A stretch of DNA of 64,000 nucleotides, taken from NCBI GenBank assembly GCA_022449545.1, contig JAKUPN010000005.1, positions 67,897 through 131,896 on the forward strand, written 5' to 3'. The stretch's first letter is position 1; each line of letters starts with the position of its first letter. Positions 1 through 64,000 of the stretch are shown here, piece by piece. This stretch comes from Alphaproteobacteria bacterium. Its GTDB lineage: Bacteria; Pseudomonadota; Alphaproteobacteria; UBA6615. Under the pieces are notes generated by a model, which saw only the letters and a program-made list of their open reading frames with translations, ran no database searches and was not told the origin of the DNA. A program made the position numbers and the translations under genes.

Positions 1-215
1 ATAATAGAAAGTTGACAACCAACGATTGGTTGGATACCTGCTTTTGAAGCAGCTATAGAAAACTCTAATGCACCAAACAAATTTGAAGTATCTGTAACGG
101 CGACAGCAGGCATTTGATTTCTATTACATAAATCAATTAACTCATCAATTCGAACAGCTCCTTCAGCTAACGAATAAGCTGAATGAACTCTAAGATGGAC
201 AAAGTCAGCAACCAT
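1..215 (-). CDS. dnaE: DNA polymerase III alpha subunit, N-terminal fragment (runs off the window)
   Basis: Only the first 71 or so codons are present; the gene continues beyond base 1. The translation begins MVADFVHLRVHSAYSLAEGA, the typical start of the PHP domain of bacterial replicative polymerase DnaE, and continues with the usual VTD and GCQL-type segments. The start at 215 is preceded by a perfect GGAGG (221-225) with a five-base spacer. An in-frame ATG at 227 would leave no ribosome site, so it is less likely. It lies 73 bases downstream of lolD on the same strand, the gene order lolC-lolD-dnaE known from many Alphaproteobacteria. The role is chromosome replication. Confidence 0.93.
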   Translation of the reverse strand, partial: MVADFVHLRVHSAYSLAEGAVRIDELIDLCNRNQMPAVAVTDTSNLFGALEFSIAASKAGIQPIVGCQLSI

Positions 216-288
216 CAGTTCCTCCATATACAAACGTACACTGCGTAATGCTTGTTCGATAGGAGTTAAGACTGTGGAAAAAAGAACT

Positions 289-969
289 TTACGTGGAGAA
301 GATTTGACCTTGATTAAGATTCAACTTTATATCCATTCTATCAGCAAGGTCCATGTTGTGTGTAGCCATGATTGCTGCAATATTGTTTTCTCTAACTAAT
401 TCTACTAATTGTTCAAAAACAATGTTTGCTGTTACAGGATCAAGATTTCCCGTTGGTTCATCAATAATCAAAACTTTAGGATTGTTAGCCAGGGCTCGAC
501 CTATGGCAACCCTTTGTTGTTCCCCTCCACTCAACCTTCCTGGACGGTGAGAACTTCGATGATTTAGAGACATTTTTTCTAGAAGAAAATCTGCCCTTAG
601 ACCTGCCTGATGTGTTGAAACTCCAGATAGCATCTGAGGCAGCATAATATTTTCTCGTGCAGTAAATTCTTTTAACAGATAATGCGACTGGTAAACGAAT
701 CCCATATTATCGCGTCTAATTAGAGTTCTCTGCTGATCATTCAATCTTTGAGAAGTAAATTTAAGTATAGTCACTTCTCCTTGTTTTGGACTATCTAGTA
801 AACCAGCTATTTGTAATAAAGTTGTTTTTCCAGCCCCCGATGGCCCCACTAGCGCAATAATTTGACCAGGCATAACCTCCAGAGAAACACCATTAAGAAC
901 ATCTATAGTATTTCCCCCTTGATCAAAGGATTTAACAATATTTTTTAAAACTAAAGCCGGTTCAGTCAT
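289..969 (-). CDS. lolD: Lipoprotein-releasing ABC transporter, ATP-binding protein LolD
   Basis: This is the ATPase of the LolCDE machine, which lifts mature lipoproteins off the outer face of the inner membrane and passes them to LolA. The sequence has a Walker A GPSGAGKTT near residue 42, the ABC signature LSGGEQQR, and Walker B followed by DEPTGNLD, in about 226 residues, normal for LolD. I place the start at 969, where the ATG overlaps the lolC stop (ATGACTGA). An upstream start at 993 is possible but would sit inside lolC. The overlap implies translational coupling. Some MacB-type ATPases look alike, but the LolC neighbour settles the name. Confidence 0.93.
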   Translation of the reverse strand: MTEPALVLKNIVKSFDQGGNTIDVLNGVSLEVMPGQIIALVGPSGAGKTTLLQIAGLLDSPKQGEVTILKFTSQRLNDQQRTLIRRDNMGFVYQSHYLLKEFTARENIMLPQMLSGVSTHQAGLRADFLLEKMSLNHRSSHRPGRLSGGEQQRVAIGRALANNPKVLIIDEPTGNLDPVTANIVFEQLVELVRENNIAAIMATHNMDLADRMDIKLNLNQGQIFST

Positions 970-2203
970 TACGCAAAACTTCTGCGGGGTCAATTCTAGC
1001 AGCCCTAAAACTTGGATAGAGAGTTGCGAGAAAAGAAATCATTAGTGAAAGACCTGACACCATAATAACCTCATAAAACTCGATTTTAGATGGTAATTGG
1101 CTAAAGAAAAAAACCTCTGCAGAAAAAAATGACTCTCCTGTGAGTGCCTCAAGAAAATCCTGAATATCAATAAGATAATAGGTTATAATTACCCCTGCCA
1201 AGGTTCCAAAAAAAGTTCCTGCAAACCCAATACTTGTACCCGCAATTAAAAATATCCTCATTATCATACCACGGGATGCACCGATAGTTCTTAGAATAGC
1301 AATCGCAGATTCTTTGTCCTTAACCATCATTATCAAGCTCGAAACTATGTTAAAAGCTGCAACTAAAACAATTAGCATAACAATCAAAAACATTACGTTT
1401 TTTTGAACCTGCATAGCGGAAAAGATAGAACGATTTTCTTGTTGCCAATCAAAAACTAATAACTCTGGTTTTAATATTTTATTAATAGATTTTTTTGGAA
1501 GCGTAAGGTCATCTGGGTCTTGTAAAAAAACTTCAACTTTTGAAACCTGATCTTTCATTTGAAAGAATTTTTGAGCTGTTTCGAGTGGCATAAATATAAA
1601 AATTCGATCAAATTGATAATGCCCAACCTCAAATATTCCCGTGACAGTGTATGCTTTAACCCGCGGCACAGAGCCAAATACTGTAATCATTCCGCGAGGA
1701 GATACTAATGTTATCTTGTCTCCTACTCCCGCACTCAATCTTGAAGATAATTTTGAACCTATAATAATTGAATTGTCTGAAAAATTATCGATCGAACCTC
1801 TTATTATATTTTCTGTAATAATTAATCTATTCTCTAAATTTTCTTTTTTAATGCCACGTGCCAGAACGCCTTCTGACCGATTATTTAAGGACGCCAATAA
1901 TTGACCTTCAATTATTGGATCTACATAGGCAACATTAGCTATCGAACGAATACTACTAATAAATTTATCATAATCGAATATTTTATCTTCATTTGAAACT
2001 ATAGCTATGTGTCCCTTAAAACCTAATAAACTTTTTACTAATTCAGCTCTAAGGCCATTTTGTACTGACAGAACAATTATTAGTGTGCCAACACCTAGCA
2101 TTATCCCAAGTAAAGAGAACCAAGCAACCACAGAAATAAATCCTTCTGACTTTTTGGTTCTTATATATCGGCCTGCAATTAGCCACTCTACTTTAGAAAA
2201 CAC
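962..2203 (-). CDS. lolC: Lipoprotein-releasing system permease LolC/LolE
   Basis: Inner-membrane permease that, with LolD, extracts lipoproteins bound for the outer membrane. The 413 residues show one N-terminal membrane segment (about 25-48), a large periplasmic domain of roughly 210 residues, then three C-terminal membrane segments ending in the conserved AARIDPAEVLR tail of the LolC/E and FtsX-MacB permease family. Only one permease gene is present, as in many Alphaproteobacteria, where a single LolC/E-type (LolF) subunit is thought to act as a homodimer. It overlaps lolD and lies 53 bases downstream of proS. Confidence 0.92.
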   Translation of the reverse strand: MFSKVEWLIAGRYIRTKKSEGFISVVAWFSLLGIMLGVGTLIIVLSVQNGLRAELVKSLLGFKGHIAIVSNEDKIFDYDKFISSIRSIANVAYVDPIIEGQLLASLNNRSEGVLARGIKKENLENRLIITENIIRGSIDNFSDNSIIIGSKLSSRLSAGVGDKITLVSPRGMITVFGSVPRVKAYTVTGIFEVGHYQFDRIFIFMPLETAQKFFQMKDQVSKVEVFLQDPDDLTLPKKSINKILKPELLVFDWQQENRSIFSAMQVQKNVMFLIVMLIVLVAAFNIVSSLIMMVKDKESAIAILRTIGASRGMIMRIFLIAGTSIGFAGTFFGTLAGVIITYYLIDIQDFLEALTGESFFSAEVFFFSQLPSKIEFYEVIMVSGLSLMISFLATLYPSFRAARIDPAEVLRND

Positions 2204-2256
2204 AAATAATACCTATATAAATTATTACGAATATTGATCTACATAACTCTTATCTA

Positions 2257-3582
2257 CTAATTACGTGTTTTGCTTAGGATCCAAGATGACATTTCATCAA
2301 CGTTATGTCTTTCAACTTTGCTATCGGCTCTATCTTTCAACTCAACAAAGCCTTCCTTGAGCCCTTTAGGGCCAACAATAATTTGATATGGAAGACCTAT
2401 TAAATCCATATCAGCAAATTTAGCCCCTGCTCTATCAACTCTATCATCATATAGAATGTCTACCCCATTTCGGGTTGCTAGTTCGTAAAATGACTCACAT
2501 ATTTCATTACAGCTCATATCATCTGCATTCAAATTTATTAAACCAACTATCCATGGAGCAACAGATTCAGGCCAAATAATACCTTTATCGTCATGTGATG
2601 ATTCAATAATAGCTCCAACTAATCTAGAAACCCCTATTCCATAACTCCCCATTTCTATTGACACTAACTCACCATCAGAATTTTGAATTTTTGCCCCCAA
2701 AGAATCAGAATATTTTGAGCCAAAATAAAATATATGCCCAACCTCTATTCCTCTTGCCGTAACTAATTCATCTTTCGGAATCGGACAATTATCATGATTG
2801 TGCTTTTCATCAGTTGCAGCATAGTACTGCGTCCAATCATCAACAATTGATTGCAAGTTCAATGTGAAATCAATGTCTTTCCCTGGCGGTTTCATGTTAA
2901 TTAACTCTTGATCACAAAAAACTTCACTTTCTCCTGTATCAGCCAACACTATAAATTCATGACTTAAGTCTCCTCCAATGGGGCCCGTATCAGCAGCCAT
3001 GGGTATTGCCTTAAGACCCATACGAGAAAAAGTACGAAGATAGGATACAAACATTTTGTTATATGAATGCTTTGCACCTTCATAGTTCAGGTCAAAGGAA
3101 TAATTGTCTTTCATTAAGAATTCCCTTCCTCGCATAACACCGAATCGCGGGCGAACCTCATCTCTAAACTTCCACTGAATATGGTAAAGGTTTTTAGGTA
3201 ATTCTCTAAAACTATTTAGCTCATTTGCTACAATATCGGTAATTAACTCTTCATTGGTCGGCCCATACAGCATATCCCGTCCATGACGATCGGTGATCCT
3301 TAGCATTTCTTTCCCATAATCATCATACCTCTTTGATTTTCGCCATAAATCAGCCGATTGAATCGTTGGCATTAACAATTCTTGAGCACCAGTTGCGTTC
3401 TGCTCCTCTCTAATAATTTCAATTATTTTTTGAAGCACACGGTAACCCGTGGGAAGCCACGAATAAATACCTGCAGTAGATTGCCTAATCATACCTGCAC
3501 GTAGCATAAGTCGATGCGAAACAATTTGAGCTTCTGATGGGTTCTCTTTCAAAGTTGGCATAAACAACTGCGTACGTCTCAT
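2257..3582 (-). CDS. proS: Prolyl-tRNA synthetase, short alphaproteobacterial type
   Basis: Charges tRNA-Pro with proline in the cytosol. Class II motif 2 is visible as [10 protein letters not shown] (139-148) followed by REFLMKD, and motif 3 as [12 protein letters not shown]. The C-terminal anticodon-binding domain contains [11 protein letters not shown]. At 441 residues it lacks the roughly 180-residue editing insertion found between motifs 2 and 3 in the E. coli enzyme. This short form is known in Alphaproteobacteria, where misacylated Ala-tRNA-Pro is cleared by free-standing editing proteins; none is encoded in this window. The gene lies 53 bases upstream of lolC on the same strand. Confidence 0.95.
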
Positions 3583-3671
3583 TACTCTATTTATCCTTAA
3601 ATTAATAACTGATTTTTGTAGTAAAAATTAACATATTACATTTTAGAACTAATCAACTTCTTATTAATGTT

Positions 3672-4211
3672 TTAATTAATATTCATCCAAGGAGGATTGA
3701 GATCTAGAATCTTTTTAAAAATTGGACAATCCTTTCTATGTGCTCCAGACAAATAACCAGTACTCATAAGGAACTCTCCGGTTATTTCTTCCCCAGTGAA
3801 TTTAAAATTATCTTTAAATAATGTAACCCATTCATTTTTTTTAAGAGGATGATGATTATTTAACCAATTTGAAAATGTACCATGCTCTTTTTGTATCATT
3901 TTAATTTTATTAGCATTATATATTACTGCATTAATCTTTAATTTATTTCGAACAATACCCTTGTCTAATATTAAACGCTTTCTATCATTATCCCCATAAT
4001 TAGCGATTATTTCGATGTTATAACCCTCATATGCTTTATAAAAATTATTACGCTTCTTCAATACTGTTAACCAACTTAAACCCGCTTGATTAATTTCGAG
4101 AACTAATCTCTCAAATAATTTTGAATCATCTTTCTCGGGATATCCATATTCATTATCATGATAAGGACGGTGAATTTCATGTTCTGGTGCTATGTCGCAA
4201 TAATCTGGCAT
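3672..4211 (-). CDS. tag: DNA-3-methyladenine glycosylase I
   Basis: Base-excision repair glycosylase that removes 3-methyladenine from alkylated DNA. The 179 residues match the Tag family throughout: the CDIAPEHEIHRPYHDNEYG start, INQAGLSWLTVLKKR, and STGYLSGAHRKDCP near the C-terminus. The four residues that hold the Tag zinc are all present as C5, H18, H158 and C162, so the enzyme should be functional. It diverges from chrA with 43 bases between the starts and is followed by proS. The gene is strikingly AT-rich. Together with chrA it breaks an otherwise conserved run of minus-strand genes. Confidence 0.93.
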   Translation of the reverse strand: MPDYCDIAPEHEIHRPYHDNEYGYPEKDDSKLFERLVLEINQAGLSWLTVLKKRNNFYKAYEGYNIEIIANYGDNDRKRLILDKGIVRNKLKINAVIYNANKIKMIQKEHGTFSNWLNNHHPLKKNEWVTLFKDNFKFTGEEITGEFLMSTGYLSGAHRKDCPIFKKILDLNPPWMNIN

Positions 4212-4254
4212 AAGAAAAAACTCGTCAATTAGATTTAATTATATGTAACAAATA

Positions 4255-5517
4255 ATGAACTATCAAAAACAAACAAATAATATAAATAATATTAGGCCTT
4301 TGAAAATATTTTTAATATTTCTTTTACATGGACTGAAATCGTTTGGCGGTCCTGTTGCTCATATCGGGTATTTTCGAAACGACTTTGTAGATAACCGTAA
4401 ATGGTTAAGTAATGATGAGTTCCAGGACATTGTAGCGTTATGTCAATTTCTTCCAGGTCCCATGTCAAGCCAAGTGGGATACACAATAGGCATACTAAAA
4501 GGACGTCTCCTCGGTGGGTTTCTTGCCTGGCTGGGATTCACAGCACCATCAGCCATAATAATGATCGGTTTCGGTATGAGCACATATATAATTAAAGATG
4601 GTATTCCCCTTTCAGTTGTTCATGGTCTAAAACTTGCTGCCGTGCCCATAGTAGCGTGGGCTTTATATCAGATGACGGTAATGTCCTGTGGAGGTTTAAT
4701 CAAAATTACACTTGCACTGGTGGCATGTTTATTGATGTTAATTACAAATTCTATACCTATACAGATAGGTCTTATCGTTTTGGCAGCTATAGCAGGTAAT
4801 TTCTTTATTAAGTCGGACAGCAAAACCGATCAGACGCAGATTTATAATCCATTTTCAAAAATTGTATCGATAGTAAGCATAAGTATATTTATATTTCTTT
4901 TAATAAGCCTCCCAATATTAGTTGTATTTACAGATCTAAAAGAAATTGAGTTATTTTCTAGCTTTTACAGAGTTGGCTATTTAGTTTTTGGAGGAGGACA
5001 TGTCGTTTTGCCACTCTTTCAGAACGAAGTGGTCCCAACTGGTTGGGTCGACCAAAACACTTTTCTAGCGGGCTATGGAGCTGCACAGGCAATTCCCGGC
5101 CCAATGTTTGCATTTGCTGGATATCTTGGAACCGTATCAGAACTAGGATTCCATTATCTACAACCATGGGCAGTAGGATTGATAGCAATAATAGCTGTGT
5201 TTTTGCCTTCTTTTTTAATTCTAACAGCTGCTTTACCCTACTGGCAGATTCTTAGAGTTAAACCGTCTTTAAAATCATCAATTTCTGGAGTTAACGCAGC
5301 AGTAGTCGGCTTGCTTCTGGCTGTTTTTATAGACCCAGTCCTAACAAGTTCCTTATTGTCTATAGAGGATTGTATAATCGCATTTTGTGGCTTATTTCTG
5401 CTCGCCAAAAAGAAAGTACCTGTCTGGCTAATTGTTGTTCTTACAATAACTTTAGGATCCGTACTCCATATGTATGAGACGAACGTTATCCTAGAGTTTA
5501 TAGATATCAAGTTTTAA
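4255..5517 (+). CDS. chrA: Chromate transporter family protein, two-domain ChrA
   Basis: Membrane protein of the CHR family; characterised members export chromate and confer resistance. The 420 residues consist of two homologous halves: the N-half has GLKSFGGPVAHIGYF and LPGPMSSQVGY, the C-half has GGGHVVLPLFQ and IPGPMFAFAGYLG. About ten to twelve hydrophobic segments are seen. This is the fused long-chain form. Its true substrate cannot be read from sequence, and chromate resistance is only an inference from family. It stands alone on the plus strand and its stop overlaps the convergent mce stop by a few bases. Confidence 0.9.
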   Translation: MNYQKQTNNINNIRPLKIFLIFLLHGLKSFGGPVAHIGYFRNDFVDNRKWLSNDEFQDIVALCQFLPGPMSSQVGYTIGILKGRLLGGFLAWLGFTAPSAIIMIGFGMSTYIIKDGIPLSVVHGLKLAAVPIVAWALYQMTVMSCGGLIKITLALVACLLMLITNSIPIQIGLIVLAAIAGNFFIKSDSKTDQTQIYNPFSKIVSIVSISIFIFLLISLPILVVFTDLKEIELFSSFYRVGYLVFGGGHVVLPLFQNEVVPTGWVDQNTFLAGYGAAQAIPGPMFAFAGYLGTVSELGFHYLQPWAVGLIAIIAVFLPSFLILTAALPYWQILRVKPSLKSSISGVNAAVVGLLLAVFIDPVLTSSLLSIEDCIIAFCGLFLLAKKKVPVWLIVVLTITLGSVLHMYETNVILEFIDIKF

Positions 5518-5918
5518 ACCTGTTCCAACTCGATTAAAGTTCCAAAAAAGTCTTTAGGATGAAGAAATAGAACTGGTTTTCCATGAGCTCCCTCTTTAGG
5601 TTCTCCATCACCGAGTACTCTCGATCCTTCTTTCAAAAGCTGATCCCGAGCAGAATAAATATCTTCTACTTCAAAACAAATATGATGTATCCCACCATTA
5701 GGATTACGATCTAAAAATGACTTTACAGGAGAATTTAAATCCAGAGGATACAACAATTCTATTTTACTATTAGGCAGCGTAACAAAAACTGTTGTTACAC
5801 CATGTGTTGGCAAATCAACCGGATCTGATACATCAGCACCAAGAACTGTAGAGTATGATTTTGCTGCAACCTCCAAGTCAGGAACTACTATAGCAACGTG
5901 ATTTAATTTTCCTATCAT
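5514..5918 (-). CDS. mce: Methylmalonyl-CoA epimerase
   Basis: Interconverts (R)- and (S)-methylmalonyl-CoA in propionyl-CoA metabolism. At 134 residues it is a small VOC-fold protein with the family pattern: LNHVAIVVPDL at the start with metal ligand H7, GGIHHICFEV in the middle, and GTLIELEQV at the end giving the final glutamate ligand. It lies 16 bases downstream of rnj in the same orientation, as in many Alphaproteobacteria. No methylmalonyl-CoA mutase or propionyl-CoA carboxylase gene is in the window, so the partners must lie elsewhere. Confidence 0.92.
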   Translation of the reverse strand: MIGKLNHVAIVVPDLEVAAKSYSTVLGADVSDPVDLPTHGVTTVFVTLPNSKIELLYPLDLNSPVKSFLDRNPNGGIHHICFEVEDIYSARDQLLKEGSRVLGDGEPKEGAHGKPVLFLHPKDFFGTLIELEQV

Positions 5919-5934
5919 ATATCGACATAACTCC

Positions 5935-7647
5935 TTAAAGGTCTCTACCCTTAATTCTAATCAAATGAACTTCAACTGATGGTGACTTTCTTTTCAACTT
6001 TCGAAACCCTCTTGACACCTTATCTTTTAATTTTTGGGTAAGAACTTTATCATCACGACGATCCCGTGGAGGCAAATTATCTATAAGATCGAGAATGTCA
6101 TCTATTATTAGGTTTTTAAGACTAATATCATCAATCTCATCATCTAATAGTCCAGGAGCAGACAGTATTGGGGTCTCAATAATATTACCAGACTGATCAA
6201 CAGCAATTGTTAATAAAGAACATCCATTTATTTGCATATGATTTCTTTTAACCACTTTATTGCTATCTAGGCTAATTAAATCATTCCCATCAAGCATTAA
6301 ACGACCTGTGTGAACGCGGCCAACAAATTTAGGGCCATTGGCACTTAATGCCAAAACATCACCATTACGTACTTCCTTAATAAACGGAATATCGCAGCTC
6401 TTCGCAAGATCCGCATGACCACGTAAGTGTTGAGGTTCACCATGGACTGGAATTGAAATTCTTGGTCGAACAACTTCATACATTTTTTTCAACTCTTCAC
6501 GAGCTGGATGTCCTGACACATGCACTAAATGATCATGTTCAGTTATAACTCTAACGGATTTATTAGAAAGCTGCTCATGCAACCTTGATATTGGCCTCTC
6601 ATTACCTGGTATAATTCTAGAAGAAAATATTACAACATCTCCTTTATCTAAACTTATATGAGAATGATCATCTCTCGCTATTCTTGATAAGGCGGCTCGT
6701 GGTTCACCTTGACTACCCGTAGCTATAATAAGGACGTTTTCACGTGGTATAGATTTAGCTTCTTGTTCTTTTATAAAGGGAGGTACATCCCTCAAATATC
6801 CAACAGACTTAGCAGCATCAATGACTCTCCTTAATGATCGACCCGACAAAATAACTGATCTCCCATTTTTTTCTGCAGACTCAATAATGGTCTGCAGTCT
6901 GGCAACATTACTAGCAAAACATGTAACGACAACTCTGCCTTTTATTTCCCTAACCAAATCAAATAGATTATCTCGTACTTGCTTCTCTGAACCACTACTC
7001 CCGTCAACAAGAGAATTTGTTGAATCACCTACCAGAGCTAACACCCCTTCATCCCCTAGTGATTTGAAAGTTTTAAGATCAGTCTTTTTTCCAACTAATG
7101 GATGGGGATCAAGCTTCCAATCGCCTGTATGAAGGATGGTACCAATCGATGTCTTTAGCACAATAGAGTTTGGTTCGGGTATTGAGTGAGTTGTTCCTAG
7201 GATCTTTAACTGAAATGGTCCGATATCTAACTTTTGATTTTTCTTAATTACATTTATTTTAACCTTTTTTAGGAGACCAACTTCTTCTAGTTTCTTTTTT
7301 AAAAGTTCTGTAGCAAACGCCGTCGCATATATTTTACAACGCAGTCTATTCCATAAATGATGCACTGCACCAAAGTGATCCTCATGAGCGTGAGTTAGAA
7401 CTATTCCGATCAAGTCGGCGTTTCTTTCTTCAATAAAACTGACATCTGGCATAACTATCTCAACACCAGAGATGTGTTCGTCGCCAAATGTAATTCCACA
7501 ATCAACCATTAGCCACTTGCCAGCGTGACCATACAAGTTAAGATTCATTCCAATTTCACCAGCCCCACCAAGAGGACAAAATAGTAGCTCATCGTCACTA
7601 GGAGATGTTCCAGAAAAAGAAATACTAGAATTTGTAGACGAAATCAT
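5935..7647 (-). CDS. rnj: Ribonuclease J
   Basis: Metallo-beta-lactamase-fold RNase of the beta-CASP family, acting in mRNA decay and rRNA processing with 5'-exonuclease and endonuclease activity. The zinc motif HAHEDH is at 86-91, and the beta-CASP signatures TGSQGEPRAALSRIA and HVSGHPAREELK, plus PVHGEPQHLRGHA, are present. At 570 residues the length fits RNase J. The start ATG overlaps the coaX stop (ATGA), so the two are coupled. Alphaproteobacteria commonly carry rnj next to coaX and birA. Confidence 0.94.
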   Translation of the reverse strand: MISSTNSSISFSGTSPSDDELLFCPLGGAGEIGMNLNLYGHAGKWLMVDCGITFGDEHISGVEIVMPDVSFIEERNADLIGIVLTHAHEDHFGAVHHLWNRLRCKIYATAFATELLKKKLEEVGLLKKVKINVIKKNQKLDIGPFQLKILGTTHSIPEPNSIVLKTSIGTILHTGDWKLDPHPLVGKKTDLKTFKSLGDEGVLALVGDSTNSLVDGSSGSEKQVRDNLFDLVREIKGRVVVTCFASNVARLQTIIESAEKNGRSVILSGRSLRRVIDAAKSVGYLRDVPPFIKEQEAKSIPRENVLIIATGSQGEPRAALSRIARDDHSHISLDKGDVVIFSSRIIPGNERPISRLHEQLSNKSVRVITEHDHLVHVSGHPAREELKKMYEVVRPRISIPVHGEPQHLRGHADLAKSCDIPFIKEVRNGDVLALSANGPKFVGRVHTGRLMLDGNDLISLDSNKVVKRNHMQINGCSLLTIAVDQSGNIIETPILSAPGLLDDEIDDISLKNLIIDDILDLIDNLPPRDRRDDKVLTQKLKDKVSRGFRKLKRKSPSVEVHLIRIKGRDL

Positions 7648-8417
7648 TTACTTCGATTACGACGATTTATTTCAACCAAGCCAATTAACGTTAAGTCAGG
7701 CTCGACTGCCTTTATTATATCGGTTTCATTCACAAATAGTGGTGCAAGGCCGCCTGTGGCTATAACATTCATATTTCGTCCATATTCTTTAATTATTCGG
7801 GGTACCATCCCTTCAATCATAGATACATAACCCCAAAAGATACCAGATTGCATAGCTGAAACTGTATTTCCACCAATAATTGAATCTGGCTTTTCAACAT
7901 TAACTCTTGGCAGTAAAGCACCCGCCATGGTTAATGCTTCAACAGATAAATTTACACCAGGTGCAATAATACCTCCGCACCAATCTCCTTCCGAATCAAT
8001 TATGTCAAAAGTTGTTCCAGTACCAAAATCAATTACAATTACATCCTCAGGGTATCTAAGGTGTGCTCCAACCGCCGTAACTAATCGATCGGCACCTACC
8101 TGCTCCGGCCTATCTACTTTTACTCGAATTCCTAAGTCCACATTCTTATCTCTAACAACTAATGGTTCAACTGAAAAATGATTTTGAACGAGAGCCGATA
8201 AGTTTCGACGCGTTCCAGGAACAACTGTTGTAATTATAGCTTCAGTTATATGATCAACGTTTAGAGATTTTAAAAAAAGCAACTGAGTTAACCAAACCGC
8301 ATATTCATCGGCTGTTCTATTTGGATCAGTTGATAAACGCCAACGACCAACTTGCTCTTCACTATTGTAAACAGCGAACACAGTGTTTGAATTACCACAA
8401 TCTATTGCAAGGAGCAT
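7644..8417 (-). CDS. coaX: Type III pantothenate kinase
   Basis: First step of coenzyme A synthesis: phosphorylates pantothenate. CoaX is an ASKHA-fold kinase. The phosphate-binding loop is at residues 5-10 (IDCGNS), the GADRLV motif and IDFGTGTTFDI follow, and the C-terminal half has VIATGGLAPLF. The 257 residues fit the family. The gene overlaps rnj by four bases and follows birA with a five-base gap, so it is probably transcribed with the end of the nuo operon. Confidence 0.95.
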   Translation of the reverse strand: MLLAIDCGNSNTVFAVYNSEEQVGRWRLSTDPNRTADEYAVWLTQLLFLKSLNVDHITEAIITTVVPGTRRNLSALVQNHFSVEPLVVRDKNVDLGIRVKVDRPEQVGADRLVTAVGAHLRYPEDVIVIDFGTGTTFDIIDSEGDWCGGIIAPGVNLSVEALTMAGALLPRVNVEKPDSIIGGNTVSAMQSGIFWGYVSMIEGMVPRIIKEYGRNMNVIATGGLAPLFVNETDIIKAVEPDLTLIGLVEINRRNRSK

Positions 8418-8422
8418 AAGCT

Positions 8423-9184
8423 TTACTCATTATAATTAGTAACTACGGGGAATACTTCTCCAGTTTCAATACTTTTAATACCATTTTTAGTTTCGATAAG
8501 AAGATTACCAGAACAATCTAAACCACAATATTTCCCTGTGACTTCTCCAACAGGTAATCGAACACGAGTTTCGCTGCCCTGAATTGGTGCATATATCATC
8601 CATTTTTGTCTAATTATTTCAAACCCTTGTTCATCCCACTCACTGATTTTTGAATAAAGTTTCATTAAAAAACCCTGCAGTAACTCTTCTACAGACAACC
8701 TTGCCCCCTCTGTATTTAGGCAGGTGGTATCCTTTATATGTTTTGGGCAACTCAAAACATTCAAACCCACACCTATAATAACCCAGTCTAATTTATCACT
8801 ATCAGACGAAGAACTTTCAAGTAAAATACCAGCAACTTTCTTTTCATTTATTAATAGATCATTTGGCCATTTAAGAGTTACTTTTATGCCCGTTAAACTA
8901 TTAATTGTTTCAACAAGAGAAACAGATGCAACGAAGCCTATCTGAGATCCTTCCGATGGCTTACAATTAGGTCTTTGTATAATTGACACATACAAATTTC
9001 CTGGAGGAGAGCTCCAAGAACGGCCATGCCTGCCTTTCCCAGATAATTGCTCCTTGGCCCAAACCACCGTACCTGAATCAACACCTGATACAGCAAGTTT
9101 TTTTGCCACCTCATTAGTACTCTCGACACTTTTATAAAATAAAAGATTACAATCTGTTGGCGTTTCCACGAAAAAATCACTCAT
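8423..9184 (-). CDS. birA: Biotin--[acetyl-CoA-carboxylase] ligase, regulator domain absent
   Basis: Attaches biotin to the carboxyl carrier protein of acetyl-CoA carboxylase. The biotin and ATP binding loop SGKGRHGRSW is at 48-57, followed by KWPNDLL and KKVAGILLE. At 253 residues the protein lacks the N-terminal helix-turn-helix of E. coli BirA, so it should be a ligase only and not a repressor. Its ATG shares one base with the nuoN stop (TAATG), a sign of translational coupling to the nuo operon. Confidence 0.94.
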   Translation of the reverse strand: MSDFFVETPTDCNLLFYKSVESTNEVAKKLAVSGVDSGTVVWAKEQLSGKGRHGRSWSSPPGNLYVSIIQRPNCKPSEGSQIGFVASVSLVETINSLTGIKVTLKWPNDLLINEKKVAGILLESSSSDSDKLDWVIIGVGLNVLSCPKHIKDTTCLNTEGARLSVEELLQGFLMKLYSKISEWDEQGFEIIRQKWMIYAPIQGSETRVRLPVGEVTGKYCGLDCSGNLLIETKNGIKSIETGEVFPVVTNYNE

Positions 9185-10641
9185 TATAGAAATATAGACG
9201 AAGCTGCAATCGCTGCATTATCAAGAACTGGCCACAATATAATTATAAAAAATGCTGTAACAATGCTCATGCCAACAGTTATCAAAGAAATCTCTTTACC
9301 TATAGATTTATCAAACTCGTCCATCGCCTCATCAAAATACATGAGCTTAACAATCCTCAAATAGTAAAAAGCTGAAACAACGCTTGCTAGTAATCCTATT
9401 ACCGTAAGCGTGTAAAGTTCAGCATCAATAGCAGCCTTAAAAACAAAATACTTACCAAAGAAACCTGCAAGTGGAGGTATACCTGCCATTGAGAACATAA
9501 ATATAGTTAAAGCAATTGTCATTCTAGGATTAGTCCTACTATATCCAGCAAGTTGGTTAATTTCTTCAACCATTCGGTCATCTCTCTTCATTGCTAAAAT
9601 ACAAGCAAACGTTCCAACATTCATAAAGAGATAAACTGTTAAATAAAGTAAGACTGCTTGCAGCCCAGCCAAAGTACCGGCGGCAAGACCAACTAAAACG
9701 AAACCCATATGACCTATAGAACTATAAGCCATCAGTCGTTTAATATTAGTTTGATTAATCGCAGCAAATGCTCCAAAAGTCATGGAGGCTATAGCTATAA
9801 AACATATAACCTGTTGCCACTGAACAAATAATCCACCAAATGGCTCTAATAAAACCCTTGCTAAAAGTAACATCGCAGCTATTTTAGGTGCAATTGAGAA
9901 AAAAGCTGTTATCGGTGTTGGTGCACCCTCATAAACATCTGGTGTCCACATATGGAACGGCACCGCGGATACTTTGAAAGCAAGCGCACAAAGAATAAAT
10001 ATTACACCGACAGTAACTCCTATCAATTGGTTGTTTGCAACACCATCAGAAAAAGCCAACTCCAATTCATTAAAGCCTGTAGCCCCCGAAAATCCGTAAA
10101 CCATTGTCATTCCATAAAGAAGAATTCCAGAGCTTAAGGCCCCAAGCACAAAATACTTTAATCCAGCTTCTGCTGACTTGATTGAATCACGACGTATTGC
10201 AGCGAGCACGTATAGTGAAAGACTTTGTAATTCTATACCTAAATAAAGAGCTATTAAATCATTAGCCGACACCATCATCATCATCCCAAGCACAGCAAAT
10301 AACAGAAGAATAGGGAATTCAAATTGGGGTATACCTTCTCGAAGATTAAAGGGCAGCGCAAAAATAAGTGTTAAAGTTGCTCCTATTAGGATGAGTACTT
10401 TCGAATAATTAGAAAATTGATCTACAACAAATAAATTATTAAATGCTAAAGACGGTGTTTCAGGACCTAATATTACCAATAAACACGCAATGCCCATGAC
10501 ACAAATAGACATCCAGGTAATTGTCTTAGTTGAATTATCTCCCTTAAACGCACCAATCATTAATAAGCTCATCGCAGATAATGCAATACACAGTTCCGGC
10601 CAAATTAATTTAATGTCTGTTAATATATCCACGTATTGCAT
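9184..10641 (-). CDS. nuoN: NADH-quinone oxidoreductase subunit N
   Basis: Antiporter-like membrane subunit of respiratory complex I that carries part of the proton pumping. The 485 residues are almost entirely hydrophobic, with about 13-14 membrane segments. The conserved MMVSANDLIALYLGIELQS and PFHMWTPDVYEGAPTP stretches with buried Glu and Lys residues are present. It is the last nuo gene and lies eight bases after nuoM. Its stop overlaps the birA start. Confidence 0.96.
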   Translation of the reverse strand: MQYVDILTDIKLIWPELCIALSAMSLLMIGAFKGDNSTKTITWMSICVMGIACLLVILGPETPSLAFNNLFVVDQFSNYSKVLILIGATLTLIFALPFNLREGIPQFEFPILLLFAVLGMMMMVSANDLIALYLGIELQSLSLYVLAAIRRDSIKSAEAGLKYFVLGALSSGILLYGMTMVYGFSGATGFNELELAFSDGVANNQLIGVTVGVIFILCALAFKVSAVPFHMWTPDVYEGAPTPITAFFSIAPKIAAMLLLARVLLEPFGGLFVQWQQVICFIAIASMTFGAFAAINQTNIKRLMAYSSIGHMGFVLVGLAAGTLAGLQAVLLYLTVYLFMNVGTFACILAMKRDDRMVEEINQLAGYSRTNPRMTIALTIFMFSMAGIPPLAGFFGKYFVFKAAIDAELYTLTVIGLLASVVSAFYYLRIVKLMYFDEAMDEFDKSIGKEISLITVGMSIVTAFFIIILWPVLDNAAIAASSIFL

Positions 10642-10649
10642 TCCAAAGA

Positions 10650-12164
10650 TTAACGATTAGATAAGCCCGTGACATCTAATGAGCCCAAAGCGTCTTGATA
10701 GTTCTGCATTAAATTTAATACGCTCGCATCCATAACCTGGAGAAAAGGTTGAGGCCATAAGCCCATCCATAAAACAAGAATTATAAGTGGAGCAAAAATG
10801 ACAATCTCTCTAGGTTCAAGATCCATAATACCTTTAAGATCAGCCCGTTCAAGTTGACCAAATATTACCCTTCTATACATAAACAACATATAGGCAGCTC
10901 CAAGCACTATTCCACTGGTAGCAAGGAGAGCAACCCAAGTGTTGACTTGGAAAGCACCCAACAACACCAAAAATTCTCCTATAAAACCTCCGGTTCCGGG
11001 CAATCCAACTGCTCCCAACATAAATATCATAAACACCACAGCGTATTTTGGCATTCTTTCAATCAAACCACCATATCGTGATATTTCTCTTGTATGCATT
11101 CTGTCGTAAACAACACCTACACATAAAAAAAGTGCAGCAGAAATAACACCATGACTTAACATCTGAAATATACCACCTTGGATGCCATATACCGTGCTAG
11201 TAAAAATACCGATTGTTACAAAGCCCATATGGGCAACTGAAGAATAGGCTATTAGCTTTTTCATATCCTCTTGGGCGAGTGCGACTAAAGACGTATATAT
11301 TATAGCGATCACAGACAAAGTATAAATAAGAGGCGTAAATTGCTCAGAAGCTAGTGGTAACATTGGTAAAGAAAATCGAAGAAATCCATAGCCACCCATT
11401 TTTAGCAAAACACCAGCTAGTATGACTGACCCAGCCGTAGGGGCTTCAACATGGGCATCAGGTAACCAGGTATGAACAGGCCACATAGGCATTTTAACAG
11501 CAAAAGATGCAAAAAAAGCAATCCACAACCATGGTTGCATCTCGGCAGGTATATCGAAATTCAAAAGGGTAGGAATATCAGTTGTTCCTGCCTGAAAATG
11601 TATGGTCATCAATGCGACCAACAACAAAACAGACCCTGTCAGGGTGAAAAGAAAAAACTTAAAGGCAGAGTACACTCTACGTCCGCCGCCCCAAACACCA
11701 ATGATTATAAACATTGGTATTAATGAGCCCTCAAAGAAAACATAGAAGAGGAGAAAATCTAGAGAAGAAAATGTTCCCACCATCATAGTTTCAAGAATTA
11801 AAAATGCGATCATATATTCTCTTACACGCTCTTTAATTACTTTCCACGATGCGAGCACGCATAAAGGCGTTAAAGCTGTCGAAAGTAAAACAAAAAGCAT
11901 AGAGATACCGTCTACACCAAGATGATAATAGATTTGATAAGCTGGCACCCACTGATGTTTTTCTACAAACTGAAAATCAGCAGTTCCAATATCAAAATTA
12001 ATCCATAGAAATATGCTTACAATAAATGTTGCTATTGAAGTCCAAAGTGCTGTGTAACGAGCATTACGTGCAGATGTTTCGTCGTTCCCTCTAACAAGAA
12101 GTATAAATAAAACGCCTATTAGCGGGAGAAAAATAGTTAATGAAAGAACAGGAAAAGATTGCAT
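10650..12164 (-). CDS. nuoM: NADH-quinone oxidoreductase subunit M
   Basis: Second antiporter-like proton-pumping subunit of complex I. The 504 residues contain the family marks [30 protein letters not shown] with the conserved membrane glutamate, and [19 protein letters not shown]. About 14 membrane segments are seen. It lies twelve bases after nuoL and eight before nuoN. Confidence 0.97.
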
Positions 12165-12176
12165 TACGTAATTACC

Positions 12177-14102
12177 TTACTGAAAAAATCCAAAAAGAAA
12201 CCACGTAATCAGAATTAAAACTCCTATCATCATGGCAAAGGCATAATGATAAAGGTATCCCGACTGCACTTTGCCAGCTCTCTTAGCTAAATTTAGGACT
12301 GAATCAGCAATTCCATCCGGGCCAACTGCATCTATAACATAGCCATCTCCGGACTTCCAAAGACCACGCCCCAAATAAAAACATGGTCTAACAAAGATTA
12401 AGTCATAGAGTTCATCGAAGTACCACTTATTATAAATAAACTTATATACAGGACCAACCGCTGCAGTGATCCTAGATAATAAGTTTGGACTTTTGATATA
12501 GAGAACCCAAGCACAAATTATTCCAGTTAGTCCTACTATAGTTGGAAGTAATATTGCCCAGCTAGGAATATGATGAGCTTTCTCGATAATATCATCCAGC
12601 ATTAATATAGAAGACCCCCAAAACTCATTCATTTTTTGTCCGACGAAATAATCAACGGCAAACCAACCTGAAAAAATAGCTCCTAGACTTAAGACTAATA
12701 ATGGAACAATCATTATTGGTGGAGATTCGTGGACTTTGTCTAGGACATTTTTATCAGCTCGACTACTTCCATGAAATGTAAGAAATAATAGTCTCCATGA
12801 ATAAAAAGCAGTCATAAACGCAGCCATAATTCCAGCCCAATAAGCTAAATACCCTGCCCCTGTATGACTAGCAAAAGCGGATTCAAGAATTATATCTTTA
12901 GAATAATAACCAGAAAATAATGGTACTCCAGCCAGAGCAAGACTGCCAATCCACATAAGAGCACCAGTAATTTTCATTTTGGAAAATAATCCTCCCATTC
13001 GTCTCATATCCTGTTCATCATGCATGCCATGTATAACGCTACCTGAACCAAGGAATAGAAGAGCTTTAAAAAAAGCATGTGTCATGAGATGAAAAATAGC
13101 TGCCGGATAGGCCCCAACTCCAACTGCAAAAAACATATATCCAAGCTGAGAACACGTTGAATATGCTATAACACGTTTTATGTCCCACTGGGTCAGGCCA
13201 ATTGTTGCTGCAAAAAATGCAGTCGATGCACCAATTATTGTAATAATAGTCAAAGCCAAAGGAGCATATTCAAACATCGGCGATAAACGAACCACCATAA
13301 ACACACCTGCTGTTACCATAGTTGCTGCATGAATTAACGCAGAAACTGGTGTAGGACCTTCCATAGCATCAGGAAGCCAAGTATGAAGCCCGATCTGAGC
13401 AGACTTTCCCATAGCTCCAATAAACAACAGCAAGCAAATTGTTGTCAGTACATCTACTTCCATTCCTAAAAATAAAAACGTTTTTCCTACCATATCGGGA
13501 GCGATCTTAAAGATCTCTTCGAATTGTAGAGTTTCAAAGAAATAGAAGACTGCTAGAATCCCTAATAAAAAACCAAAATCACCTACACGGTTTACTAGAA
13601 ATGCTTTTATAGCAGCAGCATTCGCCGTATTCTTTTTAAACCAAAATCCTATAAGCAAATAAGAACAAAGACCTACTCCTTCCCAACCAAAAAACATCTG
13701 CAAAAGATTGTTCGAAGTAACGAGCATGAGCATAAAAAAGGTAAATAAGCTTAAATAAGACATAAATCTCGGAATATGAGGATCTTCAGACATATAACCA
13801 ATTGAATAAACGTGAACCATCCCCGAAACCAAAGTAACAACAAATACCATTACTGCTGTTAATGTATCAAAATAAATAACCCAACTGATTTCTAGAGCTT
13901 CAACATTGATCCATGTAAATAGATTTACTGTTTCGGTTTCGCCTGTCCATCCGAAGTGGTAAAGCAAAAAACAGGAAAGTGTCGCTGAGAGCAGAAGTGG
14001 TATTACTGTTATTAACTGAGATATTCTGCTACCTAGGCGATTGCCAAAGAGACCGGCAATTACAGCACCAAGTAACGGCAGAAATATAGTTGCCGTCAGC
14101 AC
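12177..14102 (-). CDS. nuoL: NADH-quinone oxidoreductase subunit L
   Basis: Largest antiporter-like subunit, at the distal end of the complex I membrane arm. The 641 residues include FGWEGVGLCSYLLIGFW, HTWLPDAMEGPTPVSALIHA and the C-terminal extension that forms the long lateral helix running along the arm. Seven bases separate it from nuoK. The sequence is complete with no missing segment. Confidence 0.97.
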   Translation of the reverse strand: MLTATIFLPLLGAVIAGLFGNRLGSRISQLITVIPLLLSATLSCFLLYHFGWTGETETVNLFTWINVEALEISWVIYFDTLTAVMVFVVTLVSGMVHVYSIGYMSEDPHIPRFMSYLSLFTFFMLMLVTSNNLLQMFFGWEGVGLCSYLLIGFWFKKNTANAAAIKAFLVNRVGDFGFLLGILAVFYFFETLQFEEIFKIAPDMVGKTFLFLGMEVDVLTTICLLLFIGAMGKSAQIGLHTWLPDAMEGPTPVSALIHAATMVTAGVFMVVRLSPMFEYAPLALTIITIIGASTAFFAATIGLTQWDIKRVIAYSTCSQLGYMFFAVGVGAYPAAIFHLMTHAFFKALLFLGSGSVIHGMHDEQDMRRMGGLFSKMKITGALMWIGSLALAGVPLFSGYYSKDIILESAFASHTGAGYLAYWAGIMAAFMTAFYSWRLLFLTFHGSSRADKNVLDKVHESPPIMIVPLLVLSLGAIFSGWFAVDYFVGQKMNEFWGSSILMLDDIIEKAHHIPSWAILLPTIVGLTGIICAWVLYIKSPNLLSRITAAVGPVYKFIYNKWYFDELYDLIFVRPCFYLGRGLWKSGDGYVIDAVGPDGIADSVLNLAKRAGKVQSGYLYHYAFAMMIGVLILITWFLFGFFQ

Positions 14103-14109
14103 CGCACTA

Positions 14110-14421
14110 TTATCCTTTCATCATATTGACGTCTTCGACGCTTATAGAGCCACGATTTCGAAAATAAATAACTAAAATTGCCAAACCAATTGCGGCCTCT
14201 GCTGCAGCAACAGTAAGAACAAACATAGCAAAAACCTGGCCGACAAGATCATTTAAAAAAGCCGAAAACGACACCAAATTGATATTAACTGAGAGCAGCA
14301 TTAACTCTATAGACATTAAAATGATAATCACATTTTTTCTGTTAAGAAAAATACCAAAAACACCAAGAGTGAAGAGAATTGCCGCAACAATTAAATAATG
14401 TGAAAGACCTATATCAAGCAT
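14110..14421 (-). CDS. nuoK: NADH-quinone oxidoreductase subunit K
   Basis: Small membrane subunit of complex I with three helices. The 103 residues carry the conserved [16 protein letters not shown] stretch and [11 protein letters not shown], whose buried glutamates belong to the proton path between the quinone site and the pumping subunits. Its start shares a single base with the nuoJ stop. Confidence 0.97.
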
Positions 14422-15035
14422 TATATACCACTCCCAGAAGTTACATCTTTTACTTCAATGACATCGTCAACTCTAACTGAAACCTGATCGGATATATTTT
14501 GCCTTTTAACATTAGGACGTTTTCGTACTGTCAGCACAATTGCTCCAATCATAGCGACTAAGAGAAGCAATCCAGCTGCCTGGAACAAATAAATATAATG
14601 GGTATAAATCAGTTGACCTAATGCATGTGTGTTGGTTATTTCAGTGCTAGAAACAATATTGGTCGCAACAATTGCCTCTGATTTAGGGTTAATAACCCAA
14701 CTACCGAATATTAAAACTAATTCGGCCATCAATATAATGCCGACAAGAGCGCCAATAGGTAAATATTGAAGGAAACCCTCTCTAAGCTCAACAAAATTTA
14801 TATCTAACATCATAACAACAAAAAGGAATAAAACAGCTACAGCCCCCACATAAACCACAACCAATATCATAGCTAAAAATTCCGCTCCAAGAAGAACAAA
14901 TAAACCAGCAGAATTGAAAAAAGCCAATATTAGAAACAAAACTGAATGGACAGGGTTCCGTGCAGATATAACCATGACTGCAGAAAAAATAGTAATAAAC
15001 GAAAACAGATAAAACGCTAATGATGAAATGATCAT
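14421..15035 (-). CDS. nuoJ: NADH-quinone oxidoreductase subunit J
   Basis: Membrane subunit of complex I with five helices. The 204 residues include [18 protein letters not shown] and [18 protein letters not shown], both hallmarks of NuoJ; helix 3 in this region is the pi-bulge helix thought to link quinone reduction to pumping. A hydrophilic C-terminal tail of about 40 residues follows the last helix. Nine bases separate it from nuoI, and it overlaps nuoK. Confidence 0.97.
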
Positions 15036-15044
15036 TTCTTGACC

Positions 15045-15533
15045 TTATCGATATGGAGCATCAGCCGTGAGCGCCGCAGCTATTTCAGATTCCCATCGGT
15101 CTCCATTTTCCAATAGTTTTTCTTTATTGTACATGAGCTCTTCTCTGGTTTCAGTCGCGAACTCAAAATTTGGACCTTCAACAATGGCATCTACCGGACA
15201 GGATTCTTGGCAAAAACCGCAGTATATGCATTTTGTCATATCTATATCGTAGCGTGTTGTACGACGACTGCCATCTTCACGAGGTTCCGCTTCGATTGTT
15301 ATTGCCTGAGCGGGACAAACAGCTTCACAGAGTTTGCATGCTATACATCTCTCTTCTCCATTTGGATAACGTCTTAGGACATGTTCGCCTCTAAAACGGG
15401 GGCTTAATGGACCCTTTTCGTAAGGATAATTAATTGTTACCTTTTTCTTAAAAAGATAACAAAGGGTCAGCCACATTCCACGAATAATTTCGAGCAACAA
15501 AATGCTACGTGTAGTACCATCGAACAGTGCCAT
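15045..15533 (-). CDS. nuoI: NADH-quinone oxidoreductase subunit I
   Basis: Peripheral-arm subunit holding two 4Fe-4S clusters (N6a and N6b) that carry electrons to NuoB. Two ferredoxin-type motifs are intact: C63, C66, C69 with C73, and C102, C105, C108 with C112. An N-terminal amphipathic stretch of about 40 residues fits membrane contact. The 162 residues are the usual alphaproteobacterial and mitochondrial length. Twenty-eight bases separate it from nuoH. Confidence 0.97.
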
Positions 15534-15561
15534 TATTGAGAGCCCTCTCTTGATCTACAAC

Positions 15562-16572
15562 TCATTTCGGATACCAGTCAAAAGCAACTATTGCGCCTGC
15601 GGTTACTACAACCCAAAAGAGTGAAAAAGGAAGAAAAACCTTCCACCCCAATCTCATAAGTTGATCATAACGATATCTTGGCAGAGTTGCTCTAACCCAT
15701 AAAAAAACAAAAAGAATTAGAGAAACCTTAAGCGAAAACCAAATTACACCGGGTATCCAATTCAAAAAAGCTAAATCAAATGGCGGCAACCAGCCCCCTA
15801 AAAACAAAATTACGGTCATTGCGCTAATTAATATCATATTGGCGTATTCACCGAGAAAAAATAAAGCAAACGACATTGCCGAATACTCAACATTATAGCC
15901 AGATACAAGTTCTGCTTCTGCTTCAGGAAGATCAAATGGTGCGCGATTAGTTTCCGCAAGTCCTGATATAAGAAAAATAACAAACATAGGGAAAAGAGGG
16001 ATAAAAAACCAAACCTTTTGCTGGGCCATAACTATATCCGTCATATTTAGCGAACCCACAGCAAGTAATACTGTTACAATTACAAATCCTATAGACACTT
16101 CGTAAGAAACCATCTGCGCCGCAGACCTTAGCGCCCCTAGAAAGGGATAAATAGAATTTGATGCCCATCCGGCCATTATTATTCCATACACTCCAAGTGA
16201 ACTAACTGCAAATAGGTATAATATACCAACATTAATATCCGATAAGACCCATCCATCAGCGACAGGTATTACTGCCCAACCTACCAAGCCTAAAGTAAAT
16301 GTCAGCATTGGCGCTAGGATAAACACAACCCTATTTGATCCAGTGGGAATTATGGATTCCTTTACTAATAATTTTAGTCCATCAGCAAATGGCTGAAACA
16401 AACCGAATGGCCCTACAACATTAGGCCCCATTCGAAGCTGCATAGAACCAATAACTTTTCTCTCTGCATAAGTAAGATAGGCTACAGCTATTAATAGAGG
16501 AATTACGATCAATAATATTTTGAAAATAATCCAAATCAAAGGCCAGGCATAATCTGTCCAAATCTCAAGCAT
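15562..16572 (-). CDS. nuoH: NADH-quinone oxidoreductase subunit H
   Basis: Membrane subunit that forms the quinone-entry chamber with NuoB and NuoD. The protein has eight membrane segments and the conserved [33 protein letters not shown] and [12 protein letters not shown] loops. I prefer the ATG at 16572, which overlaps the nuoG stop (ATGCTTGA) and has a GAAGAGA upstream. A GTG at 16590 would add six residues and has no ribosome site. Confidence 0.96.
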
Positions 16573-18631
16573 CTGCAAAATTCTCTTCACTTGATTGACT
16601 TGAAAATTCTTTGCTACATTCCGCCATTGTTTGTGATGCCCTACTAATCGGACAAGTCATATAATAGTTGCTAATAGGACACTTAAATTCTTCATCGAGA
16701 ATTTCACCGTAAGAACCGAAAGGCACCCAGGAAGAAGGTAATATGTCTCCCACATTGTCAAAAAGTGAGTTTTCTTCTACCAACCTGGCACGCACGTCTC
16801 CCAGAGTTGTAAAACTTAGACTTCTTCTCAAAGAATCAGAAAGAGCACGAATTATTTTCCAATCCTCTTTAGCCTCGCCTGGCGGCTGCGTGGCTTGTCT
16901 CGCTAACTGGACCCTACCTTCAGTATTAACATAAGTACAATTCTTTTCTGTAAAAGCTGCTCCAGGAAGTATCACATCAGCTCTATTCGCCCCAGCATCA
17001 CCGTGATGACCTTGATAGATAACAAATGCATCACCTAAACGGCTCATCTCTATCTCGTCCGCACCTAACAAATAGACTACGTCTATAGTCCCAGCCTTTG
17101 CACCTGATAAAATACCTTCTAAGTCAAGTCCACCATTAGACGGAAGGAAATTCATGTCCATACCTGCTACTCTCGCAGCTGCAGTATGAAGTACATTAAA
17201 ACCATTCCAGTCATCTTTTATAAGACCGTATTCTTCAGCTATATTCCTTGCTAAATGCAAAATGGCTGGGCCGTCCGAACGTGTAAGTGCTCCCATTCCT
17301 AGAATAATTGCTGGTCTCTCCGCTTTAGATAGAATATGGGAGAAAGGTTCTAGTCCTTCCGAAATAGATTGGAGTGTTCTGGGATCATTTCCGTAATGAT
17401 CAACAGGAAATGTTAAATCAATATCAGGACCTAATGCTGCAACCTTCAATGTATCATTCATCCAACCTTTTCTTAGTCGAGTATTAATTAGAGGAGCTTC
17501 CATCCTGGGGTTTGTTCCTACCAGTAATACCGCATCAGATAATTCTATATTAGAAATAGTAGTATTAAATAAATAACTTGATCTACATTCAGAACTTAAT
17601 TTCGCACCATCTTGTCTACAGTCAATATTATTTGAACCCAAATTAGTCATAAGGTCTTTTAAAGCAATCATAGCTTCTGCGTCACATTGGTTTCCAGTCA
17701 CAGCTGCAATACGATCTCCATCTGTTGTTCTAAGGCGACTTTGAATGCAATCAAATGCTTCTGTCCAAGAAGATTCTCTCAATTTTCCATCAAAGCGCAA
17801 ATAGGGTCTATCGAGACGCTGCCTGGATAAACCATCCACTGCAAATCTAGATTTATCTGTAATCCATTCCTCGTTAATATCTTCATTTAATCTAGGTAGA
17901 ACTCTCAAAACTTCTGTTTGTCGTGAATCAACACGAATAGCACTTCCTAATGCATCAAAAACATCAATAGATTCTGTTTTTTTCAACTCCCAGGGACGAG
18001 AAACAAAAGCATAAGGTTTTGAAGTTAATGCGCCAACCGGGCACAAATCTATAACATTTGCACTTAATTCGGAATTCAATGACTTTTCTAAATAAGTAGT
18101 AATCTCAGCGTGCTCACCTCTGCCCAGCATACCTATTTCAGGGACTCCTGCTATCTCAGTCGCAAACCTCACGCATCGGGTACAATGTATGCATCTGGTC
18201 ATAATCGTTTTGATTAATGGCCCCATATGCTTTTCTTTGACGGCTCTTTTGTTTTCTTGAAAACGGGAGTGATCTTGTCCATAGGCCATCGCCTGATCCT
18301 GTAAATCACACTCTCCGCCTTGATCACATATTGGACAATCCAAAGGATGATTGATGAGTAAAAACTCCATAACTCCGTTGCGGGCCTTTTTGACCATATC
18401 AGAGTTAGTTTTTATATTCATTCCGTCACCGACGGGTAATGCGCATGACGCAGCAGGTTTAGGTGGGCCTGGTGACACTTCAACCAAACACATACGACAA
18501 TTACCAGCAATCGACAGTCTTTCGTGATAACAAAAACGCGGTATCTCTTTTCCCGCTAACTCACACGCTTGAAGTACAGTGATGCCTTCTGGAACCTCCA
18601 TATCTAAATCATCAATTGTAATCTTAGGCAT
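16565..18631 (-). CDS. nuoG: NADH-quinone oxidoreductase subunit G
   Basis: Iron-sulfur subunit of the NADH-oxidising arm. The N-terminus holds a 2Fe-2S ferredoxin domain (CYHERLS, CRMC), then the HxxxCxxC ligands, and the [13 protein letters not shown] and [10 protein letters not shown] 4Fe-4S motifs. The rest is a molybdopterin-oxidoreductase-like domain that has lost its cofactor. At 688 residues it matches the short mitochondrial/alphaproteobacterial form rather than the about 900-residue E. coli protein. Eighteen bases separate it from nuoF. Confidence 0.97.
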
Positions 18632-18649
18632 CGCGAATACTCCTAAACC

Positions 18650-19966
18650 TCATAATACGGCCGCTTCAGATTTTGAAGTCAAATTGGTGTTTGAGGTTTT
18701 TCTATCAACAATTCTTCTTTCTAACTCTGGTCTAAAATGTCGAATTAATCCTTGAACAGGCCACACGCCGCCATCAGCTAAAGCACATATAGTATGCCCC
18801 TCTATCTGCTTTGTTAACTCCCATAACATGTCAATCTCATTTATTTCAGCTTCACCACTAACGAGCCTTTGCATGACTCTGTAGACCCAACCCATCCCTT
18901 CACGACAAGGAGTACATTGACCACAACTCTCATGCCTATAAAAGTGACTAAGTCTCGAAATCGCTTCAACAATATCTGTTGACTTATCCATAACAATAAC
19001 AGCAGCTGTCCCTAAGCCCGAATTCTGTTCCTTCAACGAGTCAAAATCCATTAGAACGTCATCACAGATACTTTTGGGAAGGCAAGGGGGTGAAGACCCC
19101 CCTGGGATAACGGCTAGCAAATTAGCCCAACCACCCCTTACTCCGCCAGCATGCTTATCAATTAATTCCCGCAAAGGTATCCCCATAACTTCTTCAACGT
19201 TGCATGGATTATTAACGTGCCCGGATATAGAAAATATTTTGGTGCCCGTATTATTTTCTCTGCCGAATCCATTAAACCAAGACGCACCACGTCTAATAAT
19301 GGTTGGCGCTACAGCTATAGTTTCAACATTATTTACAGTGGTTGGACACCCATACAATCCACAGGCCGCCGGAAAAGGTGGCTTCAATCTAGGCTGTCCT
19401 TTTTTTCCCTCTAAACTCTCGAGTAAAGCCGTTTCTTCACCACAAATATAAGCTCCTGCTCCTCGATGTAAATAAACATCAAATTTCCAACCTGAGCCAC
19501 ATGCGTTATCGCCGATGTAGCCATATTCATAGGCTTCTTCTATTGCAGTTCTTAAATGAGAAGCTTCAGAATAAAATTCACCACGTATATATATATAAGC
19601 AGCGTTCGCACCCATCGCAAAACCCGAAACCAAACAACCTTCTATGAGAAGATGAGGGTCATACCTCAAAATCTCTCTATCCTTACATGTACCTGGCTCA
19701 GATTCATCCGCATTTACTACTAGATAATGTGGCCGATCATCACGATTATCATCCTTGGGCATAAATGACCACTTCATGCCAGTGGGAAAACCTGCACCTC
19801 CACGACCTCTTAGCCCAGATTCTTTAATTTCATTTATTAATTTATCTCTTCCTAACGATAAAAGGCTGGCAGTATCATCCCATACACCTCTTTTTAAAGC
19901 ACCTTTGAGATTCCAATCATCCTGACCATAAAGGTTTTTGAAAATTCTATCTTTAACAGTCAACAT
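18650..19966 (-). CDS. nuoF: NADH-quinone oxidoreductase subunit F
   Basis: Subunit that binds NADH and FMN and passes electrons to cluster N3. The FMN/NADH loop [13 protein letters not shown] is near residues 50-62, and the 4Fe-4S ligands appear as [10 protein letters not shown] followed by a further cysteine at CALADG. The 438 residues are standard. Its start shares one base with the nuoE stop. Confidence 0.97.
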
Positions 19967-20550
19967 TATCCTTTATCCGTGCTTAATACTGACCTACCGT
20001 TAACCGGTTCAGATCCTTTACGACCAACTACTGAACCAGGAGAAGGTTTTTCACCTCTTTTGAGTAATTCAAGAACTTCTCGAAAACTCTCTTGAGTTAA
20101 ATCTTCATAATAGTCATTATTTATCTGCACCATAGGTGCATTACAACAGGCACCTAAACACTCAACTTCAATAAGAGTAAATAAGCCATCACTGCTAGTC
20201 TCCCCAGGCTTACAACCAGTAATATCTTCCGCAGTCTCTTTAAGACTTTCGGAACCCCTTAACCAACAAGGAGTTGTTCTGCAAAGTTGTACAAAATATT
20301 TTCCTACTGGTTTTAAATTAAACATTGAATAGAAACTAGCTACCTCCAAAACCCTTATTTGTGCCATTCCTAACAAATCAGCTACATGCTCAATAGCAGC
20401 CATAGGAAGCCATCCCTCAGATTCGTTTTGAGCAAGATCTAATAAAGGGATCACTGCACTCTGCTGTCTCCCTTCCGGATAAAAAGATATAATTTCTTTT
20501 ACTTTTTCTTTACCAGATTCTGTAAATTCAAACTGATCAAAATCCTTCAT
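19966..20550 (-). CDS. nuoE: NADH-quinone oxidoreductase subunit E
   Basis: Thioredoxin-fold subunit with 2Fe-2S cluster N1a. The four ligands are visible as CRTTPC and [10 protein letters not shown]. The 194 residues include a C-terminal extension of about 30 residues rich in Lys, Gly and Ser, beyond the usual domain end. Its start overlaps the nuoD stop by four bases, and its stop overlaps the nuoF start. Confidence 0.96.
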
Positions 20551-21725
20551 CTATCTACCTCACCAAAAACAATATCAAGGCTGCCTATAATTGCCGGGAC
20601 ATCAGCCAGCATATGGCCACGAGATAAGAAGTCCATTGATTGCATAAAAGCAAATCCTGGGGCACGAATTTTACAGCGGTAGGGACGATTGCTACCATCA
20701 GAAACAAGATAAACACCGAACTCACCCTTAGGGGCTTCAACAGCAGTATACGTTTCACCAACAGGAACGTGGTAGCCTTCGGTATAAAGTTTGAAATGAT
20801 GTATCAAAGCTTCCATCGAGTATTTCATCTCTGATCTAGGTGGTGGAGTTATTTTATGGTCTTGTGAAATAACTGGCCCCTCGGGCATATCTTTTATACA
20901 CTGTTTTATAATCCGAAGACTTTCTCTCATTTCAGCAACTCTAACTAAATACCTGGCATAACAGTCACCTGTCTTGCCTACAGGCACATCGAAATCTACT
21001 CGATCATAGATGTCATATGGCTGAGATTTGCGCAAATCCCACGGAACACCCGAAGCACGCAAGACAGGGCCACTCATACCCCAATCTTGGGCTTCATCAG
21101 CATTTATAATTCCTATATCGACAGTACGTTGACGAAATATACGGTTACCTGTCAGTAACTGTTCCATGTCATCTATGAAATTTGGGAAAGTCTCACAAAA
21201 TTCCAAAATGTCTTCAGTTAAACCCTTTGGTAGGTCTTGATGTACCCCACCCGGTCTGAAATATGCAGCATGTAATCTGGCTCCTGATACCCTTTCATAA
21301 AATTCCATTAGCCTTTCACGCTCTTCAAATCCCCACAAAAGAGGAGTCATAGCACCAACATCTAATGCATAAGCGGTTAAATTCAATATATGGTTCAGTA
21401 TTCTAGTGATTTCCGAAAACAGGACCCTTATATATTGGCCTCGTTCAGGAACCTTAATGCCCATTAATTTTTCTGTAGCTAGAGCAAATGCATGTTCCTG
21501 ACACATAGGAGATACATAGTCCAATCTGTCAAAGTAAGGAATAGCCTGAAGATATGTCTTGTTTTCAATTAATTTTTCAGTGCCACGATGTAATAGACCA
21601 ATGTGTGGATCAGCGCGTTCGACCACCTCACCATCCATCTCTAAAACCAAACGCAATACTCCATGTGCAGCGGGATGCTGAGGACCAAAGTTAAAGGTTA
21701 GGTTTTTTATAGAAGTTTCATTCAC
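20547..21725 (-). CDS. nuoD: NADH-quinone oxidoreductase subunit D
   Basis: 49-kDa subunit that lines the quinone-binding cavity; it descends from the NiFe-hydrogenase large subunit and has lost the metal site. Conserved [43 protein letters not shown] and [20 protein letters not shown] are present. The 392 residues are complete. Two bases separate it from nuoC, and it overlaps nuoE by four. Confidence 0.97.
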
Positions 21726-21727
21726 TG

Positions 21728-22351
21728 TTAATCATCTTCTAATGGTTTATCATAATTAGTAGCCTTTTCATCCCCTGGTAGCTGTCTATTCATACCTTCC
21801 CAAGGACTAAGAAAATCAAATGTTCGAAAATCTTGTGTAAGTTTGACGGGGTCATAAACAACTCTTTTCTGAGCCTCGTCGTAACGAACTTCTACCCTAC
21901 CTGTTAAAGGAAAGTCCTTCCTAAGTGGATGACCCTCGAATCCATAATCAGTAAGCAGCCTTCTCAGATCCTTGTGACCGGAAAAAACTACCCCATACAA
22001 ATCCCAAGCCTCACGCTCAAACCAACCAGCACAACTATATATATTTGTAGAAGTTGGAACTGGTGTATTCTCATCAACCATTACCTTTACTCTGATGCGC
22101 TGGTTTTGGCTCATAGAAAGTAGGTTATACACTACCTCAAAGCGTTTTTCTCTCTGGGGATAATCAGCACCACAGATATCTATTAGCACCTTAAATTGGC
22201 AATTTGCATCAGTTCGCAGAAAGTGAAGAAGTTCATTTATATCAGGCGGACCGACAGTTAGAACGAGTTCCTCATAGACAAACTCTATGCTCTCTATTCC
22301 TTTAAAAGCTGTCGTAATATAAGTGCGTAGGTCCTTAAGGCCCTGATCCAT
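21728..22351 (-). CDS. nuoC: NADH-quinone oxidoreductase subunit C
   Basis: 30-kDa peripheral-arm subunit. The family signature ERExxDLYGVxFxGHxDLRR is visible as [20 protein letters not shown], followed by [17 protein letters not shown]. The 207 residues are separate from NuoD, unlike the fused NuoCD of E. coli. Thirty bases separate it from nuoB. Confidence 0.97.
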
Positions 22352-22381
22352 AACTAACCTGTTGATTTCTTATTAGTGATT

Positions 22382-22936
22382 CTAACGCGCTATAGTGCTA
22401 GTCCTGCGAATTTTTTTCTGTAATTGCATAATGCCGTAAAGTAGGGCTTCCGCAGTGGGCGGACACCCAGGTACATATATATCAACTGGAACAATACGAT
22501 CACACCCTCTCACAACTGAATACGAATAATGATAATAACCACCGCCGTTAGCACACGACCCCATAGAAATAACCCAACGGGGTTCTGCCATTTGATCATA
22601 AACCTTCCTCAACGCAGGAGCCATTTTATTTGTCAGCGTTCCTGCAACTATCATTACGTCCGATTGTCTTGGACTGGGACGAAAGACAGCCCCAAATCGA
22701 TCTAAATCATATCTAGATGCCGCGGTATGCATCATTTCAACTGCACAGCACGCTAAACCAAAGGTCATAGGCCACATAGAACCACTTCGGGCCCAATTAA
22801 CCAATTTGTCCATTTGCGCAATAACAAATCCTTTATCAGTCAACTCTTCGGTCACTGACTTAATCAACGCATCTTGATCATTATTACTAATAGCAACTGG
22901 TAAATCTAATGGTCGAGTATCTTTATCTACTCCCAT
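22382..22936 (-). CDS. nuoB: NADH-quinone oxidoreductase subunit B
   Basis: Carries cluster N2, the last iron-sulfur centre before quinone. Ligands are visible in [11 protein letters not shown] (two adjacent cysteines), MGSCANGGG and [15 protein letters not shown] prefer the ATG at 22936, inside the nuoA end (ATGGGAGTAG), with AAAGG upstream. A start at 22957 would add seven residues and has no ribosome site. Confidence 0.95.
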
Positions 22937-23292
22937 TCTAGGGCACCTTTCCGCCATTCATAAATAAAACCGACAGTGAGTATTAAAAGAAAAACAAACA
23001 TAGACCAGAAACCAAGAACACCTATGTCAGATAATGTTATTGCCCAAGGAAAAAGAAAAGCAACCTCTAAATCAAAAATAATAAAAAGAATCGCTACTAA
23101 ATAAAACCGTACGTCAAATTTCATACGTGCATCATCAAATGGTTCAAATCCACATTCATATGGTGAGTTTTTTTCAACATCTGGATGACTTGGACCCACA
23201 ATGAAAGATGCAGCTACCATCGCACCTGAAAGTCCTACAGCAAGACCAAGAAATATTAATATCGGTAGATATTCTATTAACAATTCTTCCAT
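22927..23292 (-). CDS. nuoA: NADH-quinone oxidoreductase subunit A
   Basis: First gene of the nuo operon. The small membrane subunit has three helices. The loop [21 protein letters not shown] with its conserved cysteine is typical, as are [22 protein letters not shown] and a 121-residue length. The region upstream to tRNA-Asp is AT-rich and should hold the operon promoter, but I cannot pick a convincing -35/-10 pair. Confidence 0.97.
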
Positions 23293-23432
23293 TTTTAGAC
23301 CTGCTATTTATAATTTTCAGTCCACACACCCAACAAATATTAAAATATATATAAGACCCTAATTTAAGCTCAGCCATACACGACGTTTGCCCCACATGCA
23401 AGTATAGCCTGAACTCTTTTATTCTTTTTTAG

Positions 23433-23509
<77 letters not shown>

Positions 23510-23578
23510 ATAAAAAAACCTGCTCAGCTAATTACTGCCGAGACAAGCTAGAGTCAAGACACTGTCTCTTAAACCAAA

Positions 23579-23654
23579 TGGTGGGCGATGACGGGCTCGA
23601 ACCGCCGACCCCCTCGGTGTAAACGAGGTGCTCTCCCAGCTGAGCTAATCGCCC
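23579..23654 (-). tRNA. tRNA-Val (TAC)
   Basis: Minus-strand cloverleaf: acceptor GGGCGAT pairs with ATCGCCC, the anticodon stem CCTCG/CGAGG encloses TTTACAC (anticodon TAC), and the T-arm holds GGTTCGAGCC. CCA is encoded. It is 76 bases long and may be co-transcribed with tRNA-Asp 69 bases downstream. Confidence 0.96.
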
Positions 23655-23723
23655 TATTAGGTCATAACTGTAAGTGTATCACAATCTTAGCTCAAACGAC
23701 AAACTGAGTGGATAAAATTCAAA

Positions 23724-23760
23724 AAAGATTAAGGCCGACTGCATAAACAAACAGTCGGCC
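23724..23760 (-). terminator. Intrinsic terminator after hup
   Basis: The nine-base inverted repeat GGCCGACTG (23733-23741) and CAGTCGGCC (23752-23760) forms a GC-rich hairpin. On the minus strand it is followed by AATCTTTTTT. It sits 21 bases past the hup stop, so it should end the hup transcript and insulate it from tRNA-Val. Confidence 0.88.
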
Positions 23761-23780
23761 ATAAATTGATTTAATTTAAC

Positions 23781-24053
23781 TTAGTTTACCGCATCTTTTA
23801 AGGCTTTACCTGCTTTAAATTTAGGTTGTTTTGAGGCAGCTATTTGTATGGCCTCTCCGGTTCGTGGATTACGACCGGTCGTAGCTTTTCTTTGTGCTAC
23901 TGAAAAAGTTCCGAATCCTACTAGACGGACTTCACCCCCTCCTTGTAAAGAGTTTGTGATCGCGCCAAAAACACTGTCCACAGCTTTCGTAGCATCAGCT
24001 TTTGATAGACTAGCAGAACTTGATACAGAAGATATTAGATCATTTTTGTTCAC
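23781..24053 (-). CDS. hupB: DNA-binding protein HU
   Basis: Small histone-like protein that bends and compacts DNA. With a GTG start at 24053 the protein is 90 residues, the normal HU length, beginning (f)MNKNDLISS. An AGGGG lies upstream of that GTG; a longer reading from 24104 would add 17 residues unlike any HU. The DNA-binding arm FGTFSVAQRKATTGRNPRTG is present. It follows lon, the usual alphaproteobacterial order, but terminators on both sides suggest its own transcript. Confidence 0.95.
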   Translation of the reverse strand: MNKNDLISSVSSSASLSKADATKAVDSVFGAITNSLQGGGEVRLVGFGTFSVAQRKATTGRNPRTGEAIQIAASKQPKFKAGKALKDAVN

Positions 24054-24150
24054 TTTAGGTCCCCTTTGGGATAGTTCTTTAAACAATTGGAGAATACAAA
24101 ACATTCCAATTAATTTGATTCTAAATGGAGACTTTTACTTTCGTCAAATA

Positions 24151-24186
24151 AAATAGCCCAGAAAACCTACGCTTTCTGGACTATTT
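24151..24186 (-). terminator. Intrinsic terminator after lon
   Basis: The arms AAATAG-C-CCAGAAA (24151-24164) and TTTCTGG-A-CTATTT (24173-24186) pair across 13 positions with one C-A mismatch and an eight-base loop. On the minus strand the downstream arm runs into TTTTATTT. It lies 41 bases past the lon stop and upstream of hup. Confidence 0.75.
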
Positions 24187-24226
24187 TCGATTCGAATCGA
24201 AAAAAAGTAAGAAATTTATCATTTAA

Positions 24227-26641
24227 CTAGTGTCTAACAACACTTTGTGAGTCCGAATCATCATCTGAGGTAGAAACTGTCGCCGAGTCGTTTTCCGATT
24301 CGTTCCATTCAATTGGTACCAGAGAACTGGTTAATGCATGTTCCAAAACTTCGTCCACAGTGGAAGCAATAATTATCTTAACACCCTTTTTAATGTTATC
24401 AGGTATGTCAACTAAATCTTTTTCATTCTCTTTTGGTATAATAACAGATTTGATTCCACCACGAACAGCCGCGAGCATTTTTTCTTTTAGACCACCGATA
24501 GGCAGCACACGACCACGAAGTGATATCTCCCCGGTCATAGCAACATCTTTTTTTACTGGTATGCCGGTTAAAACAGAGACCATAGCTGTTATCATTGCCA
24601 CACCAGCGGATGGTCCATCCTTGGGAACAGCACCTTCAGGGACATGAACGTGAATATCACGCTTTTCAAATAGCGGAGGCTCAATCCCGAACTCAACAGC
24701 CCGCGAACGAACATAAGCATTAGCAGCCTGTACCGATTCCTGCATTACATCACCTAATTTCCCAGTAATTGTCATTTTACCTTTACCAGGAACTAAAATG
24801 GCTTCAACAGTTAGTAATTCGCCCCCAACTTCTGTCCATGCTAAACCGGTAACGACACCAACCAAGTTATCTTCTTCAGCCTCACCATATCTATACTTTC
24901 TTACCCCAGCATACTTATCTAAATTTCTGACACTTACTTTTACCTCTTTTGTTTCATTATCGACTGCTATTTCTTTAACAGCCTTTCTCGCTAAATTAGC
25001 TATCTCGCGCTCTAAGTTTCTTACGCCTGCTTCCCTGGTATAATAACGAATTACATCGTACAAAGCGGAGTCAGATATAGACCACTCATTTTCTTTCAGT
25101 CCATTTTCAGACAACTGCTTAGGAAGCAGATGCCTCTTTGCTATAGCGACTTTTTCATCTTCCGTATATCCAGGCAATCGAATTATTTCTAATCGATCTA
25201 GAAGAGGCTGTGGCATGCGCATCGTATTAGCAGTGCACACGAACATCACATCAGAGAGGTCATAATCAACCTCTAAATAATGATCCTGGAATGTATGGTT
25301 TTGTTCAGGATCTAGTACTTCCAAAAGCGCAGAGGAAGGATCTCCTCTCCAATCCGCTCCAAGTTTGTCAATTTCATCCAAAAGAAATAGTGGATTAGAT
25401 GATTTCGCCTTTTTCATACCTTGAACAACCTTACCAGGCATTGAACCAATATAGGTTCTTCTATGACCTCTAATCTCTGCTTCATCTCTTACGCCACCAA
25501 GAGACATACGGACAAAATTTCGTCCTGTTGCCCTTGCAACAGATTTGCCGAGAGATGTTTTACCCACCCCCGGTGGACCAACTAAACATAATATTGGTCC
25601 TTTGATTTTTGTCATTCTCTTTTGAACCGCTAAATATTCAAGGATTCTTTCCTTAACTTTCTCTAAACCATAATGGTCTTCGTTAAGAATTACCTCTGCA
25701 GCGCCAATATCCTTTCTAACACGAGACCTTTTCTTCCATGGTATATTTAACATCCAGTCTAAGTAATTACGAACGACAGTTGATTCTGCCGACATAGGAC
25801 TCATGTTTCGCAGTTTCTTAAGTTCTTGAACTGCTTTTTCGCGCGCCTCTTTGCTGAATTTAGTTTTTGCAATACGATCTTCTAGTTCCTGAACTTCATC
25901 TCGACCGTCTTCACTTTCTCCTAGTTCCTTTTGTATCGCCTTTAACTGTTCATTTAGGTAATATTCTCTTTGAGTTTTCTCCATCTGACGTTTAACACGA
26001 CCACGAATTCTTTTTTCAACCTGCAATATGCCAATCTCTCCATCCATAAAGCCATGTATCTTCTCCAATCTGGAATAAACTGTATCGGCCTCTAAAAGCT
26101 CCTGTTTTTCGGAAATTTTTAGAGCTAAATGAGATGCTATTGTATCGGCTAATTTACTTGGTTCTTCAATCTGATTAATTGAAACCAGAACCTCAGGCGG
26201 AACTTTTCTATTAAGCTTTATATATTGTTCAAATTGGCTAACGACACTACGACTTAGTGCAGCTAGTTCTTTTTCATCTGTATCCGGGGACTTAAAAACT
26301 CCTGCGTGAGCCTGAAAAAAATCCTCATTATCAGTGAATTTTATGACATTTGCCCGTTCTATGCCTTCGACCAAAACTTTTACTGTCCCATCCGGCAATT
26401 TAAGTAGTTGCAAGATAGTCCCAATTGTTCCAACCTCAAATAAATCATCAGATTCTGGGTCGTCTTGTGCCGCACTTTTTTGCGTTATCAATAAAATTTG
26501 TTTGTCATCACGCATAACATCTTCAAGAGCACGGACAGATTTATCCCGTCCAACGAATAGAGGTACAATCATATGCGGAAAAACCACAATATCACGCAAG
26601 GGTAGCACTGGATAAACTGTTTCTCTGTCATGCTCAGACAT
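24227..26641 (-). CDS. lon: ATP-dependent protease Lon
   Basis: Cytosolic AAA+ serine protease that degrades misfolded and regulatory proteins. It has the N-terminal substrate domain, Walker A GPPGVGKTS, Walker B LFLLDEIDK, and the proteolytic dyad with S678 in PKDGPSAG and K721 in GGLKEKM. The 804 residues are the usual LonA length. The last 25 residues are acidic and Ser/Asp-rich, a variable tail. It lies downstream of clpX with 158 bases between. Confidence 0.97.
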   Translation of the reverse strand: MSEHDRETVYPVLPLRDIVVFPHMIVPLFVGRDKSVRALEDVMRDDKQILLITQKSAAQDDPESDDLFEVGTIGTILQLLKLPDGTVKVLVEGIERANVIKFTDNEDFFQAHAGVFKSPDTDEKELAALSRSVVSQFEQYIKLNRKVPPEVLVSINQIEEPSKLADTIASHLALKISEKQELLEADTVYSRLEKIHGFMDGEIGILQVEKRIRGRVKRQMEKTQREYYLNEQLKAIQKELGESEDGRDEVQELEDRIAKTKFSKEAREKAVQELKKLRNMSPMSAESTVVRNYLDWMLNIPWKKRSRVRKDIGAAEVILNEDHYGLEKVKERILEYLAVQKRMTKIKGPILCLVGPPGVGKTSLGKSVARATGRNFVRMSLGGVRDEAEIRGHRRTYIGSMPGKVVQGMKKAKSSNPLFLLDEIDKLGADWRGDPSSALLEVLDPEQNHTFQDHYLEVDYDLSDVMFVCTANTMRMPQPLLDRLEIIRLPGYTEDEKVAIAKRHLLPKQLSENGLKENEWSISDSALYDVIRYYTREAGVRNLEREIANLARKAVKEIAVDNETKEVKVSVRNLDKYAGVRKYRYGEAEEDNLVGVVTGLAWTEVGGELLTVEAILVPGKGKMTITGKLGDVMQESVQAANAYVRSRAVEFGIEPPLFEKRDIHVHVPEGAVPKDGPSAGVAMITAMVSVLTGIPVKKDVAMTGEISLRGRVLPIGGLKEKMLAAVRGGIKSVIIPKENEKDLVDIPDNIKKGVKIIIASTVDEVLEHALTSSLVPIEWNESENDSATVSTSDDDSDSQSVVRH

Positions 26642-26799
26642 CTAAGTTCCTAACAAAATTTAATTAATACAATTCGATCATATGTAGTTTTTATAAATTC
26701 AATCTGAATTAATTTAGTATAATTTTTACACGATAAGTTATAGTTGGTGTTAAACTATTAATGAATCAAGGGTGAGTAATTTTAAATAGTTAGAGACAA

Positions 26800-28065
26800 T
26801 CAAGCAATCGTTTCTAAATCTTCACTTTTATCAACATAAATATGCAAAGGAGAAGCATTGCCTTCAACAACCTCTGCATTCACTACAACCTCACCTACCC
26901 CATTTAATTCAGGTAAATCATACATTGTGTCCAAAAGTATATCTTCTAAAATAGACCTTAACCCACGTGCTCCTGTTTTCCTTAAAATAGCCTTTTTTGC
27001 AACAGAATTTAATGCATCTTCAGAAAAGGTAAGATCAACATTTTCCATATCAAAAAGTCGTTTGTATTGTTTGACCAATGCATTTTTTGGAGTGGTCAAT
27101 ATCTCTACTAGAGAATCTTCATCGAGATCGCCTAGCGTAGCAATAACAGGTAAGCGCCCAACAAACTCGGGAATTAAACCAAACTTTAATAAATCTTCCG
27201 GCTCAACATTGCTTAAAATATCCCCAGTACGCCTATCATCAGCACTTCTAACATCAGCACCAAATCCGATAGAAGTATCTTTACCTCTGGAAGAAATAAT
27301 TTTTTCCAAACCTGAGAACGCACCACCCACAATAAATAGAATATTAGTCGTGTCGACTTGTAAAAACTCTTGCTGTGGATGCTTTCTTCCCCCTTGAGGA
27401 GGAACAGAAGCTATGGTGCCTTCCATGATCTTTAGCAAAGCTTGCTGAACACCCTCCCCCGATACATCTCGGGTTATTGACGGATTGTCAGATTTTCTGC
27501 TTATTTTATCAACCTCATCAATGTAGACTATTCCTCTTTGAGCTCTCTCAACGTTATAATCAGCCGACTGCAAAAGTTTCAAAATAATGTTTTCTACATC
27601 TTCACCAACATAGCCTGCCTCTGTCAGAGTCGTAGCATCAGCCATTGTAAAAGGAACATCCAGAATACGTGCAAGCGTTTGAGCGAGTAATGTCTTTCCA
27701 CAACCCGTAGGGCCAACTAATAAAATATTAGATTTGGCAATCTCGACGTCATCTCCTTTAGGGGTAGCATTCAAGCGCTTGTAATGATTATGAACGGCTA
27801 CTGACAAAACTCGTTTTGCTTCGCCCTGGCCTATTACATAATCATCTAAAACCTGGCAAATCTCCTTGGGAGTAGGAACTCCATCTCGAGATTGCACCAA
27901 GGTTGATTTATGTTCTTCCCTAATAATATCCATACAAAGTTCGACACACTCGTCACATATGAATACTGTTGGCCCGGCAATGAGCTTCCTTACCTCATGC
28001 TGACTCTTCCCGCAAAAAGAACAATAAAGAGTATTTTTCGAATCACTGTTTCCAGTCTTACTCAT
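26800..28065 (-). CDS. clpX: ATP-dependent Clp protease ATP-binding subunit ClpX
   Basis: AAA+ unfoldase that feeds substrates to ClpP. The N-terminal zinc-binding domain has C15, C18, C37 and C40. Walker A GPTGCGKT is at 118-125, followed by VYIDEVDKI and the pore and IGF-type ClpP-docking region IGFGADV. The 421 residues are standard. It lies 138 bases after clpP; that gap contains a strong palindrome (28108-28119), described separately. Confidence 0.97.
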
Positions 28066-28101
28066 TAAAAAAATTCCCGCTTTTGGGTCTCCAGGTTAAT
28101 G

Positions 28102-28128
28102 GGTGTATTGTTATAACAATGACACACC
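28102..28128. promoter_or_regulatory. Dyad upstream of clpX, possible operator
   Basis: TTGTTATAACAA (28108-28119) is a perfect 12-base palindrome. It is flanked by GTGT and ACAC, which extend the symmetry with small gaps. It sits 43-54 bases upstream of the clpX ATG in the clpP-clpX gap. A regulator site or a promoter-overlapping operator is an inference; a chance palindrome in AT-rich DNA is possible. Confidence 0.35.
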
Positions 28129-28203
28129 GAATCGAGTAACTTGTTAATTGAACACCAGCTAACAGTAAAGAATCAACAAATAGTTGATAAACCTCATATA
28201 AAA

Positions 28204-28839
28204 CTAATCCTCTGATTTTTCTTTTTCTACCTCGTCTAAGCTGTCTGATATAACTGGTCTCTCCACTACAACTTGGTCTATTAATCCAAAATCTTTTGCC
28301 TCTTCTGCAGTATAAAACCTATCTCGCTCAAGCGCATCAGCAATATCTGAGACCTTTTGACCTGAGTGATTAGAGTAGATTTCATTTAGTCGCTCTCGAA
28401 GTAATAAAATCTCTTTAGCATGAATTTCTATATCTGTGGCTTGGCCCTGAAATCCTCCAGACGGCTGATGAACCATAATCCTAGAATTAGGTAAAGAAAA
28501 TCTCTTGCCTTCAGCTCCAGCACACAACAGAAGAGAACCCATAGATGCTGCCTGTCCTATACACAAAGTTGTTACTTCGGGCCTGATGTATTGCATTGTG
28601 TCATAGATTGATAGTCCAGCGGTAACCACACCACCAGGTGAATTTATATACAGAGAAATATCTTTGTTAGGATTCTCTGCTTCTAAGAACAAAAGTTGGG
28701 CACAAACAACGCTGGCTGCTTCATCAAATATTGGCCCTGTGAGAAATATAATTCTTTCCTTAAGAAGCCTAGAATATATATCGTAAGAACGCTCACCACG
28801 ATTCGTCTGCTCGACAACCATTGGTATCAATGTGCTCAT
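28204..28839 (-). CDS. clpP: ATP-dependent Clp protease proteolytic subunit
   Basis: Serine protease chamber of the Clp system. The catalytic triad is intact: Ser in [10 protein letters not shown], His in [10 protein letters not shown], and Asp in [10 protein letters not shown] prefer the ATG at 28839, which has AGGGG five bases upstream and gives 211 residues beginning [12 protein letters not shown] longer reading from 28884 adds 15 residues with only a weak ribosome site. The order tig-clpP-clpX-lon is the classical one. Confidence 0.95.
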
Positions 28840-28967
28840 TTCAGCCCCTAAACTTTCATTAATAGAATCATAATTACTTTTCATAATTTGACAAATCCTG
28901 TCTTCAGAATTATTTCGTTTTTCAAATCAGTATATTTATTAATACGACAAAAAGTTCTGAAAGATCA

Positions 28968-30446
28968 TTATTTTTTACTCTTTTTAACTGATTTCTGTGG
29001 TTTATCAGACTTTACAGTTTTCGTCCCACCGGATTCTTTTTTAGAAGGCGAAGCTTTCTTTTTAGTTGATCTTTTCTTCTCCTCTTGCCCTTTAGAGCTT
29101 TCTTTTATTAAAGACTTTTTTGCTTCATCTTCTATTTCTTCCTTCAATGATTCTGGGCTAATTTCTGTTTCAGTTACGTCAGCCATCTCAATAATAAAAT
29201 TAACTACCTTGTCTTCAAAAATTGGCCCTCTAAGAGAGTTCTGGGCCTCATTGTTCTCTCGATAAAACTCTACTACCTTTTGTTCTTGTCCAGGCATCTG
29301 CCTTGCATGATCCATAATCGCTTTATTAAGCTCTTCTTGAGTAACACTTAATTCATTACTTTCACCTACATGATTTAATAGTAGACCGAGCCTGACTCGT
29401 CTTTCAGAAATTTTCTTATATTGAACCCTTAACTCTTCCTCACTTTTACCTACATCTTCAGAATCTAATTTATCATTTTTACGAGCCTCCTCAACCTGTT
29501 TCCAAACCTGTTCAAACTCAAATTCTAGGGTTCTAGGAGGAACTTCAAAATCGTATTTTTCTGATAACTCATCTAGCAATTCGCGTTTAACTTTTTCTCT
29601 TGAAAACTGAGAGTACTCTGATTCAATTTGTTGGCGTATTGCTTGTTTTAATGCATCCAGAGAATCCATTCCTAGTTTGCTTGCAAACTCATCATCAATT
29701 TTAGGAATAACTGCTTTACGAATCTCTTTAACAGAACAGTCAAAAACAGCATCTTTTCCTGATAGCTTTGAGCCACCATACTCATCCGGGAAAGTGACGT
29801 TTACGGTCTTCGAATCGCCTGGTTTAGCTCCAATCAATTGCTTTTCAAATCCAGGTATAAATTGTTCTGCACCAAGTTCCAATTCAATATCATTACCCTT
29901 GCCACCTTCAAATTCTTCATTATCAATTTTTCCTACGAAATCAATTAAAACTATATCCCCTTTTTTGGCAGCTCTTTTTGTCTTTAAAGACTCACTTGTT
30001 CTATTTTGTTTTGCGAGATTCTCCAGAGTATCGCTAATCTCATTCTCTGATGCAGTAACTTTATATTTATTTAATTTGATAGATGTGAAATCTACATCCC
30101 CAATATCTGGCATCAACTCAACAGATAATGAATATTCTAAATCGTTACCCTCTTCATAGGAGGTGATATCGATCTTTGGCTGACTTGCAGGCCTTAGCCC
30201 TCTTTCTGAAAGAAGAGCTTCTGTGCTATCCCTCAGAGTTTTTTCTATGATTTCACCCCGAATAGACGGTCCAAAGCGTTGTTTCAAGACACTCACAGGT
30301 GCTTTACCAGGACGAAACCCAGGAATATTCGCTCCTTTCCCAACCTCATCTAATCTGAGGTTAATTCGTTCTTCGATATCTGTCGCCGGAACTGTAACTT
30401 TAAAGTCCTTAAGTAAATTTTCCGAATTCGTTTCAACCACTTCCAT
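28968..30446 (-). CDS. tig: Trigger factor
   Basis: Ribosome-associated chaperone and prolyl isomerase. It has the N-terminal ribosome-binding domain with the signature region PGFRPGKAP, a central FKBP-type domain (GDIVLIDFVGKIDNEEFEGG, about 163-250), and a helical C-terminal chaperone domain. At 492 residues it is longer than E. coli TF (432); the extra is a Lys/Ser/Glu-rich low-complexity tail of about 50 residues, common in Alphaproteobacteria. It lies upstream of clpP. Confidence 0.96.
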   Translation of the reverse strand: MEVVETNSENLLKDFKVTVPATDIEERINLRLDEVGKGANIPGFRPGKAPVSVLKQRFGPSIRGEIIEKTLRDSTEALLSERGLRPASQPKIDITSYEEGNDLEYSLSVELMPDIGDVDFTSIKLNKYKVTASENEISDTLENLAKQNRTSESLKTKRAAKKGDIVLIDFVGKIDNEEFEGGKGNDIELELGAEQFIPGFEKQLIGAKPGDSKTVNVTFPDEYGGSKLSGKDAVFDCSVKEIRKAVIPKIDDEFASKLGMDSLDALKQAIRQQIESEYSQFSREKVKRELLDELSEKYDFEVPPRTLEFEFEQVWKQVEEARKNDKLDSEDVGKSEEELRVQYKKISERRVRLGLLLNHVGESNELSVTQEELNKAIMDHARQMPGQEQKVVEFYRENNEAQNSLRGPIFEDKVVNFIIEMADVTETEISPESLKEEIEDEAKKSLIKESSKGQEEKKRSTKKKASPSKKESGGTKTVKSDKPQKSVKKSKK

Positions 30447-30587
30447 TTTTAAAACTCTGCTTTAGTTATGTTTTAATAATAATATCTGCCACAAAGAATT
30501 ACATTAAGTCTATTAAAACAATTAAAATATAATTTTTGATTAAAATTTCCACTAATATTATTTCCTTATTTAGTTTGTTAACTTCAG

Positions 30588-30674
30588 TGGTGCGGGCGAA
30601 GGGACTCGAACCCCCACGACCTTTCAGTCACCAGGACCTAAACCTGGCGCGTCTACCAGTTCCGCCACGCCCGC
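30588..30674 (-). tRNA. tRNA-Leu (TAG)
   Basis: Minus-strand class II tRNA of 87 bases with a long variable arm (TGACTGAAAGGTCGT region). The anticodon stem CCAGG/CCTGG encloses TTTAGGT, giving anticodon TAG. Acceptor GCGGGCG pairs with CGCCCGC, the T-arm holds GGTTCGAGTCC, and CCA is encoded. Confidence 0.96.
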
Positions 30675-30781
30675 ATATAATTTATTTAATTACCCCAAAC
30701 TCTAGTTGTACTCAGCAATTCAAGCAAAAAGTAGACATTACGCTTCCTATACTATCATTGCTAATGAGTAAACGTTCCAGA

Positions 30782-32299
30782 CTAAAGACTTTCAAATATA
30801 AAATTGCGAAGCACATACGGTATTAACTCAGTAATATCTTCTGCTATTAACCCCGGCCCAAATTCGTTCGCACATTCTCCATGAATCCACACGCCAGCAC
30901 TAGCAGCCTCAAATGATGGCATACCCTGTGCTATTAGCCCTAATATAATTCCGCCTAGAACATCTCCTGAGCCAGCCGTAGCAAGATTTGGTGGACCATT
31001 AACACTTATGTTTACACGCCCATCAGGTGAAGAAATAACTGTATCTGGACCTTTAAAAACAATGACTGCATTATTCAGACTTGCTTTACGAGCAAGTTCT
31101 ATCTTGCTAGGTCCTTTATCGTTTTTTGAAAACGAATTAAAGACTTTGAAAAACTCACCTTCATGAGGAGTTAAAACACTCACCCCAGCACGCGTGTTAG
31201 ATAAAGCTTTAATAAATAAATTTGGAGATTCAGAGAAAACAGTCAAAGCATCAGCATCAATAACACAACGATTTGTTTCTATCGCCTTTAGAGCATAATC
31301 AAAGGTAGTATTATTAATTCCGTTACCTGGCCCTACTAATACAGCGGTAACCCTTTCATCAATAATAAGCTCTGAAAACTCTTCTTTATTATTAATCTCA
31401 GACACCATAATCGATGGACTACAATTTCTATATATATCAGCAGATTTTGTTGGGGACGCTATAGTAACTAAACCTGCGCCAATTCTAAGAGCTGCACGCC
31501 CTGCCAATCTGGCGGCACCTGTTAATTTATTACCGCCTACAACTATTGCGTGTCCACGGCTATATTTATGCCCAGTTGCTCCCGCCTTTGGAAATACTTC
31601 CATCCAAGTTGTGGGGTGATTCATTCGAACTTTAGGCATTAATTCTGAAAGAACAGTAGAGGGTATGCCAATATCAGCAATACGGATATCACAACAAAAG
31701 CCTCGACCCGGATAAAGTAAATGACATGGTTTTTTTCGAAAAAAGGAAACACAAATATTTGCTACTGGGGCTATCCCATGAACTTTTCCTGTATCTCCAT
31801 CAATGCCTGAAGGAACATCTATTGAAATACATGGTATTTTTTTTTGATTAATTATTTCAATAACATTCTTTTCTTGACCCACAATAGGTTTATTTAAGCC
31901 TGCACCAAATAAAGCATCAATTACGATATCTATTCCTTCAAAAATAGAATTCTCAAGTTTATAAACCTTCGATTTCCATCTTAAAGCATTTGTATAGGCA
32001 TCTGCACTTAGTACCTCTATATCAACTGAACAACTCAAGCGAACAGTGCGTCCGTATCTACTTAATATCCTCGCAGCAACAAATCCATCTCCGCCATTAT
32101 TGCCTGGGCCACATAAAACTAAAACATTCCCATATGGGTATGTTTCTTGCACTGTATCAGCAACTGCTTGTCCAGCGGACTCCATTAAGCTTAATGACGA
32201 ATATCCTGATTCAATAGCACTCAAATCAGCAATTTTCATTTCAGACACTGATAAAACTTCTAGAGGGTTATCAATCCATTTTGTAATCAATAAAACCAC
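30782..32299 (-). CDS. nnr: Bifunctional NAD(P)H-hydrate repair enzyme (epimerase and dehydratase)
   Basis: Repairs damaged NAD(P)HX. The N-terminal YjeF_N epimerase domain has LVLCGPGNNGGDGFVAARIL. The C-terminal YjeF_C dehydratase (carbohydrate-kinase-like) domain has VLTPHEGEF and the catalytic-type NLATAGSGDVLGGII. At 505 residues both domains are complete. It lies between tRNA-Leu and tRNA-His on the same strand. In many Alphaproteobacteria nnr neighbours glnB, as here, though glnB is on the other strand. Confidence 0.94.
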   Translation of the reverse strand: MVLLITKWIDNPLEVLSVSEMKIADLSAIESGYSSLSLMESAGQAVADTVQETYPYGNVLVLCGPGNNGGDGFVAARILSRYGRTVRLSCSVDIEVLSADAYTNALRWKSKVYKLENSIFEGIDIVIDALFGAGLNKPIVGQEKNVIEIINQKKIPCISIDVPSGIDGDTGKVHGIAPVANICVSFFRKKPCHLLYPGRGFCCDIRIADIGIPSTVLSELMPKVRMNHPTTWMEVFPKAGATGHKYSRGHAIVVGGNKLTGAARLAGRAALRIGAGLVTIASPTKSADIYRNCSPSIMVSEINNKEEFSELIIDERVTAVLVGPGNGINNTTFDYALKAIETNRCVIDADALTVFSESPNLFIKALSNTRAGVSVLTPHEGEFFKVFNSFSKNDKGPSKIELARKASLNNAVIVFKGPDTVISSPDGRVNISVNGPPNLATAGSGDVLGGIILGLIAQGMPSFEAASAGVWIHGECANEFGPGLIAEDITELIPYVLRNFIFESL

Positions 32300-32465
32300 C
32301 CCAAACTTAATTTAAAAATGTATAAAGATTCGTTACTTATATATATTTTATTTCGACTACATAAATCGAGTCCCTGCTAATAACATTCATGATAGCATCC
32401 GAATCATATCATCTATCACTTGCTAGAAAATATTATATTATTAGGTTATAGCTCTTCTATTATAT

Positions 32466-32543
32466 TGGGGTGGCTGATGGGATTTGAACCCACGGCCTCC
32501 TGAACCACAATCAGGCGCTCTAACCAACTGAGCTACAGCCACC
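32466..32543 (-). tRNA. tRNA-His (GTG)
   Basis: Minus-strand cloverleaf with anticodon stem CCTGA/TCAGG around TTGTGGT (anticodon GTG). Acceptor GTGGCTG pairs with CAGCCAC; C73 and the extra G-1 characteristic of histidine tRNA are present, and CCA is encoded. It is 78 bases long counting G-1. Confidence 0.96.
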
Positions 32544-32836
32544 AACTAGAAGTTATTTTGAGTAATCATACGCATGACCTACAGTCAAGACAGTTAATCA
32601 GTAACAACAAAATAATTTTAACAATAGAAGCACTATGCACGATTAACTTATTATTGAAAGACGTCTAATAATGATTAGGTTACTTAAAGACAAAACACCA
32701 TCATGATAACTATTCAATATATACTATGATCATTATGAAAAAATTAATGAAACACTCTTAATCTATATAAATATTAAACTTATATTAAAGCAAGCTGGCC
32801 TCTTTATCAGAGAACTATAAACTCAGAGTATTAAAT
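32544..32836. other. 293-base AT-rich gap, no gene seen
   Basis: The stretch between the tRNA-His gene and the aminotransferase is very AT-rich. I see no open frame with a ribosome site, no riboswitch pattern I recognise and no GC-rich hairpin. It must hold the tRNA-His promoter (minus) and the aminotransferase promoter (plus), but neither is clear enough to place. Confidence 0.5.
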
Positions 32837-34003
32837 ATGCTTAAACTATCAAAAAACATAACCAAACTTGGAACTGAAACTGCATTTGAGGTTTTAGCTC
32901 GCGCAGAAATTCTAAAACAACAAGGCAAAGACGTAATTAATTTGGGCATTGGACAACCTGATTTTAAAACACCTGAACATATTGTAGAATCCGCTATAAA
33001 AGCACTCCGTGATGGCCATCACGGGTATACACCTGCGCCAGGAATACTCGAACTACGTGAGGCAGTTGCAGCTGACATCTCCAAATATAAGGGAATTAAT
33101 GTTAATCCAGATAATTTACTTTGTGTGCCGGGTGGTAAGGTAACTATGTTTTTCGCTATTAAAATGTTTGGGATGGAAGGCCTAGAAATAATGTACCCTA
33201 ATCCTGGTTTCCCTATTTATGAATCTGTAATTAATTACTCTGGAGCCAAGCCCATACCCATACCACTAAGAGAGGAAAATAACTTCTCATTTGATGCAGA
33301 TGAAGTACTTTCATTGATTTCCCCAAATACAAGTTTAATTATAATTAACACGCCAGCCAATCCGACTGGTGGAGCGATCTCTCGTAAAGAAATCGAAAAG
33401 TTAATCGTAGGGTTAGAAAAACATCCACATGTCGCAATTCTATCAGATGAGATTTATTCAAGAATAACTTACGATAATTTTGAACATGTGAGTCTTCTCG
33501 AATTCGAAGAAATTCATGATCGACTTATTTTGCTTGATGGATGGAGTAAAACATACGCTATGACCGGATGGCGTTTAGGCTATTCTTTATGGCCACAAAG
33601 TTTAATCGAACATGCTACAAAATTAGCAATAAATTGCCATTCTTGCGTAAATGCTGCCACGCAATTTGCTGGTATTTCAGCGCTTGATGGACCACAAGAT
33701 TCTGTAGATACGATGGTTTCTGCCTTTAACGAAAGACGGTCAGTTATCGTAAATGGTTTAAATGCTATCAATGGATTCTCTTGTAAAACCCCTATCGGAG
33801 CTTTTTATGCTTTCCCAAATATATCTGAAACAGGACTAAGTTCACGTAAAATGCAAGATTTATTATTAAACGAAGCATCTGTCGCAACAGTGGCTGGAAC
33901 CAGTTTTGGTCACCTAGGAGAAGGATATATCAGGTTCTCATATGCCAACTCGGTAGAAAACATAAAAATAGCTCTAAATAGAATTGAAACAATTTTACCA
34001 TAG
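32837..34003 (+). CDS. PLP-dependent class I/II aminotransferase (aspartate aminotransferase-like)
   Basis: Fold-type I PLP enzyme that moves an amino group between an amino acid and a 2-oxo acid. The PLP lysine is K238 in SKTYAMTGWRLGYS. NTPANPTGG (171-179) and SDEIYSRITYD hold the cofactor ring, and the C-terminal arginine region is EGYIRFSYANS. The 388 residues fit the aspartate/tyrosine/aromatic aminotransferase group. Substrate cannot be fixed from sequence. It is followed by glnB on the same strand, but a probable promoter lies between them. Confidence 0.88.
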   Translation: MLKLSKNITKLGTETAFEVLARAEILKQQGKDVINLGIGQPDFKTPEHIVESAIKALRDGHHGYTPAPGILELREAVAADISKYKGINVNPDNLLCVPGGKVTMFFAIKMFGMEGLEIMYPNPGFPIYESVINYSGAKPIPIPLREENNFSFDADEVLSLISPNTSLIIINTPANPTGGAISRKEIEKLIVGLEKHPHVAILSDEIYSRITYDNFEHVSLLEFEEIHDRLILLDGWSKTYAMTGWRLGYSLWPQSLIEHATKLAINCHSCVNAATQFAGISALDGPQDSVDTMVSAFNERRSVIVNGLNAINGFSCKTPIGAFYAFPNISETGLSSRKMQDLLLNEASVATVAGTSFGHLGEGYIRFSYANSVENIKIALNRIETILP

Positions 34004-34009
34004 AATAGA

Positions 34010-34038
34010 TGCTCAATTTTTAGGCAGATTGCTATAAT
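34010..34038 (+). promoter_or_regulatory. Probable sigma-70 promoter for glnB-glnA
   Basis: A perfect extended -10, TGCTATAAT, spans 34030-34038. The -35 position 17 bases upstream (TGCTCA, 34010-34015) is weak, as is common when the -10 is extended. It lies about 100 bases upstream of glnB. No NtrC-type -24/-12 element with correct spacing is visible. Confidence 0.45.
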
Positions 34039-34138
34039 TTGAGGCAGGACTAAAAATGAGATAATGAGCTATAAAAACTAATACATACTAGAATATTTCT
34101 ATCATAAAGAAATGACAGACTAAATAAAGAGCAATTAG

Positions 34139-34480
<342 letters not shown>

Positions 34481-34562
34481 AAAATTTAGCTATGATAATG
34501 CCTAACTGTCTTAATTAATTATTACTGATAGAATTAACATACTAATAGGGAGTACTCACAAG

Positions 34563-35972
34563 ATGTCTAATATCCAAAATATTATGGATATGATCAAAGA
34601 ACATGACGTTCAATTCATCGACCTGCGGTTTACTGACCCCAGAGGCAAGTGGCAGCATACGGCCCAGCATGTTTCAACGGTTAATGATGATTTTTTTAAC
34701 GATGGCATTATGTTTGATGGTTCATCAATTGCTGGATGGAAAGCAATAAATGAATCTGACATGACTCTTATGCCAGATCCTGACTCTGCTGTTATGGATC
34801 CTTTTACAGCTCAACCTCAGATGATTATATTCTGCGATGTTCTAGAACCGTCAACTGGTGAACCATACGCGCGAGATCCACGAAGCACAGCAAAAAAAGC
34901 TGAACAATATATGAGATCTTCAAACACTGCCGATACCGCGTATTTTGGACCTGAAGCTGAGTTCTTTGTGTTTGATGACGTACGTTATGACGTTTCCATG
35001 AATCAGACTTTCTATCAAATAGATAGCGAAGAAGGGCCATACAATTCAGGGTCCGAATTCCCTGAAGGGAATTACGGGCATAGACCTGCTATTAAAGGTG
35101 GATACTTTCCTGTGCCTCCAGTCGACTCCATGACTGACATGAGAGCCGAAATGGTAACACAAATGGTCGAAATGGGCTTAGATATGGAGAAGCATCATCA
35201 TGAGGTGGCACCAAGCCAACATGAACTAGGCCAGAAATTTAATACACTTGTCAGAACAGCGGATCAGACACAAATTTATAAATATTGTGTACAAATGGTG
35301 GCACATCAGTACGGAAAAACTGCAACATTTATGCCAAAACCAGTTGTAGACGATAATGGATCGGGAATGCATGTTCACCAGTCAATTTGGAAAGATGGAA
35401 AACCTCTCTTCGCAGGCTCGGGCTATGCTGATTTATCGGAAACCGCCCTGTATTATATCGGAGGAATTATAAAGCATGCGAGAGCTATTAACGCATTCAC
35501 AAATCCTACAACCAATAGTTACAAAAGACTAATACCAGGCTTTGAAGCCCCAGTTTTGCTAGCATACTCAGCACGTAATCGCTCAGCATCATGTCGCATA
35601 CCATTTGTGGCAAGTCCCAATGGAAAGCGAGTTGAAGTTCGCTTTCCTGATGCAACAGCAAATACTTATTTAGCATTTTCTTCCATGCTGATGGCTGGTC
35701 TTGATGGAATCGAAAATAAAATCCATCCTGGAGATCCAATGGACAAAGATTTATACGAATTGTCTGAAGAAGAACTTGCAGGTGTTCCCACTGTTAGCTC
35801 ATCCCTACGGCAGGCTATTGAAGCCTTAGACGCAGACAGGGATTTCCTTAAAAAAGGTGAAGTATTTAATGATAGTCAGATAGATGGCTATATAGAACTA
35901 AAAGAAGAAGAAACACTAGCGTTTGAGCAAACCCCTCATCCGATAGAGTTTCAACTATACTATTCTTCATAA
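34563..35972 (+). CDS. glnA: Glutamine synthetase, type I
   Basis: Makes glutamine from glutamate, ammonia and ATP; it forms a dodecamer in the cytosol. [18 protein letters not shown], the ATP-site [16 protein letters not shown] and the NRSASCRIP region are all present. Tyr398 in DKDLYEL is the adenylylation site of GSI-beta enzymes, so activity should be controlled by GlnE and P-II. The 469 residues are standard. A strong terminator follows. Confidence 0.97.
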
Positions 35973-35993
35973 ACCTATAAAATATTGAACTAC

Positions 35994-36028
35994 AAAAGGC
36001 CTCATCATCAATTGATCGAGGCCTTTTT
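35994..36028 (+). terminator. Intrinsic terminator after glnA
   Basis: Perfect ten-base arms AAAAGGCCTC (35994-36003) and GAGGCCTTTT (36018-36027) with a 14-base loop; the second arm ends in a run of five T. It lies 22 bases past the glnA stop. Because the arms end in A-run and T-run it could also serve the convergent DUF427 gene. Confidence 0.9.
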
Positions 36029-36046
36029 ACTAAAAATATATAGCAT

Positions 36047-36823
36047 TTAGGACCATTTAGACTGAGGTCTTATTTGAATAATGCCATCTATATAAGTATC
36101 TACCTTTTCATTAAAAAAACATAAGTACTCTTTGATTTTAGAACTTTCCAAAACTGGTTGCTTATAGCTCCATAATAAGTTTTCATACACTTTATCACCT
36201 ACTTCAAGTGAATAATAAGAAGCCTTACCTTTATAAGGGCAATATGTTTCCTTATCAGACGGTAATAGTTTAACTTTCATGGCATCCTTTTGAAGGTAAT
36301 ACCTGGGAGGCAAATTAGTCTCAAAAAGAAGCTTTGATCTTTCGGCTTCTGCCAAAACATTTCCGTCAAGTTCGATACGAATGTTTCGTGAGCTATCCAA
36401 GATATCGATTCTAACATAGGGGCTTCTTGCGTGGACAAAGACTTCTTCATCTTCTTCAAACCATTGATCCACTTTATTCCAGTAAAATGCGACATAATCT
36501 TTTATACCAGCAACAGAGCTAATAGGGTCTTCATAGCTCCATACAGCGTTTGAAGATTTTTTGTCATTTACAGACATTGAAAAATAGCTTGCTTCACCTT
36601 TGTAGGGACAGTGAGTTTTGTGTTTTGTTTTTATTAGCTTATCCATAAGGACATCGTCCCTTGGAAAATAATAAATTGGAACATGGCCAGTTTCATATAA
36701 AATCAAAGCTTGATTTGAATCGACCATCAAGTTCTCGGCAAAAAACCCTCTGACCCTTTTTGGACATTTTTCATAATTTACTACGTGATTTGAAAGAGGT
36801 TTTTTATTCATATATTTATCCAT
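36047..36823 (-). CDS. Two-domain DUF427 protein
   Basis: The 258 residues contain two copies of the small beta-rich DUF427 domain. Copy 1 centres on HCPYKGEASYFSM and copy 2 on YCPYKGKASYYSL; each is followed by a W-S-Y-x-x-P segment (AVWSYEDPIS and LLWSYKQPVL). The family has no established enzymatic role, so I give none. It is convergent with glnA. The start at 36823 is uncertain; an ATG four codons later is equally possible and neither has a clear ribosome site. Confidence 0.85.
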   Translation of the reverse strand: MDKYMNKKPLSNHVVNYEKCPKRVRGFFAENLMVDSNQALILYETGHVPIYYFPRDDVLMDKLIKTKHKTHCPYKGEASYFSMSVNDKKSSNAVWSYEDPISSVAGIKDYVAFYWNKVDQWFEEDEEVFVHARSPYVRIDILDSSRNIRIELDGNVLAEAERSKLLFETNLPPRYYLQKDAMKVKLLPSDKETYCPYKGKASYYSLEVGDKVYENLLWSYKQPVLESSKIKEYLCFFNEKVDTYIDGIIQIRPQSKWS

Positions 36824-37023
36824 ATATAATAATTCAATGTTAGGTATATAAAGAAAAAATCAGAACTCCAGTCTAATAATTATTCTCTATATTTAATTTA
36901 ATCAATATATTCATTATCTATAATCCTTGGCGAATCTATTAAATAAGAGCAAATAGAGTAGTAGTTATAGAAATTAAAAATTCAAGCTCAATAATCATAA
37001 CTTAGGTTTAAATCGAAATTAAA

Positions 37024-39054
37024 ATGGCGAAGAAAAAAACAGCCGACCTTTTTGACAAGTTATCAACCTCCACAAAAGTCAATAGGCCAAAAAAAACTGT
37101 TAGTTATACCGCTGAAGATATTGAAGTTCTTGAGGGCCTGCAGCCGGTCAGAAAAAGACCAGGGATGTATATTGGTGGCACGGATGAGTCTTCCCTTCAT
37201 CACCTAGCCGCTGAAGTATTAGACAATGCAATGGATGAGGCAGTTGCCGGCTATGCAAGTAGTATAGAGATCTATTTGGATACAGATGGATCATTGACTA
37301 TTACAGACAATGGTAGAGGAATACCCATAGAACCACACCCAAAGTTTAAGGATAAATCTGCCCTTGAAGTTATAATGACTACTCTCCATGCCGGCGGAAA
37401 ATTTTCTGGAAAAGTATATCAAACTTCGGGGGGGCTGAATGGGGTTGGCGTTAGCGTAGTAAATGCTCTGTCAGAAAAACTAGAAATTAAAGTAATTAGA
37501 AATCAAAAGTTGTGGGCTCAAACTTATGAAAGGGGGATACCCACGACAGAACTTACACAACTAAAGAGTGCTACCAAAAAGAAAGGCACATCAATAAAAT
37601 TTATACCTGACACAGAAATATTTGGGGATAACAACCAATTTTCATCAAGGAGACTTTATGAATTAGCCCAATCCAAGGCATATTTATTCCGTGGAGTAAA
37701 AATACATTGGTCATGTGGCCTTGATCAGAAAGGTAATCATGACATTCCCAAAGAAAAAACATTTCATTTTCCCCAAGGCTTACTGGATTTCTTATTTCTT
37801 CAGACGGAAAATAGAAACTTAGTTGGATCAGCAATCTTTGAAGGTCAAAGCAAAATAGAAAATACAGATGCTCGTTTAGAGTGGGCCATTTGCTGGCCTG
37901 TCGACGATACTGGTCTCGTTAGCTCTTATTGCAACACAGTTCCAACTCCAAATGGTGGAAGCCACATAATAGGAATGAGGTCAGCTCTTACCAAGGCTTT
38001 GAAAAGTTATGGAGAATTAACTAATAAAAGAAAAGTTAATAAAATTACAGCCGAAGACGTATGCGATGGTGTAATTATAATTTTATCTTTATTCATACCC
38101 AATCCCCAATTTCAAGGACAAACAAAAGAACGCTTATCAATGCCTGAAGCTGCCCGGTTGGTTGAATCTCAAATCAAGGATCATTTTGATTTATTCTTAT
38201 CCTCAGATACAAATGCAGCTGAAGAACTATTAGAATGGATAATTGAAAAAGCTGAAGAAAGAAAACGAAAAAAAGATGACCGAGAATTAATACGAAAATC
38301 CCCTACCAGAAAACTAAGACTACCAGGAAAATTATCCGACTGCACTAATAGATCACATGAAGGAACAGAATTATTCATAGTAGAAGGTGATAGTGCAGGA
38401 GGATCTGCAAAGCAGGCGCGCAATAGACAGACCCAAGCAATACTTCCCTTAAGAGGTAAAATCTTGAATGTTGCGAGTGCAACGCCCGAAAAATTAGCTT
38501 CTAACCAAGAGCTAAAAGATTTAGTTCAAGCCCTTGGCTGTGGATCAGGAAAAGATCTTCAAATAGAAAAATTACGATACGAACGAGTTATTATAATGAC
38601 AGATGCTGATGTGGATGGAGCACATATTGCCTCGTTATTGATGACATTTTTTTATCGAGAAATGCCTAAACTAGTTACTGAGGGTCATTTATATCTCGCG
38701 GTGCCTCCATTATACAGATTATCACGTGGCGGGAATATTCGTTATGCTCAAAATGAGATTGAAAGAGAAAAAATATTGACGAAAGACTTTTCAGGTAATG
38801 GCAAAGTAGAAATCAGTCGGTTCAAGGGATTAGGTGAAATGCCACCAAATCAGCTCAAAGAAACAACTATGAATCCCGAAAAAAGATCTCTTATCCAAGT
38901 AATATTACCAACTCTTTTATCAATCAAAAATGAAGATAAAGAAGAAGCCAAAATCACTGCCCAACTAGTAGAACATCTGATGGGTCGGAAACCCGAAAAG
39001 CGATTTAATTACATCCAGCAGAATGCTCAGTTTGTAAGCGACGTAGATATATAA
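37024..39054 (+). CDS. parE: DNA topoisomerase IV subunit B
   Basis: ATPase subunit of the enzyme that unlinks daughter chromosomes. The GHKL ATPase domain shows EVLDNAMDEAVAG (about 64-76), ITDNGRGIP and TSGGLNGVGVSVVNALS. The Toprim domain shows EGDSAGGSAKQ, LPLRGKILNV and DADVDGAHI. The 676 residues and the FNYIQQNAQFVSDVDI end fit alphaproteobacterial ParE rather than GyrB. It stands alone, with 72 bases before the helicase gene. Confidence 0.93.
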   Translation: MAKKKTADLFDKLSTSTKVNRPKKTVSYTAEDIEVLEGLQPVRKRPGMYIGGTDESSLHHLAAEVLDNAMDEAVAGYASSIEIYLDTDGSLTITDNGRGIPIEPHPKFKDKSALEVIMTTLHAGGKFSGKVYQTSGGLNGVGVSVVNALSEKLEIKVIRNQKLWAQTYERGIPTTELTQLKSATKKKGTSIKFIPDTEIFGDNNQFSSRRLYELAQSKAYLFRGVKIHWSCGLDQKGNHDIPKEKTFHFPQGLLDFLFLQTENRNLVGSAIFEGQSKIENTDARLEWAICWPVDDTGLVSSYCNTVPTPNGGSHIIGMRSALTKALKSYGELTNKRKVNKITAEDVCDGVIIILSLFIPNPQFQGQTKERLSMPEAARLVESQIKDHFDLFLSSDTNAAEELLEWIIEKAEERKRKKDDRELIRKSPTRKLRLPGKLSDCTNRSHEGTELFIVEGDSAGGSAKQARNRQTQAILPLRGKILNVASATPEKLASNQELKDLVQALGCGSGKDLQIEKLRYERVIIMTDADVDGAHIASLLMTFFYREMPKLVTEGHLYLAVPPLYRLSRGGNIRYAQNEIEREKILTKDFSGNGKVEISRFKGLGEMPPNQLKETTMNPEKRSLIQVILPTLLSIKNEDKEEAKITAQLVEHLMGRKPEKRFNYIQQNAQFVSDVDI

Positions 39055-39126
39055 AACTCAAGATACGAGAGGCTAAAATCTTAAAAATTTTATTCGAAAT
39101 ATCAATTTTCTTTTTAGTTTGGGTTA

Positions 39127-40458
39127 ATGATTATGTCTAACGAAATAATTAATGAGAAGTTTTCCGAACTTGGATTATCATCTGGAGTTTTATCTGCGGT
39201 AAGAGAAGCAGGTTACGAAAACCCAACACCAATACAATTAAAATCAATTCCTCACTTACTAGAGGGCAAGGATATACTAGGAATCGCACAAACAGGAACA
39301 GGAAAAACTGCTGGTTTTACTCTTCCAATGATAGAAATTCTAGCTGCAGGTAGAGCACGTGCACGAATGCCAAGGTCTTTAATTCTTGAACCAACAAGAG
39401 AGCTTGCCGCACAGGTTGCTGAAAATTTTTCTACATACGGAAAGAACCATAAGCTAACAATGGCTCTTTTAATTGGGGGTGTTTCCTTCGTTGAACAAAA
39501 TGAAAAACTAGATCGGGGCGTAGATGTACTTATTGCCACTCCAGGTAGATTATTAGATCAATTCGAAAGGGGTAGAATACTTCTGGCTGATATCAAATTA
39601 CTTGTAGTTGATGAAGCTGATCGGATGTTAGATATGGGGTTTATTCCTGATATCGAGAAAATAATGAATTTACTACCATATATTAGGCAGACCGCCATGT
39701 TTTCTGCGACGATGCCGTCAGAAGTGCAGCGATTAGCTGATTCTTATATGGTTAACCCTATTAAAATAGAAGTTGCCCCACAAAAGATAGCCGCCGAAAC
39801 TGTAACGCAAAAACTGTACATTATTGATGGAGGAAAACTAGAAAAACAGAATACGCTGCTTCATTTGATAAAAAAAGAAAACGTTAAAAATGCTATCGTG
39901 TTTTGCAATCGTAAAAGAGATGTTAGAACAGTTGATCAAGCCCTCAGAAAGAATGGCTTAAACGCACAAGCATTGCATGGAGACCTACCTCAATCTGTTA
40001 GAACAGGCACCTTAGAAAAATTCCGGTTAGGTAAAATTAATGTTTTAGTTGCAAGTGACGTTGCGGCACGTGGACTCGACATCGATGAAATGAGCCACGT
40101 GTTTAACTATGACGTCCCTACAAATGCTGATGACTACATCCATAGAATTGGCCGCACTGGAAGAGCCGGAAAAGAAGGTCATGCTATAACATTGGTAACT
40201 TCAGACGACGAAAAATACGTTCAACAAATTGAACAAAATATTGGACATAAGCTTAATAAAGAAAAAATAGATAACAAACACAAAATTATAAATAGCCGGA
40301 AAAACCAATCAAAAAGTTTAAAAGTGGAGCAGAAGGGCAAAAACAAAACAAACAAACCTCAGAAGAAGACTAATGAAAAGAAAAAGAGAAATATTGAGGA
40401 AAACAAAAAAAATACAATAGGAATGGGAGACCATATTCCTGCATTTCTTCAGAAATAA
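39127..40458 (+). CDS. DEAD-box RNA helicase (RhlE-like)
   Basis: ATP-dependent RNA unwinding enzyme, probably in ribosome assembly or RNA decay. All core motifs are seen in order: Q-motif PTPIQ, AQTGTGKT, PTRELA, TPGR, DEADRMLDMGF, SAT, the ARGLDID motif V and HRIGRTGR motif VI. After residue 380 comes a Lys/Asn-rich basic tail of about 60 residues, typical of RhlE-type helicases and probably RNA-binding. The start could also be the ATG at 39133. Confidence 0.92.
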   Translation: MIMSNEIINEKFSELGLSSGVLSAVREAGYENPTPIQLKSIPHLLEGKDILGIAQTGTGKTAGFTLPMIEILAAGRARARMPRSLILEPTRELAAQVAENFSTYGKNHKLTMALLIGGVSFVEQNEKLDRGVDVLIATPGRLLDQFERGRILLADIKLLVVDEADRMLDMGFIPDIEKIMNLLPYIRQTAMFSATMPSEVQRLADSYMVNPIKIEVAPQKIAAETVTQKLYIIDGGKLEKQNTLLHLIKKENVKNAIVFCNRKRDVRTVDQALRKNGLNAQALHGDLPQSVRTGTLEKFRLGKINVLVASDVAARGLDIDEMSHVFNYDVPTNADDYIHRIGRTGRAGKEGHAITLVTSDDEKYVQQIEQNIGHKLNKEKIDNKHKIINSRKNQSKSLKVEQKGKNKTNKPQKKTNEKKKRNIEENKKNTIGMGDHIPAFLQK

Positions 40459-40471
40459 AATTTATGAATTT

Positions 40472-40852
40472 CTACTCTTTTTTTTCTTTTAAAACTCGCC
40501 TTGCAACTCTAAAAACCTCCATTCCCATTGGAACACCACAGTAAGCAGTAATCTGAAGTAAAATCTCTTTGATTTCATCTTCAGTTATTCCGTTATTAAG
40601 TGCTCCACGAAAATGAGTTTCAAATTCAGTTAATCGCCCCAACCCGGCCAACATACCTAAGTTCAAAATACTACGTTCTCGATTTTTTAAAATACCACGA
40701 GCCCAGGTGCTGCCCCAACCGTACTCTGTAACAAACTGCTCTTGAAATTCCCGGCTAAAATCATCCATATTTTCAAAAGCTCTTTGTACGTACTCATCAC
40801 CAAGAACCTTTTTCCGGACCGCAAGCCCACTCTCGTATTTTTCTTTATTCAT
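40472..40852 (-). CDS. Carboxymuconolactone decarboxylase family protein
   Basis: 126 residues of the CMD/AhpD-like helical fold, closest in layout to 4-carboxymuconolactone decarboxylase (PcaC): LNNGITEDEIKEILLQITAYCGVPMGMEVFRVARRV is the hallmark C-terminal half (about 87-122). The AhpD CxxC redox pair is absent, which favours the PcaC branch. True PcaC acts in protocatechuate breakdown, but no other pca gene is here, so the substrate is open. It is the first of a minus-strand group with the GST and VOC genes, 17 bases from the former. Confidence 0.82.
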   Translation of the reverse strand: MNKEKYESGLAVRKKVLGDEYVQRAFENMDDFSREFQEQFVTEYGWGSTWARGILKNRERSILNLGMLAGLGRLTEFETHFRGALNNGITEDEIKEILLQITAYCGVPMGMEVFRVARRVLKEKKE

Positions 40853-40869
40853 TTATGCCCCGTCATGTC

Positions 40870-41880
40870 TCAAACAACAAACCGATCACGGTCGTGTGTT
40901 TCTAGATAAACTTTTTCTATATCTTTAGGTCCAAGTGGAACTATTCCATTCGGATTAATTCTTTCAATACTATAATAATTCTTCTTTGCGTAATCAAAAT
41001 TGAATGTGTCAGATATACCAGGCATCTGATATATATCTCGAGTATAATTATATAAGTTAGAGTAATCTCTAAGACTACGAATGTTGCATTTGAACGCACC
41101 AAAATAACATGCCTCAAAGCGAATTAAAGTAGGAAATAATCGCAGATCTGCTTCAGTTAATTGATTACCAACTAGATAGCGCTGTCTATCAAGCAACAAG
41201 TCTAATTGATTGAGCGTATCAAAAAGATCCTTAACCGAAACATCATATGCCGATTGGGAAGTCGCAAATCCGCAACGGTACACACCATTATTAACATTAT
41301 TATAAATAATATCATTGATGGCATCTATCTCCGGACGCAGTTTTTCTGGATAATAATCTACTTTGGAATCTGTAAAGTCATTAAACTCACTGTTAAGCAT
41401 TCGAATTATTTCTGAAGATTCGTTATTGATTACCCGCCCCGTTTTTTTATCCCAAAGAGTCGGAACCGTGACCTTTCCAGTATAGTCATTCGAAGACACG
41501 CTATAGGCCTGATGTAGACACTCAAAACCATTTACAGTGTCTGGAATACAATCCGCGAATTCAGGATCATCACGATATGTCCAACCTCCTGGATAACGAC
41601 CGGGTAAAGCGTGTGAGACTGAGATAATTGGTTCTAGTTGCTTCAGACTGAGGTAAAGCAAGGTTCTATGAGCCCAAGGACAGGTATGAGCAACGTACAA
41701 ATGATATCGACCAGGTTCAGCAACATAGCCTGCTTCACCTGTTGGGCCAGGGCTTCCATCAGATGTTATCCAATTACGAAATTGACTTTCAGTTCTCATA
41801 AAGTTTCCATCGGAGGCAGCCTCTTTAGTAAGAGCCAGATTATCACCCTCGTGCCAAACACTGTTGATTAGCATGCCCAT
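40870..41880 (-). CDS. Glutathionyl-hydroquinone reductase (Xi-class GST)
   Basis: Reduces glutathionyl-hydroquinones to free hydroquinones, a clean-up step in quinone and chlorophenol metabolism (PcpF, YqjG and ECM4 family). The catalytic cysteine is C67 in HTCPWAHRTL, and the family marks DGWTYRDDPEF-type segment (GGWTYRDDPEF) and LTEADLRLFPTLIRFE are present. The 336 residues are the normal Xi-class length. It is 17 bases from the CMD gene and 17 from the VOC gene, suggesting one operon that handles aromatic intermediates. Confidence 0.9.
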   Translation of the reverse strand: MGMLINSVWHEGDNLALTKEAASDGNFMRTESQFRNWITSDGSPGPTGEAGYVAEPGRYHLYVAHTCPWAHRTLLYLSLKQLEPIISVSHALPGRYPGGWTYRDDPEFADCIPDTVNGFECLHQAYSVSSNDYTGKVTVPTLWDKKTGRVINNESSEIIRMLNSEFNDFTDSKVDYYPEKLRPEIDAINDIIYNNVNNGVYRCGFATSQSAYDVSVKDLFDTLNQLDLLLDRQRYLVGNQLTEADLRLFPTLIRFEACYFGAFKCNIRSLRDYSNLYNYTRDIYQMPGISDTFNFDYAKKNYYSIERINPNGIVPLGPKDIEKVYLETHDRDRFVV

Positions 41881-41897
41881 CTGTAAATCGCCTTATC

Positions 41898-42491
41898 TTA
41901 ATTTTTATGATTTTCTGATAACATTGAAGCAGTATCGCCCTCGCGGGGATGTAAAAGAGATTGTTCTGACTCTCCTGCTTTGTGCCTTGTAATCAGCTCT
42001 TCAAATTCAAAAGTAATTCCAATAGGGTTACGATTGAAAGCCCCTGTAGAAAACCAATCGTTTAATTCACTAACACTTTTAAAGTTATCAACTTGTATCT
42101 CTACTGCGTTTTCATCCGGATCTCTATAATACATAGATGTTGTTGGCCCGTGATTAATAGTACGTACAGGCATAATTGATGATGATTTAAGTCTCTCGTA
42201 TTGATGAATCATATCTGCTAAAGATTCATAAGAATAGGCGAAATGAGCCATACCTACAGTATCGGGAACCCTATCTTTATATTCAGGGGTTTCTATTATT
42301 GCGATTCTATGATGTTCTTCATCATAAGTTAAAAACGCCAATCCTTGCGAGGCCCCTGTCAAACTTGCACCAAGGAAGTTACAATACCAATCAACCATCT
42401 CTTTAAACTTTTTAGTGTAAAGAACTATATGAGCAAATTTAGCAGGTGAAATAGTTGTTGTGGGTTCAGGAACCTTCATAGGTACATCCAT
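41898..42491 (-). CDS. VOC-family protein resembling an extradiol dioxygenase
   Basis: About 197 residues with one VOC module. The three metal-ligand positions are H22 (numbered from a GTG start one codon earlier), H84 in VGMAHFAYSY and E132 in DPDENAVEIQVD, the 2-His-1-Glu set of type I extradiol dioxygenases and glyoxalases. H115 in NHGPTTSMYYRDPD lies in the usual second-sphere region. The ATG at 42491 is chosen because GGAGG lies seven bases before it. Ring cleavage is an inference; glyoxalase or isomerase roles are also possible. Confidence 0.75.
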   Translation of the reverse strand: MDVPMKVPEPTTTISPAKFAHIVLYTKKFKEMVDWYCNFLGASLTGASQGLAFLTYDEEHHRIAIIETPEYKDRVPDTVGMAHFAYSYESLADMIHQYERLKSSSIMPVRTINHGPTTSMYYRDPDENAVEIQVDNFKSVSELNDWFSTGAFNRNPIGITFEFEELITRHKAGESEQSLLHPREGDTASMLSENHKN

Positions 42492-42637
42492 CACTTTTCC
42501 TCCATCAATTTAAAAGCAGAATTAATTTACTATTATAACGAGAAGTAAAAGAATCGTAAGATCGATGAAATTAAATCTACTAAATTATTTTATTATAGAA
42601 TTTCTAATATATAAGGTTAATAAATAATAATAATATT

Positions 42638-43516
42638 ATGAAATTAATAAGTTTTAGTCATGCAAATAGAGAGAGCTGGGGAACATATGCCTCCGATGGA
42701 GGAGTCATAGATCTAGGTGCAGAGTTTATAAACTCGTTACCCACACTGAAAGATTACATAGAATCTGACATAAAAAACAAAAATAGAGTTAATGATTATC
42801 TAAGAACAGGCTTTGGAGGCGGTGGCGGAAAAACATCTGATTTTCCTTATAAGGATATAAAGTTACTTCCTCCTATAACAAACCCACATAAAATAATTTG
42901 TGTTGGCTTGAATTACAAAAAACACGCGGAAGAGACAGGAAACCCAATTCCGACAAAACCAATCTTATTTCCACGATGGCCTGAAAGTCATGTAGGGCAT
43001 GGCCAACCAATGCTACTGCCAAGAGAGTCCAAGTTTTTCGATTATGAGGGGGAGCTAGCGGTAATAATTGGAAAACACGGGAGAAGAATAAAAGAAGACG
43101 AAGCTTATGACTTTGTTGCTGGATACAGTTGTTATAATGAAGGGTCTGTAAGGGATTGGCAAAGACACTCTTCGCAATACCTTCCTGGAAAAAACTTTTA
43201 TCAATCTGGATCATTTGGTCCGTGCCTAATAACAGCCGACGAAATTGTAAACCCAAATGAACTTATTCTGGAAACACGCTTAAACGGCATAATTGTGCAG
43301 AAAGAAAAAATATCGGATTTGATTTTCAGCATTCCGCAACTTATTAGTTACATTTCAACATATACAGAAATTTATCCAGGTGATGTTATCGTAACAGGCA
43401 CCCCAAGCGGTGTTGGGCACGCAAAGGTTCCTCCCCAATGGTTAAAAGAGGGAGATGTAATTGAGGTTGAAATTACCAAAATTGGTATATTAAAGAATAC
43501 GATTAAATCTGACTAA
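42638..43516 (+). CDS. Fumarylacetoacetate hydrolase family protein
   Basis: The FAH fold binds a divalent metal and cleaves or decarboxylates 1,3-diketo acids and related ring-cleavage products. The protein shows ICVGLNYKKHAEE (87-99), the ligand pair E137 and E139 in FDYEGELAVIIG, and TGTPSGVGHA near the end. The third ligand position, normally Asp in an NDVSxRD motif, reads N-E-G-S-V-R-D here. The 292 residues are standard. It is transcribed away from the VOC gene and converges on the dehydrogenase gene. Confidence 0.87.
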   Translation: MKLISFSHANRESWGTYASDGGVIDLGAEFINSLPTLKDYIESDIKNKNRVNDYLRTGFGGGGGKTSDFPYKDIKLLPPITNPHKIICVGLNYKKHAEETGNPIPTKPILFPRWPESHVGHGQPMLLPRESKFFDYEGELAVIIGKHGRRIKEDEAYDFVAGYSCYNEGSVRDWQRHSSQYLPGKNFYQSGSFGPCLITADEIVNPNELILETRLNGIIVQKEKISDLIFSIPQLISYISTYTEIYPGDVIVTGTPSGVGHAKVPPQWLKEGDVIEVEITKIGILKNTIKSD

Positions 43517-43522
43517 ACTTCA

Positions 43523-44566
43523 TTAGTCGGAAAAAACAATAGCCGCCCTGCCAGTCACCAATCCCTGATCCAATCTTTGATGCACAACTTCTGCTTCCTC
43601 AAGGGAGTATGTTTCGGTAACAAGAGGCCATACATCACCTCTCGCACAAATTTCTAAGGACTCTATAACCTGTTGTCGACTGCAATACCGACTTCCCAAT
43701 AGCTCTAATTCTTTTGCTAGCATCTGCTGCGCCGGCGCCATGAAAGGTTGAACCGCTCCGCCCAGGGTAACAAATCTACCCCCTATACCCAAACATCCTA
43801 CAGCCTGCTCTTGAGTTCCAGTAGTCGACACATAATCGATAGCTACATCAACGCCCGCACCATTTGTAAGATCCATGATTTGTTCAACTACTTTATCATC
43901 TGACGCATCAACTAACATATCCGCGCCCAAATCCTCACATACTTTTAATTTATCGGACATAACGTCTACTGCAATCACATTTGCGTGAGCCCATTTGCAC
44001 ATCATTACTTGATGAACTCCAAGCCCCCCACCGGCACCAAATATTGCAACAGTATCAGTGGGCGTTATTCTGGCCCTTTGAAGAACTTTGTACGGTGTGG
44101 CTATGGCATCGCTGATAACACCTACCTCTGCTGGTTTATTTTTATAGTCCAACCCATCAGGCAATCTGATAAAGTTTTTTGTTGGGAGTTTTATGTACTC
44201 TGCATAACCACCATCTATTTGGCGTCCAACATAACCTTGATTAACTGTTGATATAGGAGCACGACCCGATCGTGTCCATTTGTCTTCGCCATCTATGAGA
44301 TAAAAATATGCAGTAACAGGATCACCAACTTTTATGTTATCTGCACCTCCTCCACTGTTTCCAACTTCTACAATTTCTCCCGTTATTTCGTGTCCAATAA
44401 TAATAGGAAAGTTTGCGTCTCCCCTACCAGCTTTGATATGATGTATGGTTAGGCCAGATCCACAGGCAATTACTTTCGCGACAGATTCTCCCGGCCCCGG
44501 ACTTGGATCAGGCCTGTCTTCAAGAGAAAATGGCTCTCCACCCTTATATAAGATCTGAGCTTTCAC
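43523..44566 (-). CDS. Medium-chain dehydrogenase/reductase, alcohol-dehydrogenase-like
   Basis: NAD(P)-dependent MDR enzyme. The catalytic zinc site is represented by C35 and GHE (58-60). The Rossmann motif is FGAGGGLGVHQV, followed by DVMSDKL. The four-cysteine structural zinc loop of classical ADHs is absent; the matching region reads YFYLIDGEDKWTRSGR. The 347 residues are complete. Its role in the cluster may be oxidation or reduction of an alcohol or enone intermediate, which is inference. Confidence 0.85.
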   Translation of the reverse strand: MKAQILYKGGEPFSLEDRPDPSPGPGESVAKVIACGSGLTIHHIKAGRGDANFPIIIGHEITGEIVEVGNSGGGADNIKVGDPVTAYFYLIDGEDKWTRSGRAPISTVNQGYVGRQIDGGYAEYIKLPTKNFIRLPDGLDYKNKPAEVGVISDAIATPYKVLQRARITPTDTVAIFGAGGGLGVHQVMMCKWAHANVIAVDVMSDKLKVCEDLGADMLVDASDDKVVEQIMDLTNGAGVDVAIDYVSTTGTQEQAVGCLGIGGRFVTLGGAVQPFMAPAQQMLAKELELLGSRYCSRQQVIESLEICARGDVWPLVTETYSLEEAEVVHQRLDQGLVTGRAAIVFSD

Positions 44567-44690
44567 AAGATATACTCCTAATAAATAATATATAAAAATT
44601 AGTCATTAAAGCTTATAAATACCTTAATATGAATGTAAACCAGTTCTTTACTAACTTGTACTCAATAAACAGCAAAAGCAATAACAAACA

Positions 44691-45350
44691 ATGTCTAACT
44701 TTATTATAGGACGGTTATTTGGGTGGAACGACTTCTCAAATGATGGAGAAGAGGTTTGGGTAGTCCATATTGAAGATCCAACATTCACCATGCGGGTAAT
44801 ACATCGCCCAACAGAGGAAATCCCAACTGGAGAAATGAGTGACATTTATTTTCCTCTTAGAAATGATGATGACTTGGCATTAGGAAATCTAATATTTCTT
44901 GAGCCCCGACCCTCTGATCCTAGAGTAATAGCTGGACTGGTTAATGAAGCAATAAATTCCATAGAGGATCCAGATGTTGCAAATAGATTAAATCTTACTC
45001 AAGATAATATGAATCCCTCATCGGCAGATATTCACATAAATGATGTACCATTAGGTTTTATAATTGGCGTTATGCATGATGCAGAGATGGAAATAAATGA
45101 CGATGGACCTTGGATAATTAATTTGGCCCCTCCCCCATTTGCAATGAGACTGTGTGATTTGAATAATGAAGATTTAGATCAGGAAGATATTTGGGCGTCA
45201 TTAGGAGAAGGAAATGTTTTTGGCCATCTCACATGGCTTACAAACCTAGCATGCAGTAGAGATGATTTATTAAGTCGATCAGAAACAGCGGCCAACTATT
45301 TACTTGATATCGCTAACAGTATGATGCCTAATTTAATTCCTACAGAATAA
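44691..45350 (+). CDS. Unrecognised acidic protein with two homologous halves
   Basis: I do not recognise this 219-residue protein. It is acidic, has no signal peptide or membrane segment and no catalytic motif I know. Two halves resemble each other: FIIG at 4-7 and 123-126, DG followed by W at 18-23 and 138-141, and FTMR at 32-35 against FAMR at 150-153, at a near-constant offset of 118-119. A duplicated small domain is therefore likely. It sits between the MDR and cupin genes in the catabolic block; the cupin gene follows by 59 bases on the same strand. Confidence 0.75.
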   Translation: MSNFIIGRLFGWNDFSNDGEEVWVVHIEDPTFTMRVIHRPTEEIPTGEMSDIYFPLRNDDDLALGNLIFLEPRPSDPRVIAGLVNEAINSIEDPDVANRLNLTQDNMNPSSADIHINDVPLGFIIGVMHDAEMEINDDGPWIINLAPPPFAMRLCDLNNEDLDQEDIWASLGEGNVFGHLTWLTNLACSRDDLLSRSETAANYLLDIANSMMPNLIPTE

Positions 45351-45409
45351 AGGTTTTTTGAATATAGAAATCTAGTAAGTGGACAAGAATCTATTGGAGG
45401 CACTCTAAG

Positions 45410-45991
45410 ATGAAAACAATTGAAGTATCACCTGAAGAAATGATGGATCGAACAGCCAAGTTTAGTGAATTGAGACCCTATAAACAGACTCAGAATGATG
45501 CAAAGGGAATCCCTTCAGCTGCGATGGAAGCGGTGTCCGCAAAAAGCGTCTACCCTGTCATGTCACCTGAGGGTTGGTCCGGTCGAAATAATATTGCCCC
45601 TGTGAAGGGAGCACCAGGCATAACAATCTCACTTGCTGAATGCCCTCCTGGAGACAACCCAGGATTACATGCACACGAAAAAGCGATAGAAAATTTCTTC
45701 TGTGTTAAAGGGAAGTTTGATATTACCTGGGGTGACACTGGAGAAAACAGTACTATCTTAGAACCCCTTGATTTTATATCGGTCCCAGCTGGAGTTAGTC
45801 GTAATTTTACAAACATCTCGGACGAGACAGGTTATCTATTCGTAGTAATTCAAACCCCTGAAGGTGACGAATTTGACAAAGTAGCTTTTGCCCCCAGTTT
45901 AGGTGAATCTATAGCAAAACAGTTCGGAGCAGCTACAGTGGAACAAATGAATGAACTAGGAATTAAGTTTGATGCGGGCGTGGATAACTAG
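45410..45991 (+). CDS. Cupin-domain protein
   Basis: 193 residues with a single cupin barrel in the C-terminal two thirds. Cupin motif 1 is GLHAHEKAIENFFCVKGKF with two histidines and a glutamate as likely metal ligands; motif 2 is PLDFISVPAGVSRNFTN. The N-terminal 60 residues have no motif I can name. GGAGG lies ten bases upstream of the start. Cupins in such clusters can be dioxygenases, isomerases or decarboxylases; none can be chosen here. Confidence 0.82.
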   Translation: MKTIEVSPEEMMDRTAKFSELRPYKQTQNDAKGIPSAAMEAVSAKSVYPVMSPEGWSGRNNIAPVKGAPGITISLAECPPGDNPGLHAHEKAIENFFCVKGKFDITWGDTGENSTILEPLDFISVPAGVSRNFTNISDETGYLFVVIQTPEGDEFDKVAFAPSLGESIAKQFGAATVEQMNELGIKFDAGVDN

Positions 45992-45998
45992 GAGTAAC

Positions 45999-46829
45999 TT
46001 AGCTGGAATCAATCCACTTTAATAATTTTGGGATCCACTGCCCGTTAGACTTGCCGCATTCATACGAAGCCTCTGCGTGATCACATTCGGATAAAATGAG
46101 GGTTTCAACTTTTCCCCCACGATCAAGAAGAGCTTGAGCCATTTTTTCTGCTTGTGGCATCAAGGGAGGTAAGTCTCTATCCCCCCATGTAATCAAGAAA
46201 GGGGGCGTTCTCTTAATAGTATGAATTGGGCTAGCATCAATTTCATTTACCTCTGAATCACCTAGAAATCTAGGCTTCATCTCCATCCCATTGCCTGGTG
46301 TAAAATCATAAACACCAGAGACAGGCAGTGCTCCGCGAATAAACTCTTTGTCTAATCCAACTGCTTCCTGCCAATCATCTCTTATAGCCAACCAAGAAGC
46401 ATAATGTCCTCCAGCGGAATGCCCTCCTATAAATAAACGAGCGGGATCACCTCCGTGATCATTAATATTATCATTAATCCATTTGAGAGCCTTAGCAACA
46501 TCGTGAGCTCCATCAGGCCACATCACGTTTGGCGCTAGACGGTAACCTATACTAACAAATGTGATTCCTAATTCATTAAGAGCCGGTGCCATAAATGCGA
46601 CCCATTCCTTATATCCATTTACCCAGCCTCCACCATGCATAAATGCTACTATATTTCCACTTGGATTAGCTGACGAAAAAACCGCAACTTCTTGATAGGT
46701 GTCATCACCATAAGAAAAATTTTCACCTTCTATCCCAGCACTTAGTTTTTGAGCTTCAACATTATATATCTTGCCAATATCGGAAAATGGTTCCTGCTCG
46801 GGGTAACTATTTATTTTTCTTAAAGGCAT
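45999..46829 (-). CDS. Alpha/beta hydrolase, arylformamidase-like
   Basis: 276 residues of the esterase/kynurenine-formamidase group: oxyanion loop HGGGW (65-69), nucleophile S138 in GGHSAGGH, acid in ITWGDRDLPPL and base in ECDHAEA. The start directly follows the stop of the NicX-like gene, so the two are co-translated or nearly so. In nicotinate breakdown the NicX product, N-formylmaleamate, is deformylated by an alpha/beta hydrolase (NicD). A formamidase-type enzyme placed here would fit that step, but this is inference from position. Confidence 0.83.
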   Translation of the reverse strand: MPLRKINSYPEQEPFSDIGKIYNVEAQKLSAGIEGENFSYGDDTYQEVAVFSSANPSGNIVAFMHGGGWVNGYKEWVAFMAPALNELGITFVSIGYRLAPNVMWPDGAHDVAKALKWINDNINDHGGDPARLFIGGHSAGGHYASWLAIRDDWQEAVGLDKEFIRGALPVSGVYDFTPGNGMEMKPRFLGDSEVNEIDASPIHTIKRTPPFLITWGDRDLPPLMPQAEKMAQALLDRGGKVETLILSECDHAEASYECGKSNGQWIPKLLKWIDSS

Positions 46830-47912
46830 TTATCTAGCCTCCCTTTCAACAATCATTGTTTCGTCAACCAAATGTCCATCTTCTATAATTAAGTCATTAT
46901 CTAACACCACACTGCAATCACGCATCGGAACATCATAATGACCCTTGGTGTTTCTATTGCCCCCTCCCTGAGTGTTTGGCCCTGTTGAGAATAAGAAATT
47001 TCCAGGAAATGCCCTAGCAGCAGCGTGTGATCTCTCTGGCGCATCACCATTTAATGCTAAATTATACCAACGAGCCTGAGGGTTCAGCCCCCAACCTAAA
47101 TGAGACACGGCGTACGGATCTAAGTCATCATCAGAAAGTTTGTTATCATCAAGCCAATCAGTCATCAACTTGGCGTCAAATCCACCATCTATTCTACGAA
47201 TAAAACCATCCTGTATATCTAATCGTACTTCGTCTTGTATGTAACGACAAAAAGGAAGCACCACAATATCACCTGGAGCAAATACCACAGTCCCGGTAGC
47301 AGAAAGTTCATTTGGGAATGTATGGGTATGGCCAACTCCCCAATGATCAAAATGCCCGGGTTCATCAGAGTATCCCCACTGGCTCATAACCGGATAGTCT
47401 CCACAATCATATGTTAAATCGGTTCCAGAACTACTAGTCACTCTAACCTTTGATGTTTCTGACAAACGTTTGTGCGCGTGTAGAACCGCTTCTTTGAGAC
47501 CTTTTGGTGCCAAAAGCGTCTCTAACTCGTCTGGAGCATCGATGATCATCAAAAACCTAGTACCAGTATCCATTACTTCCTTGAGCCAACTCGTGAACAA
47601 GGGAATATGAAGTGCCACCACTATATCTGCTGATATCAATGCCTCTTTTATGCCTTTGGTTTCACCTATCGTATCAACACCCACTTTAGTCCATGAAGGG
47701 ACCATATTAACTTTTAACTCATAAGCATTTGCCCCTAACTCATCTGCAGCAGCAAAGGCAGCTTGAACATATTCAGCTCGAGTTGTTATATCACTCATTA
47801 GAGCTACGGTTTCACCTTCAGAAACTTTCGACATAATAAACTGTTTTAAAAACAGCCCGGTGAGTTTAGCCGAATTAATTTCCTGATGTCGAAGAGCTGC
47901 TGGAATGCGCAT
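46830..47912 (-). CDS. NicX-like 2,5-dihydroxypyridine 5,6-dioxygenase / M29-like protein
   Basis: 360 residues related to NicX, a non-heme iron ring-cleaving dioxygenase that shares ancestry with M29-type aminopeptidases and not with classical extradiol enzymes. Candidate iron ligands are H271 (SHLGWGLNP), H325 and D327 (GHYDVP), matching in order and spacing the His, His, Asp ligands reported for Pseudomonas putida NicX. GHFDHWG at 186-192 is another conserved stretch. Ring cleavage of a hydroxylated N-heterocycle is the best guess. An aminopeptidase-like role is the alternative. The gene runs directly into the formamidase-like hydrolase gene. Confidence 0.78.
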   Translation of the reverse strand: MRIPAALRHQEINSAKLTGLFLKQFIMSKVSEGETVALMSDITTRAEYVQAAFAAADELGANAYELKVNMVPSWTKVGVDTIGETKGIKEALISADIVVALHIPLFTSWLKEVMDTGTRFLMIIDAPDELETLLAPKGLKEAVLHAHKRLSETSKVRVTSSSGTDLTYDCGDYPVMSQWGYSDEPGHFDHWGVGHTHTFPNELSATGTVVFAPGDIVVLPFCRYIQDEVRLDIQDGFIRRIDGGFDAKLMTDWLDDNKLSDDDLDPYAVSHLGWGLNPQARWYNLALNGDAPERSHAAARAFPGNFLFSTGPNTQGGGNRNTKGHYDVPMRDCSVVLDNDLIIEDGHLVDETMIVEREAR

Positions 47913-48094
47913 TTTTATCTCCTAGCTGACTGAATATCTATGAGCGCAATGATAGCAGTAATTTTCACATTGCCTAATACACACTTGTCATAAAAAATAT
48001 ATATTCTCAATAATACCTGACAACAAAACACTGTTGTGCTTTGTTAACAGAGTAAATCATACACATAATAATGCATAGCCGGAGAGATAGCACC

Positions 48095-49333
48095 ATGATG
48101 AGAGCTTTTACTGAACAAAAAATGAAGCGTTGGGCTGAACAGCGATGGATCCTGGACGCAATTATATCCAGTGTTGGAATGGAGTGGGACCAACCGAGAT
48201 TAGGTTACACGATGTTTCCCTGCGGACCAGATGCCGTGGGAGATTTTCGAACTGTAGGTATGCGCACTAAAAAGTTTAACGATATGCATAGAGAATTTGC
48301 TGCTGCCGCAAGCAGACGTCAAGCAAAAGCCATCTCTTTCGAAGAACAGGATAGATTAGTGTCTGCACGCGAAAGTTATTTTATAGCCTCGCTTCTCTAT
48401 TCAGCCGCAAGATGGCCAATCTTTGAAGCTAACGACTTACACATCGAATACAATCAAAGAATGAATGATTGCTATGATAAATATATACAATATGCTCCTA
48501 GACCAATCGAACGTGTAGAAATTCCATTTGGAGATGGAGTGTTACCCGGCTATCTAGCGTTACCACATGAACCAAAAAATGGAGAGAAATTCCCATGTGC
48601 CATTGGCATCGACGGCATGGATGGTTCTAAGGAAATCATGTGTTCTATGTATGGGGATAAAATGCTAGAGAGAGGAATGGCCTCCTTTGTATATGATGGC
48701 CCCGGACAAGGCGAATGCCCAGTGAAAGGGGTGTACGTAACCAAAGATAACCATATGGACGCAGCACAAGCTGTGTACGACTGGCTCATACAACACCCAG
48801 CAATCGATAAAGACCGCTTGGTTATATTCGGTCTAAGTTTTGGATCGTTTTTTGGATTACAAGCGGCTGCACAATTAGGTGACAAAGTACTTGGCACCGC
48901 AGTGACTTTTGTATGCCATGAGCCTGGCTGCTACACTATTTTTAATATGGCGGCTCCATCATTTAAACTTCGTTTTATGTTCATGAGTGATTATGATGAC
49001 GAAGATAAATTTGATGAATTCATAAGTGAATTTTCACTAGATCCTATACTAAGAGACATAAAAAGCCCCGTTCTAATACAAGCAGGACAAGATGAAGAGC
49101 TTAGTCCTATCGAGTGTACAGATGACGTCGTTAGTAAACTTAGTGTTAATAAAAAGCTCGTCTATTATGAAGGTGAAAGACATGCAATAGGGGGAGGATC
49201 CGCTGCATATTTTGGAGAAAATTGGTATTCGATGCTAGCCGACTGGTGCCAAGATAGAGTTAACGGAAAAGAGGCCCCGAATGAAAAAGTCTTAATTAAC
49301 ACAATGGGACAACAAGAAGTTACACCCTATTAA
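48095..49333 (+). CDS. Alpha/beta hydrolase resembling 2,6-dihydroxypseudooxynicotine hydrolase
   Basis: 412 residues with a helical N-terminal cap domain of about 140 residues and an alpha/beta hydrolase core. This layout is typical of the FrsA/DHPON-hydrolase group, whose known member cleaves a C-C bond in nicotine breakdown. The nucleophile is Ser248 in GLSFGSFFG; the acid is in AGQDEELSP and the base in GERHAIGG. The ATG at 48095 is chosen because GGAGAG lies ten bases before it; an upstream ATG at 48071 has none. It is divergent from the NicX-like gene. Confidence 0.8.
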   Translation: MMRAFTEQKMKRWAEQRWILDAIISSVGMEWDQPRLGYTMFPCGPDAVGDFRTVGMRTKKFNDMHREFAAAASRRQAKAISFEEQDRLVSARESYFIASLLYSAARWPIFEANDLHIEYNQRMNDCYDKYIQYAPRPIERVEIPFGDGVLPGYLALPHEPKNGEKFPCAIGIDGMDGSKEIMCSMYGDKMLERGMASFVYDGPGQGECPVKGVYVTKDNHMDAAQAVYDWLIQHPAIDKDRLVIFGLSFGSFFGLQAAAQLGDKVLGTAVTFVCHEPGCYTIFNMAAPSFKLRFMFMSDYDDEDKFDEFISEFSLDPILRDIKSPVLIQAGQDEELSPIECTDDVVSKLSVNKKLVYYEGERHAIGGGSAAYFGENWYSMLADWCQDRVNGKEAPNEKVLINTMGQQEVTPY

Positions 49334-49350
49334 CTATATTTATTCATTGT

Positions 49351-49973
49351 CTATCTCGGCTGACCATCCTCGAACTCACGTTCGAGGATTTGGCCGAGTT
49401 TAGAATAAAAGTGTCCATTTAGACGGCCAATTGGTAAAAGTTTCTCCATGTTTATGTACCCATTAACCATACATGAAGGATCAACATGAAAGTATACTAC
49501 CTCTCCAATTACTAATGGGTGTTTGTTCGGACCAAACTCGAAAACATTATGTAGTTTACATTCAAAGTGTATAGGAACTTCACCTACTCTGGGTGATTTC
49601 ACTTTTAATGCAGCTAATTGAGTTAAACCAGTGGCGTCAAACTCACTCTCTTTTTCAGGAATGGCGTTTCCAGTGTCTACCATTTCTTGCCAAACAGGTT
49701 CTGTAACTACATTAAAGCAAAAATCACCGGTCTCTTTAATATTCTTTAAAGTATGTTTTTCAGATCCATCTGGATTTCGTGCTATAGTTAGAGAAATCAT
49801 AGGAGGCACAACACAAACAACGGTAAAAAAATAAATGGAGCCAAATTTGTATTACCATTCTTATCAATAGTTGAGGCCCATCCAATCGGCCTCGGCACTA
49901 CAGAGCCTGTTAGAAGTCTATAAACTTCTCGACGATCTATCTCAGAAGGATTAAATTCTAAATAGTCTGGCAT
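49351..49973 (-). pseudogene. Flavin reductase-like protein with a frameshift
   Basis: FMN-binding split-barrel family (flavin reductase domain). The first 48 or so codons, from an ATG at 49973 with AAGGAG upstream, read MPDYLEFNPSEIDRREVYRL and on through VVPRPIGWAST to NLAPF. The frame then breaks at a run of seven A (49825-49831 on the plus strand). From there the family sequence resumes one frame over as FFTVVCVVPPMISLTI and runs to 49351. One inserted base restores a normal protein of about 207 residues. A real inactivating mutation, an assembly error at a homopolymer, or slippage are all possible. Confidence 0.85.
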
Positions 49974-50148
49974 TGATTTTTGTCTCCTTAAAGAGAAAAA
50001 TGTTATTCTAGAGTTTGGAGAGTGTCTTTTAAATATTAATTAGATGCTTTCATTGCATATGTAAATTTAATTAAGAGGGCGTAGGTAATTCTCGACTAAA
50101 AAATAATAAGAAGCGAGATAAATATAAATCTTTATAAAGGGGGAACCA

Positions 50149-51081
50149 ATGTACGTTGATCCGCAAATTAAAAAGTTTGTTGAAGAATTAGCCAGCCAAG
50201 AAGCTCCTCACCCGGTTGAAATGGGATTGGAAGCTGCAAGAGAGGGCTTTAGTCAATTATGGAGAATGGTAAATCCAGAAAATCGTGAACTTGAAAGAAA
50301 TGAAGACCTTTTTATACCTGGCCCGTCTGGTGATATAAGGTGCAAACTATATGTTCCTAAAGGAACCACGGGGCCATTACCAATACTAGCATATTTTCAT
50401 GGCGGAGGCATGTGTCTTATGTCCCCAGAAGATTTCGAGGGAACTAATACAATCATTTCTGATGATGCTAAATGTATTGTTGTTGTTCCTGACTATCGCC
50501 TTGCGCCGGAAAATCCTTTCCCTGCCCCACTGGAAGATTGCTACGCTACTTTGCGCTGGTTACAAGAGAATGCAGACAGCATAGGAGGTGATTCTTCTAG
50601 AATAGCTATCGCTGGCGACAGTGGCGGAGGTTACCTAACTGCTGCAGTATCACTAGAAGCCAAGCTAAACAATACACCGCAACCCATATTACAAATACTC
50701 ATTTATCCTATGATAGACATGGCAGGAATTTCTATAAGTAGAGTTGAAGAAACCATGTTTCTGGATGATCGAACACTCCAATGGGTTATAGGCATGCATG
50801 TTGGAGATAACCGCTTAGACCCAAGGGCTTCTCCTATTCATGCAACAGATGTCACTGACCTTGCACCGGCTTTAATTATAGCCGCAGATATTGACCCTCT
50901 TAGAGATGAAGGGCGGGCATATGCATCCAAGCTTCAAGCAGCAGGTGTTACAGCTCATTATCAATTGTATACAGGAGTAGTACACGGGTTTTTTAATTTT
51001 GGAGGTTTTTCGGATCAGGCAAACTTAGCGGTGCAAAGTGCAGTTAGTTCATTAAAGTCTGCTTTTAAAAATGAGAGTTAA
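50149..51081 (+). CDS. Alpha/beta hydrolase, hormone-sensitive-lipase type esterase
   Basis: 310 residues of the HSL (family IV) esterases. The oxyanion loop HGGG is at 84-87, the nucleophile is S158 in GDSGGG, the acid lies in ADIDPLRDEG and the base in VVHGFF. AAGGGGGAA lies just upstream of the start. It would hydrolyse a short acyl ester or a lactone; the substrate is unknown. It precedes the tandem paralogues by 90 bases on the same strand and may share their transcript. Confidence 0.9.
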   Translation: MYVDPQIKKFVEELASQEAPHPVEMGLEAAREGFSQLWRMVNPENRELERNEDLFIPGPSGDIRCKLYVPKGTTGPLPILAYFHGGGMCLMSPEDFEGTNTIISDDAKCIVVVPDYRLAPENPFPAPLEDCYATLRWLQENADSIGGDSSRIAIAGDSGGGYLTAAVSLEAKLNNTPQPILQILIYPMIDMAGISISRVEETMFLDDRTLQWVIGMHVGDNRLDPRASPIHATDVTDLAPALIIAADIDPLRDEGRAYASKLQAAGVTAHYQLYTGVVHGFFNFGGFSDQANLAVQSAVSSLKSAFKNES

Positions 51082-51171
51082 CTCTTCTTGGAGATAAAAG
51101 GATAAGTTCTCAAGATTATAACAATAGATAGAAAGCAGTTAATTATAACTATTCAGTATTAGGAAAAAAAC

Positions 51172-52080
51172 ATGAGAGCTGTTTTTTCATTGAACCCTTG
51201 GGAATCTAAACGTCTCATAGGAAGAGCTGTTTCTAAACTTCCAGAAGTGGTATATGCTTTATCTCACGCACAGTTAGTCATAGCCCATGGATCAACAAAC
51301 GTATTTGTAGCTGAAGAGGTGCTTGGTTATTGTCCTGAACGAGATAAATATGCTTCGGGGCAAGTAATAAATGGCACTTTATGCCAAACAGAATCAAGTG
51401 AGAAACCCCCAATACTTAGATTAGTTAAAGGCAAACCTGTTCCTCCTGTCCCAACAATGGATGAAACCATGGCTGGGTGGGATGATAAATGCGTTTTTAT
51501 CAAGGGCGCTAACGCCGTTGATCCAGAATTCAATGCGGCCATCTTTAATGCACATCCAGGGGCAGGAACAATAGGCTTCGCCTTCGGAAAAATTTGTGGA
51601 ATGGGTATTCCACTAATTGTACCCGTTGGCCTTGAAAAATTGATACCTTCTGTGAAATTGGCTTCAACACAACTTGGACATGCACGCGTCGATTATTTTA
51701 ATGGTCAGAAAATTGGTATGTTACCCTTAATAAATGCAAAGGTTATTACTGAAATCCAAGCATTTAAAATACTATTTGGTCTAGATGCAGTCCATGTCGG
51801 TGGCGGAGGTGTTTCTGGATCTGAAGGTACTATTGTCTTATCCGTCGAAGGCGACAAACAATCTGTGAATGAATCTATAGAGGAGATCAATACAATTAAA
51901 GGCGAACCTCCTTTAAATCTTAAAAAGGCTCTATGTGAAACCTGTATTCCCTCTACCCCGGCCCTCAGAACCGCCGATGGATCTCAGGTCATTGAACAAA
52001 CAGAAAAAACTTGTATTTATAGCGGAACTCTAGAAACCGACTTGCCTGATTGGTTTAAAAAGAGAGAAGTAACTTACTGA
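51172..52080 (+). CDS. Conserved protein of unknown family, tandem copy 1
   Basis: I do not recognise this 302-residue protein. It begins MRAVFSLNPWESKRLIGRAV, lacks a signal peptide and membrane helices, and has glycine-rich runs (HPGAGTIGFAFGK and HVGGGGVSGSEG) that could form a ligand or nucleotide site. The C-terminal 60 residues carry CETC and a later CIYSG, a possible metal site. A second, clearly homologous gene begins 39 bases downstream. Position beside hydrolases and a ring-cleaving enzyme suggests a metabolic role; no function is assigned. Confidence 0.85.
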   Translation: MRAVFSLNPWESKRLIGRAVSKLPEVVYALSHAQLVIAHGSTNVFVAEEVLGYCPERDKYASGQVINGTLCQTESSEKPPILRLVKGKPVPPVPTMDETMAGWDDKCVFIKGANAVDPEFNAAIFNAHPGAGTIGFAFGKICGMGIPLIVPVGLEKLIPSVKLASTQLGHARVDYFNGQKIGMLPLINAKVITEIQAFKILFGLDAVHVGGGGVSGSEGTIVLSVEGDKQSVNESIEEINTIKGEPPLNLKKALCETCIPSTPALRTADGSQVIEQTEKTCIYSGTLETDLPDWFKKREVTY

Positions 52081-52119
52081 TTTTTTTAAGTATATTAATT
52101 TTATAAAATAGGATAATTC

Positions 52120-53043
52120 ATGAGAGCCGTATTTTCAGTTACTCCTTGGGAATCAAAAAGATTAATTGGACGTGCTGTTGCACATCTGCCTGAAGTTCAA
52201 TATGCACTTGAACAGTCACAAATAATTATTGCCCATGGATCCACAAATGTTTATGTGGCCGAAGAAGTACTCGGATATTGCCCTGAAAGAGATCGGTACG
52301 TCTCTGGCCAAGTCATCAATGGTACTTTATGTCAAACTCAACCAGAGGAAAAACCAGCCATACTGAGACTGGTTAAGGGTAATCCTGTTCCTCCTGTCCC
52401 AACAATGGATGAAACTATGGCCGGGTGGGATGATACCTGTTTGTTTATAAAGGGCGCTAATGCCGTTGATCCAGATTTCAATGCGGCTATCTTTAATGCA
52501 CATCCAGGAGCAGGAACAATAGGATTTGCCTTCGGAAAAATTTGTGGAATGGGTATTCCACTAATTGTACCCGTTGGCCTTGAAAAGTTGATACCTTCTG
52601 TGAAATCCGCTTGCACAGAATTAGGCCATGCGAGAGTCGACTATTTCTATGGAACAAAAATAGGAATGCTCCCATTAATTAACGCTAAAGTAATAACTGA
52701 GATACAGGCATTTGAAATTTTATTTAACTTACCTGCTGTTCATGTTGGAGGCGGCGGAGTATCAGGATCAGAAGGATCAGTAGTGCTCGCTGTCGAAGGA
52801 GATAAAAGTGACGTTGAAATGGCAATAAATTACATGTCAGACATCAAAGGTGAACCAGCTTTAAAGTTGAAAAAAAGAATTTGCTCCACCTGCTATGCTC
52901 CCCCTCCTGCTTTTACTTCTGGAACAGCAACTCATAAAACGAACGAGACAATCGATCATCAAAAATTAGCCCTAGAGCAAAAACAGTGTATCTTTTCTGG
53001 AATTGAAGAAAATGACTTACCCCCATGGTTTATCAAGCGTTAA
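52120..53043 (+). CDS. Conserved protein of unknown family, tandem copy 2
   Basis: 307 residues homologous to the preceding gene over the full length, beginning MRAVFSVTPWESKRLIGRAV. Shared features include HGSTNVYVAEEVLGYCPERD, SGQVINGTLCQT, the glycine runs, a C-terminal CSTC and CIFSG. The linker before the last cysteine is longer and more divergent than in copy 1. The middle third is nearly identical to copy 1 at the DNA level, while the ends differ at many silent sites. Probably co-transcribed with copy 1; the two may form a heteromer, which is inference. Confidence 0.85.
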   Translation: MRAVFSVTPWESKRLIGRAVAHLPEVQYALEQSQIIIAHGSTNVYVAEEVLGYCPERDRYVSGQVINGTLCQTQPEEKPAILRLVKGNPVPPVPTMDETMAGWDDTCLFIKGANAVDPDFNAAIFNAHPGAGTIGFAFGKICGMGIPLIVPVGLEKLIPSVKSACTELGHARVDYFYGTKIGMLPLINAKVITEIQAFEILFNLPAVHVGGGGVSGSEGSVVLAVEGDKSDVEMAINYMSDIKGEPALKLKKRICSTCYAPPPAFTSGTATHKTNETIDHQKLALEQKQCIFSGIEENDLPPWFIKR

Positions 53044-53068
53044 AGCTTAGATCAAGTCTGTCTTAGGG

Positions 53069-54910
53069 CTAGTTAGGACGACCTCCACGTTTTCTTTCGT
53101 GCTCCTTCAAAAACTTCTTTCTCACTCTTATTGAATCTGGTGTTACTTCTACCAATTCGTCATCATCTATAAATTCAAGCGCAAACTCTAAAGTGACCTT
53201 AACAGGGGGAGTTAGTATAATATTTTCATCTGTGCCTGAAGCTCTTATATTTGTTAACTGTTTTCCTTTAAGAGGATTAACATTAAGATCCTGGTTTCGG
53301 TTATTGATTCCGACAACCATACCCTCATAGACTTGGGTTCCATGGTCTACCATCATCTGGCCTCTTTCCTGCAAATTGAATAAGGCGTAGCCCCGAGCCA
53401 TACCTGTTTCTGTCGATACAAGTACACCTCTATGACGTTGAGCGAGATCATCCGAAAAATGGAGGCCATAATGATCAAAGGCATGATACATCAGGCCACT
53501 TCCTGAAGTCAGAGTTAGAAAAGAGGACCGCACTCCTATCAAACCCCTAGTAGGCACAATATAATCTAGACGGACCCTTCCGCTGCCATCGGGAAGCATG
53601 TTCTTTAGTTCAGCTCTGCGTTCACCAAAAAGTTCCATTACTTGACCCTGATGTCCTTCGTCAATATCTACAGAGAGAGTCTCATAAGGCTCACATTGTT
53701 TGCCATCAATTTCTTTTATTATTACTTCAGGCCTTGAAATTGCTAACTCGTAGCCCTCCCTTCTCATGTTTTCGACTAAGATAGAGAGATGCAATTCGCC
53801 ACGTCCTGACACTTTAAATCGATCAGCAGATTCCATTTCGTCAACTCTTAATGCTACATTATGCAACAGCTCTTCCATTAGGCGATCACGCAAATTACGA
53901 CTAGTGACAAACTTCCCCTCCTTACCTGCAAAAGGAGAGTCATTTACTTGAAATGTCATAGAGATAGTTGGCTGATCAACAGTAAGAGGAGGTAGCGGGT
54001 CGATTGCCTCTGGGCTACACACTGTGTCAGAGATTTTAAGTTCATCTATTCCCGAGAACGCAATAATATCTCCCGCCAAAGCACTTTGTTTCTCTATTCT
54101 TTTTAGACCACTAAATCCCAATATTTGCATTAAACGGCCCTGCTTGGTGTTTCCATCTACTGAAACTATGGAAACCGGATCGTTCCTCTCCACAGAGCCT
54201 CGTTCTATTCTCCCAATCCCTATAACTCCAACATAAGATGAGTAATCAAGAGAAGAGACCTGTAAACGAAAAGGTCCATTACGATCCACAGAAGGAGGTT
54301 TTACGTGCTCTATAATTGTTTTAAATAGAACCTCCATATCTTCTCCACGGTCCTGCGAATTTAATGAAGCCCAACCTTCAGTAGCTGAAGAAAAAACCGT
54401 TGTAAAATCTAACTGATCATCGTTAGCCCCCAGTTGAACAAAAAGGTCAAATGTCTGATCTACCGCCCAATCAGGTCTTGCCCCTTCCCTATCTACTTTG
54501 TTTACAACCAACACAGGGTTTAATCCTGCCTCTAGTGCTTTCCGCGTTACAAAAGTAGTCTGAGGCATAGGACCCTCTACAGCATCTACCAACAGTAGCA
54601 CCGAATCGACCATAGATAAGACACGTTCAACCTCTCCTCCAAAATCAGCGTGCCCTGGAGTATCGACAATATTAATGTTCCAGCCTTCCCATTCAATAGC
54701 TGTGTTCTTTGAAAGAATTGTTATGCCCCGCTCTCTTTCAATATCATTAGAATCCATGACACGTTCTTGTACTTCAGTCTCTCCATACGAAACCAAAGTC
54801 CCAGACTGTCTTAGCAATTTATCAACGAGTGTCGTTTTTCCATGATCTACATGGGCGACTATAGCTATATTACGAAGTTTATCAGCCGAGGTTGATTCAG
54901 TGTCAGACAT
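53069..54910 (-). CDS. typA: Ribosome-binding GTPase TypA/BipA
   Basis: Translation-factor GTPase that binds the 70S ribosome and helps 50S assembly and growth under stress. G1 [11 protein letters not shown]3 [12 protein letters not shown] and G4 NKVDR are present, followed by EF-G-like domains II, III and V and the TypA-specific C-terminal region. I prefer the ATG at 54910, just before the first conserved residues; a TTG seven codons upstream is possible. The protein is about 613 residues, normal for the family. It converges with the unknown tandem pair. Confidence 0.95.
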
Positions 54911-55011
54911 ATAACCAGCAGATTTTATCAAAAAAATGGAAGTTGATGAGAATTTTAAAGCTAATTAGAGCTTCTTTTATTTAGAATGGCTCATTAATAA
55001 AGTTATGTGTA

Positions 55012-55087
55012 TGGCGTCCCCAACGGGATTCGAACCCGTGTTGCCGCCGTGAAAGGGCGGTGTCCTAGGCCTCTAGACGATGGGGAC
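55012..55087 (-). tRNA. tRNA-Glu (TTC)
   Basis: Minus-strand cloverleaf of 76 bases. The anticodon stem CCGCC/GGCGG encloses CTTTCAC (anticodon TTC). Acceptor GTCCCCA pairs with TGGGGAC, the T-arm holds GGGTTCGAATCCC, and CCA is encoded. It marks the edge of the accessory region at 55193-61705. Confidence 0.97.
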
Positions 55088-55157
55088 GTCGTTGTGACTG
55101 TGATGTAATCCGTTTCACAGTACAAATCAACCGGGTATTTAAATATCATCTATATTA

Positions 55158-55195
55158 GTTTGCTTCCCAATAAGTTAGACTCCCAACCTCACCTA
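55158..55195 (+). repeat. Dispersed direct repeat, copy A
   Basis: GTTTGC-TCCCAATAAGTT-GACTCC-CAAC-TCACCTA type sequence of 38 bases that recurs at 57595-57633 with three substitutions and one indel. This copy ends within the stop codon of the exonuclease gene. The two copies bracket the exonuclease and MORN-protease genes. No transposase or tRNA-end match accompanies it. Confidence 0.8.
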
Positions 55196-55930
55196 ATTGG
55201 ATGAGTAATCCCATTTATCTAGAAACTCAACGTAATGTTCCTTACTCTCCTTATGATCCTCCAGATACCCTTTGAAATTTTCAAAAGCCGCGTCGTGATC
55301 AGCTTTGCTCATCTTTCCTGTGACATGACACCAACGGATATAAAGGCCATATAAATTGAGCACATCACACTCACAGTAATTACAAATACGGTCAATCTCT
55401 CCCTCATCAAACATTGCTTGGACTTCTGAGCCATGCCCCCCAATCTTACCTGGGAGCCCCATAGATGTGGCCATGAGGTCCATCTGGGTTCTTGTGCTTG
55501 CCCCGTATGTTGACATCACATCCATTAAATCACAGTGCCAGTCCTCGGAGTAACGGTGCTGATAGTTTGACCATTTATCCCCTGACTGAAAGTAGCCAGG
55601 CATTTCAATGGCGTGCTTAAAGGCACGATGTTGTAACACAGGAAGATCAAAGGTTCTGCCATTCCATGTTACTAACCTAGGTATGGCTTTGTTAAAATAA
55701 GACCAGAATCTATTTAGTAAATCAGCTTCCTCACCTTGTACGCACTGAGCATCTTGAATCTTAATCGACATACCCCCAGAGGTATTATCTAACTGAGCAA
55801 TTAAAATCCCAGCAGCGACAACCTTCCATCCAATTGGTGGTGGCCATTTATCCTCGGGCCAGTCCTCAGTGAGAAGATCAGTGTCTTTAACCGTCTCAAT
55901 GTCTAACACAATAAGGGTCTTATCAATCAT
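55193..55930 (-). CDS. PolB-type 3'-5' exonuclease (predicted)
   Basis: 245 residues of the free-standing DnaQ-like exonuclease family related to the proofreading domain of B-family polymerases. Exo I is LDIET (D10, E12), Exo II is TWNGRTFDLP, and Exo III lies in ECDVLNLYGLY. No polymerase domain is attached. It probably trims single-stranded DNA or RNA ends; the exact role in bacteria is not known. It lies between tRNA-Glu and the envelope block and is divergent from the protease gene. Confidence 0.85.
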   Translation of the reverse strand: MIDKTLIVLDIETVKDTDLLTEDWPEDKWPPPIGWKVVAAGILIAQLDNTSGGMSIKIQDAQCVQGEEADLLNRFWSYFNKAIPRLVTWNGRTFDLPVLQHRAFKHAIEMPGYFQSGDKWSNYQHRYSEDWHCDLMDVMSTYGASTRTQMDLMATSMGLPGKIGGHGSEVQAMFDEGEIDRICNYCECDVLNLYGLYIRWCHVTGKMSKADHDAAFENFKGYLEDHKESKEHYVEFLDKWDYSSN

Positions 55931-56087
55931 TCAGATGTCCTCATTCAAAACACGAATGCTTGAACCTTTCACCATTAATTCTGACTTTCCTATACGACAG
56001 CCTCTGATCTTAAGGACAGGCACGAACACAAATCAATACAGAAAATTTAGACTCCCCTTCCCCGTCAAATTCTGACAGTGTTTTTAT

Positions 56088-57491
56088 ATGAAAAAGCTAA
56101 TCTACCTCGTCTGCCTATCTTTTTCCCTACTTCTTGGAAATATTGTAAGTAGTGCTAGTTCTTCCTTACCTCAGTGCAATATCAATCACTCTTATACTTC
56201 TTGGCATGATTGCGTTGGATCAAAAAGTATTTTCCGAGGTAGATACACCGGGGAATGGAGAAACGGACAAGCACATGGATGGGGCGTTCATGTTTCCCAT
56301 ACTGGATCAATGTATGAGGGCATGTTTGAAAAAAACAAATTTCACGGCTTTGGAACCATGACCTGGAAACGCAATGACCCGAAAGGTAATAACAGTGAAA
56401 GCTACAAAGGAGAGTACAAAAGAGGAAAGAGGCATGGGTGGGGACATTACAAATGGTTCAGTGGTAATGAACGTGTAGGTCAGTTTAAAAATGGTGTTTT
56501 ACATGGATACGCAACTTTCTATAATTTGGAATTTTGTACTGGGGGGTGTGAGGGTGAGTACAAAAACGGTAAGTTCATAGTTGGTTCTCAAGACACAACA
56601 GTAATACCTTCGGACCTTGCCAAAGCAGCTGAAGACCGTCGTAGAGAATTATTTGATCAGCTAGAAAAATATAGAAGTCAGGCTAAGCTCAATTATCTCA
56701 AAAAGGCAAACAAAATAGACCAAAACAATAAGCCTGCAGAAGTAACTCCTAAAAAACCTAAAGAGCCTATTCGTGCTGAAACCAACCCTGATAAGATTAT
56801 TCCTGCCGCATCAGGGAGTGGATTTTCAATAACTACTGACGGTTACATCATTACAAATAATCACGTTGTTTCTGGATGTCAGAAAGTTAAACTTCATCAT
56901 CAAGGAAAATCCTATTTAGCAAATGTGGTTACCTTTGACGCAAGAAACGATATTGCCATTCTTAAAACAGAGTACCGACCATCTTCAATATTGGCCCTGA
57001 GAAATAAAGATGCAGAATTACTCGAAGATATTTATGTCGCTGGATATCCATTTGGAAGAAAAATTAGTGCCTCCGTTAAAGTAACCAAGGGAATAATCAG
57101 TTCTCTTTCTGGTATTGGAAACGATTTTACCCGTGTACAAATTGATGCCGCTATTCAGCCAGGTAATAGCGGGGGGCCCATATTGGATGGGAAAGGTAAT
57201 GTGGTTGGTGTGGCAGTGCAAAAACTAGATGTAAAAAAAATATATAAGAGTTTTGGAACCGTACCGGAAAACACAAACTTTGGAATCAAGACTAGTATCG
57301 TTAAAAATATTTTAGAAAGTAACAATATTCGTAACCGTCCCATCGCCAATAAAGACCCTATATCAAAAACAAAATTGGGTAAGATGATATCTGAGGCTAC
57401 TTATTATATTTCCTGTTGGATGACTATGGCACAGGTGCAAAAACTAAAATCAAGAAAAGCTGTATTTGTAGACTTAGAAAACATCGAATAA
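56088..57491 (+). CDS. Secreted MORN-repeat trypsin-like serine protease
   Basis: 467 residues. An N-terminal signal peptide (about 1-24) is followed by four to five MORN repeats (about 51-162: YTGEWRNGQAHGWG, YEGMFEKNKFHGFG, YKGEYKRGKRHGWG and further). Then come a charged linker and a trypsin/DegP-type domain with the triad H259 (TNNHVV), D288 (ARNDIAIL) and S361 (PGNSGGP). No PDZ domain is seen. A conserved cysteine lies in the short tail (YISCWMTMAQVQ). It should act in the periplasm, perhaps on envelope proteins; the MORN part may bind a membrane or partner. Confidence 0.85.
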   Translation: MKKLIYLVCLSFSLLLGNIVSSASSSLPQCNINHSYTSWHDCVGSKSIFRGRYTGEWRNGQAHGWGVHVSHTGSMYEGMFEKNKFHGFGTMTWKRNDPKGNNSESYKGEYKRGKRHGWGHYKWFSGNERVGQFKNGVLHGYATFYNLEFCTGGCEGEYKNGKFIVGSQDTTVIPSDLAKAAEDRRRELFDQLEKYRSQAKLNYLKKANKIDQNNKPAEVTPKKPKEPIRAETNPDKIIPAASGSGFSITTDGYIITNNHVVSGCQKVKLHHQGKSYLANVVTFDARNDIAILKTEYRPSSILALRNKDAELLEDIYVAGYPFGRKISASVKVTKGIISSLSGIGNDFTRVQIDAAIQPGNSGGPILDGKGNVVGVAVQKLDVKKIYKSFGTVPENTNFGIKTSIVKNILESNNIRNRPIANKDPISKTKLGKMISEATYYISCWMTMAQVQKLKSRKAVFVDLENIE

Positions 57492-57594
57492 TCAAAATTG
57501 GTTGATACTCCCCTACCCCGCATGGCTAATAAACTAATAGCCATTACTTTTCCAAGTTCAAAGACTTTCTTCTATACGACGTGTGGCCAAATTT

Positions 57595-57633
57595 GTTTGC
57601 CTCCCAATAAGTTGGACTCCTCAACGTCACCTA
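57595..57633 (+). repeat. Dispersed direct repeat, copy B
   Basis: Second copy (39 bases) of the repeat at 55158-55195. It ends immediately before the first possible ATG (57635) of the following CsgG/FlgO-like gene, so it may lie in that gene's leader. Same orientation as copy A. Confidence 0.8.
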
Positions 57634-57634
57634 T

Positions 57635-59527
57635 ATGTGCCAGAGTTACTGCATGACAAAAACCACCATCACTATCTGTCTAACATTCTCTTTACTTATT
57701 GTAAGCATAATAGAAGGCTTTTCAAATGATGAACTCAGCGAAGCCTTAAACTCATACAACAGTGGCGATTACATAACCACTCTAAAGATTTTAGAGAATC
57801 AAACCCAAAACGTTGCTACAGATGATTTGAACCAATACGGATCATTCAGTGAAGAAAAAGAAGGTATGTCTTCAACGACTTTATCAATTCGTAACGCAAA
57901 CATAATTCTAGGCGTTATGTATAAATATGGAAAAGGTATCAAAAAAGATAAAAAGAAAGCCTATAAGTTCTTGCAGCTTGGAGGCATTAAGCATCAAGTA
58001 ATAACGAGGATGGAAACAACTTATATTAGTCCAGAAGAGCTAATTTACAAAAAAGTTACTGTGCAAGATAATTTAGCTCAGATCAAAAACTTTGATGAAA
58101 ATCATGTGTTTGACTTATCAAGTAGTAATATAAAACAAGAAAATACTATCTCTCGTATAACCACAGATGTACCGATAATTAAGCAAAAAACCTTTATAGA
58201 TAAAGATAAATTATCTGTTGAGCTTAAAAAAGAGCAACTCACAGTAAAAGAGTCAGAAACTTTATTAAATGAACAAAAACTACTACTTCAATTGAAATTA
58301 AAGGAAAAAGAACTCAATGAACTAAAATTGAGACGTCAAAAAATTAAAAAAATTCATGAACTTAAAAGGCAACTGCGATTAAGGGAAAAACAGATAGCCG
58401 AGCTCGAAGGAAAACCCCTAATAATAGAAAAAAACTTTGAAGCAAAACAGCAAATACAACTAAAGGAAAAACAGCTCGTTGAATTAAATTTAAAGTCTCC
58501 TAAACTTAAAAATAATTCTCTAAAACCGAATAAAGTATCACCGTCCACCGTTTATGACTCTGATTTAAAATCTATAACCGACAAATTAACTGAAAAGTTA
58601 CCCAAAGGTTCCTCAATAGCGTTATTACCAATTAATCAAAAAAAAGCCAAACTTCCGGCTAACGTGGCATACTCATTATCATCACGTATTACAAACAGTC
58701 TCGCAAACTCGGGGGTAATAAACAGTATTAAAGTAATAGATCGCGAAAACTTAAAAAATTTAATGCGTGAACAAGAAGAGTTTTTGGGGGTTGATGATTT
58801 TTCAAAACTTGTTGAAAAGGCTGGAGCAGACGTACTCGTGTCCGTACAAATATCAAGAATTAACAAAGATTCAATCCTAATTTCACTTCGTGGCACAGGA
58901 ATTAAGGGTGATATAGCCGGTAAGGTATTAGGAGCAACATCTGAAATTTCATATAATGTCCCCCAGCGCTTTTCAGTTTCTATTTCGGGCGTTTTTAACA
59001 ACCGAGGGGAAAGAAAAACTGCTTATGAAGACTCTCTTTCTAGTGGAGTAACAAAATTTGAGGAAATCTCCTTAGCACTGAGTAAAAGTATTTACGCAGT
59101 AGATTTTTATGTTAAAGCTAATTACACCTTTAAATTTTCTCAACAAAAAACTAAGGAAAGCAGAGAAAATGAACAGGGCGCAAAAATAATGGGTTCTTTT
59201 AGCAAAATGATGGGGGGTTTTGGAGGCAAAGCTAGCCCAATGGCAGCTATAATGGGATCAGTTGCTGCAGGTGGAGCCTCATCAAAACATTTAGAAAAGA
59301 CTGTTTTAAATATTGGTGTTAGTTCTGAGTTAGTAGACAAAATAAATGGCAGAGTTTTTAAAGATACAAGGGATGCTGTAATCAACCTTCCTGGAGATTC
59401 TGACTTCGATGCAAAAAGCATAGCGTTAAAAGCGAACATCAGAGAACTAGTGAAAGAATCTGGTTTCTTCTTAGCGGCTAGAGCGCTCGGAAAAAAGACA
59501 GAGAGATCAGAAAAGACTTTAGATTAG
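57635..59527 (+). CDS. CsgG/FlgO-like envelope protein with Sel1 and coiled-coil regions
   Basis: 630 residues, or 624 from the ATG at 57653; neither has a clear ribosome site. A signal peptide is followed by a single Sel1-like repeat (ILGVMYKYGKGIKKDKKKAYKF, about 95-116) and a long Lys/Glu/Leu-rich coiled coil (about 190-290). The C-terminal 315 residues resemble the CsgG/FlgO group: IALLPINQ, SLSSRITNSLA, KVIDRENLKNLMREQ and GADVLVSVQISRI. These families form or assist outer-membrane export and assembly structures. The C-terminal part is duplicated in the next gene. Confidence 0.72.
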   Translation: MCQSYCMTKTTITICLTFSLLIVSIIEGFSNDELSEALNSYNSGDYITTLKILENQTQNVATDDLNQYGSFSEEKEGMSSTTLSIRNANIILGVMYKYGKGIKKDKKKAYKFLQLGGIKHQVITRMETTYISPEELIYKKVTVQDNLAQIKNFDENHVFDLSSSNIKQENTISRITTDVPIIKQKTFIDKDKLSVELKKEQLTVKESETLLNEQKLLLQLKLKEKELNELKLRRQKIKKIHELKRQLRLREKQIAELEGKPLIIEKNFEAKQQIQLKEKQLVELNLKSPKLKNNSLKPNKVSPSTVYDSDLKSITDKLTEKLPKGSSIALLPINQKKAKLPANVAYSLSSRITNSLANSGVINSIKVIDRENLKNLMREQEEFLGVDDFSKLVEKAGADVLVSVQISRINKDSILISLRGTGIKGDIAGKVLGATSEISYNVPQRFSVSISGVFNNRGERKTAYEDSLSSGVTKFEEISLALSKSIYAVDFYVKANYTFKFSQQKTKESRENEQGAKIMGSFSKMMGGFGGKASPMAAIMGSVAAGGASSKHLEKTVLNIGVSSELVDKINGRVFKDTRDAVINLPGDSDFDAKSIALKANIRELVKESGFFLAARALGKKTERSEKTLD

Positions 59528-59571
59528 AATACAATAAAAACAGCAAGATTCATTTAGTTATCCTCATCACG

Positions 59572-59600
59572 TTGACCTAGTCCAGCATAGTGATCATAGT
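59572..59600 (+). promoter_or_regulatory. Possible promoter for the second CsgG/FlgO-like gene
   Basis: TTGACC (59572-59577) and CATAGT (59595-59600) are 17 bases apart, near the sigma-70 pattern. The stretch CATAGTGAT is repeated in tandem at 59586-59603, overlapping the -10. The distance to the ATG is about 120 bases. It is weak evidence by sequence alone. Confidence 0.3.
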
Positions 59601-59719
59601 GATAATCATTAATACTTGGTTTTCTTATTTTGTTACAGTTTTATGGGTAATAAAACCGCAGCAAAAAAAATAATTTAACGCTTACCTTTATTATTACATC
59701 ATAATTAAGGAGCATTTAA

Positions 59720-60760
59720 ATGATTTATAGAAACGTTATTCTGGCAGTTTTATGTTTCACAGTTTTGTTTTTGTCACCATCCATAATCTACGCGTCCGGT
59801 TTAAATACAATAAGCGCTCAACTAATCAAAAAATTGCCTGAGGGTAGTTCAATAGCATTGTTACCAATTAATCAAAAAGAATCTAAAATTCCGGCCAATG
59901 TTGCCAACTCATTATCGTCACGTATTACAAACAGTCTCGCAAATAAGGGTTCCGCTAACAATATCAAAGTAATAGATCGTGAAAACTTAAAGAATTTAAT
60001 GCGTGAACAAGAGGAATTTTTGGGGGTTGATGATTTTTCAAAACTTGTTGAAAAGGCTGGAGCAGACATCCTCGTTTCTGTTCAACTATCGAGAATAAAC
60101 AAAGAATCTATTCGAATTTCACTTCGTGGCACAGGAATTAAGGGTGATATAGCCGGTAAGGTATTAGGAGCAACATCTGAAATTTCATACGACGTACCCG
60201 AACGATATTCGGCATTGATCTCGGGTGTTTTTAACAACAAAGGCAAACGAAAAACAGCTTACGAAGACTCTCTCTCCAGTGGAATAACAAAATTTGAGGA
60301 GATATCTTTGACACAGAGCAAAAGTATCTATGCTGTAGATTTCTATGTTAAAGCCAATTACACCTTTAAATTTTCTCAACAAAAAACCAAGGAAAGCAGA
60401 GAAAATGAACAGGGCGCAAAAATAATGGGTTCTTTTAGCAAAATGATGGGCTCAATGGGCGGCAAGGCTAACCCAATGGCTGAAATGATGAAATCAGCTA
60501 CAGGTGATGGTGACTCAAAACATCTAGAAAAAACAGTTCTCAATCTGAGTGTTAACTCTGAGTTGGTAGACAAGATCAACGATAGAATTTTAAAAGACAC
60601 AAGGGATACTGTTATTAATCTTCCTGGCGATTCTGACCGTGATGCGAAAAGCATAGCATTAAAATCAGCCATCAGAGAACTAATGAAAGAGTCCGGTTCG
60701 TTCTTAGCGGCAAAGGCCCTAGGTAAATCAACAGAAAGTTCAGAAAAGGATTTAGATTAA
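59720..60760 (+). CDS. CsgG/FlgO-like envelope protein, short paralogue
   Basis: 346 residues with a signal peptide (about 1-26) and then directly the CsgG/FlgO-like region shared with the preceding gene. It has no Sel1 repeat or coiled coil. Several blocks are identical in DNA to the first copy (for example 60115-60189 against 58879-58953). AAGGAG lies seven bases before the start. The two proteins could form one envelope complex, with the long one adding a coiled-coil extension; this is inference. The lipoprotein gene follows by 27 bases. Confidence 0.78.
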   Translation: MIYRNVILAVLCFTVLFLSPSIIYASGLNTISAQLIKKLPEGSSIALLPINQKESKIPANVANSLSSRITNSLANKGSANNIKVIDRENLKNLMREQEEFLGVDDFSKLVEKAGADILVSVQLSRINKESIRISLRGTGIKGDIAGKVLGATSEISYDVPERYSALISGVFNNKGKRKTAYEDSLSSGITKFEEISLTQSKSIYAVDFYVKANYTFKFSQQKTKESRENEQGAKIMGSFSKMMGSMGGKANPMAEMMKSATGDGDSKHLEKTVLNLSVNSELVDKINDRILKDTRDTVINLPGDSDRDAKSIALKSAIRELMKESGSFLAAKALGKSTESSEKDLD

Positions 60761-60787
60761 AAAAACTTAAATGAGGAATTGTAAGAT

Positions 60788-61705
60788 ATGAAAAATAAAT
60801 GGCTATATCTCATTATTTGTTTTATTCCATTAACTATTACCGCTTGCTCTAGCTATCCAACTAGCGCAGGAACTCGTGTTGTTGTTGCAGGGGAAGATTC
60901 TAATCGGAATAGTGTCGAACGGACATCAGAAGTTTACAAAGCGGTCATTGCAGAAGTTAGGGAGTCACTCAGCCGTGCTGGTTACGATGTCATAGACGAA
61001 GATTTATTGGCAGTTGAAGCCGGTTTTAGGTTTTCGAGCCGCAGACCGAAAACAGAATTAATTCAAACGCTCAAAGTTGCAAACGAAGACGGAAATGCCA
61101 AGATTAAATCTCGACTGGCTGTGATCTTTTCTGTATTTCCACAGGTAAAAAAATTATCCTTCGCTGACCGAATAGAAAGTATACGCATTTCAGGGAATAT
61201 ATATGACTTGAGTTCCCTCAAAGCTTTAAGCACTTTTCAGGTTACTGCAAAAACAAAAAAAGTACTCCCTCCGGATTGTGATGCGTTCTGTATTTCTGAA
61301 AATGTTGTTGCCGTTGTAGGAGACTTAGCGAAAGACTTAGGTGATACTCTTACCCAAAAACTAGCGATTGCAACTACGTCCAGCGTTTCAACTACTTCCA
61401 GCACTAAAGCCAATGCCTCTACCGGTGCGGGTTTGACCCAAGTTCTTAACTTAGAACTAGTTCGATTTAAATTTAAGGCTGCTAATTCAATTAAAAAGAA
61501 GCTTGCCGGCTCAAAAGGTATAAATAGAGTTGAAATGAATAACAGTACGGGTTCTAAAAGAGATTATAACTTAGAGACATCTCTTAAGATGGGGGTGATT
61601 GAAGAACTAATTTATGAATCTCTTGATGCAGCGGGTATTAATACAGACATGGTAAAAGTCTCGATAAGCAGTGAAAAAATAAGAGTTGAAAATTTAGGGA
61701 AATAA
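60788..61705 (+). CDS. Lipoprotein of unknown family
   Basis: 305 residues with a signal peptide ending in the lipobox LTITAC; C20 would be lipidated and the next residues are SS, which favours the outer membrane. I recognise no family. A Thr/Ser-rich stretch (TTSSVSTTSSTKANAST, about 198-215) may be a linker. It lies 27 bases after the short CsgG/FlgO-like gene on the same strand, so the two are probably one transcript. CsgG-like proteins often work with a lipoprotein partner, so a joint role is plausible but unproven. Confidence 0.75.
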   Translation: MKNKWLYLIICFIPLTITACSSYPTSAGTRVVVAGEDSNRNSVERTSEVYKAVIAEVRESLSRAGYDVIDEDLLAVEAGFRFSSRRPKTELIQTLKVANEDGNAKIKSRLAVIFSVFPQVKKLSFADRIESIRISGNIYDLSSLKALSTFQVTAKTKKVLPPDCDAFCISENVVAVVGDLAKDLGDTLTQKLAIATTSSVSTTSSTKANASTGAGLTQVLNLELVRFKFKAANSIKKKLAGSKGINRVEMNNSTGSKRDYNLETSLKMGVIEELIYESLDAAGINTDMVKVSISSEKIRVENLGK

Positions 61706-61748
61706 TTCACCGAATTCATAAAGTTATGCCAGAATTTCGCAAATAAAA

Positions 61749-61795
61749 TAACATGTCTGAGAAAGACGGATTAACTATTAATGAAAGTAACATGT
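61749..61795 (+). promoter_or_regulatory. Repeated TAACATGT boxes upstream of dctP
   Basis: TAACATGT occurs at 61749-61756 and 61788-61795, 39 bases apart start to start; each contains the palindrome ACATGT. They lie 35-80 bases upstream of dctP, where a regulator could bind. No regulator gene is in the window. Confidence 0.25.
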
Positions 61796-61829
61796 AGCTA
61801 TTCGTAATACACAAAGGAGGATCAGAATT

Positions 61830-62879
61830 ATGAGAGCAATCTATTTATCCAGTGTAGCTATTATTGTTGTCTTCGGCTTACTATCTGCTGAATTGATGTT
61901 GGCACCGTCTGCCAAAGCCGCCGAAGTTGATGGCCCCAAAGTAAAATGGGACGTATCACTTTGGGGTAAAAAGCGTGCTTTTACTGCGGGCGTGGAAAAG
62001 TTGTCAGCACTAGTCAAGTCAAAGACTGGAGGGAATTTCAATATTGTCTTGCATTACGGTGGCGCTCTTTCTAAGTCCCGTGAAAACCTTGATGGTATTT
62101 CAATTGACGCATTCCAAGCAGCAATGTTCTGTAACTTCTACCATCCAAAAAAGAATCCAGCACTTATGTCACTGACAATGCCATTCCTACCAATGAGCAG
62201 CTGGGAAAATAATCGTAAAATCCGCGATGCCGTGTACGCACATCCAGCTGTGAAAAAGGAGCTCGCGAAGTGGAATGCAATGGCCTATACGTCGTCCTAT
62301 TTGCCGCAATATGAGTTTCTCGGCCGTGGTAAACCACCTGTAACACTGTCAGACTGGAAAGGCTTAACTGTCCGCGCAGGTGGCGGTGTAGGACGTGCAA
62401 TGAAGGTAATTGGAGCCACACCAACTAGCTCAACTGCAACGGAGGTATATACTGGTGTGCAGCAGGGCACGATGGATGCGGCATCGTTTCCTTTCACTTA
62501 TAGTCATGTCGCTTATAAAATCCATGAAGTAACACAGTGGTTCACTTCTAACTTGTCGCCAGGAACGTCAGACTGCCCAGTCGTGTTCTCGATCAACGCC
62601 TACAAGAAACTTCCTAATCAATACCAAAAACTGTTGATGGACGTTAAGGAAGACGTGATTAAGGCACAAATTCAATCTTATATCGACATCGATAAAAAGA
62701 ACTTGCCAATGCTTAAAGCAAAACTTAAGGAAGTCAAGTTTTCAAAAGATGAGCTTGCCAAGTTCCGTGCTGCTGCTGGTAAACCAGTGATTGATAAATG
62801 GATTTCTGAAAACCAAGGCAAGTTCGATGCTAGAGGAGTAATCAACACGATCTTCGCTGCTGTCGGACGTAAATACTAG
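61830..62879 (+). CDS. dctP: TRAP transporter substrate-binding protein, DctP family
   Basis: Periplasmic solute receptor of a tripartite ATP-independent periplasmic transporter. A signal peptide ends near APSAKA-A. The protein has the DctP layout, with GGALSKSRENLDGI near the ligand site, GLTVRAGGGVGRAMKVIGATP containing the usual conserved arginine, and YTGVQQGTMDAASFP. The 349 residues are normal. AAAGGAGG lies nine bases before the start. Ligands are usually carboxylic acids; which one cannot be read. It is followed by two hairpins and dctQ. Confidence 0.92.
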   Translation: MRAIYLSSVAIIVVFGLLSAELMLAPSAKAAEVDGPKVKWDVSLWGKKRAFTAGVEKLSALVKSKTGGNFNIVLHYGGALSKSRENLDGISIDAFQAAMFCNFYHPKKNPALMSLTMPFLPMSSWENNRKIRDAVYAHPAVKKELAKWNAMAYTSSYLPQYEFLGRGKPPVTLSDWKGLTVRAGGGVGRAMKVIGATPTSSTATEVYTGVQQGTMDAASFPFTYSHVAYKIHEVTQWFTSNLSPGTSDCPVVFSINAYKKLPNQYQKLLMDVKEDVIKAQIQSYIDIDKKNLPMLKAKLKEVKFSKDELAKFRAAAGKPVIDKWISENQGKFDARGVINTIFAAVGRKY

Positions 62880-62897
62880 GAGTAGACGGACTACTGT

Positions 62898-62937
62898 CCC
62901 GTCCTATATTGGGCGGGTCAGAGGCCGCTCCTCCTGA
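62898..62937 (+). promoter_or_regulatory. Tandem hairpins between dctP and dctQ
   Basis: Hairpin 1: CCCGTCC (62898-62904) with GGGCGGG (62911-62917), seven pairs including one G-T. Hairpin 2: TCAGAGG (62918-62924) with CCTCCTGA (62930-62937), one bulge. No T-run follows, so full termination is unlikely. Such a structure would protect or attenuate the message so that the binding protein is made in excess of the permeases. dctQ shows no clear ribosome site beyond it. Confidence 0.55.
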
Positions 62938-62949
62938 GTTACTTTACCC

Positions 62950-63546
62950 ATGAACGATAGATTGGGGCGTTTTCTTAACCGTGTGGATTCCGTGTTGTAT
63001 AGAGTGGAATCCGTATTGAATATGATTTCCGGCCTGATCGTATTCGCACTTATGTTCCTCGGCGTGGTTCAGATTGTCTTACGGACAGTTTTACGAGCGC
63101 CTATCTTCGGCTATATCGATATAGTAGAAATCGCTATGGTGGGATTCGCCGTATTAGCAATATCATACGTTCAAAGAGTTGGCGGCCATGTACGTATGGA
63201 ACTTTTCGTTTCTAAACTGAGAGGCCGCACTCATTGGTTAGCTGAGACCGTGAGCACGGCGTTAGGCCTCTTTATTGTTGGAGTGTTAATCCCCTATTCT
63301 TATTTTCATTTCGAACGTGCCTTCAACATCGGCGACAGCACTATTGATATCGAGATCGTCACCTGGCCGGCCAAGCTGGCAGTCCCAATGGCGCTATCAG
63401 TTCTATTTATACGGTTACTCGTGCAATTCGGGGGTTATATCCGACTCACTATCAACCCTTCACTAGATCCCGTGGCGGTACCGCTGCTAAAAGATGTCGA
63501 AGAGATAGCAAACGAAGAAATCCGTCAAGCAGCCGAGGACGCGTGA
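62950..63546 (+). CDS. dctQ: TRAP transporter small permease, DctQ family
   Basis: 198 residues with four hydrophobic segments, the DctQ membrane subunit that pairs with DctM. Family features include GYIDIVEIAMVGFAVLAISY and VRMELFVSKL. The stop TGA shares its last base with the ATG of dctM, so the two permeases are translationally coupled. Base composition is clearly less AT-rich than the genes before 61700. Confidence 0.88.
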   Translation: MNDRLGRFLNRVDSVLYRVESVLNMISGLIVFALMFLGVVQIVLRTVLRAPIFGYIDIVEIAMVGFAVLAISYVQRVGGHVRMELFVSKLRGRTHWLAETVSTALGLFIVGVLIPYSYFHFERAFNIGDSTIDIEIVTWPAKLAVPMALSVLFIRLLVQFGGYIRLTINPSLDPVAVPLLKDVEEIANEEIRQAAEDA

Positions 63547-64000
63547 TGCTTGGAATCGACAGCTTCTCCGTTGGAATCATAGGCGTGAGTCTGCTTATCG
63601 TTATGGTGGTACTCGGGGTTCGAGTTTATGTTGCCGCGGCTTTAACTGGATTTCTCGGCCTTCTAGAACTTAAGGGTTGGCACGTTGCTGCTGCGGTTTC
63701 CGGAATGATTCCCCATTCGAAGACGGTAACTTATCCGCTGGCAGTCCTCCCTCTTTTTATACTGATCGGGTTTCTTGCTTTTTATGCCGGGCTGACATCA
63801 AAACTATTCGAAGCTGCACGTCGCTGGGTTGGCTGGATGCCAGGGGGGCTTGCTGTTGCCACCGTGTTCGCAACCGCAGGCTTTGCCGCTGTGTCTGGGG
63901 CGTCGACAGCCACCGCAGCTGTATTCTCTCGCGTTGCTATTCCCGACATGATGAAGAATGGCTACGATCAGAGACTGACAGCAGGCGTTATAGCTGCGGG
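63546..64000 (+). CDS. dctM: TRAP transporter large permease, DctM family (truncated by window end)
   Basis: The first 151 or so residues, beginning MLGIDSFSVGIIGVSLLIVM, are strongly hydrophobic. They include YPLAVLPLFILIGFLA, AARRWVGWMPGGLAVATV and SGASTATAAVFSRVAIPDM, the hallmark of DctM. This is the ion-coupled translocating subunit. The gene continues past base 64000. It overlaps dctQ by one base. Confidence 0.92.
   Translation, partial: MLGIDSFSVGIIGVSLLIVMVVLGVRVYVAAALTGFLGLLELKGWHVAAAVSGMIPHSKTVTYPLAVLPLFILIGFLAFYAGLTSKLFEAARRWVGWMPGGLAVATVFATAGFAAVSGASTATAAVFSRVAIPDMMKNGYDQRLTAGVIAA

What the first reader, a model, noticed from the sequence alone, without database searches (positions are those of the whole stretch)
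51172..53043. Tandem pair of an unrecognised conserved protein family
Two adjacent full-length homologues of about 300 residues share an unusual N-terminus (MRAVFS..PWESKRLIGRAV), two glycine-rich loops and a C-terminal CxxC plus a third cysteine. I cannot match them to any enzyme family. Retention of two copies in a catabolic block suggests a two-subunit enzyme or binding complex.
Basis: partly seen in the sequence, partly recalled or inferred. Interest (0 to 1): 0.65.

Follow-up and report, generated by a model that had tools for sequence, protein, structure and literature searches.

The report
Paired uncharacterised sugar-isomerase-fold-like proteins
Two neighbouring genes in a marine alphaproteobacterium encode sister versions of a protein family that no library recognises, probably a distant relative of the sugar-isomerase / lactate-utilisation (LUD) fold, and almost every related genome keeps one of each version even where the two genes lie far apart, which hints that the two work together.

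Summary
Two intact ORFs (302 and 307 aa, 74% identical) match nothing in Pfam, NCBIfam or PDB sequences. They are one family: about 250-aa single-copy relatives (33-41% identical) in 33 of 48 genomes of a second Pseudomonadota class, and paired copies with an added cysteine tail in one marine alphaproteobacterial family (4 genera).

[quoted passage not shown] Best fold neighbours are eIF2B and MTR-1-P / ribose-1,5-bisphosphate isomerases; best profile neighbour is the LUD domain, but LUD membership tests fail.

The proposed link to the NicX-like and DHPON-hydrolase-like genes does not hold: the gene order is shared only in close genera, and each side occurs without the other.

What does hold is the pairing. 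Tails come in two types (C-x2-C-IP-S/T-TP and C-x2-C-F/Y-APPPAF), and 13 of 17 carrier genomes hold one of each, tandem in two genera and unlinked in two. In the window, gene conversion has homogenised the middle of the genes while the tails stay distinct. My reading: two co-required subunits of an ISOCOT-like ligand-binding or isomerase-type protein. Substrate unknown; heteromer inferred.

The parts
51172..52080 (+). Copy A (302 aa), type I tail: predicted ISOCOT-like core (residues 1-243) plus cysteine tail C255-x2-C258-IPSTPA...C281-IYSG
52120..53043 (+). Copy B (307 aa), type II tail: same core plus tail C255-x2-C258-YAPPPAFTSG...C290-IFSG
51442..51711 (+). Gene-converted stretch of copy A (core nt 271-540); the matching stretch of copy B is 52390-52659. 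34 of 42 four-fold sites are identical here against 18 of 57 outside; longest identical run 59 nt
51502..51639 (+). In copy A: motif KGANAVDPEFN...HPGAGTIG...LIVPVGLEK (residues 111-156), the stretch that aligns with the LUD core motif (ITGANFLIAETG...IVVASIEK)
51934..52077 (+). Copy A C-terminal tail with CxxC and third cysteine, predicted disordered; absent in the distant single-copy relatives
52882..53040 (+). Copy B C-terminal tail with CxxC and third cysteine

Best explanation
The two genes encode paralogous subunits of one soluble protein of an uncharacterised family with an ISOCOT-like (NagB/RpiA/CoA-transferase-like) core, nearest in sequence to the LUD domain. The core has a glycine-rich G-S-T-N loop (residues 40-43), an invariant K111-G-x-N114-A-x-D117 motif, K156 and E194. 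In ISOCOT proteins the corresponding loops bind a small phosphorylated, carboxylated or CoA-linked ligand, and an acidic residue acts as base or nucleophile; by analogy E194 or D117 would do so here. In the marine alphaproteobacteria each subunit has a flexible C-terminal tail with CxxC plus a third cysteine, likely a metal site or redox-active thiol site, and the ancestral gene split into a type I and a type II version that are kept together. Most likely they form a hetero-oligomer or two obligate partners on one small-molecule conversion, as paired ISOCOT subunits do (CoA-transferase alpha/beta, eIF2B alpha/beta/delta). Shown: the family, its conservation, the two tail types, their co-retention, gene conversion. 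Moderately supported: the fold. Inferred: ligand class, catalysis, metal binding, heteromer. The link to pyridine-type catabolism in the window looks like local gene order, not function.
For: Core model pTM 0.84, mean pLDDT 80. Leaving aside aspartate aminotransferase hits with rmsd around 12 A, nearly all top PDB fold matches are eIF2B subunits, MTR-1-P isomerase (4ldq) and ribose-1,5-bisphosphate isomerase, with Foldseek probability up to 0.97-0.98. Profile comparison with LutB sequences from related genomes scored 37.7, against a maximum of 23.9 in 200 column-shuffled versions and 28.5 in 42 unrelated real families; the aligned stretch is the LUD core motif. LUD is itself an ISOCOT member (PMC3924224). 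Pairing: of 17 carrier genomes in the GTDB family, 13 hold exactly one type I and one type II copy (11 read in full; G408's second copy was fetched; G411's second copy is cut by its contig end but reads as type II). The others are two with a single copy found, one with two type II, and one with type I plus a truncated remnant. The pair is tandem in genera g1 and g219 and unlinked in g216 and g218. Gene conversion in the window genome: four-fold identity 34/42 inside codons 91-180 against 18/57 outside, p=1.7e-6, and higher than between orthologues of sister species.
Against: No fold match reaches E<=0.001, and TM-scores are only 0.2-0.42. The LUD signal falls to 28, about the level of the best unrelated family, when a more diverse LUD set is used. 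No signal against MtnA or RpiA profiles. RpiA's catalytic aspartates are K111 and N114 here, going by my reading of the motif. The stretch for the gene-conversion test was chosen after looking at the sliding plot. The core tree groups copy A with copy B rather than with the unlinked type I copies, so the claim that all type I copies are orthologous rests on tail similarity and on gene conversion. Absence of the second copy in some genomes may be incompleteness or real. No complex was modelled and no ligand evidence exists.
Confidence: 0.4

Rival explanations
1. The two copies are a gene duplication with dosage or specialisation value only: two independent homo-oligomeric ISOCOT-like enzymes acting on similar substrates, with no physical complex.
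For: Distant relatives function as a single copy (33 of 48 genomes). In g216 and g218 the two copies lie in different neighbourhoods, one with GMC oxidoreductase, amidohydrolase and an OsmC-domain protein, the other with HIBADH, pirin and PdxA, and have diverged to about 52-57% identity.
Against: Nearly all genomes hold exactly one copy of each tail type; continued gene conversion suggests the cores are kept compatible.
Confidence: 0.35
2. A two-component part of a pyridine/nicotinate-type catabolic system with the adjacent NicX-like dioxygenase and DHPON-hydrolase-like enzyme.
For: The window block is catabolic: the NicX-like protein matches 2,5-dihydroxypyridine 5,6-dioxygenase 7cn3 at E=2.7e-66, with an FrsA/DHPON-hydrolase-family hydrolase, flavin reductase, FAA hydrolase, VOC, cupin and esterases. 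The gene order is shared within genus g1 and partly with g219.
Against: DHPON-hydrolase-like orthologue without the family (G407), the family without it (G402), both unlinked (G404). In g219 six kilobases of unrelated genes separate them. The distant relatives have no such genes nearby. Distant members of the same hydrolase family are present in about ten copies per genome, so proximity is weak evidence.
Confidence: 0.1
3. A true LUD-domain protein, i.e. a LutC-like partner in lactate or other 2-hydroxyacid oxidation, with the cysteine tail carrying a cluster.
For: Motif and profile similarity to LutB's LUD domain; LutB carries an iron-sulphur region beside its LUD domain (PMC3924224).
Against: PF02589 does not match any of 30 members even at E=10; the A-E-T-G motif is missing; a normal LUD pair lies elsewhere in the genome; three cysteines do not make a ferredoxin-type motif.
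Confidence: 0.1

Closest known systems
LUD domain family (Pfam PF02589; LutB/LutC, DUF162)
   Same: Same order of motifs in about 60 residues (x-G-A-N ... I-V-x-x-x-x-E-K-I/L-V/I-P); similar size to LutC; C-terminal cysteines as in LutB (different pattern)
   Different: No Pfam match, no A-E-T-G motif, CxxC...C tail instead of a 4Fe-4S ferredoxin domain, not in a lut operon
eIF2B alpha/beta/delta, MTR-1-P isomerase (MtnA), ribose-1,5-bisphosphate isomerase (Pfam PF01008)
   Same: Best fold matches of the predicted core; paired or multiple paralogous subunits occur in eIF2B
   Different: No sequence or profile similarity to MtnA; TM-score at most about 0.42
Ribose-5-phosphate isomerase A (RpiA, PF06026)
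   Same: Loop G-S-T and motif x-G-A-x-x-x-D in the same order (D-G-A-D-E-x-D in RpiA, K-G-A-N-A-V-D here), seen by eye
   Different: Catalytic aspartate positions are Lys and Asn; K-G-G-G-G-A-L-x-R-E-K motif absent; no profile signal
2,5-dihydroxypyridine 5,6-dioxygenase NicX (neighbour gene, PDB 7cn3)
   Same: The neighbour at 46830-47912 is a clear relative
   Different: Not related to the finding; association limited to local gene order

Membership tests
ISOCOT / NagB-RpiA-CoA-transferase-like superfamily | Shared alpha/beta fold | tested here: inconclusive
   Top fold matches are ISOCOT proteins but E>=0.01 and TMq<=0.42
ISOCOT / NagB-RpiA-CoA-transferase-like superfamily | Profile-level sequence relation to at least one member family | tested here: inconclusive
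   LutB set: 37.7 against shuffle maximum 23.9 and unrelated maximum 28.5; diverse LUD set: 28.2-28.5; MtnA and RpiA none
LUD domain (PF02589) | Score above Pfam cut-off | tested here: not met
   No match in 30 members at E<=10
LUD domain (PF02589) | A-E-T-G motif after T-G-A-N | tested here: not met
   KGANAVDPEFNAAIF in place of TGANFLIAETGSTVI
LUD domain (PF02589) | lut operon context | tested here: not met
   PF02589 matches of the genome lie on contig C8, not by these genes
IF-2B / MTR-1-P isomerase (PF01008) | Score above Pfam cut-off | tested here: not met
   hhalign within noise
RpiA (PF06026) | Catalytic D-G-A-D and K-G-G-G-G-A...E-K | tested here: not met
   K-G-A-N at the position aligned by eye; second motif absent
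Heteromeric two-subunit system | One copy of each type per genome, independent of linkage | tested here: met
   13 of 17 carrier genomes; exceptions listed
Heteromeric two-subunit system | Physical interaction of the two types | not testable with these tools
   Only monomer prediction available
NicX/DHPON-hydrolase catabolic system | Fixed neighbourhood and co-occurrence | tested here: not met

The most novel reading that the evidence does not exclude
A previously undescribed enzyme family: an obligate type I/type II heteromer of ISOCOT-like subunits with cysteine tails that bind a metal or cluster at the subunit interface and carry out a new reaction on a small carboxylated or phosphorylated metabolite, related to a single-copy, near-core protein of another Pseudomonadota class.
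Probability: 0.2. Interest if true: 0.6.

Novelty: new variant of a known kind. Interest (0 to 1): 0.38.

Why it matters
If right, it adds an unannotated family to a superfamily known for turning one fold into many activities, widely conserved in one bacterial class (probably the magnetotactic cocci, unverified) and paired in a family of marine alphaproteobacteria. The co-retained tail types give a direct experimental handle: co-express, test for a heteromer and a metal, and look for the ligand.

Tried and rejected
Pfam and NCBIfam scans of both proteins and of all 30 members of a diverse alignment gave only noise (weak NIL-domain hits at E 0.009-0.15 in a few members, below cut-off). PDB sequence search gave nothing with one protein or with the profile. 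Plasmids and viral contigs have no relative. The first structure model with the tail was noisier than the core model. The viral fold library gave nothing. MtnA and RpiA profiles were within noise. The first LutB/LutC test was invalid because wrong ORFs had been picked; it was repeated. Conserved neighbours of the distant relatives were sought for a clue to function; only a CheV-like gene recurs, in 4 of 12 loci, with no constant operon. Distribution outside Pseudomonadota could not be searched.

Full report
The finding is real. Two ORFs at 51172-52080 and 52120-53043 (+ strand) encode proteins of 302 and 307 residues that are 74% identical. The genome (2.25 Mb in 47 contigs) has no further copy. 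Neither protein matches Pfam, NCBIfam or PDB sequences, and neither does any member of a 30-sequence alignment that reaches down to 32-38% identity.

Relatives. A scan of one genome per species found close relatives (50-93% identity) only in uncultured marine alphaproteobacteria. Among 385 sampled genomes of the window's class, the 5 with a match all belong to the window's own GTDB family. Within that family 17 of 24 genomes, from four genera, carry it. In the wider phylum a sample of 398 genomes gave 35 with the gene. All the hits outside the window genome were 33-41% identical, mostly about 250 aa long and without the cysteine tail. A dedicated search of the class of one of them found the gene in 33 of 48 genomes, and in 23 of 27 good-quality ones, as a single copy (one assembly splits it in two pieces), so there it is close to a core gene. 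That class is probably Magnetococcia, by recollection of the size of one complete genome; this is not verified.

Fold. AlphaFold2 on the tail-less core gave pTM 0.84. Apart from poorly superposed aspartate aminotransferases, nearly all top PDB fold matches are eIF2B subunits, MTR-1-P isomerase and ribose-1,5-bisphosphate isomerase, with Foldseek probability up to 0.97-0.98 but E-values of 0.01 or more and TM-scores of at most 0.42. Independently, K-G-A-N-A-V-D ... P-V-G-L-E-K-L-I-P-S resembles the LUD core motif, and a profile comparison confirmed that register. With LutB sequences the score was 37.7 (P 2.7e-4), against a maximum of 23.9 in 200 column shuffles and 28.5 in 42 unrelated families. 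With a more diverse LUD set the score fell to about 28. LUD is an ISOCOT family (PMC3924224). I take ISOCOT-like fold as likely (about 0.6) and special kinship to LUD as possible (about 0.35). LUD membership tests fail: no Pfam match, no A-E-T-G, no lut operon.

Pairing. The tails fall into two types: type I, C-x2-C-[IV]-P-[ST]-TP ... C-[IL]-Y, and type II, C-x2-C-[FY]-APPPAF(TSG) ... C-I-[FY], with small variations. The window's copy A is type I and copy B is type II. Thirteen of the 17 carrier genomes have exactly one of each: 11 read in full, G408 with its second copy fetched separately, and G411, whose second copy is cut by its contig end but reads as type II. The exceptions are G413 and G418 (only type I found), G416 (two type II found) and G410 (type I plus a truncated type-I-like remnant). 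All four exceptions lie in genera where the genes are unlinked, and three of the four assemblies are in 140 or more contigs. The genes are adjacent in g1 and g219 but on different contigs or far apart in g216 and g218 (for example G404, 145 kb and 899 kb on one contig). So the co-retention does not depend on linkage, which is better evidence for a joint function than adjacency alone.

Gene conversion. In the window genome the middle of A and B (core nt 271-540) has 34 of 42 identical four-fold sites against 18 of 57 outside (p=1.7e-6, stretch chosen after inspection). This exceeds the orthologue comparison with the sister species in the same stretch (19 of 44) and includes a 59-nt identical run. 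The tails and N-terminal parts are not homogenised. This can explain why the core tree places A beside B and not beside the unlinked type I copies.

Neighbourhood. The NicX-like identity of 46830-47912 is confirmed (7cn3, E=2.7e-66). The DHPON-hydrolase-like protein at 48071-49333 is a member of the FrsA / AntI / DHPON-hydrolase group, with AntI scoring above DHPON hydrolase. The block also holds a flavin reductase, two HSL-type esterases, cupin, alcohol dehydrogenase, FAA hydrolase and a VOC protein. Its order next to the pair is shared with the two sister species, and in g219 with six kilobases of other genes inserted. The DHPON-hydrolase-like orthologue occurs without the family (G407), the family without it (G402), and both unlinked (G404). 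In g216 and g218 the type II gene lies by GMC oxidoreductase, amidohydrolase, an OsmC-domain protein and an amidase, and the type I gene by HIBADH, pirin and PdxA. In the other class the neighbours vary. I therefore reject a fixed NicX-linked system.

Mechanism. Residues invariant across both classes are K111, N114, D117, K156 and E194, with the G-x-T loop at 40-42 nearly so. In ISOCOT proteins the equivalent loops hold the phosphate or CoA part of a ligand and a nearby acid does the chemistry; carrying this over is inference by analogy from general knowledge of the superfamily. The cysteine tail, found only in the paired alphaproteobacterial members, is predicted disordered alone and may bind a metal or act through thiols; this is untested. 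The heteromer is inferred from co-retention of the two types and from paired subunits elsewhere in the superfamily.

Verdict: an authentic unannotated family, probably a new branch of a known fold, with a retained pair of sister subunits. The catabolic linkage is incidental as far as can be tested here.

Noticed in passing
window 49351-49974 (- strand): The flavin-reductase-like gene reads as 152 aa with a frame change in a T-rich run; the sister species has an intact 207-aa gene, 99% identical over the shared part. A sequencing or assembly error or a recent frameshift.
   Followed up: partly
L193 561-1055 (G410:C230, - strand): A truncated third copy of the family (C-terminal half plus a type-I-like tail CATCVPSTP) between a quinone-oxidoreductase-type ADH and an alpha/beta hydrolase, apparently a remnant of a further subfamily.
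   Followed up: partly
window 48071-49333 and genome-wide: The genome holds 13 matches to the FrsA/DHPON-hydrolase-like protein (one orthologue and 12 more distant hits), a large number of this hydrolase group for a 2.25 Mb genome; related genomes hold up to 14.
   Followed up: no
window 44691-45350: A 219-aa protein with no Pfam or NCBIfam match, conserved in the sister species (92% and 59% identical) at the same place.
   Followed up: no
window 57635-60760: Two adjacent genes share a long near-identical region (SSRITNSLAN...), a second tandem paralogue pair, apparently exported proteins.
   Followed up: no
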